Shown here: in pieces, positions 1-33,450 of the stretch | Layout: every line of letters begins with the position of its first letter | Position numbering within the stretch: the first letter of the stretch is position 1 | Assembly (NCBI GenBank): GCA_024280855.1 | Contig: JAJRPG010000016.1 | Location: 1-33,450 of the forward strand | Direction of reading: 5' to 3' | DNA: 33,450 bases | From: Planctomycetota bacterium | Lineage (GTDB): Bacteria; Planctomycetota; Phycisphaerae; UBA1845 | Program-made: the position numbers and the translations under genes | The notes under the pieces: generated by a model | Database searches by the model: none | Told to the model about the DNA's origin: nothing | What the model saw: only the letters and a program-made list of their open reading frames with translations

Positions 1-40
1 ATGACGCTTGTGCTGATCGATTCCCATAAACAACATAGCT

Positions 41-119
41 GAGTTCTCCTGCGTAAAAGAATTCTGTTTTTGGCGGTCCCACGAGGATACGCCGTCCAAT
101 GAATTCTGCAGGAGAACTC
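41..119. repeat. Long imperfect inverted repeat (hairpin 1)
   Basis: The arms GAGTTCTCCTGC (41-52) and GCAGGAGAACTC (108-119) are perfectly complementary. After a 5-nt bulge (53-57) the stem continues with AGAATTC (58-64) against GAATTCT (101-107), giving about 19 paired positions. The apical part holds a nested small stem, GGCG (72-75) with CGCC (90-93). It lies 76 bp beyond the stop of the NUDIX gene. No T-tract follows on either strand, so it is not a standard intrinsic terminator. It could be a palindromic dispersed element or part of a structured RNA. Confidence 0.7.
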
Positions 120-120
120 T

Positions 121-173
121 CTTTCATGGAATCAGGTCCTTTTTTGGGGACCTGGGGGATTCGATGATAAAAG
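121..173. repeat. Second adjacent hairpin (hairpin 2)
   Basis: CAGGTCC (133-139) pairs with GGACCTG (148-154). Alternatively AGGTCC/GGACCT continues outward, past a four-G bulge (154-157), with GAATC (129-133) against GATTC (158-162), then TCAT (124-127) against ATGA (164-167). The apex is T-rich. It begins one base after hairpin 1 ends, so the two form a tandem structured block between the window start and the NUDIX gene. On the minus strand it could help end NUDIX transcription, but no U-tract follows. Confidence 0.6.
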
Positions 174-194
174 CGCATTAGTCATAACGACGCT

Positions 195-605
195 TCACCC
201 CTCCAGCATCCATTTAACCACAGGCCCAGACGCCACATCAAAGTCGTATTCTCGCAAATGAGTTTTGGGAATCCAACGCAAATGATTTTCAGTCGTTTCG
301 CTGACCTCCCCGCTAATCACCCCGCAAAAGAAATAGCGAACCTCAATACGCTGACCATCAATCTCTTCAATCAACGGAGGCTGACCAGTTACCACCTCAA
401 CAACTAAGCCAAGCTCCTCGCTGGCGAATCGACGCATCGACTGCTCCGGCGATTCATCATGCGTCGCCAAGCCGCGCGGGAATTGCCAACAGGACTGACC
501 ATCTGAAGTTTGAACATCGTTAGCTACGCGCGAAATGAGTATATGATTGTCACTGCGCTCGACAATGCCCGCAACTACCAGTTGGCTACCTTTACGATGA
601 CCCAT
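195..605 (-). CDS. NUDIX hydrolase with altered Nudix box
   Basis: This is a 136-residue single-domain NUDIX protein, expected to hydrolyse a nucleoside diphosphate linked to another moiety; the substrate cannot be told from sequence. The Nudix box runs from G45 to L67 and follows the spacing Gx5Ex7RExxEExGx: G45, E51, R59, E63, E64 and G66 are present. The first glutamate of the RExxEE core is replaced by phenylalanine (F60); in MutT-type enzymes that glutamate takes part in metal binding and catalysis. A core WQFPRG precedes the box. The ATG is preceded by an AGGAAAG ribosome site a few bases upstream. The gene stands alone, 56 bp downstream of the CrcB-linked membrane protein gene on the same strand. 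It may be a low-activity or divergent member. Confidence 0.85.
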   Translation of the reverse strand: MGHRKGSQLVVAGIVERSDNHILISRVANDVQTSDGQSCWQFPRGLATHDESPEQSMRRFASEELGLVVEVVTGQPPLIEEIDGQRIEVRYFFCGVISGEVSETTENHLRWIPKTHLREYDFDVASGPVVKWMLEG

Positions 606-661
606 GTGCTTTCCTGCCCACCTTAAAAACCTGCTAATTCAAAATCCGTGCAGGAATTACA

Positions 662-1387
662 CTACGCTGGCGACCGTAAAATCAACGTCTGAGAACCAAT
701 CCCAAAAGCCAGCAGCCCAACAGATAGCACCACGCGAACCATCCACGATACACCCCGTTGTGGCGCGTGAATAGTGCGCATCAGACCAGGCGCAACATCC
801 TTAGTGATTTCACCATCAGTCGCCGCCCAACGCGCATAACCCAAAAGGCCACCCGGCGGATATTTTTGTCGCAAATGCTGCGACATGTTCACGACGACTG
901 AAGCCCGGTACGCGTCAATCGATTGACCTTGAAGCTTTAATCTCGGATTACGAGAGGCATTCGCCGCAACCCATACCGGCATATCTCTGGACTCAACCAT
1001 CAACGAAAACAACCAGCAGAACAATACCACTACTGTTGTCCCCACAATCAATGGCATCGAGTGATAAGGCCGCGATCGCTGAGCGGCACGGTACATCGCA
1101 GCCCCAATAACCAAACCGAATAGTGGAAAGAAAAATAGACCCAGATAAAACGGCAACTGAGCGGCATGAGAAAGAAGCCAACCCAGCGGCACCGAAAACA
1201 TCAGACCAACAACGGTCGGCAGAACAAACTTCAATCCGTTAGCGCGCGGCGCTGAACGATTTTCTTGAAGCACTTTGCCCTGAACTTGACCTTGGCTTTT
1301 CTGTTGCATGGGAGATGGCACATCTACCCCCTTCATTGTAGGTGAATGCTTAGTCGTGCGATCATTATCAATCTCTGTCGAACTCAT
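662..1387 (-). CDS. Hypothetical four-helix membrane protein coupled to CrcB
   Basis: I do not recognise this 241-residue protein. The first 50 or so residues are polar and glutamine/serine-rich, probably cytoplasmic. Hydrophobic segments follow at about 53-75, 79-102, 113-132 and 215-237, with a soluble stretch of about 80 residues between the third and fourth segments. Its ATG overlaps the TGA of the upstream fluoride-channel gene (ATGA), so the two are co-transcribed and probably translationally coupled. That context hints at a related envelope or ion function, but no motif supports a specific role. Confidence 0.7.
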   Translation of the reverse strand: MSSTEIDNDRTTKHSPTMKGVDVPSPMQQKSQGQVQGKVLQENRSAPRANGLKFVLPTVVGLMFSVPLGWLLSHAAQLPFYLGLFFFPLFGLVIGAAMYRAAQRSRPYHSMPLIVGTTVVVLFCWLFSLMVESRDMPVWVAANASRNPRLKLQGQSIDAYRASVVVNMSQHLRQKYPPGGLLGYARWAATDGEITKDVAPGLMRTIHAPQRGVSWMVRVVLSVGLLAFGIGSQTLILRSPA

Positions 1388-1764
1388 ACGCTAACCCACC
1401 ACTTCGCCACACGTTGACCAAACCAAGCCGCCGCAACACACGTCACTACACTACCGATTATATTCAACATAGCCAAGCCATACGCCCGCGACTCCGCCAG
1501 TTTGAGCGTATCCAACGAAAAAGTGCTAAATGTGGTGAACCCGCCCAATAGCCCAACCAAAATCGCAGTACGCACACGCGGGTCCATCGTTGAACCTTCC
1601 ATGTACTTACTTAAAAAACCTATAGCCAAACAGCCGACGACATTGACCGTAAACGTACCTATGGGGAAGCTAGCCGAATATCGCTGCACGAATGAAGCAA
1701 TCGTATAACGAAGCATGCTCCCCACAGCCCCGCCAAATCCCACATATATCATCTGAGTCAACAA
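1384..1764 (-). CDS. crcB: CrcB/Fluc-type fluoride channel
   Basis: This 126-residue protein has the length and four-helix pattern of CrcB (Fluc) channels, which export fluoride as dual-topology dimers in the inner membrane. Visible family motifs are GFGGAVGSMLRY at the N-terminus, GTFTVNVVGC with the pore asparagine in the second helix, and GGFTTFSTFS at the break in the third helix, whose phenylalanines line the fluoride pore. The start is taken as TTG at 1764 because GAAAGGG lies 4-5 nt upstream; the first in-frame ATG, at 1752, would be about 17 nt from that site. The downstream membrane protein overlaps it by 4 nt. I see no fluoride riboswitch consensus upstream. Confidence 0.92.
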   Translation of the reverse strand: MLTQMIYVGFGGAVGSMLRYTIASFVQRYSASFPIGTFTVNVVGCLAIGFLSKYMEGSTMDPRVRTAILVGLLGGFTTFSTFSLDTLKLAESRAYGLAMLNIIGSVVTCVAAAWFGQRVAKWWVSV

Positions 1765-1867
1765 TGCGCCCTTTCCAACAGCTCCGCCCGATCAGCAAAA
1801 TAGCTAATGTCAACGCTCAACATATCTTGACGCAATGATCAACCCCGTGCAACCGTAAAGTCGGATG

Positions 1868-1899
1868 CCCCATTCTTCGGGTACTCCCGAAAGGTGGGG
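1868..1899. repeat. GC-rich hairpin downstream of the anti-sigma gene
   Basis: CCCCATTCTTCGGG (1868-1881) pairs with CCCGAAAGGTGGGG (1886-1899) around a TACT loop, with two wobble pairs and one mismatch. It sits about 55 bp past the anti-sigma stop (1955) and upstream of crcB on the minus strand. There is no U-tract. It may end the sigma/anti-sigma transcript or be a dispersed palindromic repeat. The rest of 1765-1954 shows no gene I can support. Confidence 0.55.
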
Positions 1900-1954
1900 G
1901 AAGGACACGAAAATATGGTTGTCGTTACGCAATAGCAGGCCAGTGAAATCCCAG

Positions 1955-3604
1955 CTATTGCAAAGGATGCTCACTCTTTTTCGCTTTAGCTTTAACAGGT
2001 TTAGATGACTTGGACTTCGCCCCAGCGGGCGGTTTAACACGTGTGCGTTTTTTCTTAGGCGGTGCAACAAACTCCACCACCAGCGTAATGTATTGTTGCT
2101 CAGCCTTTTTCCCTTGGCCCAAGGTTGCCTTCGCCGCTGGGTGCGCTTTATCAGCCATCACTCTCTGCCCCCTTGCCATACGCCTACGTTTGCGAGATTT
2201 ACGCAGCGCCGCTTTTCGCCGTTCAACCAAGGGGCGTGAACCAGAAGCTTCCACGCCCGCCTCCTCTGTCCGGTCGACACTGGCTAAAACCGTCGCATCA
2301 TCGCGCTCATCATCAGCGCCTTTCGCAAGACCAACAACCTCGTTACGGGTTTGATGGTTAGATTCTTTCTTTGCCTGCGCCGTATCCATCGGCGCGGCTT
2401 CGCTAAATGTCAGCATGTCCTGCGAAAGCCCAACCGCTTTCATCATCTCAGCAAAAATATCGACTTGAGATTCCTTAGCTTCGCCAGCCTTTTTAGATTT
2501 GGTAACTTCATTCTTTGTAGAAGAATCAACTGCATCCATGTCTAACTTCACGGCTTCAGTTGCCGACTGCCGAAAATGAGAAACGCTGGATTGCGCCTGC
2601 GCTAATCCCTGGACAACGATTGGCCCAGCAGACAGTGCCACATCCTTGTCCTTCACGCCTTCGATGTCGATGTTATCCAATAGCGTTTGCATCTGCCCAA
2701 TCGGAATACGTACCAGCATTTGGCTCTGGTTATCCCCGCGATAGTTAGTCCCGGCTTTGCCTTGATAATAAAACGACTGACCACGCAGTTTCGTCGCTTG
2801 AGTAGACGCCTCAATCGCATCTGCATTCACTAAACCCTGAGACGCCAATTGTAGCTTGAACGCCTCACGGGCCTGCGCAATCTGCTTCGCATCGTGCATG
2901 GCTAATCGGAGTCGCACAGGCTCATTCTTGAACGCATGGGTCGCTAAAAAGTCTAACTTCTCACCCGCAGCTAAGCGCTGTTCCGTATCCGCTTGTATAA
3001 CCAAGCTCTCCGCAGCTTCTTTAAGTGCAGGGCGATTATCGCGTTCGAGAGCTGGCTTAGCCGCAGGTGGAGCCGCGTCCATCACCGCAACCGGCTGAGA
3101 ACGCTTAGCCAAACGACTTTTCGCCGGTGACGATTTTCTCGCTCGGGCTATTCTTCTGTCGCCAGGCTTCACCGCATCCTTTTCAGCAGAAAAATCATCC
3201 TGCTTCTGAGTAACCATAGCCAACTGGCTTTCGCCATTCGTAACACCTTGATCCGCCCCTCGCATGTACCACCAGCCGCCTGTAACCAAGATCGCCATCG
3301 CCGCAGCCAAGGACATCATCGCACGCATCGGTCGCCATGATGTTCTCATAGGATAAGGTGACTCGTCAGTGTCACCAAGCAGCGCCTGTCGTTCAAGCTG
3401 TCGCAGCACATCATTAGCCATCGAATCCGGCGCACCTTGGCGGGGCAGTTTCGCTGTCATCTCGCGCATCTGTCGCAAATCTTCCAGCATCGCTCGCGCC
3501 GTTTCATCCCGGGCTATTTCTCGCTCTACATATTCACGTTCGCGTACATCTACTTCGCCGTCCAGATATGCGCTCAAAAGCTCAGCTAATTTGTCGTGAC
3601 TCAT
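1955..3604 (-). CDS. Membrane anti-sigma factor partner of the ECF sigma factor
   Basis: This 549-residue protein is the probable anti-sigma factor of the gene upstream. Residues 1-55 (LLSAYLDGEV...REREYVEREI...ARAMLEDLRQM) match the anti-sigma N-terminal helical fold, but the HxxxCxxC zinc ligands of the ZAS type are absent. One membrane helix lies at about 96-113. The large C-terminal part, probably periplasmic, holds a middle region resembling DUF4349-like stress-anchor domains only loosely, long charged low-complexity stretches, and a very lysine/arginine-rich tail over the last 35 residues. Its ATG lies 3 nt after the sigma stop, a typical co-translated pair. The triggering signal cannot be read from the sequence. 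Confidence 0.75.
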   Translation of the reverse strand: MSHDKLAELLSAYLDGEVDVREREYVEREIARDETARAMLEDLRQMREMTAKLPRQGAPDSMANDVLRQLERQALLGDTDESPYPMRTSWRPMRAMMSLAAAMAILVTGGWWYMRGADQGVTNGESQLAMVTQKQDDFSAEKDAVKPGDRRIARARKSSPAKSRLAKRSQPVAVMDAAPPAAKPALERDNRPALKEAAESLVIQADTEQRLAAGEKLDFLATHAFKNEPVRLRLAMHDAKQIAQAREAFKLQLASQGLVNADAIEASTQATKLRGQSFYYQGKAGTNYRGDNQSQMLVRIPIGQMQTLLDNIDIEGVKDKDVALSAGPIVVQGLAQAQSSVSHFRQSATEAVKLDMDAVDSSTKNEVTKSKKAGEAKESQVDIFAEMMKAVGLSQDMLTFSEAAPMDTAQAKKESNHQTRNEVVGLAKGADDERDDATVLASVDRTEEAGVEASGSRPLVERRKAALRKSRKRRRMARGQRVMADKAHPAAKATLGQGKKAEQQYITLVVEFVAPPKKKRTRVKPPAGAKSKSSKPVKAKAKKSEHPLQ

Positions 3605-3607
3605 TAG

Positions 3608-4282
3608 TTAGTCACCCTCCTGTCGATGCTTGTCGCCAAGCATAGGTCCCAGCGCTTCGCGCAGCGCCATGCGCCCTCGATGAAGACGAGACTTCACGGT
3701 CCCAACCGGCACTTCAAGAATCTCGCCAATCGTCTGATAGTTCATGTCTTCAATATCTCGCAACACCACCACCGCCCGCTGATCGTCATCCAGTGATTGC
3801 ATAGCCTCAAGCAGTTTCTCCTGCAAGTGCCGATCCTCTGGCACTTCGTCTGTATACCGCATCAGCCCAACCGCCTGCGTGGTAGATAAATCCTGCGACT
3901 CGTCCAGCGCAACCGTGCGACGCACTTTTTGAGACCGCCGAGCCGTCAACGCGAGGTTCACCGCAATCCGAAATATCCAGGTATAAAAACCGCTATCCTC
4001 GCGGAAGGACGAGATACGCTGCAACGCCTTGAGAAAAGCCTCCTGCGTCAAGTCGCGGGCGTCTTCAGCATTACCGGAAATGCGCCAGACCGCGTTGTAC
4101 ACCCGGTCCTGATATTTGACGATGAGTGCGCCAAACGCTTCAGATTTCCCAGCTTTCGCGCCCTTAATCAGATCGATATCCTCCGACTTGCCCACCTGCG
4201 CAGGCCCACCCTCAGCCGTCTCGTTCCATTCTTTTGGACGCTCAACCACCGCCAAAGTTCCCGCATTAAGCCAGATAAACAC
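3608..4282 (-). CDS. ECF-family RNA polymerase sigma factor
   Basis: This is a 224-residue sigma70 ECF protein. Region 2 is clear (AFGALIVKYQDRVYNAVWRI, then DARDLTQEAFLKAL, then FYTWIFRIAVNLA), and region 4 ends the protein (AVVVLRDIEDMNYQTIGEIL, then GTVKSRLHRGRMALRE). It directs RNA polymerase to a stress or envelope regulon, held in check by the membrane anti-sigma factor encoded 3 nt downstream. The start is uncertain. The reading frame opens at a GTG (4282), but the first 25 or so residues come from a sequence repeated at 5666-5722, and the conserved fold begins only near residue 35. A GTG codon about 30 residues in, just before KSEDIDLIKG, is an alternative. No in-frame ATG precedes the domain. 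Confidence 0.9.
   Translation of the reverse strand: MFIWLNAGTLAVVERPKEWNETAEGGPAQVGKSEDIDLIKGAKAGKSEAFGALIVKYQDRVYNAVWRISGNAEDARDLTQEAFLKALQRISSFREDSGFYTWIFRIAVNLALTARRSQKVRRTVALDESQDLSTTQAVGLMRYTDEVPEDRHLQEKLLEAMQSLDDDQRAVVVLRDIEDMNYQTIGEILEVPVGTVKSRLHRGRMALREALGPMLGDKHRQEGD
4211..4267. repeat. Dispersed repeat part 1, copy A
   Basis: This 57-bp stretch is about 85% identical to 5666-5722 (7 mismatches over the best 47 bp). In copy A it encodes, on the minus strand, the N-terminal residues GTLAVVERPKEWNETA of the sigma-factor frame. In copy B the same frame reads ETLAVDERSKEWNESA. Confidence 0.8.
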
Positions 4283-4803
4283 CGATCAAAAACCTACAAA
4301 TCACTTCCGATAACCCATCTTCCCACGTTACAGTACCACGTCAATGAATGAAAATCCTGATTAGGTATGGTATGGCAATCCGGTAGGGCACGGTCGTTCT
4401 TCCGCTTACTGGCGGAAAGTTGGCCTGCCTGAACTATTGGCACGCACACTGGCCTTACGGCGCCAATAGGCCCGTTTCCTCAGTTATAAACAGGGCACGG
4501 CCAAATGATATTTTGAGGTTCTTGATAATGGTCGCTTATCGTCATCAATCCGGAAGCTGCTTAACCACGCCCGTATCGCTTAACAAACGGCGTGCCAAAA
4601 TACGGATAATATATTTTATCAAGAATAACAAGAGTGCGGCGGTGGGCTTTGAGATCAGTCCGCAGATCCCGCTGCTTCAGATTGACGTTCTTGACCTTCA
4701 CAGTGATGGCTTTGCTCACATGGAGTCCATACCCTCCATCGCCACACTTGACATGCAATCTGCGATTTGCCACGATTCCCTTTGAACTGAGCCTTCCCCC
4801 AAC
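4283..4803. other. Gene-poor accessory interval
   Basis: Apart from the second half of repeat copy A (4379-4441), I see no convincing gene here. Open frames of 121 residues (plus, 4420-4785) and 70 residues (minus, 4561-4773) exist but show no recognisable domain and overlap each other. The 4283-4378 portion is the likely promoter region of the sigma gene; I found no clear ECF promoter pair. The last bases (4804-4810, GTGAGGC) resemble a degenerate integron core site and also serve as the ribosome site of the VOC gene. Confidence 0.5.
4379..4441. repeat. Dispersed hairpin repeat part 2, copy A
   Basis: This 63-bp stretch differs from 5722-5784 at 5 positions (about 92% identity). It contains the hairpin TTCCGC-TTACTG-GCGGAA and an outer pairing GGTAGG/CCTGCC. 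In copy B the inner stem is kept by a wobble pair (TTCCGT...GCGGAA), which suggests that the fold is maintained. Confidence 0.85.
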
Positions 4804-4818
4804 GTGAGGCCACAGCCC

Positions 4819-5616
4819 ATGAGTGACACCTTTCCCCTACGCGTCGGCGGAGTTATTAGCGCCGACATCGCCGTTCCCGAACACGAACGCGAATTACGCT
4901 TCTACTCACGTGTACTCAGCACGGGTGAGATTCCGCTCTGGCGCGAGGATCTGATGAACAACCTCGGCGTGCCGATCATCGGCTTGGGCGCGCGCACCGC
5001 GGAACATGCTGATCTCCCGCTCCAATGGATGCCGCACATTCAAGTAGCCGATGTCGCAGCCAGTGCGGAGTGTGCGCTCGACTTGGGCGGAGAAGAGCTT
5101 ATGCATGGCAGAGACGACGATGGAAGGAGCCAGTGGGCGGTGCTACTCGATCCGAATGGAGCCGCGTTCGGGATCATCCCGGTCGTTTCTGCTGACGAGC
5201 TACCCCCTCCTGAAGGCGCCGCATCGCACGACGCTATGGCTCGTGCTGGGCGGATCACCTGGCTTGATCTGACTGTCTCCGACGCCTCGGCCACTCGTGA
5301 CTTTTATCGACGGGTCGTTGGTTGGTCGGCGCAGGACGTCGAGATGGAGGAAGCAAGCGAGCGCTACGCCGACTACAACTTGCTTGGCGATGATGGAAAC
5401 CCAGCGGCTGGAGTCCGCCATGCGCGCGGCGTGAATCTAGGTCTGCCACCAATCTGGATAATCTCCCTCCCTGTTGGCGACCTCGCCGAGAGTCTCCGTC
5501 GCGTACGGGAGGAAGAGGGCAAGGTCATCAAGGTGACACAGGGGATCGATGGGGAATGCGCACGTGTGGTTGTTCAGGATCCAGTGGGGGCGTACATAGC
5601 GTTGGTGCCGGGATAG
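4819..5616 (+). CDS. Two-domain VOC protein (glyoxalase/bleomycin-resistance superfamily)
   Basis: This 265-residue protein has two vicinal-oxygen-chelate domains, about residues 5-125 and 143-265. The first has RELRFYSRVL and, near its end, LLDPNGAAFGIIP; the second has WLDLTVSDASATRDFYRRVVGW and VVQDPVGAYIALVPG. Such proteins are typically cytosolic metal-binding enzymes or drug-binding proteins; the substrate is unknown. The start is ATG 4819 because GTGAGG (4804-4809) lies 9 nt upstream; a GTG at 4804 is less likely. The gene looks richer in GC codons than its neighbours. It is the only gene on its strand for several kb, is followed 14 bp after its stop by an attC-like half-site, and lies between two direct repeats. 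These features suggest acquisition as a cassette. Confidence 0.85.
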   Translation: MSDTFPLRVGGVISADIAVPEHERELRFYSRVLSTGEIPLWREDLMNNLGVPIIGLGARTAEHADLPLQWMPHIQVADVAASAECALDLGGEELMHGRDDDGRSQWAVLLDPNGAAFGIIPVVSADELPPPEGAASHDAMARAGRITWLDLTVSDASATRDFYRRVVGWSAQDVEMEEASERYADYNLLGDDGNPAAGVRHARGVNLGLPPIWIISLPVGDLAESLRRVREEEGKVIKVTQGIDGECARVVVQDPVGAYIALVPG

Positions 5617-5629
5617 GGAAGGTGCAGCG

Positions 5630-5646
5630 GCCTAACAAGGCGTTGT
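5630..5646 (+). other. attC-like half-site after the VOC gene
   Basis: GCCTAAC (5630-5636) matches the integron attC inverse-core consensus RYYYAAC exactly. It is followed by AAGGCGTTG, a common attC left-half continuation, beginning 14 bp after the VOC stop codon, where a cassette's recombination site normally starts. The complementary second half (CAACGCCTTG...GTTAGGC) is not found downstream; repeat copy B begins about 20 bp later. This is therefore a remnant or a look-alike, not a complete site. Confidence 0.4.
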
Positions 5647-5665
5647 GACCCTCGCGAACAAAAAG

Positions 5666-5722
5666 CCCAGCCGACTCGTTCCATTCTTTTGAACGCTCAT
5701 CCACAGCCAGAGTTTCTACATT
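5666..5722. repeat. Dispersed repeat part 1, copy B
   Basis: This is the second copy of the 57-bp stretch at 4211-4267, in the same orientation. Here it is directly joined to part 2, whereas in copy A the parts are separated by about 111 bp. Confidence 0.8.
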
Positions 5723-5784
5723 CCGGTAGGGCACGGTCGTTCTTCCGTCTACTAGCGGAAGGTTGACCTGCCTGAACTATTGGC
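5722..5784. repeat. Dispersed hairpin repeat part 2, copy B
   Basis: This is the second copy of 4379-4441, in the same orientation, with stem TTCCGT/GCGGAA and outer pairing GGTAGG/CCTGCC. It ends about 23 bp before the stop of the zinc-ribbon membrane protein gene at 5807. Confidence 0.85.
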
Positions 5785-5806
5785 TGTGAATTCGGGGCGA
5801 AGACTA

Positions 5807-6283
5807 TCAAGTATGCTGCAACATAACGAAAAAGCAGGACAACAAAAATGAGCTTGCTGACGACATTAACAGCAACAATAGTAGAAATGGCCAAGTCCGT
5901 TTTGATCGACGCGCCCGTCGGGTCATGAAGGCAGTTACCAGGAGCAGACACGACAAAGACATAATCAGTCCGACAATGTCTGCTACATAATTTGGAACTC
6001 CACGCGTGATGCCTATCAGCAAGGTGGGAATCATAACTGGAGTACACAATACCGTTTTTAGCACTTTAAGAGTTCCAAGATACGAAATTAGCTGCAAATA
6101 AAATATCCCTGGACCATAAAGAACGATCGTGCTAAGTACGAGTTGTTCGATAATGATTCGCCATCGCGACGACTTCCATCGCTCAGGTTCTGTTTCTGTA
6201 TGTTTCACTGAGGATCCGCACTCGGGGCAATTCCCTTCCGAAGCCAGTGTCCGCAAATTGTATCTACAAACAAAACACGGCAA
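5807..6283 (-). CDS. Zinc-ribbon membrane protein, possibly with a damaged 5' end
   Basis: The protein has about 158 residues. An N-terminal zinc ribbon (CFVC at 3-6, then CPEC at 19-22) has the YNL signature common in planctomycete small membrane proteins, and is followed by about four hydrophobic segments (roughly 46-68, 77-93, 99-120 and 131-156). Function unknown. The only usable start in this frame is TTG at 6283, directly before the first cysteine. Upstream the frame stays open for only a few more codons (reading TVLGD) before a TAA. A different frame offers an ATG (near 6322) reading MAKSKKIEPFSA. A one-base shift near 6285-6310 would join the two, so a frameshift or a sequencing error is possible. 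The protein at 21246-21836 has the same parts with the ribbon at the C-terminus. Confidence 0.65.
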   Translation of the reverse strand: MPCFVCRYNLRTLASEGNCPECGSSVKHTETEPERWKSSRWRIIIEQLVLSTIVLYGPGIFYLQLISYLGTLKVLKTVLCTPVMIPTLLIGITRGVPNYVADIVGLIMSLSCLLLVTAFMTRRARRSKRTWPFLLLLLLMSSASSFLLSCFFVMLQHT

Positions 6284-6681
6284 ATCGCCGAGAACGGTTC
6301 TATCTTTTTGCTTTTAGCCATGCAATTCCTGATTCATTGGATTAGACCAGCGATTAGACTAGGAATGTCCCTAAATGGTAATTTAACACACCCAGACATT
6401 GATACACCCCTCGCGCACTGATTGTATCATCCAAATGAAGCAGAATGAATCTATCCAACATCTTCAAAAATGTGGCCTCATGCATCCCAATGGTCAGTTT
6501 TGCTCACTTAGCTCGCCGTTTTAATGATACGAGCGAATAAGTCTTTGCGGTACACGTCTTATAATCGTCTCGTTGATACGCTTCCCGCTAAATTCACTTC
6601 TAAGTTCATTAGGTGATGACTGGTCTTAGCCGACATTATCCATGGCAACACACTTCCTCAATTAGATGGAACAGATTTTCA
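6284..6681. other. Intergenic region between divergent genes
   Basis: These 400 bp hold no gene I can support. A TATAAT hexamer at 6560-6565 could be a -10 element for the HTH-kinase pair, but no good -35 hexamer is seen at the right distance. No strong inverted repeat was noticed. Confidence 0.45.
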
Positions 6682-6909
6682 ATGATTGATCCGTACCTGA
6701 CAGCGAGGGAGATCTTAGTCACACTCAAAGTGCACATGGAAACCGTCTACCGACTTACTCCTATGGATAATCTCCAGGCCACGCAGGTGGGAAGGTCATG
6801 GCGATTCCAGGCTGGCGAGATTCGCGCGTGGTTCCGTGGCCGGCGACGAGTGATGACCCTTTCAGCCGCAGCCAACGTGAATGGCGAAGTTGCAAAGGGG
6901 AATCACTAA
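6682..6909 (+). CDS. Excisionase-type (HTH_17/MerR-like) small DNA-binding protein
   Basis: This 75-residue protein is nearly all one winged-helix domain of the excisionase/BldC type. LTAREILVTLKVHMETVYRL matches the usual LTxxEVAxxLxVSxxTVYRL, and QVGRSWRFQAGEIRAWF matches RVGRxWRFxxxDIxxWL. It probably binds DNA as a small regulator. The start at 6682 places Met four residues before the domain; an upstream ATG at 6613 would add 23 residues unlike the family. Its TAA shares an A with the kinase ATG (TAATG at 6907-6911), so the two are translationally coupled. No integrase is nearby, which argues for a regulatory role over a true excisionase. Target unknown. Confidence 0.72.
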   Translation: MIDPYLTAREILVTLKVHMETVYRLTPMDNLQATQVGRSWRFQAGEIRAWFRGRRRVMTLSAAANVNGEVAKGNH

Positions 6910-8978
6910 TGGATAATTCTGCAGACGTCGTACACCCACGGAAACTGCTGACTTGGCAACTGTTCGTAGTCATGGCCATTTTTGTTTCCGTTGTCAGCGT
7001 GTGCATCATCTTATCATACGTACGTCGAGTGTCAGATGCTGTGACGATGGCATCGGCAGTACGTGCTGCCGAATCCCGAACTCTCGCTATCAGGGAGTTT
7101 CGCACATTGTATTCTTCTGAGGTTGTCAAGCGAGTAAAGCCTCACGGTATCGCTGTCACTCACGACTACAAGCAAAAGGACCGGTCCATTCCCTTACCCG
7201 CCACTCTGACAATCATGCTTGGCAATAGACTGTCGTGCACCGATTCACAAGATGAAGTTCGCCTTTACAGTGCATATCCCTTCCCGTGGCGTGCCAACCG
7301 TGCACCACTCGACGCATTCGAGCAAGAGGCATTACGTCGATTCTCGGTCGACGCATCGAAACCGTACTATACGGTTGAGGAGGGAGAACACGGAATGCTG
7401 CTCAGGTATGCAACTGCAGATGTCATGCGAGAGAGCTGCATTGCGTGCCACAATTCGCACCCTGACACACCCAAGAACGACTGGAGGTTGGGGGACGTCC
7501 GAGGCGTTGTATCGACGACGATTGACCTCAACCCGCTTGCCGTCGCATCAACAAGCGAGCTACACGGTGTTCTCGTACTGCTGGTCGTGATGGCAGTAGT
7601 CGGCTGTGTCCTGTTCGTCACCGTGCTCATATGGCAAACCAAGCGGGCGTCGCGTGAGGCACGTTCCGCCGCCAATTATGAATACTCTCAACAAGAAAAT
7701 GTGAATTTAGAAAAAGCCAACGAGCAGTTGCGAGACATAAATAGGGCCTTGGAAGACGCGAGGGCCGAAGCGATAGTCGCGACGAAGGCCAAGAGCAACT
7801 TCTTGGCGAATATGAGCCATGAGATTCGAACGCCGATGACGGCGATTCTCGGATTTTCCGAGAGTCTGCGAGGCCGCGACCTTTCGGAAGCAGAAGCACG
7901 TGATTGCATTGATACCATACACAAGAATGGTGAGCACTTACTCGGACTCATCAACGACGTTCTCGACGTGTCCAAGATTGAAGCAGGCAAGCTAGAAGTA
8001 GAAACAATCCCCTGTTCTCCGCACACCGTTGTCGAGGAAGTAGTTGCACTCATGAAAGTGTGTTCCGATGCAAAGAAGATTGCGTTCAACACAGAGTACA
8101 TTGGGCAGCTACCCGAAACGATTCAATCCGACCCGATGCGGTTGAAGCAAATTCTCATCAATATCGTGGGCAATGCCATCAAGTTTACCGATGAGGGCGG
8201 CGTGCGGCTTATCACTCGATTCATACCGGGCAACGAGTACGAAGAGTGCGGGAGAGTGAGCGAACAGTGCCTGCAGTTTGATATCCTAGATACCGGTGTC
8301 GGTATGACGAAAGAGCAGGCCTCCAAATTATTTCAGCCGTTTACTCAGGCTGACAGCACGATGACGCGAAAGTTTGGCGGGACAGGACTTGGGTTAACCA
8401 TCAGCAAGGAGTTAGCTAAGCTGCTGGGCGGCAATATCAGCATCGTCGATTCCGAGCCCAGATGCGGCACTCGATTTCGCACGACCATAACGACCGGCCC
8501 GCTCGTTGGCGTCAAGATGGTCGATTCATTGATGGCGACTTCAACACCGGAAACTGCCCCGCCGCCTGAGAATCTGTGCACTGGCAAACCGCTAGATTGC
8601 CGAGTCCTTCTAGCCGAAGACGGACCGGACAATCAACGGCTGATTTCCTTTATACTCAAGAAAGCTGGTGCTGAAGTCATTATCGCAGAGAACGGACAAA
8701 TCGCAGTCGATGAAGCCACAGCAGCTATTAGTCAGGGCAAGCCGTTTGACGTCATCCTGATGGACATGCAGATGCCCGTGCTTGATGGGTACAAAGCCAC
8801 GATGGCGTTACGGAATCAAGGCTATGAAGGGCCGATTATCGCGTTAACAGCTCACGCGATGGCTAGCGACCGAGAGAAATGTATTAACAGTGGTTGCGAC
8901 GATTATACGACCAAGCCTATCGACCGAACAACACTTATCCAGATAATTCAATCGCAGCTCCTTGCCGTCCGTCATTGA
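6909..8978 (+). CDS. Hybrid histidine kinase with periplasmic c-type heme (DUF3365-like) sensor
   Basis: This is a 689-residue sensor kinase. Domains in order: membrane helix 13-37; periplasmic sensor about 40-215 containing the c-heme motif CIACH (177-181) followed by NSHPDTPKNDWRLGDVRG, as in the Tll0287/DUF3365 heme-sensor fold; membrane helix 219-242; short coiled coil 255-295; HisKA with phospho-acceptor H304 (NMSHEIRTP); HATPase with N-box near 419-423 and G-boxes DTGVGM (461-466) and GGTGLGL (490-496); and a C-terminal receiver with D619 and K669. It probably reports redox state or a diatomic gas through the covalent heme. ATG 6909 is chosen because AAGGGG lies about 8 nt upstream and it overlaps the HTH stop; an in-frame ATG at 6798 lies inside the HTH gene. 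No separate response-regulator gene is adjacent. Confidence 0.9.
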   Translation: MDNSADVVHPRKLLTWQLFVVMAIFVSVVSVCIILSYVRRVSDAVTMASAVRAAESRTLAIREFRTLYSSEVVKRVKPHGIAVTHDYKQKDRSIPLPATLTIMLGNRLSCTDSQDEVRLYSAYPFPWRANRAPLDAFEQEALRRFSVDASKPYYTVEEGEHGMLLRYATADVMRESCIACHNSHPDTPKNDWRLGDVRGVVSTTIDLNPLAVASTSELHGVLVLLVVMAVVGCVLFVTVLIWQTKRASREARSAANYEYSQQENVNLEKANEQLRDINRALEDARAEAIVATKAKSNFLANMSHEIRTPMTAILGFSESLRGRDLSEAEARDCIDTIHKNGEHLLGLINDVLDVSKIEAGKLEVETIPCSPHTVVEEVVALMKVCSDAKKIAFNTEYIGQLPETIQSDPMRLKQILINIVGNAIKFTDEGGVRLITRFIPGNEYEECGRVSEQCLQFDILDTGVGMTKEQASKLFQPFTQADSTMTRKFGGTGLGLTISKELAKLLGGNISIVDSEPRCGTRFRTTITTGPLVGVKMVDSLMATSTPETAPPPENLCTGKPLDCRVLLAEDGPDNQRLISFILKKAGAEVIIAENGQIAVDEATAAISQGKPFDVILMDMQMPVLDGYKATMALRNQGYEGPIIALTAHAMASDREKCINSGCDDYTTKPIDRTTLIQIIQSQLLAVRH

Positions 8979-9356
8979 AATGACTGTTGTGCCATCCTAT
9001 CGTCGCCCCCGAACTTACCATCGTAGAATTCGCATCGGCTATGTCAATTCTAGCTTTCCATCGAGTAATCAACTTGGTATGCCAATGATTGACCGTTCCC
9101 AAAACGTGTATCCGAGTGTAAAACGCCTGATCCTAATGCAACTTAATCCAGCCTTTGAGGTAATATGAGGCCAATTTCTAGGATATTAAGCTGCCATCCT
9201 CTACCGCAGTCATCAATGCTAAGTGCCTAGATTGCCGACTGCGCCAGGGTAGAGCGTGCTCATTACGCCGCTAAATAGAGCGAATCGCCATCATGGCCCA
9301 TAAACAAGGAGAACCAGCCATTCTGCTACTTAAATGCCAAAATAGCTCAAGTTCAC
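8979..9356. other. Intergenic region
   Basis: No gene or RNA is recognisable in these 378 bp. The 68-residue frame at 8962-9168 has no family features and starts inside the kinase gene. There is no clear terminator after the kinase. Confidence 0.45.
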
Positions 9357-9394
9357 TTGACGAGGGTTCGATATATCCTATTATCCGGATATAT
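9357..9394 (+). promoter_or_regulatory. Sigma70-type promoter overlapped by palindromic operator
   Basis: TTGACG (9357-9362), a 16-bp spacer and TATTAT (9379-9384) form a good promoter. ATATATCC (9371-9378) and GGATATAT (9387-9394) form a perfect 8-bp inverted repeat enclosing the -10 box. TATCCGGATA (9382-9391) is a second perfect palindrome within it. This is the arrangement expected for an ArsR-type repressor that blocks its own promoter. Confidence 0.65.
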
Positions 9395-9413
9395 GGAATC
9401 GTAGGATATGGTC

Positions 9414-10397
9414 ATGCAACTAACCACTGAACCGGAAATCGTATTCAAAGCCATGGCTGATGGTACGCGCCAGCGGACCCTGACCGTGCTGGCCCAGCAT
9501 GAGTTGAGCGTTTCCGAGCTGGTGGAAATCCTTCATCAGCCGCAATCGACGGTTTCGCGTCACCTTCGCGTACTTCGTGAAGCCGGCTTGATCCACGATC
9601 GCCGCGATGGGAATATGGTGTTGTACTCACTACCAACTAATGGCTCATCAACCAACGGCCATGAAGGTTCCTTATCGGACGATTTACTGAGTTGGGTCGC
9701 TCGTCAGCCAATGTCAGCCATCCTGGCTTCGCGCCTGGAATCGGTCCTTCAGCGACGTAAGGAATTAAGCGACAAATTCTTTGGACGCGTAGGCCGAGAG
9801 TGGGACGAATTACGCGAGCAGAGCTTTGGCTGCCAATTCCATCTGGAGGCATTCCTGGCTTTGCTGCCCCGGACGTGGACCGTAGCTGATGTGGGCACGG
9901 GGACAGGTTCTTTATTACCGACACTCGCGCGGCACTTTCAACAGGTCATTGGTGTTGACCCCGTAGAAGCCATGCTCGACATCGCGCGTCACCGCATTAG
10001 CCAAGCAGGGTGTAACAACGTCGAGCTTCATCAAGGCGATTTGTCGAAGCTGCCATTGCCAAGCGATACCATTGACCTGCTCGTCGCTGCGTTGGTGTTG
10101 CATCATGTACCGTCGCCTCAAGATGCCATCGCGCAGTTATTTCGCGTCGCGAGAGAGGGTGGCCGAGTGTTAATTATTGAGCAAGGCCCGCATCAAGAAA
10201 CATCGTTTTACGAACGAATGCAAGATCATTGGTGGGGCTTTGAGAGTGACAAGCTATGTCAGCAATTGCGTCAAGTCGGCTTCAAAGAAGTCATAGCTCA
10301 TGCGCTGACCACGGTCGTTCGTGCGAAAGACGCGCCGGAATTATTTGTGATTACAGCGACTAAAGGGTCACTTCGTGACAAGGGGTCGCTCTGTTAA
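9414..10397 (+). CDS. SahR-like regulator: ArsR HTH fused to a class I methyltransferase domain
   Basis: The 327-residue protein has an ArsR-type winged helix over about the first 75 residues (KAMADGTRQRTLTVLAQHEL, then LHQPQSTVSRHLRVLREAGL) and a class I SAM-dependent methyltransferase fold from about 140 on (VADVGTGTGSLLPTLA, IGVDPVEAML, VAALVLHHVPSP). This fusion beside ahcY is the arrangement of SahR, known in Proteobacteria as a SAH-responsive repressor of methionine-cycle genes. Here it would sense SAH/SAM through the methyltransferase pocket and control itself and ahcY. ATG 9414 is preferred: TAGGA (9402-9406) is 7 nt away, while the ATG at 9408 is too close. The assignment to SahR rests on architecture and neighbourhood. 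Confidence 0.82.
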   Translation: MQLTTEPEIVFKAMADGTRQRTLTVLAQHELSVSELVEILHQPQSTVSRHLRVLREAGLIHDRRDGNMVLYSLPTNGSSTNGHEGSLSDDLLSWVARQPMSAILASRLESVLQRRKELSDKFFGRVGREWDELREQSFGCQFHLEAFLALLPRTWTVADVGTGTGSLLPTLARHFQQVIGVDPVEAMLDIARHRISQAGCNNVELHQGDLSKLPLPSDTIDLLVAALVLHHVPSPQDAIAQLFRVAREGGRVLIIEQGPHQETSFYERMQDHWWGFESDKLCQQLRQVGFKEVIAHALTTVVRAKDAPELFVITATKGSLRDKGSLC

Positions 10398-10466
10398 ATA
10401 AAGTGAATCGTAGAAAACACAGCGTAACGCATCTTTGTTGATACGCGCTGAACCATTTAGGAGACG

Positions 10467-11897
10467 ATGATGACGACTGCAGTTCAGGATTTTAAGGTAG
10501 CAGACATGAGTCTAGCTGACTTTGGCCGAAAAGAAATTGACATAGCCGAACACGAAATGCCCGGCATGATGTCCACCATTGCTGAGTACGGCGGTAAAAA
10601 ACCTTTGGCAGGCTCCCGCATTATGGGTTCGCTGCACATGACCATCCAGACGGCTGTGCTTATTGAAACGCTGGCGAAATTAGGCGCTGACATTCGCTGG
10701 TGCAGTTGCAACATTTTCTCCACCCAAGACCACGCAGCCGCAGCTATCGCTAAAACAGACGTTCCTGTTTTTGCATGGAAAGGTGAAACGCTGGAGGAAT
10801 ACTGGTGGTGTACGAATCAGGCGCTCACCTTCCCCGAAGGAGGCCCCACGCTAATCGTTGACGACGGTGGTGACGCGACCATGCTCATTCATATGGGCGT
10901 CGAAGCTGAAGATGCGTTTGCTAAAGATGGCACGCTTCCTGACCCATCATCTACCGACGTAGAAGAGATGGCTGTCATTCTTACGCTCATTCGTGACGAG
11001 CTTCAAAAAGACCCACAACGATGGCACAAAGTAGCTAAAGAGCTTATCGGCGTGAGTGAAGAAACCACGACGGGCGTGCATCGTCTTTATCAACGAGAAC
11101 AAGATGGCAGCCTGTTGTTCCCTGCGATCAACGTCAACGATAGCGTTACCAAAAGCAAATTCGACAACCTCTATGGCTGTCGTCACTCATTGGTTGACGG
11201 CATCATGCGAGCGACGGACGTAATGCTAGCCGGTAAAATGTCAGTCGTTTGTGGCTATGGTGATGTCGGTAAAGGATGCGCTCAGAGTCTTCGCGCTCAA
11301 GGCAGTCGTGTCGTTGTCACCGAAATCGATCCTATCTGCGCATTGCAAGCTGCGATGGAAGGCTTTGAAGTTCGCACCTTGGACGAAGTCGTTGGCCAGG
11401 CTCATGTTTTTGTGACCACGACGGGCAACAAGGACATCATCATGGCTGCACATATGGGCAAGATGAGAGACCAGGCTATCGTTTGTAACATTGGCCACTT
11501 CGATAATGAAATCGACATGGCTGGTCTAAAAGATACGCCTGGCATTTCAAAAATGGAAATCAAGCCGCAGGTAGACAAGTGGACTTTTGCCGATGGCCAT
11601 AGCATCATCGTGCTGGCTGAAGGTCGTCTGGTGAATCTTGGCTGCGCGACGGGGCATCCGAGCTTTGTGATGAGTAACAGCTTTACGAATCAGGTCATCG
11701 CCCAGATTGAGTTGTTCACCAATACGTCGAATTATGAAAAGAAGGTTTATGTGTTGCCGAAGCATCTTGACGAAAAAGTTGCTCGCTTGCATCTGGACAA
11801 GCTCGATGTGAAGCTGACCAAGCTACGACCTGACCAGGCCTCGTATATCGGCGTGAGTGTTGACGGACCGTTTAAGCCGGAACACTACCGTTACTAG
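10467..11897 (+). CDS. ahcY: S-adenosylhomocysteinase
   Basis: This 476-residue cytosolic enzyme reversibly splits S-adenosylhomocysteine into adenosine and homocysteine, keeping methyltransferases free of product inhibition. Family motifs are clear: [25 protein letters not shown], the NAD-binding GYGDVGKG (263-270), and the C-terminal [11 protein letters not shown]. The length fits the bacterial form with its extra insert, here around 150-190. AGGAG at 10459-10463 serves ATG 10467, or ATG 10470 with better spacing. The 69-bp gap after the SahR-like gene has no promoter I can see, so the two are likely one transcript. A small hairpin (CAGCG 10420-10424 with CGCTG 10446-10450) lies just before the ribosome site. 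Confidence 0.96.
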
Positions 11898-11914
11898 ATA
11901 AGATGATGTCAGAA

Positions 11915-11952
11915 GGGTGGCATGGGTAAGCGAAAGTTTTCCCATGCCGCCC
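11915..11952 (+). terminator. Terminator-like hairpin after ahcY
   Basis: GGGTGGCATGGG (11915-11926) pairs with CCCATGCCGCCC (11941-11952) with one wobble, and the loop is 14 nt. It lies 17 bp after the ahcY stop and just beyond the stop of the convergent small gene, so it can serve both. No clean U-tract follows. The bases GGTGGCATGGGTAA recur at 24841-24854. Confidence 0.6.
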
Positions 11953-11968
11953 AATCTTATTTCGTGCG

Positions 11969-12196
11969 TTACTTTTTCATGATCGCAAGTGTTTCCTGCA
12001 TCATGAGCGCACAGCGAATCATGGCTCGGCAAGCTTGTTGCCATTCTGGCAAGGTTTTATTCTCTGCAAGAAGCTTGGCCGTCGCGGTTTCGAGCAGGCC
12101 CGCATCTTTAACGATCACGTCTGCGAGTCCGTCGAGTAGTGATGCAATTTTATGATTGTGGGCAGACGATGTCGAATTCACAGTCGATCCTATCAT
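11969..12196 (-). CDS. Small hypothetical helical protein
   Basis: I do not recognise this 75-residue frame. After about 15 polar residues it is predicted helical (IASLLDGLADVIVKDAGLL, AWQQA-like stretch, MIRCALMMQETLAIMKK), with protein-like composition and no membrane segment. It is convergent with ahcY and ends at the shared hairpin. ATG 12196 is taken as the start; the open frame extends further upstream with less protein-like sequence. The ribosome site is weak. Confidence 0.45.
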   Translation of the reverse strand: MIGSTVNSTSSAHNHKIASLLDGLADVIVKDAGLLETATAKLLAENKTLPEWQQACRAMIRCALMMQETLAIMKK

Positions 12197-12261
12197 CCCG
12201 ACGCTAAACAGCCGTAACCTTACTGGCAAGACCATCGGATGATATAGGTGAGGACATGCCA

Positions 12262-13419
12262 ATGTTATGCACCGTTCGCATTAACAACGTCACCTTGATG
12301 GCACTCTCGAATACAAATTTGAATGATTGCCCTCACCAAGGTCGTCGTGCCGTTACCAGGGTAATGCGGGTAGTCATGTATAGCGTGTTTTTGGCCATTC
12401 AGTTACCAGCCACGATGGCACAACCAAGCAGCAGACAGCAGGCTCTTTCCACTTTGCAACGCGCCCTCGGTTCGCAACGGGCGGATTTTACAAATCACCA
12501 GAGCGAGCATTTTCTTTTAGCGACTGATGCGGACTCAGGCACGGCGAAGGCGACGCTGCTTGAACTTGAAGACACATATCGACATGTCAAGCACTGGGCT
12601 GGTAAGCTGCAATTATCTACCATAGCTGCGCACGAAGCTTGGCCTGTTGTATATTTTACGCATCAAAAAGATTTTCTAATTTCTTGCGAACGAATGGGCG
12701 TCTCGTCGGAGCAAGGCCCGGGGCTTTATTTGCCAGCGGACCATGTAGCTATTTTTCAAGACATAGCGAACCTTGAGCCGTGGCAAGCAGCGAGTGATCG
12801 CATTGCCAAAATTAAACAAGCTATCAGCGTGTACAGCCGCCCAGCAGGCCAGGTTGACGATAGCCAGCTTCAACGCATGCGCGATCAATTACAATTATTA
12901 CAAAATAAGAAAAAGGGTATTCGCAAGCTTTTTCAACGGCTTGTTATTCGACACGAAGCAGCCCACATGATTCTTAATGGCCTGGGGATACTCAATACTG
13001 GTGCTAGTTATCCCGATTGGCTAACCGAAGGCTTAGCCGGTCAATTTGAATTGCCTTTTTCAAAAGGCGAAACCCTTGGCTATAATCCGATGCGTATGGA
13101 TGATTTGAAAAACGCGCTTGCCGCTGACAAGTCGTCTGCGATTATTCCCTTGCTTACATTCGTAAACGAAAATAATTTCTCTGCTAGTTCAGCGGAGGAA
13201 AGTTCCTGGTCTTATGCGCAGGCGTGGGCCTTGGTCTATTTTTTGCAGCGTAACTACCCTAAGGCATTCACGAAATACATTGCTTGTCAAGCTGCGACGA
13301 CGGATTCGTTAGAAAATAATCTAAATACGTCCTGTGCCGGGACGACGTTTTTGACCGATCAAAGCACATTTGAGTTGAACTGGCTAACTTGGTTGCGCGG
13401 TCTAAAGCTCGACCACTAA
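12262..13419 (+). CDS. Exported DUF1570-like HExxH metallopeptidase
   Basis: This is a putative secreted zinc-dependent protein of about 385 residues. A hydrophobic signal-like segment (VVMYSVFLAIQLPATMA) lies about 37-53 residues in, with AxA-type cleavage before QPSS. The zinc motif HEAAH is at residues 231-235 of this start and a downstream glutamate in DWLTEGLAGQFE (E256) completes a gluzincin-like site. This pattern fits the DUF1570 family common in planctomycetes; substrate unknown. ATG 12262 has an excellent AGGTGAGG 8 nt upstream but gives an unusually long positively charged n-region (GRRAVTR). ATG 12364, directly before the hydrophobic segment, is the alternative. Confidence 0.7.
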   Translation: MLCTVRINNVTLMALSNTNLNDCPHQGRRAVTRVMRVVMYSVFLAIQLPATMAQPSSRQQALSTLQRALGSQRADFTNHQSEHFLLATDADSGTAKATLLELEDTYRHVKHWAGKLQLSTIAAHEAWPVVYFTHQKDFLISCERMGVSSEQGPGLYLPADHVAIFQDIANLEPWQAASDRIAKIKQAISVYSRPAGQVDDSQLQRMRDQLQLLQNKKKGIRKLFQRLVIRHEAAHMILNGLGILNTGASYPDWLTEGLAGQFELPFSKGETLGYNPMRMDDLKNALAADKSSAIIPLLTFVNENNFSASSAEESSWSYAQAWALVYFLQRNYPKAFTKYIACQAATTDSLENNLNTSCAGTTFLTDQSTFELNWLTWLRGLKLDH

Positions 13420-13505
13420 GCGGGCCGACGATAAACTACCCAGCGTTGATCTTCGACAGGGTCAACAAAGTTTGGTTTGTGTAATTCGAGGCGCGGCGCG
13501 GAACT

Positions 13506-14846
13506 ATGGAAATTATCATTGCAGGCACTGGCGAAGTAGGCGGTCATGCGGCGGACGTGCTGTCCATGGCTGGGCATAACGTGACGGTGATCGATTTGAA
13601 TCAGGAGCGACTTCAATTGCTTAACGATTCTTTGGACCTGCGCACCCTGACTGGCCACTGCGCGCATTACGGCGTACTGGAAGAAGCTGGCGTGAGTGAT
13701 TGCGATTTGTTCATCGCTGCGACTCAGTCAGACGAAGTCAATATGTTGTCTTCGTTTCTGGCCAAAGCAGCCGGAGCGAAGAAAACCATTTCGCGGGTTC
13801 ATCACACGGCTAACTTTTCATTAAACCGCACAGCGATTTCCACCAAGCTTGGTATCGACGATCTCATCTGCCCGGAACATGCGACCGCGATGGCTATTGC
13901 GCGACATTTACGAAACCCTGGTACGATCGCGCTTGAAGAATTTGGTAAAGGTCAAATTTTCATGCAGCGATTCCCGGTTTCCAAAGCGGCGCCAGCTATT
14001 GGAAAAGATTTGTGCGATATGGAATTGCCACACAGCACGCGCCTTGCCATCGTAGAATCCGGAGACGATGTTTCGCTAGCGACGGCTAGAACCCAGGTTT
14101 CTGAAGGTGACATCGTTACGCTCATCGGCGAAGTGAAAACTTTTGACACCGCGCGAAAACTTTTCAACAAAGAAAAAGAAAAACGCATCACCGTAGCCAT
14201 CATGGGGCAATCGTCCACGGCTGTCTGGTTAGGTCGGGCGCTCAAAAGCCGATTGTTTTCCGTGCGGATTTTTGTGGACGAACACGAGCGGGCTGAGCAG
14301 CTTGCAGAAAAATTGCCGCACGTCACGATTATCGAAGGTGATCCTACGGATACGGCTGTCTTTGCCGAAGAGCACCTTGAAGTCGTAGACGTTTTTATTG
14401 CGGTGACTAGCGACGACGAGCATAATATACTCGGCTGCGCTCAGGCGAAAACTTTTGGCGTGGGAGAAAGCATTGCCGTCGTGCAACGCACCAAATATTT
14501 ACATCTGTTCGAGCATGTAGGTATCGATCATGTATTTAGCCCGCGACAAGTAGCCGTGCGCGCCATCGAGCATCTTATTGATGTCGGTCCGGTTCGGTCT
14601 GTAGCGATGTTCGATGATAGCGTAGCTGAGGTTTACGAAGTGCGGCCCTCTGAAAAAGCAGCCATTCTAGGGAAAGACCTGCGAACGATTGAGTTGCCAA
14701 CAAAATCAATGATTGCAGCTATTCGTCGTGGCGACCGGGTTTATGTTCCGGGCGCGGAGGATCAAATTGATCAGGGCGACACTGTGTTGGTCATCGGGCC
14801 TCATGGTATTAATGAAAAACTTCTCAAGCTGTTCACCACATCATGA
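13506..14846 (+). CDS. trkA: Trk potassium uptake regulatory subunit TrkA
   Basis: This 446-residue cytosolic protein has the duplicated RCK layout of TrkA. The first NAD-binding domain opens with MEIIIAGTGEVGGHAADVL, with an acidic end of beta-2 (VTVIDLN) and QSDEVNMLSSFLAK, and a TrkA_C domain follows. The second half repeats this (VAIMGQSSTAVWLGRAL, TSDDEHNILGCAQAK), with a less canonical glycine loop, and ends in a second TrkA_C domain (LGKDLRTIELPTKSMIAAI). It gates TrkH in response to nucleotides. Its stop overlaps the trkH start by 4 nt (ATGA), giving strictly coupled expression. Confidence 0.94.
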   Translation: MEIIIAGTGEVGGHAADVLSMAGHNVTVIDLNQERLQLLNDSLDLRTLTGHCAHYGVLEEAGVSDCDLFIAATQSDEVNMLSSFLAKAAGAKKTISRVHHTANFSLNRTAISTKLGIDDLICPEHATAMAIARHLRNPGTIALEEFGKGQIFMQRFPVSKAAPAIGKDLCDMELPHSTRLAIVESGDDVSLATARTQVSEGDIVTLIGEVKTFDTARKLFNKEKEKRITVAIMGQSSTAVWLGRALKSRLFSVRIFVDEHERAEQLAEKLPHVTIIEGDPTDTAVFAEEHLEVVDVFIAVTSDDEHNILGCAQAKTFGVGESIAVVQRTKYLHLFEHVGIDHVFSPRQVAVRAIEHLIDVGPVRSVAMFDDSVAEVYEVRPSEKAAILGKDLRTIELPTKSMIAAIRRGDRVYVPGAEDQIDQGDTVLVIGPHGINEKLLKLFTTS

Positions 14847-16390
14847 CCATTGATTTCCGAGTTATCGCCAGGCAGTTAGGCTTACTATTGCTCGTGTTGA
14901 GTGCGCTCATACTCAGCATGGCTGGCTTCGCGGTTTTGGAGCAAGGGGTTAGCTCTTTGTGGCATAGTCCTGACGCTGAAGCGATGCTCATGAGCGCAGG
15001 TGTGGGAGCGGTCTTAGCTTTGGTGTTGGTGGGTGTTGGAAAAAAATCTTCTTCTATCATCGGTCATCGTGAAGCGCTGTTGCTCGTAGCTATGAGCTGG
15101 ATTATTGGCGGATTCGTGGCTGCGTTGCCATTTTGGTTTTGGGCGCACCTTCAAGGAGGTGCCGGTCAAGCCACGCACGATTTTGGCTCTATGGTCAATT
15201 GTTATTTCGAATCCGTCAGCGGATTAACGACGACCGGCTCGACCATAGTACAAGCTATTAGCGAACTTCCCCGAAGCATTCTGCTTTGGCGCTCGCTCAT
15301 ACAATGGCTAGGTGGATTAGGAATCGTCGTTTTGTTCGTAGCGGTCTTGCCAATGCTCGGCGTGGGTGGTCGGCGCATCTATCGCATCGAAGCGCCAGGC
15401 CCTTCACCAGAAGGGGTGAGGCCTCGCATTGTAGAAGCCGCTCGCGCACTTTGGTATATTTATTTAGGCTTAACGCTCTTGGAAATACTGGCGCTTCGCA
15501 TCGCAGGCATGGGCTGGTTCGACGCGACGTGTCACACGCTTACCACCCTAGCTACGGGCGGTTTCAGCACTTCTGATGCGAGTGCTGCGGGCTTTCCATC
15601 GCCTTCCATTCAGTACATTCTCATGTTCTTTATGTTATTAGCCGGGATTAATTTCAGCTTATATCATCTTGTCCTTCGCGGAGAATGGCGCAAGGCGATT
15701 AAGGACCGGGAGTTGCAATGCTATCTGGGGTTAGTATCCGTCGCGACGATCATTATCGCAGTGTCAGTATATAGGCACCACTCGATACCACCTTCCGAAG
15801 CCGGGGCTGCTGCTGGGGCGGCGGAGGCTGTTCAACATAGTTTGTTCCAGGTATTAGCCATTCAAACCACCACCGGATTTTGCAGCACCGACTTTGACAC
15901 ATGGTCCTTCGTCCCCAAAGCGATACTCATGTTACTGATGTTTGTCGGCGGCTGTGCCGGGTCTACGGGTGGGGGGATTAAAGTCATTCGCATTATGATC
16001 GCGGCTAAGGTCATGGCTGCGGAGATCGAACATGTGTATCGCCCGAAGGTGGTTCGCACGGTTAAAATTGGAAAGATGACGATCGACGCAGATTTGAAAC
16101 GAAGCATTCTGGTATATGTGTTAGGCATTATAATTCTCTTCGCATTAGGCACGGGCGGATTGATGTACTTCGATGCGGGTAACGGGATAGACATTACTAC
16201 GGCAGCAACTGCGTCTCTTTCAACACTGAATAACATTGGTCCAGGCCTGGCGCGGGTCGGCGCTACGCAGAATTACGCATGGTTTTCCGCGCCGAGCAAA
16301 ATTGTCATGTGCATGCTTATGATCCTGGGCCGACTTGAGATGTTTACTATCATCGTGCTATTTACGCCGCGATATTGGCGCGGAGAATAG
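14843..16390 (+). CDS. trkH: Trk-type potassium transporter membrane subunit TrkH
   Basis: This is a 515-residue inner-membrane K+ uptake protein of the Trk/Ktr superfamily. Four pore-loop repeats can be seen: ESVSGLTTTGSTI, TLTTLATGGFSTSD, IQTTTGFCSTDFDTW and ASLSTLNNIGPGL, each supplying a selectivity-filter glycine. Hydrophobic helices cover the rest. Length fits TrkH (about 480-510). With the overlapping trkA gene upstream it forms a complete uptake system. Confidence 0.94.
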   Translation: MTIDFRVIARQLGLLLLVLSALILSMAGFAVLEQGVSSLWHSPDAEAMLMSAGVGAVLALVLVGVGKKSSSIIGHREALLLVAMSWIIGGFVAALPFWFWAHLQGGAGQATHDFGSMVNCYFESVSGLTTTGSTIVQAISELPRSILLWRSLIQWLGGLGIVVLFVAVLPMLGVGGRRIYRIEAPGPSPEGVRPRIVEAARALWYIYLGLTLLEILALRIAGMGWFDATCHTLTTLATGGFSTSDASAAGFPSPSIQYILMFFMLLAGINFSLYHLVLRGEWRKAIKDRELQCYLGLVSVATIIIAVSVYRHHSIPPSEAGAAAGAAEAVQHSLFQVLAIQTTTGFCSTDFDTWSFVPKAILMLLMFVGGCAGSTGGGIKVIRIMIAAKVMAAEIEHVYRPKVVRTVKIGKMTIDADLKRSILVYVLGIIILFALGTGGLMYFDAGNGIDITTAATASLSTLNNIGPGLARVGATQNYAWFSAPSKIVMCMLMILGRLEMFTIIVLFTPRYWRGE

Positions 16391-16459
16391 TTTTTAACGT
16401 AAGACGTAAGCGGTGGGCGACGACGACTGTGTAGAGTTTTTACCAGATAGGAGAAGTTT

Positions 16460-16819
16460 GTGGGACTTTCCAACCTTCGACGATTCGATGTTCAAGCTAA
16501 GTATGCAGCGGTTTTGGCTGTCGTGTCAGTCGTGCCTTTGTTCTCTGCGTTGTTTCTGGTCTGGCGAAATTACAATCACCAACTTGGGCAAATCGTCTAC
16601 GGGTCTGGCGGCTCCTTTATTATCATGCTGCTAGGATGTGTAGTCGCATCGTCGCTGCCAAGCTTCTCTGGATTTGTATTGGGTTGGAGTAGTGCGGGAC
16701 AGCGCCGCAACGAAACGCCGACCAAATCGTGGATCGGGTTTTTTCTCGGCGCTGGCGTACTCACTACCAACTTCGTTATCTTAATAGCATTCTGGATGCT
16801 GCGACTCAAACAAGGATAA
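16460..16819 (+). CDS. Hypothetical three-helix membrane protein
   Basis: This 119-residue protein has hydrophobic segments at about 16-35, 51-75 and 89-112. The first 14 residues are basic and polar. I do not recognise a family. GTG 16460 is preceded by TAGGAGAAG at the right distance, which supports it as a real start. It follows trkH by 69 bp and precedes the M42 peptidase by 58 bp on the same strand, so it may share their transcript. Confidence 0.65.
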   Translation: MGLSNLRRFDVQAKYAAVLAVVSVVPLFSALFLVWRNYNHQLGQIVYGSGGSFIIMLLGCVVASSLPSFSGFVLGWSSAGQRRNETPTKSWIGFFLGAGVLTTNFVILIAFWMLRLKQG

Positions 16820-16877
16820 CGATTTAACTATGCGGGCTGCGACATCACCTTGACACCCATAAAATGGAACATCTTAT

Positions 16878-17993
16878 ATGAACCGAACCATCCTCTCCAA
16901 AATGCTTTCTATTCCCACAGCCCCTTTCGCTGAACATCGCGTAATCGAATATATCAAAGCGTTTTGCAAGCGTCGGGCTGGCGTTACCTTAAAGCAAGAT
17001 CAGGTTGGTAACTTGCTCGTTCATGTACGATATCGCAATAGAAAAGTAGCCCGACCGGTTTGCATCACAGCCCATCTGGATCATCCGGGTTTTATCGCTG
17101 AGACAATGATTTCAAAAACGAGGCTTCGCGCACACTGGCGAGGGGGCGTACCGCAACAATACTTTGTCGGCAGCAAGGTTCGCTTTTATGAAGGCGACCG
17201 TGTCATTAAAGGCATTGTTCACGCGACGAAATCAACTACGCAAAACGGTAAGAAGCGGGTGGAATCAGCTACGATCAATGTGAAGGAAAGCGTTTCTGCT
17301 GGCGCGATTGGTATGTGGGATTTTCCCGACGTAGCTATTAGAGGTTCAAAAATCTATGCTCGTGATTGTGACGATATTGCTGGGGCGTCAGCTATGCTTT
17401 GTGCGATTGACGAATTAGCCCGGAAAAAAAGTGCCTGCGATGCGTACTTCCTGTTCACCCGTGCGGAAGAGGTTGGCTTCATCGGGGCGATAGCTGCGTG
17501 TCGATTGAAAACCATTCCTAAAAAATGTTTTGTCGTCGCTATGGAAACCAGCTCGGAACTGCCTAACGCCCAGATGGGTGATGGGCCAATCCTGCGGGTG
17601 GGCGATAGAACATCTACGTTCACCCCGGCTGCGACTTCGCATTGTTTTCGTATCGCTAGAGAATTAGCCCGTGACGATAGCACGTTTCAATATCAACGAA
17701 AACTCATGGACGGCGGGACGTGCGAGTCGTCGGCTTATTGCTCCTTGGGTTACGAAGCGACGGGCTTGTGCATCGCACTGGGGAACTATCACAATGTGAA
17801 CGTGAAACGCGGCAAGCTAGGCCCGGAATATGTTCACCTGAAAGATTTTGATAACGTGGTGAAATGGTTTGTGTCGTTGGCACAAGCGCCATATCCATAT
17901 ACAGGAAGCGACCAGCAGTTATCGAAACAAATTAACGAACTTGAAAAGACGTATAAGAAACTCTTGCGGGCATCCGTTAAAAAACCTTGTTAA
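16878..17993 (+). CDS. M42/M20-type zinc aminopeptidase
   Basis: This 371-residue cytosolic metallopeptidase of the M42 (glutamyl aminopeptidase/deblocking) type likely trims peptides. Metal-site motifs in order: AHLDHPGF (about 62-69), RDCDDIAGASAM with the bridging aspartate (about 161-172), the catalytic EE in RAEEVGFIGA (about 192-201), AMETSSE, and the terminal histidine in LGNYHNVNV. Length is near the family norm of about 350. It is convergent with the glycosyltransferase gene across a 28-bp gap with no clear terminator. Confidence 0.85.
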   Translation: MNRTILSKMLSIPTAPFAEHRVIEYIKAFCKRRAGVTLKQDQVGNLLVHVRYRNRKVARPVCITAHLDHPGFIAETMISKTRLRAHWRGGVPQQYFVGSKVRFYEGDRVIKGIVHATKSTTQNGKKRVESATINVKESVSAGAIGMWDFPDVAIRGSKIYARDCDDIAGASAMLCAIDELARKKSACDAYFLFTRAEEVGFIGAIAACRLKTIPKKCFVVAMETSSELPNAQMGDGPILRVGDRTSTFTPAATSHCFRIARELARDDSTFQYQRKLMDGGTCESSAYCSLGYEATGLCIALGNYHNVNVKRGKLGPEYVHLKDFDNVVKWFVSLAQAPYPYTGSDQQLSKQINELEKTYKKLLRASVKKPC

Positions 17994-18021
17994 AATTTGG
18001 GGTTGCATGGTTACACCGTCA

Positions 18022-19143
18022 TTACCCGGCCAACGCTGCATCTATGATGCCATCGCCGGCTTGCACGCCATGCGCGATGTTTTCATTTAGCTTCGCTATT
18101 TGGCTGGCATATCGCCGCACGGAAAAACATTCGTAGGCATGGCCTCTCGCTACTTCGCGGGCTTTTAGTTGTGATGTGCGATCGACCAGGCATCGAGCTA
18201 ACGCTACCGAAAGAGACTTGTACGACTCTGGTTTCACTAATAGGCCATTTAATTTATTGGCGATGAGTTCCGCATGAGCGCGGGTCGCGGTGGCGACTAC
18301 AGATGTATTAGCCGCCATCGCCCAGGCTAGGGCGGTCGTATCCGAATCGTCTCGGTCCGTAGCTAGGTAAATATCTGCGACGGAAATCATCTGCTCAATG
18401 GGCATATTAGCTGGCGGCGAAATCAGGCTGTCGCGTCGAGGAAGCATAGCCTGCGTCATGGGCCAACTTATTGATTGCGATGAAACGCCATTGATATAAA
18501 GTCGTAATGATCGAAGTTGATAGCTAGCAAGATTCGTAGCTAACACTGATTCAAACGGACTGCCTCCGCGCACCGACGGTTGTCCCGCGACCAGCAACAA
18601 ATCCTCGCGTGATAATCCCAGCGCCGCACGCGTGTCGCTTTTTTGCCATTGGCTTATCTGAGAAAAATCTACGCCCGGCCTAATGACCACGTTTAACTGT
18701 GGCGGCAACCCGCCTTCGATTAAATGACGCCGTACCGTTTCCGACGAGCAGGCTACCGCAAAGCGTTTTAGTCGAGATATCGTTCGCAACCATTTCAACT
18801 GAGAAGCAGACATAGCCGGGTCTGATATATGTAGAACCAGCGGTATATCCGCAGCGATGGGGGCACGCGTGGATAACGCTGCCCGCAATCCCCACGCGTG
18901 AATTACGTCGATGCGATGCTCGTTTACCATGCGACGCATGATGGGCATGGTGAGCAATCCCGCAAAAGGTACGCGCGGCAGTGGAATCGTAGTTGCGTCA
19001 CCAATTCGATTTTCGATCAGGCCAGGCGGGGAAGCGATGAACTGTTGGTATTGGCTTGCGTCCCAACGATCGACAAGCTGTCGCAACGCGACATGGTCCT
19101 GCCAGCCGATGCTATCATCTAAAACATGAAGTACGCGCATCAT
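18022..19143 (-). CDS. GT4-like glycosyltransferase
   Basis: This is a 373-residue protein with the two-Rossmann GT-B layout. The N-terminus (MRVLHVLDDSIGWQDHV), VIHAWGLRAALS and the mid-protein VVIRPGVDFSQ are typical of family-4 glycosyltransferases. The C-terminal donor-binding part (VADIYLATDRDDSDTTALAWAMA, then VVATATRAHAELI) has the usual position but DDSD replaces the common ExxG/ExxxP signature. Donor and acceptor are unknown. Its ATG overlaps the stop of the lipoprotein gene by 4 nt, so it is the last gene of a four-gene minus-strand operon. Confidence 0.78.
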   Translation of the reverse strand: MMRVLHVLDDSIGWQDHVALRQLVDRWDASQYQQFIASPPGLIENRIGDATTIPLPRVPFAGLLTMPIMRRMVNEHRIDVIHAWGLRAALSTRAPIAADIPLVLHISDPAMSASQLKWLRTISRLKRFAVACSSETVRRHLIEGGLPPQLNVVIRPGVDFSQISQWQKSDTRAALGLSREDLLLVAGQPSVRGGSPFESVLATNLASYQLRSLRLYINGVSSQSISWPMTQAMLPRRDSLISPPANMPIEQMISVADIYLATDRDDSDTTALAWAMAANTSVVATATRAHAELIANKLNGLLVKPESYKSLSVALARCLVDRTSQLKAREVARGHAYECFSVRRYASQIAKLNENIAHGVQAGDGIIDAALAG

Positions 19144-19823
19144 GAGGGACCGTCGAAATCGTCAGCTTCGTATTCATAAAAAAGTTTAGTAATTTTGTCG
19201 GTTATGCGTGTCGATAGTTCTCGGCAAATAGCATCTTTCGTGCGAAGCTGGACGACGTGGCTACCCGTTAATCCAGCGTTGACCATGTGCCCTGTGGGGC
19301 TTGTGGGCCAAGCTCGGACGCGCGACCGCTTATCACTTTTGACATCAATCACCTTAACCGTCGCGATAATATAAGCCGCGTTGCTGGCGCTATGAATATC
19401 TTCTTGAGCGAGAAAGTCTTTGATCTCAACCCATAACACCTGAGACGCGCCGGCTAATTGGCCAATCTCTCGGCAGCCTCGCTTTGAAAAATCCAGATGC
19501 GTGCGGCGAAGGTTTTCTATGGTAGAGCGAGCCACGACGCGCTTCGCTGCTTCGTTTTTAACCAGTGCCTGGCTGATGTCATCCGTGAGATATTTCCAGG
19601 CGGGTGGCCAATCCATCACTTGTCCGGGGTCGTCGATGAGTACGAGTACCGGCTCTTCACCAAGGGTGAACTGGGCGTCAATCTTCAAAGATTTGCCCAC
19701 GCCCATCATGTATAAAAATTCCCCGCCGGAAAAGCCGCACCCCGTCGCTGTCCATAGTGACAAGCATGTCAAAGCGCCGACGATGAATTTATTGAGAGAT
19801 TTAGAATAAGTTGATTTAGTCAT
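19140..19823 (-). CDS. Probable lipoprotein, second of a pair
   Basis: This 227-residue protein has a signal segment (FIVGALTCLSLWTATGC) ending in a lipobox-like ATGC at about 26-29, so it is likely lipid-anchored in the envelope. The body (EPVLVLIDDPGQVMDWPPAWKYL...DISQALVK, and ASQVLWVEIKDFL) resembles the preceding lipoprotein in plan: a VxVxxDDP/VWTDP-like strand, a middle region with an xVxxxExxDF strand, and a C-terminal helix ending in KLFYEYE. The pair is likely paralogous. Function unknown. The gene starts 3 nt after the upstream stop and overlaps the glycosyltransferase start. Confidence 0.7.
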   Translation of the reverse strand: MTKSTYSKSLNKFIVGALTCLSLWTATGCGFSGGEFLYMMGVGKSLKIDAQFTLGEEPVLVLIDDPGQVMDWPPAWKYLTDDISQALVKNEAAKRVVARSTIENLRRTHLDFSKRGCREIGQLAGASQVLWVEIKDFLAQEDIHSASNAAYIIATVKVIDVKSDKRSRVRAWPTSPTGHMVNAGLTGSHVVQLRTKDAICRELSTRITDKITKLFYEYEADDFDGPS

Positions 19824-19826
19824 GCG

Positions 19827-20465
19827 TCACATATCCAGCGTATGCTCGTAGAATTTTCTAGCGACGCGATCGGCAAACATTCGATAGACCCCTTCGCGGA
19901 CCATGGGGGAATTGGTTGCGCTAAAAAGTACAGGCGCGGTTTCCGGGTAATAGCAATCCACGGCAGTTAGTTCGTATCGATCGACCGCATCTGCGCCAGC
20001 CCGTAAGTCGTGAACCGAGACGGAAGCATGAATGCGCCCGCGTAAAAACTGTGGCTGCATGGGATCACGAATCTGAAAATCTAAAATCTCCAGGAATATG
20101 ACATAGTCTGCGTTGACTTTTTTCCCCACGACTCTGGGATCAACCTGAGCATTCAAATTTCGCTGCACGAAATCTTCGACATCGCGGGAGTCCACAACCT
20201 CCACTTCCAGGTTGCGCTGCCCCGACTGCGAGCCGAGCTTCTCCGCGACATAGGTAGCTAACTCAAATCGTGCAAAGGGATAATCGAACAGGGTAGCTGG
20301 GTCGGTCCAGACATGAACGGCGACGCGATGGCCAGCTAGCTTATCAAACTCCGGAGAGACAAGTTTCTTATGCTCACCCATAAAGATAAGCGGCGTCAGC
20401 AGATTGCATCCGCCAAAAGCTGCGAGGGAAATTAGACCAACCCATTTCCAATATGCGTGCTTCAT
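19827..20465 (-). CDS. Probable lipoprotein, first of a pair
   Basis: This 212-residue protein starts at ATG 20465, supported by AAGGA 8-9 nt upstream; the frame is open further upstream but that part overlaps the DUF2752 gene. The signal peptide (WKWVGLISLAAFGGC) ends in a lipobox, with lipidated C20. The mature part has HRVAVHVWTDPATLFDYPFARFELATYVAEKL and ADYVIFLEILDF, and ends in RKFYEHTLDM, matching the plan of the following lipoprotein. These features loosely recall envelope auxiliary lipoproteins of the LptE/PBP-activator sort, but I would not assign a role. Confidence 0.7.
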   Translation of the reverse strand: MKHAYWKWVGLISLAAFGGCNLLTPLIFMGEHKKLVSPEFDKLAGHRVAVHVWTDPATLFDYPFARFELATYVAEKLGSQSGQRNLEVEVVDSRDVEDFVQRNLNAQVDPRVVGKKVNADYVIFLEILDFQIRDPMQPQFLRGRIHASVSVHDLRAGADAVDRYELTAVDCYYPETAPVLFSATNSPMVREGVYRMFADRVARKFYEHTLDM

Positions 20466-20499
20466 CGTGTGTGTCCTTGTCGCGATCATTAATCGCCTC

Positions 20500-21030
20500 T
20501 TAGAGACCATCTCCAGCTTGGCCAGCATACACCATCGTTAAGACTTTGTATCCCCAGCCTAGCAGCAGTATCACCACGCAGACTATCCCTATTTGAAAAG
20601 GGGAAACGCGAAACCAATTGACCCGCCAGGCTCGTCCGGTCAGTGCAGTCGTTATAGCTATCACGCCCACCAGCAGTACCATTATTGCTACGAACAGGCC
20701 GGCTGGCTGAGCATTTAGCGCCGAAAGTAATTGGCCTCGAACCGCATACGAAAAAGATGTGGTCATGCCACACGTCGGGCAGGGATACCCCGTCATCATC
20801 ACCAAGCTACAAGGTGCGAGGCCAAGCTGACGGTGCGTGCCCAGGCCATGAGCATCCGGTGTCAATGTCCAAGCTACGCTGAGCAAACCAAAGCAGGCTA
20901 GCCCGACGACCAACGCTCGCCATCGGGTGCGGCCCGTGGCTTTGCTATCAAGACGAATAATCATCGGCCCCAGCGGATGGCCGGTCTGGTTTTCATGTTC
21001 ATTTAGGGATGATTGATTTAGTTGTGACAT
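20500..21030 (-). CDS. DUF2752 membrane protein
   Basis: The 176-residue protein carries the DUF2752 signature in PCSLVMMTGYPCPTCGMTTSF, followed by a helix with LSALNAQPAG. Hydrophobic helices lie at about 38-58, 108-130 and 145-168. The PCPTCGMT motif is constant in the family; its function is not established. It begins the minus-strand operon that continues with two lipoproteins and a glycosyltransferase. No good ribosome site is visible before ATG 21030. Confidence 0.85.
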   Translation of the reverse strand: MSQLNQSSLNEHENQTGHPLGPMIIRLDSKATGRTRWRALVVGLACFGLLSVAWTLTPDAHGLGTHRQLGLAPCSLVMMTGYPCPTCGMTTSFSYAVRGQLLSALNAQPAGLFVAIMVLLVGVIAITTALTGRAWRVNWFRVSPFQIGIVCVVILLLGWGYKVLTMVYAGQAGDGL

Positions 21031-21245
21031 GATCTGCTATGTTCGTGTTGACATACTAATTTACAGCTTTGGCGCTATACTCATCCTAACATTCTAGCCA
21101 GTGCGGACAATTCTTGTAGGGGAACCTGCCACCTGTACGCTAAAGATTGGCCTGATATTGATCCTTAGTGCTACGCATAGATTGCCATATGATATGGGTG
21201 GATAGCAGATATCTACGAATATGCCTTGAGGAAGAACTCGACGAT

Positions 21246-21836
21246 ATGATGCCAGAACCGCGTAGACTGACAGTACCAACGCGACAGAGAGTCACTCTGT
21301 TCGTTGTACCAATTGTCATTGGTTTTATTGCTCCCGCTCTAACGTTATTTTCAGTGCAGATTATTGTAGGCGGCATACCGGTCATGGCCGCCATCACTGA
21401 CGTATTGTTTCATCAGTACATACAGGGCCAAAACTTGCTCAAGATGTCATTATACGAGCTATTTCCCTTCGTTGCCCTAGCCGTAGTAATAATGCCTTTT
21501 ACTGTGTTCCGAATCTATCGTGCATGTATTGTTCTGTGCTTATGTGGTTTGCTCGGAATACTAAGTTTTTCAATTCCTGCTCATGTCTATCTCTGGTCAC
21601 CAGACTACGGTTCTGCAACGTTAGGCAAATTCGACATGGTTATTTACTTTTTTATGCCTTATTATTGTACTGGTGCGCTGCTAATTGGGCTTATCGTTGG
21701 GCTGATAATTATAAAGGCTCCGTATTATAAAACACATCCGATTGGGCATTGTGTGCAATGTGGCTATAACCTGACTGGGAATGTGTCTGGCGTTTGCCCC
21801 GAATGTGCCGAAGCCATTGAAAATCCTCAAGCCTAA
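21246..21836 (+). CDS. Membrane protein with C-terminal zinc ribbon
   Basis: The 196-residue protein has four hydrophobic segments (about 15-38, 72-95, 99-118 and 131-157) and a C-terminal zinc ribbon: CVQCGYNLTG (about 171-180) then CPEC (about 187-190). The CxxCGYNLxG...CPEC motif is the recurrent planctomycete type; function unknown. ATG 21246 is preferred, with GAGGAAG 11 nt upstream; an ATG at 21168 would add 26 non-conserved residues. It is divergent from the DUF2752 operon. It shares the parts of the 5807-6283 protein in reverse order. Confidence 0.72.
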   Translation: MMPEPRRLTVPTRQRVTLFVVPIVIGFIAPALTLFSVQIIVGGIPVMAAITDVLFHQYIQGQNLLKMSLYELFPFVALAVVIMPFTVFRIYRACIVLCLCGLLGILSFSIPAHVYLWSPDYGSATLGKFDMVIYFFMPYYCTGALLIGLIVGLIIIKAPYYKTHPIGHCVQCGYNLTGNVSGVCPECAEAIENPQA

Positions 21837-21851
21837 TTTAGGCAATTTTTT
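21831..21851 (+). terminator. Rho-independent terminator overlapping the stop codon
   Basis: GCCTA-ATT-TAGGC (21831-21843) is followed by AATTTTTTG. The stem includes the TAA stop codon of the zinc-ribbon gene (21834-21836). The stem is only 5 bp, so efficiency may be modest. Confidence 0.55.
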
Positions 21852-21884
21852 GTAGGGTAGGAGAATCATTCCTAAATTAGCCGA

Positions 21885-21912
21885 TTGCCAGATACGGACA
21901 GGGTATTATACT
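21885..21912 (+). promoter_or_regulatory. Sigma70-type promoter for sdhCAB
   Basis: TTGCCA (21885-21890), a 16-bp spacer and TATACT (21907-21912) form a good promoter. Transcription would start near 21919, leaving a leader of about 115 nt before the sdhC start. Confidence 0.6.
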
Positions 21913-22034
21913 TGATCCAGTTTGGCGTTTGGGCGTGCGGTGCCTGGGCTTGTCAGGCTGGTACGGATTTTGCTCTGCGTAATTGAGCGTTGAGTGTATT
22001 ACTATCTTTTAGGTTTACGTGGAAGGAGTCGGCT

Positions 22035-22790
22035 GTGGCGCATCCGACGGAATCGGTCTCCTTACAAGACAAGAACTACTTTTTGGTGCGACGCTTGCAC
22101 TCGCTGCTGGGGCTTGTCCCCGTTGGCGCGTTTCTTTGCGTGCATCTGTTGACCAACGCGACTATCCTGGCTCCCGGTGAAGCTGGCGGGGAATTTCAGA
22201 AGTCGATCGAACGCATACACGCACTAGGCCCATTGCTGGTCCCGGTGGAAGTTGTGTTCATCTTCCTGCCCTTACTGTTTCACTCGCTGCTCGGTTTTCA
22301 GATTGTGTTCAATAGTCAATCAAACGCCCAGCAATATCGCTATGGCAGCAACTTAAGGTATACGGCTCAGCGCACCACGGGCATCTTAGCCTTCTTATTT
22401 ATTTTCTATCACATTTGGCAGATGCACTGGTTCGGCAAGCCCGTGGGCGGTGGGGCGTTTGAGTTGCATGGCGCAGCAGGCGCTGCTACTGGAGCAATGA
22501 CGACTGCGGTTGCGATTCAACAAGCTTGGTGGATTGCCCCGGTTTATGCGATTGGTGTTTTGTCATGCGTGTTCCACTTGGCTAATGGCTTATGGACGTC
22601 TCTGATTACCTGGGGCATTACGATTCGGCCCGAGTCTCAGCGTGTCGCGGGTTATGTGTGTGCCGCTTTCGGTTTGGTACTTGCGATTGCGGGCATGGGC
22701 GCGCTGAGCGGATTTAGAACTTTCGACGTGAAATCGCCGCCACCCGTGGTGACTGATGGTCATGCGGATGTGACGAGTCACGGACATTGA
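22035..22790 (+). CDS. sdhC: Succinate dehydrogenase cytochrome b subunit (B-type)
   Basis: This 251-residue protein is a single-polypeptide membrane anchor of the B-type succinate:quinone oxidoreductase, with five hydrophobic helices. Candidate heme-b histidines lie in RRLHSLLGLVPVGAFLCVHLL, LLFHSLLGF, FYHIWQMHWF and CVFHLANGLW, as in di-heme anchors. The GTG at 22035 is chosen because AAGGAG (22023-22028) lies 6 nt upstream; the ATG at 21990 has none. It is first of the C-A-B operon, and a good promoter is seen at 21885-21912. Confidence 0.92.
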   Translation: MAHPTESVSLQDKNYFLVRRLHSLLGLVPVGAFLCVHLLTNATILAPGEAGGEFQKSIERIHALGPLLVPVEVVFIFLPLLFHSLLGFQIVFNSQSNAQQYRYGSNLRYTAQRTTGILAFLFIFYHIWQMHWFGKPVGGGAFELHGAAGAATGAMTTAVAIQQAWWIAPVYAIGVLSCVFHLANGLWTSLITWGITIRPESQRVAGYVCAAFGLVLAIAGMGALSGFRTFDVKSPPPVVTDGHADVTSHGH

Positions 22791-22849
22791 GTTGCGGCAA
22801 TATAGGATCAACTTATTTCGATCAAAGCAGTAGATAGCGGAATCAACCA

Positions 22850-24835
22850 ATGGGTAAACAAAATGTTGTCGTTGTCGGAGGCGGGTTAGCGGGATTAGCC
22901 GCGACCATGCGACTTGCAGAAGCCGGAATTCATGTGGACCTCATCAGCATGGTTCCCGTCAAACGCTCTCACAGTGTCTGCGCTCAAGGTGGCATCAACT
23001 CGGTCAACGAATACACCCGCCAGCAGGGCGATAACGAATGGCTTCACTTTGACGACACGGTTTACGGCGGCGACTTTTTGCAGCATCAGCCTCCGGTTAA
23101 GGAAATGTGTGATTGGGCGCCGCGGGTAATTGATTTGCTCGACCGTCTTGGCGTTACGTTTAACCGTACTTCAGAAGGCCTGCGCGACCAACGACGTTTT
23201 GGTGGCACGATGTATAAAAGAACCGCCTTCGCCGGTGCGACTACCGGACAGCAGCTTATTTATGCGTTGGACGAACAAGTTCGCCGCTGGGAGGCGGATG
23301 GGCTGGTCAACAAATACGAATACTGGGAATTTCTAGGCCCGATTGTGGACGACCAAGGCCAATGTCGCGGCGTGGTCGCTCAAGATATGTTCAGCATGGA
23401 GATGCGTAGCTTCGCGGCTGATGCGGTGGTTTTAGCAACGGGTGGTTGTGGGCTGGTGTTTGGCAGGTCCACGATGTCGATGATTTGCACTGGCGGTGCC
23501 GCGGCTCGTGCGTTTCGGGCTGGGGCGAATTATGGCAACGGCGAATTCATTCAGGTTCACCCCACAGCTATTCCCGGCACGGACAAGCTTCGTCTCATGA
23601 GTGAAAGCGCTCGTGGTGAGGGAGGCCGGGTTTGGGTTCCGAAAAAGCCGCAGGATAGTCGAGACCCGATGAGCATTCCTGCGTCAGAGCGATATTACTT
23701 CCTAGAAGAACGCTATCCCAAATATGGAAATCTGGTTCCGAGAGATATCGCGACGCGAGAAATTTTCGATGTTTGCGTGAACATGAATCTCAGCGTCGAG
23801 CCGGGGCGTTTGTGCGTCTATCTTGATGTGACTGAATTACCGCCTGATACTCAGAAGAAGCTGGATGGCATTCTTGAAATTTACGAAAAATTCCAAGGTG
23901 ATAATCCTCGCAAAGTCCCCATGAAAATATTCCCGGCTGTCCATTATTCGATGGGTGGTTTGTGGGCAGACTACGAGCGTAATGACAAGACCGGCGGCAT
24001 GGTAATGGGTTCACTTAGAAACCAACTCAGCAATGTGCCGGGCATGTATATCATTGGCGAAGCTGACTACCAATATCACGGCGGTAATCGACTTGGTGCG
24101 AACTCTTTACTTAGTTGCATTTTCTCCGGCTTGTTCGTAGCGCCGACGATTGAAAATCAACTCGCCTCACTCAAAGATGGCTCCGCGGCTGATGCGCCTT
24201 CTTCGTTGTTTGAGGGTGCGGTCAAAGAGCATAAGCAAAAGACGGATGATTTGGTGGGTAATCAAGGCGATGAGAATCCTTATCACATCCATCAGGAACT
24301 AGGCGATTCGATGACGCGAAATGTGACGGTAGTTCGCAGAAACAAAGACATCGAAGAGACGTTGAGCAAAATCGCCGAATTGAACGCCCGCTATAAAAAT
24401 GTTTCACTCTCGGATAAGGGCAATTGGACCAATCAGAATTTAAGTTTCACGCGAGCGCTCGGTGATATGCTACTCATGGCTAAGGTCATTGCGCAAGGAG
24501 CGTTGCAGCGGGATGAGTGTCGCGGGGTCCATTATAAGCCAGATTTCCAGATTACTGCGCCAGATGCGGATAATCCGAAAGAATTGCGAAAACAAGCGAC
24601 AACCTGGTGTCAGTCGTTCAAGAAGAAAAACGACCAATGGCTAAAGTCAACGATAGCTAAGTACAAGCCTGGTGGTTCGGGCGATGTTGAGTTTAGTTAT
24701 GAAGATGTCGATACGAGCCTTATCCCGCCGCGGCCTAGAACTTATGGCCTAAAAGGGGCGGAGATTATCGAGGAAGTCTGGCGGGAGATGCTCGCCGCAG
24801 CCGACAACGATAAGAAGGCGAAGGTCGGCGCGTAG
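22850..24835 (+). CDS. sdhA: Succinate dehydrogenase flavoprotein subunit
   Basis: The 661-residue catalytic subunit oxidises succinate to fumarate. The FAD dinucleotide fold VVVVGGGLAGLAATMRLAEAG is at residues 5-25. The histidine in RSHSVCAQGGIN, about residue 42, is the likely covalent flavin site. NGEFIQVHPTAIPG and MSESARGEGGR supply substrate-binding and catalytic residues. HYSMGGLWADYE and GANSLLSCIFSGL are further family motifs. The length fits the B-type enzyme (about 630-660). It lies 59 bp after sdhC; the sdhB start is 129 bp further on, past a long hairpin. Confidence 0.96.
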   Translation: MGKQNVVVVGGGLAGLAATMRLAEAGIHVDLISMVPVKRSHSVCAQGGINSVNEYTRQQGDNEWLHFDDTVYGGDFLQHQPPVKEMCDWAPRVIDLLDRLGVTFNRTSEGLRDQRRFGGTMYKRTAFAGATTGQQLIYALDEQVRRWEADGLVNKYEYWEFLGPIVDDQGQCRGVVAQDMFSMEMRSFAADAVVLATGGCGLVFGRSTMSMICTGGAAARAFRAGANYGNGEFIQVHPTAIPGTDKLRLMSESARGEGGRVWVPKKPQDSRDPMSIPASERYYFLEERYPKYGNLVPRDIATREIFDVCVNMNLSVEPGRLCVYLDVTELPPDTQKKLDGILEIYEKFQGDNPRKVPMKIFPAVHYSMGGLWADYERNDKTGGMVMGSLRNQLSNVPGMYIIGEADYQYHGGNRLGANSLLSCIFSGLFVAPTIENQLASLKDGSAADAPSSLFEGAVKEHKQKTDDLVGNQGDENPYHIHQELGDSMTRNVTVVRRNKDIEETLSKIAELNARYKNVSLSDKGNWTNQNLSFTRALGDMLLMAKVIAQGALQRDECRGVHYKPDFQITAPDADNPKELRKQATTWCQSFKKKNDQWLKSTIAKYKPGGSGDVEFSYEDVDTSLIPPRPRTYGLKGAEIIEEVWREMLAAADNDKKAKVGA

Positions 24836-24845
24836 GATAGGGTGG

Positions 24846-24895
24846 CATGGGTAAATTCCGATCCCGATAAAAATCGGAATCGGAATTTACCCGTG
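24846..24895 (+). repeat. Long hairpin between sdhA and sdhB
   Basis: The arms 24846-24868 and 24873-24895 are complementary over 23 positions with one mismatch and one wobble, closed by an AAAA loop. The outer part reads CATGGGTAAATTCC against GGAATTTACCCGTG. It starts 11 bp after the sdhA stop; no U-tract follows. It shares GGTGGCATGGGTAA with the hairpin after ahcY. It could be a partial terminator or an mRNA-stability element lowering or processing sdhB mRNA, or a dispersed repeat. Confidence 0.75.
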
Positions 24896-24964
24896 TTGTG
24901 CAGTAGGTTCAGACGGCAGTATGGTAAATAAGAATTGGAGGCGGCCAGCGCCGCAAGGATTGCT

Positions 24965-25723
24965 ATGTCAAAGTCTTTTACAGTAACCATCCAACGCCAG
25001 GACGACCCACACAGCCCCAAGTACAGCGAGTCTTTCGAAATTCCTTACGAGCCTGGCTTGAATATGACAACCGTGTTGCAACGCATAGCCGCGACGCCCG
25101 TCACCTCGGATAATAAATCCTCGACGCCGGTCGCTTATGATTCCTGCTGTTTAGAAGAAATTTGCGGTGCATGCACCATGGTCATTAATGGCCGAGTGCG
25201 CCAGGCTTGTTCTGCGTTGATTGATAATGTGCTGGAAGAATCGGCTGGGGCTATTGATGTGAAGCCCATGTCCAAGTTTCCCGTCGTGAGAGATTTGGTC
25301 GTAAATCGCAAGGCGATGTTCGAGTCCCTCAAGCGGGTCAAGGCCTGGGTTAAGGTTGATGGGTATCACGATTTAGGTTCAGGCCCGCGCGTCTCACCGC
25401 ATGAGCAGGAAGATGCGTATCCGTTATCCAAATGTATGACCTGTGGCTGTTGCGTCGAAGCTTGTCCGCAGTTTAATGATAAGTCTCCGTTCATAGGTCC
25501 AGCTGCGGTGTCTCAGGCGATTTTGTTTAACGCCAACCCCACAGGCAAAATCGACCGCGACGAAAGACTCGAAGTACTAGCCGGGCCTGGCGGCATCGCG
25601 GATTGTGGCAACAGTCAAAACTGCGTCAAAGTCTGCCCCAAGGATATTCCCCTGACAGATTCCATCGCCAAAGCAGGCCGGGATACGACTTTATACAAGT
25701 TCCGCCAATTCTTCGGACGATAA
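24965..25723 (+). CDS. sdhB: Succinate dehydrogenase iron-sulfur subunit
   Basis: This 252-residue electron-transfer subunit carries the [2Fe-2S] ligands in DSCCLEEICGACTMVINGRVRQAC and the [4Fe-4S]/[3Fe-4S] ligands in CMTCGCCVEACPQF and CGNSQNCVKVCPKDIP. ATG 24965 is chosen because AAGGA (24955-24959) lies 5 nt upstream; the frame is open from a TTG at 24935. Completes the SdhCAB complex, passing electrons from FAD to the quinone site in SdhC. Confidence 0.95.
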   Translation: MSKSFTVTIQRQDDPHSPKYSESFEIPYEPGLNMTTVLQRIAATPVTSDNKSSTPVAYDSCCLEEICGACTMVINGRVRQACSALIDNVLEESAGAIDVKPMSKFPVVRDLVVNRKAMFESLKRVKAWVKVDGYHDLGSGPRVSPHEQEDAYPLSKCMTCGCCVEACPQFNDKSPFIGPAAVSQAILFNANPTGKIDRDERLEVLAGPGGIADCGNSQNCVKVCPKDIPLTDSIAKAGRDTTLYKFRQFFGR

Positions 25724-25775
25724 AAGCCCTATCATTTCTGTAGCGACCCTACGGCGTCGATAGACTACCCATAAC

Positions 25776-25800
25776 GAGCCGCAGGCTTCAGCCCGCGCGG
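25776..25800. repeat. Short GC-rich palindromic repeat
   Basis: The bases around GCAGGCTTCAGCCCGC form an imperfect hairpin with a TTCA loop. This 'GCCGC..GCTTCAGCCCGCGG' wording is common between genes in many bacteria with dispersed palindromes. The rest of 25724-25895 holds nothing else I can support. Confidence 0.4.
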
Positions 25801-25895
25801 ACGCTGGAAGTCGATGGCGTCAGAAAAGTTATTATCGTCGCAACGCTCGTTTACGATATATCAAAAAATGAAGTGCTTTAATTAAAGAGGTTCTG

Positions 25896-27431
25896 ATGAC
25901 CATGCGAATGTTTAACCTGTGTTCATTTATCATCTGCCTATGCGTACTCGCAACGAGCGCCTCCGCGAAACCCATCGACCCCCACAATCCCCCCGACGGC
26001 CGATTCGCAGATGACTGGGGCGTGATTTATCTCGCCGGTCAAAAGGTTGGCTACATGCACGCCACGATGACCCGCGAAGGTGACGTCATCCTGTCAGACA
26101 CAACCACCGTCATGCGCCTAGGCAGGGTCGATCAGCCGATTAAAATTAAGCTTATCGAAAAGGCGAAGGAAACCCTAGCTGGTAAGCCGATTTCGTTCGA
26201 GTCTCTCCAGGATTTATCGATGCACCAGTCGATGGTTAAAGGCCGCATTGAAAATGGCAAGGTGTATATTACCAATAGCCAATTCGGGGTTGATCTAAAA
26301 AACGAATACAAATTCCCGGAAGGCGCGATACTAAAATCATGGGCCATGTTTCGTGAAGGTCTTTTGCGCGGGCTGAAACCTGGCACGACCTACGAAAATA
26401 AGCTCTACGAACCTTCGATGCGCGTCGATGGTATCATCAAAGCTAAAACCATCGTTGGCGACATCGAAACCATCGAAATCCACAACGTCAAAACCAAGGG
26501 ACAGCGCGTCACAGTTGAGATGATGACTCCGCTGGGTTCGATGACTATGCTCTCCTGGGTGAATCCCGATGGTGGGGTGCTTAAAGCTTCATTCCCCGCG
26601 CCCGGCATGGGTAACATGGACATCATTATGAGTACCGCAGCCGTGGCGCTGACCGATTTTATTCCGCCAGAAATTTTCATGACCTCCACTATCAAAGCTG
26701 GTCAGCGCATCGACACGGACGCCGCCGGTCAAATTACTTATCGCCTCAAGCGAAAAAACAGCGACGTTGATTTGGGTGAATTTCCATCAACAGGTATGCA
26801 GCGTGTCACGGGCGTGACACCCGATGCAGTTGAAATAACTGTAACGCGCCAATCGCATTCGCCGCAATCAGCCAGCCCTGAAAAACTGGGCAAAGATCAG
26901 CTTCGCGACTTCTTGGGCAGTAACCTGATGATTAACAGCAGCGACCCGCAAATCATCACCTTAGCCACCAAAGCCGCAGCCGGAGAATCCAATCCGTTTA
27001 AGCTTGGCGATAAGCTCCGCGTTTTCGTGACGGATTATATAGAAGAAAAAAATCTCAGCGTAGGCTTTGCCACAGCCCGCGAAGTCTGCCGTACCAAGGA
27101 AGGTGACTGTAGCGAACATGCGGTCCTCCTAGCGGCACTAGGCCGGGTTCACAACATCCCGTCTCGCGTAGCGGTGGGATTAGCTTATGTTCCACTATTT
27201 GGCCGTCAAAACGATATCTTTGGCTATCACATGTGGACCCAGTTTTATCTCGATGGGAGATGGATAGACTTCGACGCCGCGCTACGCGAAACAGATTGCA
27301 GCCCTACCCGTATCACCTTCGCCACCTCATCCCTAAAAACCGCCGGCGGCGCAGATATTAGTCTACCCTTGATAGCTAAGATTGGCGGTATTGACTTAGA
27401 CATAATTAAAATCAATCCTCGTTTGAAATAG
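25896..27431 (+). CDS. Exported transglutaminase-like protein
   Basis: This 511-residue protein has a signal peptide (MFNLCSFIICLCVLATSASA) and a C-terminal transglutaminase-core domain. The catalytic triad is visible: C405 in EGDCSEHAVLLAALGR, H445 in GYHMWTQFY, and an aspartate at 458 or 460 in WIDFDAAL. The N-terminal two thirds is a beta-rich region unlike anything I can name. Bacterial proteins of this sort usually act as cysteine peptidases or amide hydrolases in the envelope and not as cross-linkers. AGAGG lies 6 nt before the ATG. The gene stands alone. Confidence 0.85.
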   Translation: MTMRMFNLCSFIICLCVLATSASAKPIDPHNPPDGRFADDWGVIYLAGQKVGYMHATMTREGDVILSDTTTVMRLGRVDQPIKIKLIEKAKETLAGKPISFESLQDLSMHQSMVKGRIENGKVYITNSQFGVDLKNEYKFPEGAILKSWAMFREGLLRGLKPGTTYENKLYEPSMRVDGIIKAKTIVGDIETIEIHNVKTKGQRVTVEMMTPLGSMTMLSWVNPDGGVLKASFPAPGMGNMDIIMSTAAVALTDFIPPEIFMTSTIKAGQRIDTDAAGQITYRLKRKNSDVDLGEFPSTGMQRVTGVTPDAVEITVTRQSHSPQSASPEKLGKDQLRDFLGSNLMINSSDPQIITLATKAAAGESNPFKLGDKLRVFVTDYIEEKNLSVGFATAREVCRTKEGDCSEHAVLLAALGRVHNIPSRVAVGLAYVPLFGRQNDIFGYHMWTQFYLDGRWIDFDAALRETDCSPTRITFATSSLKTAGGADISLPLIAKIGGIDLDIIKINPRLK

Positions 27432-27688
27432 TGGGTGTGTACAAATCATACGAATCACTTGGCTCCTCTGAATCTCGTGCTAGCTGGTGTCCAATAACAA
27501 ATAGTGATTAGGTATGCTCTGATCGGACCTTGTTATCTGCAAGCCGATCATAATGCTGACTTTATGGGCGAAAAATCTCCAGCCCTAAAGTGTTTGCCAG
27601 ACTTATAAAGTTGCGTGAGAACCGAGCCGATCGCGTATACAGGCGTCTATGTTGCTAAACAGAACACGAACTAATCAGGTATGCGTAC
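27432..27688. other. Intergenic region upstream of the PhnD-like kinase
   Basis: I see no gene in these 257 bp. A TATACA at about 27636-27641 might be a -10 element for the kinase gene but its -35 partner (TTGCGT) is 19 bp away. The words ATTAGGTATG near 27509 and ATCAGGTATG near 27676 recur, and ATTAGGTATG also occurs near 4360; significance unknown. Confidence 0.4.
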
Positions 27689-30124
27689 ATGTTGACCGCA
27701 CCAACGAACCACACCATTTCTCACCATCGTAAGCGCATGTGTGCAGCCACGCGCGGTTCATTTCGTTTCATTTCTATATGGATATTAACACTTGTCAGCT
27801 TTGTCTTGAGTGCGAATTTTGCATTGGCTGATAATGATGAGGCTGACATTAAAGTACGCATTGGTGTCAATGCTTTGCGCGGCACAGAAAAGTGCCTGAA
27901 GCAGTGGACGCCGATGGCTAGCTATCTTTCCCAGCAAGTTCCGGGATACACCTATGAAATTGTCCCCATCAGCTTAGCTGATATTCCTGCTGCGGTTGCA
28001 GCGAAGACGATTGACTTCGTCATGACAAACCCCTCGTCCTACGTCGAGTTGGAAGCCAATTATGGCGTCATTCGGTTAGCTACCTTGCGTGCCTTGCGGC
28101 AAGGAATTCCTTGCACGGTATTTGGTGGTGTCATATTCACGCGTGCAGATCGCGCGGATATAACTACGCTTGACGATTTGCACAATAAGATATTTGCAAC
28201 GGCTGCTATTCAGGGCTTTGGAGCTTTCAGAACAGCATGGCGAGAGTTACTCAAGAACGGCATTGATCCTTTCGAGGATTTTGCAGAAGTTAAAGAAGTT
28301 GGGTTTCCCCAAGACAACGCCATCTATGCGGTGCTAGACGGCACAGCCGATGCGGGGACGGTTCGTACCGATATGATCGAACGCCTGGTAAGCGAGGGTA
28401 AAATAAAGCTCGACCAAATTCGCGTACTAAATCGGCTAACTGACAAGCGGCACCCTGAATACCCTTTTGCCTACAGCACGCCTCTCTACCCTGAATGGCC
28501 CTTCTCTACGCTCGAACATACATCAGTCAATCTTGCGCGAGTGACTGTTCTTGTCTTGCTAACGATGTCGGAAGATGCCCAGGCCGCTAAGGCTGCCAAC
28601 ATAGCTGGTTGGACCGTTCCAGAAGATTATCACAGTGTGCATGAATGCCTAAAAGAACTACGCGTTGGCCCGTATATAAATTATGGAAAGGTAACCATCT
28701 ACGATGTGATTAGCGCTTATTGGCATTGGATGTTACTCGCTTTAGGCATCTTTCTTATCATCGCCTGTGGTGCGGTATACGTTTGGCGTTTGAATAAAAA
28801 ACTCACTACCTATCAAGATCAGCTCCATATGGAATTGGAAATCAGACACCTCGCGGAAAAATCTCTCGACAAGGCGCAAAAGAAGACTCAGTTAATTCTA
28901 AACTCTGCCGGTGAAGGTATTTGCGGACTTGATACGCAAGGGAACACGATGTTCGTCAACCCCGCCGCAGGACGCATGTTGGGATATGAACCAGTAGAAC
29001 TACTTACAAAATCACTGCACGAGTCTATTCAATACGCACACACCGACGACGCAAAATTCGATAGCGAGCAGAGTGCTATTAGCAAGACACTGCAAGATGG
29101 GCAAATTTGTGAAGTTGATACAGAGGTATTTTGGCGGAAAGACGGGAGCCAATTCCCAGTTAAATATGTATGCACACCAATTGCGGAAGATGGATATGTC
29201 GTTGGGGCTGTGCTTACATTCAGTGATATTACGCGCAGGTTGGAGAACGAAAAAGAACGCGAAATCCTCCACGACAAGTTAATTGACGCCTCCCGAAGCG
29301 CTGGCATGGCTGAGGTCGCCATTGATGTACTACACAACGTAGGCAATGTACTCAATAGTGTAAACGTTGCAGTCAACATTCTGCATCAGAAGGTGAGTGC
29401 ATCCAAAATTTCAGGTCTGACCAAGACGGTGGACTTGCTAGCGAAAAATAGTGACCACCTAGGCGAATTTATTACGATCGACGAAATTGGGAGTCGAGTT
29501 CCAAGATATCTTGCTAAATTGTCAAAGTTACTCGAAGAAGATCGCAAGCAACAACTTACAGAACTAGAAAATCTTTCCAGCCATGTAAATCATATAAATC
29601 TCATCGTGCAAGCCCAACAAAACTATACTAAATTGGGGGGCGTGATTCAAACTGTAACCATCTCAGAATTGCTTGACGAAGCCATAACGATTCAAAAGAA
29701 TTCCCTGGATTTTCACGATATAGAGCCACTTCGTGAATACGAAAATATTCCAACAGTCGAAATCGATAAGCACGATGTATTACAGATTCTTACTAATCTT
29801 ATCAGTAACGCGGATGATGCTTTATTTCACAGTTCTCAGCCGGATAAACAATTAACTTTGAAAACGTCGGCCTGCGGCGAGAACCGTATCCGTATCGAGG
29901 TGAGTGACAATGGCGTTGGTATTGAAGCGGACAAATTAGACCGCATATTTACGCATGGGTTCACAACCAAAGAATCAGGGAATGGCTTCGGCCTTCATAG
30001 TGCCGCGAATCTGGCAGGAAAATTGGGCGGTTCTCTCACGGTAACGAGTGAAGGCGTTAATCTGGGCGCAACGTTTACGTTGGAATTGCCTATTCACGCC
30101 GCACGGAATGCAACTATCGCGTAA
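27689..30124 (+). CDS. Sensor histidine kinase with PhnD-like substrate-binding domain and PAS
   Basis: The 811-residue protein has a signal/first membrane segment at about 26-47 and a PhnD-type periplasmic binding domain at about 55-330 (IGVNALRGTEKCLKQWTPMA, then DFVMTNPSSYVELE, then GAFRTAWRELL). A membrane helix lies at 346-366, a short coiled coil at 370-400 and a PAS domain at about 401-517 (ILNSAGEGICGLDTQGNTMF...ITRR). The kinase core has an atypical H-box (AGMAEVAIDVLHNVGNVLNSVN; likely H549). The HATPase domain has NLISNADDAL, SDNGVGI and GNGFGLHSAA. The periplasmic part probably binds an oxyanion or phosphonate-like ligand, as in the TtrS-like kinases. No receiver domain or response regulator is adjacent. 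Confidence 0.88.
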   Translation: MLTAPTNHTISHHRKRMCAATRGSFRFISIWILTLVSFVLSANFALADNDEADIKVRIGVNALRGTEKCLKQWTPMASYLSQQVPGYTYEIVPISLADIPAAVAAKTIDFVMTNPSSYVELEANYGVIRLATLRALRQGIPCTVFGGVIFTRADRADITTLDDLHNKIFATAAIQGFGAFRTAWRELLKNGIDPFEDFAEVKEVGFPQDNAIYAVLDGTADAGTVRTDMIERLVSEGKIKLDQIRVLNRLTDKRHPEYPFAYSTPLYPEWPFSTLEHTSVNLARVTVLVLLTMSEDAQAAKAANIAGWTVPEDYHSVHECLKELRVGPYINYGKVTIYDVISAYWHWMLLALGIFLIIACGAVYVWRLNKKLTTYQDQLHMELEIRHLAEKSLDKAQKKTQLILNSAGEGICGLDTQGNTMFVNPAAGRMLGYEPVELLTKSLHESIQYAHTDDAKFDSEQSAISKTLQDGQICEVDTEVFWRKDGSQFPVKYVCTPIAEDGYVVGAVLTFSDITRRLENEKEREILHDKLIDASRSAGMAEVAIDVLHNVGNVLNSVNVAVNILHQKVSASKISGLTKTVDLLAKNSDHLGEFITIDEIGSRVPRYLAKLSKLLEEDRKQQLTELENLSSHVNHINLIVQAQQNYTKLGGVIQTVTISELLDEAITIQKNSLDFHDIEPLREYENIPTVEIDKHDVLQILTNLISNADDALFHSSQPDKQLTLKTSACGENRIRIEVSDNGVGIEADKLDRIFTHGFTTKESGNGFGLHSAANLAGKLGGSLTVTSEGVNLGATFTLELPIHAARNATIA

Positions 30125-30140
30125 GCCATGATTTCATGGC
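30125..30140. terminator. Short hairpin between convergent genes
   Basis: GCCATG-ATTT-CATGGC directly follows the kinase stop codon. The sequence after it is A-rich and not T-rich on the plus strand, so terminator function is uncertain. Confidence 0.4.
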
Positions 30141-30198
30141 AATAAGAAAAACTTGGTGATCGCTATTAGTTAGACATAACCCATTCAGCTCACCACGG

Positions 30199-31692
30199 TC
30201 AATTCGCAGGCACGCATCGCCCTTTGGCCCATGCTCGCAAGGCATCCACGCGCTCAGCCATGGTGACTGATAACGGCGGGGATGTTCGAACGGCTGCGAG
30301 GATTTGCTCAGTCGTCAGTTTTTTCTTACTGGCATAGGTTTCCTGCAAGGCGGAAACAATAGCCGCTTCTATTTCGGCGCCACTAAAACCGTCCGAAGCC
30401 TTCGCCATCGCGTCTAAGTCATATTGCAAAGGATCACGTTTTCGCATTTTCAGGTGAATCGAAAATATCTGTGCGCGTACTTCTTCATCGGGCAAATCGA
30501 CGAAAAATATCTCATCAAATCTTCCCTTGCGTAACAACTCAGGCGGCAGCGCCTCAATATCGTTAGCCGTAGCCACCAGGAAAACAGGGGTACGGTGCTC
30601 CTGCATCCATGTGAGTAACGAGCCGAACATGCGACGGGATAATCCGCCATCCGTACTCTGGCTCGCGGCGGAGGCAAAGGCCTTTTCGATTTCGTCGATC
30701 CACAAAACAATGGGAGCCATCATCTCCGCCTGGGATAAAGCGTCACGTAATCGACGTTCGGATTCTCCGACATAGCGATCGTACAAAGCGCCAACATCCA
30801 TACGCAGTAACGGTCTCTGCCACGCTGTTGCAATCGCCTTGGCGCATAAACTTTTACCTGCGCCTTGTACCCCAAGCATAAGCACACCTCGGGGTATACT
30901 AAGCCCGAATTCTTTTTCCTGATTCGATAGCGTACCCGCTCGTTTCGCCAGCCAATCTTTCAATCGCGCAAGCCCGCCGATCATACTCAGATCCACTGGG
31001 GATTCTATATATTCCAACAAGCCGTCTTTTTGAATGAGTTTTCGTTTGCGAGCTAACACGAGGTTAATATCTTCCTCGTCGAATTTGTTGTCGTTAGCCA
31101 CGCAATCGATAATGATCTGCCGAGCTTGCCGACGCGTGAGGCCACGCAAGTTGCGAATAATGGTGTTCAGGTCTCGACGCTTAATATCTATCTCAATCTT
31201 CCTTTGATTGACTTGCTTGCGAAGCGTATCCTTGACGATAGATTCAAGCTCATCTTCATCGGGCAGCGATGGCTTAAATCGTACCGAATAATCGTCAATG
31301 ACCGCTGGCAAATGACTTTGATGGTCAATCAGAATCAATTGCAAGCCCGACTTTTCACAGGTGTTGATTAGATTACGAAGCAGACGAAGCGTTTTGTCAT
31401 CCGATAGCCAGCATGTAATATCTTGAAATACGACAATGGATTGGTCGGTCAATTTCTCCAAATAATAAAGCGCTGCAGCCGGATGTTCCGTTTCAGGTAT
31501 GGGCGGCGTACCAGCAACCAAGCCATCGCGAACACCTCCTACAGATGCCCACTGCTTGAGTGACCGCCCTAAATTTAGCGCAGTTTCACGCACAATGCTC
31601 AGCGCATAGGCTTCCTCATGCGTCGGAATCCAAATGCAAGGATATTGAGAACGGACCAGCTGCGTAAAACGGTATATGTCAGAATCGGCCAA
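30199..31692 (-). CDS. Ycf46-type AAA ATPase
   Basis: This is a 497-residue AAA+ protein. The N-terminal half (about 1-215) resembles a degenerate AAA-like module (VVFQDITCWLSDD, LILIDHQSHLPAVI), as in Ycf46-like ATPases. The C-terminal half is a full AAA core: Walker A GVQGAGKS (274-281), Walker B IVLWIDEIE (328-336), a sensor-1 region (VFLVATANDIEALPPELLRKGRFDE) that includes the arginine-finger segment, and a lid domain. It probably remodels or unfolds a partner; in cyanobacteria and chloroplasts Ycf46 is linked to carbon or photosynthesis regulation, but no such context exists here. The start is TTG at 31692, supported by GGAG 5 nt upstream. It follows the TlpA-TPR gene by 18 nt. Confidence 0.86.
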   Translation of the reverse strand: MADSDIYRFTQLVRSQYPCIWIPTHEEAYALSIVRETALNLGRSLKQWASVGGVRDGLVAGTPPIPETEHPAAALYYLEKLTDQSIVVFQDITCWLSDDKTLRLLRNLINTCEKSGLQLILIDHQSHLPAVIDDYSVRFKPSLPDEDELESIVKDTLRKQVNQRKIEIDIKRRDLNTIIRNLRGLTRRQARQIIIDCVANDNKFDEEDINLVLARKRKLIQKDGLLEYIESPVDLSMIGGLARLKDWLAKRAGTLSNQEKEFGLSIPRGVLMLGVQGAGKSLCAKAIATAWQRPLLRMDVGALYDRYVGESERRLRDALSQAEMMAPIVLWIDEIEKAFASAASQSTDGGLSRRMFGSLLTWMQEHRTPVFLVATANDIEALPPELLRKGRFDEIFFVDLPDEEVRAQIFSIHLKMRKRDPLQYDLDAMAKASDGFSGAEIEAAIVSALQETYASKKKLTTEQILAAVRTSPPLSVTMAERVDALRAWAKGRCVPAN

Positions 31693-31710
31693 CTCTACTC
31701 CAATGTGTGA

Positions 31711-33168
31711 TTAGTTCGCATCCTCAAAACGTCTAAGCGTCTCTCGGAGTTCAGACACCATGTTGCCGGGAGCTTTTTCAATCGCCTGCTTTAGAACGCG
31801 AATCGCGTCGTCCACCTTGCCATTTTCAAACAAAGCTAAAGCGTATGTATCGAGCGAGGTCGCGGTATCGCCTTCGGACGTTTTTATCAATAGCTTCGTC
31901 GCAGCCAGGGCCAATTCATTAAACTGCCCTTTGGTGGTCTCTTTGTTCATCAACTCCCAGGCGAAATCGTTTAGCGTTTGCGCGTCATCCACTGCTAGCT
32001 GCAGCGCATATTGGCCAGCGTCGATAGCTCCCGCCTGATCGTTTTTGCACTCGTGCAGAATGAAAAATTTGGAGATGTAATGAGCCGGCTCTTCCGGGTC
32101 TACCGCGATGGCTAATTCAACGGCATGAAGGGCTAAGTCGCCACAGCGCTTACGCGTCGCAGGCTCTGACATCACCCTGGCAAATTTACAAAGCTTCTCG
32201 CTATCACCCTTGAGCAACTCAACCGTACGCTCAGCTATCTGCAACGATTTTTTCCTTTTATTGGTAAGCACCAACGCACGAAAATACGCCATCGTCACAT
32301 CGAGATTGTTTGGCTCTTTCTTATAAGCCTTCCTCATCGCACTCACGGCTAACTTGTTGCTGCCTACCTTGTCTTCCTCGCTAAGAATCCCCTGGGCGAA
32401 CTCTGAAGTGGCATCTGCGTCATGTTTCAATGCTTTGAATGATACCAAGGCCCATTTCTTAGCTTTCTTACCTTGGTTGAGTTGTCGAGCTAATAAGTCA
32501 AATTTCATGAGTCGAGAGCTAATACGCGCGGGATTCTTCTCGAGAAGTTCGTCTATGCGTGCCACAGTCTTTTCAAAATCGCCAGACATGTAGGCATCTT
32601 CGATTTTCTTATCCAAGCTGCGAAACTCTTTGATCTTCTTAGCATCGTATTTGCCATCGACGATAAGCTTGAGCGTTTCATCCAATCCTTCGAAAGGGCT
32701 ACCAATCCATGCGATGGTCCCCGTCTGGTCTACAATAAAAGCCGTGGGAATACCCATCGACCCAGACGCTTCCATATATGACTTAGCTATGTCACCCTCT
32801 TCATCAAATGCTATAGAGTAGTCCATAGCGTCGCCCTGCTTTTTGACGAACCGTTTAACGGTACTCAACTTATTACGCGGGTCTTTCCGGGTTACGCCGA
32901 CAACGCGCACGCCCTTATCGGCGAATTCGTGGGCGATTTCTGTAAGGTGTGGAATGGACATGATGCAAGGCCCGCACCACGTCGCCCAAAACTCGACGAC
33001 GGTGACCTGCTTATCTTCATTCTTAGCCGGGTCAAAAGCTTCACCCTTGACCCACACTGCCCCATCAAGGCTCGGCGCGTCTGAGCCAATATCCAAGTCA
33101 GCAGCGATCAGGCTACTATTGAGTAATCCGACGGCAAGAAGCAACGGCATTGCGATTAAGCGTTTCAT
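31711..33168 (-). CDS. TlpA-like thioredoxin domain fused to TPR-like repeats, exported
   Basis: This 485-residue protein has a signal peptide (LIAMPLLLAVGLLNSSLIAA) and a TlpA/AhpC-TSA domain at about 28-175, with active-site WCGPC (C65 and C68), the cis-proline segment GIPTAFIVD and IAWIGSP. A helical C-terminal part of about 300 residues, probably TPR-like, follows. It likely acts as a periplasmic disulfide reductase or redox-assisted scaffold. ATG 33168 is preferred, with GGAG 9 nt upstream; the frame is open to 33216. The downstream AAA gene is 18 nt away, so the two share a transcript. Confidence 0.85.
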   Translation of the reverse strand: MKRLIAMPLLLAVGLLNSSLIAADLDIGSDAPSLDGAVWVKGEAFDPAKNEDKQVTVVEFWATWCGPCIMSIPHLTEIAHEFADKGVRVVGVTRKDPRNKLSTVKRFVKKQGDAMDYSIAFDEEGDIAKSYMEASGSMGIPTAFIVDQTGTIAWIGSPFEGLDETLKLIVDGKYDAKKIKEFRSLDKKIEDAYMSGDFEKTVARIDELLEKNPARISSRLMKFDLLARQLNQGKKAKKWALVSFKALKHDADATSEFAQGILSEEDKVGSNKLAVSAMRKAYKKEPNNLDVTMAYFRALVLTNKRKKSLQIAERTVELLKGDSEKLCKFARVMSEPATRKRCGDLALHAVELAIAVDPEEPAHYISKFFILHECKNDQAGAIDAGQYALQLAVDDAQTLNDFAWELMNKETTKGQFNELALAATKLLIKTSEGDTATSLDTYALALFENGKVDDAIRVLKQAIEKAPGNMVSELRETLRRFEDAN

Positions 33169-33450
33169 GGATCGATTCTCCAAAATGGACATAGGCCAAA
33201 ATAGTTGCTCGTGCATCTTACCGCGCGAACGGCATGAATCACCAGAACTTTTACATTATTTTACCCGCCGAACTTGCGGTAGCGATTATATCCTATCCTG
33301 GCAGCGTGGGAAACGAGGGCGGGTGGCCCATACCTGAAAGAGTTTTTCTTTCAAGTGTTTTCCTGACAGAATTTTCCTGCACATTTTCTGATCCGCTCAC
33401 GTCGTCGCGAGAGGTTTGTCTAATACCTTGATTCGTAGCTCTCTGCTATC
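33169..33450. other. Window end, upstream of the TlpA-TPR gene
   Basis: This contains the upstream region of the minus-strand gene. Open frames on the plus strand (33234-33431) show no family features. Nothing further can be supported. Confidence 0.4.

What the first reader, a model, noticed from the sequence alone, without database searches (positions are those of the whole stretch)
9357..9394. Palindromic operator enclosing the -10 box of a SahR-like gene
The ATATATCC-N8-GGATATAT inverted repeat surrounds the -10 box, and a second palindrome TATCCGGATA overlaps it. The layout suits direct blocking of RNA polymerase by a dimeric ArsR-type repressor. SahR regulation is described mainly in Proteobacteria, so a planctomycete version would extend its range.
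Basis: partly seen in the sequence, partly recalled or inferred. Interest (0 to 1): 0.6.

Follow-up and report, generated by a model that had tools for sequence, protein, structure and literature searches.

The report
SahR-type operator of the ahcY operon
A short symmetrical DNA sequence sits over the promoter of a gene pair that appears to sense and destroy S-adenosylhomocysteine, the waste product of methylation; similar sequences recur at the matching genes of relatives in several phyla, so it is very probably the regulator's own docking site, of a kind described so far mainly from Proteobacteria.

Summary
A perfect ATATATCC-N8-GGATATAT lies at 9371-9394 and encloses the -10 box (TATTAT 9379-9384; -35 TTGACG 9357-9362). 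It precedes a gene for an ArsR-type winged helix fused to an SAM/SAH-binding methyltransferase fold, followed by ahcY.

In 55 of 57 order loci with the regulator, the promoter carries the 24-bp, four-half-site palindrome ATCC-N4-ATCC|GGAT-N4-GGAT within 3 of 16 mismatches (reversed control 5-8). Here it is 9375-9398, with the fourth half-site decayed to GGAA. The right one recurs in 47 of 71 loci outside the order (Planctomycetota, Acidobacteriota, Gemmatimonadota, Anaeromyxobacter and others).

In this genome only the regulator-ahcY promoter has the site.

Best reading: a SahR-type, autoregulating, SAH-derepressed repressor. Binding, dimer number and effector are untested.

The parts
9357..9362 (+). 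-35 box TTGACG
   Evidence: TTGAC is conserved at this distance in the order (46, 38, 38, 38, 39 of 55 for T, T, G, A, C)
9379..9384 (+). -10 box TATTAT, inside the operator
   Evidence: TATTAT in 22 of 55 and TAATAT in 14 of 55 order sites at the same place
9371..9394 (.).
   Evidence: Exact
9375..9398 (.). Operator: 24-bp four-half-site palindrome ATCC-TATT-ATCC|GGAT-ATAT-GGAA; consensus ATCC-N4-ATCC-GGAT-N4-GGAT
   Evidence: 55 of 57 order loci within 3 mismatches, reversed control 5-8; columns; up to 1 mismatch in 46 of 114 order genomes against 1 of 114 for the reversed control
9379..9402 (.). Right overlapping site (P2), TATTATCC-N8-GGAATCGT; right arm decayed in this genus; consensus TTYATCC-N8-GGATGAA outside the order
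   Evidence: 47 of 71 non-order loci; the two arms covary, 0 of 2000 shuffles reach the observed score
9382..9391 (.).
   Evidence: ATCCGGAT is the most conserved part
9408..10397 (+). SahR-type regulator: ArsR winged helix (about 9-74), linker helices (89-140), SAM/SAH-binding methyltransferase fold (about 143-322). An ATG at 9414 behind an AGGA is an alternative start
10467..11897 (+). ahcY, S-adenosylhomocysteine hydrolase, same strand, about 70 bp downstream, probably co-transcribed
   Evidence: TIGR00936 above cut-off; same strand downstream in 56 of 57 order loci. A weak promoter-like pair (9 of 12) lies at 10375-10404

Best explanation
9375-9398 is the operator of the regulator gene just downstream. 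The regulator, a SahR-type ArsR/methyltransferase-fold protein, binds as one or two dimers to ATCC/GGAT half-sites that cover the -10 box and the probable start of transcription, so RNA polymerase cannot bind or open the promoter of the regulator-ahcY operon. When S-adenosylhomocysteine (SAH) accumulates it occupies the methyltransferase-like domain, the protein lets go, and AhcY is made and removes the SAH: a self-limiting feedback loop. Shown here: the sequence, its conservation and position, its link to the regulator, ahcY, metH and metF, and the intact SAM/SAH-binding loop. Inferred: binding by this protein, repression, SAH as effector, number of dimers.
For: Exact element over a promoter-like pair. 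57 of 114 order genomes hold the regulator at E up to 1e-40. Of these 57 loci (the window's included), 55 have the 24-bp motif within 3 mismatches upstream; the reversed pattern gives 5-8 in the same 57 regions, the pattern itself 4-8 inside the 57 genes. ahcY follows on the same strand in 56 of 57; in the 57th the contig ends. Whole-genome scan at up to 1 mismatch: 46 of 114 genomes, 50 sites, 42 of them at the regulator; reversed control 1 of 114 genomes. Outside the order 47 of 71 named loci keep ATCCGGAT-N4-GGAT within 2 mismatches, reversed control 0 of 71; ahcY is downstream in 45 of 47 with and 10 of 24 without the motif. In 24 of those 47 genomes the 19 sites with up to 1 mismatch are at the regulator (13), metH (4) or metF (2). 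At the 7 metH/metF sites (one of 2 mismatches added) the extra left half-site, which was not part of the search pattern, matches ATCC in 24 of 28 letters. In the order, 6 of 30 metH upstreams hold an exact ATCC-N8-GGAT; five control letter sets gave 0, 0, 0, 1, 0. The metal-binding CVC of ArsR is absent in 28 of 28 aligned proteins (28 of the 57 were aligned), while G163, G165, T166, G167 of the SAM-binding loop are invariant. An alphaproteobacterial homologue next to metF has this protein as its best match in the genome (1.8e-33, next 1.2e-9). No Rfam riboswitch above threshold in the window or at metH, metK, metF of this genome.
Against: No binding, expression or ligand data. In this genome no site at metH, metF, metK. 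metF of the order: 0 of 30. One of the six order genomes with a metH site, G099, has no regulator at E up to 1e-40. 24 of 71 non-order homologues lack the motif, 10 of them with ahcY downstream. The alphaproteobacterial operator read here, ATAAAGATATCTTTAT, has other letters. Eight of 50 order-wide sites lie elsewhere; of the seven looked at, six are in reading frames or far from genes and one is at a classical ArsR gene. In one search, hits with 2-3 mismatches are much more frequent than control hits (about 105 rows in all, both strands counted, against 7); most of them were not looked at, so further targets or a composition effect are possible. In the order no axis shows significant covariation. 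Relatedness of the sequences is not corrected for in any count.
Confidence: 0.85

Rival explanations
1. Same operator and repressor, but the effector is SAM rather than SAH (SamR-like, end-product control).
For: Sequence alone cannot tell SAM from SAH; metH and metF are targets in relatives, as for SamR in Xanthomonadales (PMC4239095, passages read), and SamR too has a 24-bp palindrome.
Against: The constant target is ahcY (56 of 57); PMC4239095 says that SAM-cycle genes other than metK were not found in SamR regulons. Substrate induction of a hydrolase by SAH is the simpler logic.
Confidence: 0.1
2. The regulator is an ordinary metal- or arsenic-sensing ArsR fused to an active methyltransferase (ArsM-like), and the ahcY link is metabolic housekeeping.
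For: The HTH scores over the NCBIfam metalloregulator model; one order genome has a similar site upstream of a classical ELCVCD ArsR (G019, L113); ArsM structures are among the fold matches.
Against: No CVC metal site in 28 of 28 aligned proteins; neighbours and further targets seen are ahcY, metH, metF.
Confidence: 0.03
3. The palindrome is merely -10 context or a chance inverted repeat, not a protein site.
For: Part of the conserved string is the -10 box itself; AT-rich palindromes arise easily.
Against: Half-sites outside the -10 box are equally conserved; outside the order the -10-like TAnnnT sits just upstream with a 17-base spacer while ATCC-N8-GGAT stays; the motif recurs at metH and metF.
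Confidence: 0.02

Closest known systems
SahR (ArsR family, SAH-responsive repressor of SAM-cycle genes; delta-, alpha- and some gammaproteobacteria)
   Same: ArsR HTH plus methyltransferase-like domain; gene next to SAM-cycle genes; palindrome at its own promoter; ATC-N10-GAT spacing, which PMC4239095 gives as common to gammaproteobacterial SahR and SamR; targets sahR, ahcY, metH, metF (the last two in relatives)
   Different: Other phyla; 24-bp four-half-site operator laid over the -10 box (PMC4239095 gives 20 bp for SahR); in this genome apparently a one-operon regulon; letters differ from the alphaproteobacterial operator read
SamR (Xanthomonadales)
   Same: About 30% identical to SahR, 24-bp palindrome, ATC-N10-GAT (PMC4239095, passages read)
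   Different: SamR regulons lack ahcY according to that paper; here ahcY is the constant target
ArsR/SmtB metal-sensing repressors
   Same: Winged helix; similar half-sites at one classical ArsR gene in the order (L113)
   Different: No CVC metal site; extra methyltransferase-fold domain

Membership tests
SahR | ArsR-family winged helix fused to a methyltransferase-like domain | tested here: met
   HTH_5 and Methyltransf_11 above cut-offs; AlphaFold2 model, pLDDT 91.7, shows both; methyltransferase fold Z 21.6, rmsd 2.2, over 169 residues
SahR | SAM/SAH-binding loop kept, metal-binding CVC absent | tested here: met
   G163, G165, T166, G167 invariant; no Cys at 34 or 36 in 28 of 28 aligned
SahR | Gene linked to SAM-cycle genes | tested here: met
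   ahcY downstream, same strand, in 56 of 57 order loci
SahR | Palindromic operator at its own gene with ATC-N10-GAT spacing | tested here: met
   consensus from PMC4239095. The published logo (its Figure S1) was not seen
SahR | Regulon includes metH, metF, metK besides ahcY | tested here: inconclusive
   metH and metF in relatives, none in this genome; metK of relatives not scanned
SahR | Orthology to a proteobacterial regulator of methionine genes | tested here: inconclusive
   A Rhizobium leguminosarum plasmid protein encoded next to metF has the window protein as clear best match in this genome, 32% identity. The other direction was searched in plasmid records only, no tree was built, and the experimentally studied Desulfovibrio protein was not at hand
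SahR | Release from DNA by SAH | not testable with these tools
   Needs binding assays
SamR | ahcY not in the regulon | tested here: not met
   ahcY is downstream in 56 of 57 order loci
ArsR/SmtB metal sensor | Metal-binding cysteines in the HTH (ELCVCD; motif recalled) | tested here: not met
   ELSVSE or similar without Cys at 34 and 36 in 28 of 28 aligned

The most novel reading that the evidence does not exclude
SahR is not a proteobacterial speciality but an old SAH sensor spread over many phyla that reads one shared operator code, ATCC-N4-ATCCGGAT-N4-GGAT. The four half-sites are filled by two interlocked dimers on overlapping sites, giving a sharp switch; in the window's order the promoter has slid by about 5 bp so that the operator swallowed the -10 box, and in some lineages the regulon shrank to the regulator-ahcY operon.
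Probability: 0.35. Interest if true: 0.5.

Novelty: new member of a known kind. Interest (0 to 1): 0.4.

Why it matters
It gives a testable operator, regulator and target set for SAH control in phyla with few known metabolic regulators, and a natural series (same regulator, operator over or just after the -10 box, one or several target operons) for studying how a metabolite-sensing circuit is rewired. A sensor for SAH could also serve as a biosensor part.

Tried and rejected
Within the order no axis shows significant covariation (lowest P 0.0545, outer flank of the centred axis). Outside it P2 does (0 of 2000 shuffles), P1 weakly (0.0095 and 0.0075), and of the centred axis only the outer flank is borderline (0.0495; its other two tests 0.52 and 0.94). 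These tests ignore relatedness.

24-bp pattern at up to 3 mismatches: 9 against 6, next best 3 mismatches.

Riboswitch in place of a protein: none over gathering score in the window or at metH, metK, metF.

Second sites that are not methionine genes: two-mismatch hits in G125:C294, G117:C147, G135:C437, G121:C156 and three-mismatch hits in G135:C4 and C310 were read and show no metH or metF. Of eight stray order sites seven were read, G027:C57 was not. Most other hits with 2-3 mismatches were not read.

An error of mine: the 'metK' query was the longest open frame of L051, which is not metK, so those calls say nothing on metK. Redone with the right frame (own genome, and neighbours of the regulator in the 80 named loci).

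Literature: searches. Many 'sahr' matches are an author's name (seen in passages of PMC7438776 and PMC4273665). One search (SahR with Planctomycetes) gave 4 papers whose titles are unrelated, not opened; one search gave none; the rows listed hold no 'sahr'. One table lists a Nocardia farcinica ArsR-family protein under the name SahR (PMC9972687, passage), so the name has been used outside Proteobacteria. Subscription papers, among them the original SahR paper, are not held; what I say of it comes from PMC4239095 and PMC8877191 (passages read).

Fold search: absence of a solved SahR among the 50 rows shown proves nothing. Rv2258c, a full-length match, aligns with rmsd 18.8, so its domains are arranged otherwise.

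Full report
What is in the sequence. ATATATCCTATTATCCGGATATAT stands at 9371-9394 without mismatch and is the only match with up to 3 mismatches in the window, where 0.14 are expected. The gene that starts at 9408 (or at the ATG at 9414, which has an AGGA in front) encodes 329 residues: HTH_5 at 18-63 and Methyltransf_11 at 161-256. ahcY follows at 10467-11897. No terminator-like site was found in 8950-10500; a weak promoter-like pair (9 of 12) at 10375-10404 could give ahcY some transcription of its own.

Conservation in the order. A search of 114 genomes of the order, the window's among them, found the regulator in 57 at E up to 1e-40. All 57 loci, the window's included, were read. Upstream of the regulator 17, 25, 9 and 4 loci have ATCC-N4-ATCC-GGAT-N4-GGAT with 0, 1, 2 and 3 mismatches out of 16, one has 4 and one has 5. 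The pattern read backwards gives 5 to 8 in the same regions, and the pattern itself gives 4 to 8 inside the genes. Column counts over the 55 sites with up to 3 mismatches (chosen by that criterion, so somewhat flattering) show all four half-sites strongly kept. In the window's genus (three genomes) that last half-site reads GGAA.

Promoter geometry. In the order a -10 of TATTAT (22 of 55) or TAATAT (14 of 55) lies over the spacer between the first two half-sites and into the second, and the best -35 match has a 16-base spacer in 37 of 55; 11 of 55 have fewer than 5 letters of TTGACA there. Outside the order the -35 lies about 6 bp further out and a TAnnnT box lies directly before the right-hand site, spacer 17 (column counts; both recognisable in 25 of 47). 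The operator stays while the promoter moves, which separates operator from promoter conservation.

Genome-wide specificity. At up to 1 mismatch the 24-bp pattern occurs in 46 of 114 order genomes, at 50 sites, 42 of them at the regulator; the reversed pattern occurs in 1 of 114. Seven of the other eight sites were read: one lies before a classical ArsR gene, the rest look accidental. In the window's own genome the next best site has 3 mismatches.

Other phyla. Nine that I judged to lie in or near the window's order, by identity or contig length, were set apart (L118-L125, L174). Of the other 71, 47 keep ATCCGGAT-N4-GGAT within 2 mismatches; the reversed core reaches that in 0 of 71. Titles of the 47 name Planctomycetota (Phycisphaerales, Pirellula), Acidobacteria, Gemmatimonadetes, Anaeromyxobacter, a Pontiellaceae bacterium and others; two of the 47 (L139, L143) are weak and lack ahcY downstream. 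ahcY lies downstream in 45 of the 47, and in 10 of the 24 without the motif. There the best symmetry is TTYATCC-N8-GGATGAA, whose arms covary.

Regulon test. In 24 of those 47 genomes, chosen by me, a pattern for the right-hand site found 19 distinct sites with up to 1 mismatch: 13 at the regulator, 4 before metH, 2 before metF; one further metH site has 2 mismatches. The reversed pattern at up to 3 mismatches gave 7 hits in the 24 genomes; the pattern itself about 105 rows at that laxness, both strands counted, most of them not read. At the 7 metH/metF sites the extra left half-site, which was not in the pattern, matches 24 of 28 letters. In the order, 30 of 100 genomes' metH loci were available (the best-scoring ones): 6 hold an exact ATCC-N8-GGAT (5 in family f8, 1 in f1), five control letter sets gave 0, 0, 0, 1, 0; of metF 30 of 96 were available, none with a site. 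The window's own metH, metF and metK have none. The regulon therefore varies by lineage and here appears to be one operon.

The protein. AlphaFold2 with 28 aligned proteins: mean pLDDT 91.7, pTM 0.74; residues 143-322 match SAM methyltransferases, among them TleD with SAH (Z 20.9, rmsd 2.5, 180 aligned). The ArsR metal motif CVC is replaced (SVS here) in 28 of 28, while the SAM/SAH loop is kept. An alphaproteobacterial relative next to metF (L212) has this protein as its best match in the window's genome, 1.8e-33 against 1.2e-9 for the next; the reverse was searched only among plasmids.

Mechanism. Most likely a dimeric or doubly dimeric repressor that blocks polymerase at its own promoter and leaves when SAH fills its methyltransferase-like domain, so that AhcY is induced by its substrate. 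That SahR does so in Desulfovibrio I take from PMC4239095 and PMC8877191 (passages). For this protein binding, repression and effector are inferred.

Judgement. It is a new member of a known kind, with a good comparative case and an open question on one against two dimers.

Noticed in passing
L113 (G019:C250:3200-7300), 2044-2067: The same type of palindrome (ATCCGTATATTCGGATAGACGGAT) lies about 20 bp before a classical ArsR gene with the metal motif ELCVCD, so the half-site may be an inheritance from metal-sensing ArsR operators.
   Followed up: partly
L207-L213 (alphaproteobacterial plasmids): In the four annotated loci (L208, L210, L211, L212) the regulator homologue is followed by metF, in two of them also by a homocysteine methyltransferase and metH. 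Four of the seven loci (L207, L210, L212, L213) have ATAAAGATATCTTTAT upstream, the others a near version: a different letter code.
   Followed up: partly
L260, L262, L267, L268, L277, L287: metH of some order members has a single ATCC-N8-GGAT palindrome about 65-116 bp before the gene, mostly without the inner GGAT; one of these genomes (G099, L277) showed no regulator at the cut-off used.
   Followed up: partly
L105 and L125 (the same contig, family f5): The ahcY downstream of the regulator is only 36% identical to the window's, against 60-100% in the other order loci: a different AhcY type in the same operon position.
   Followed up: no
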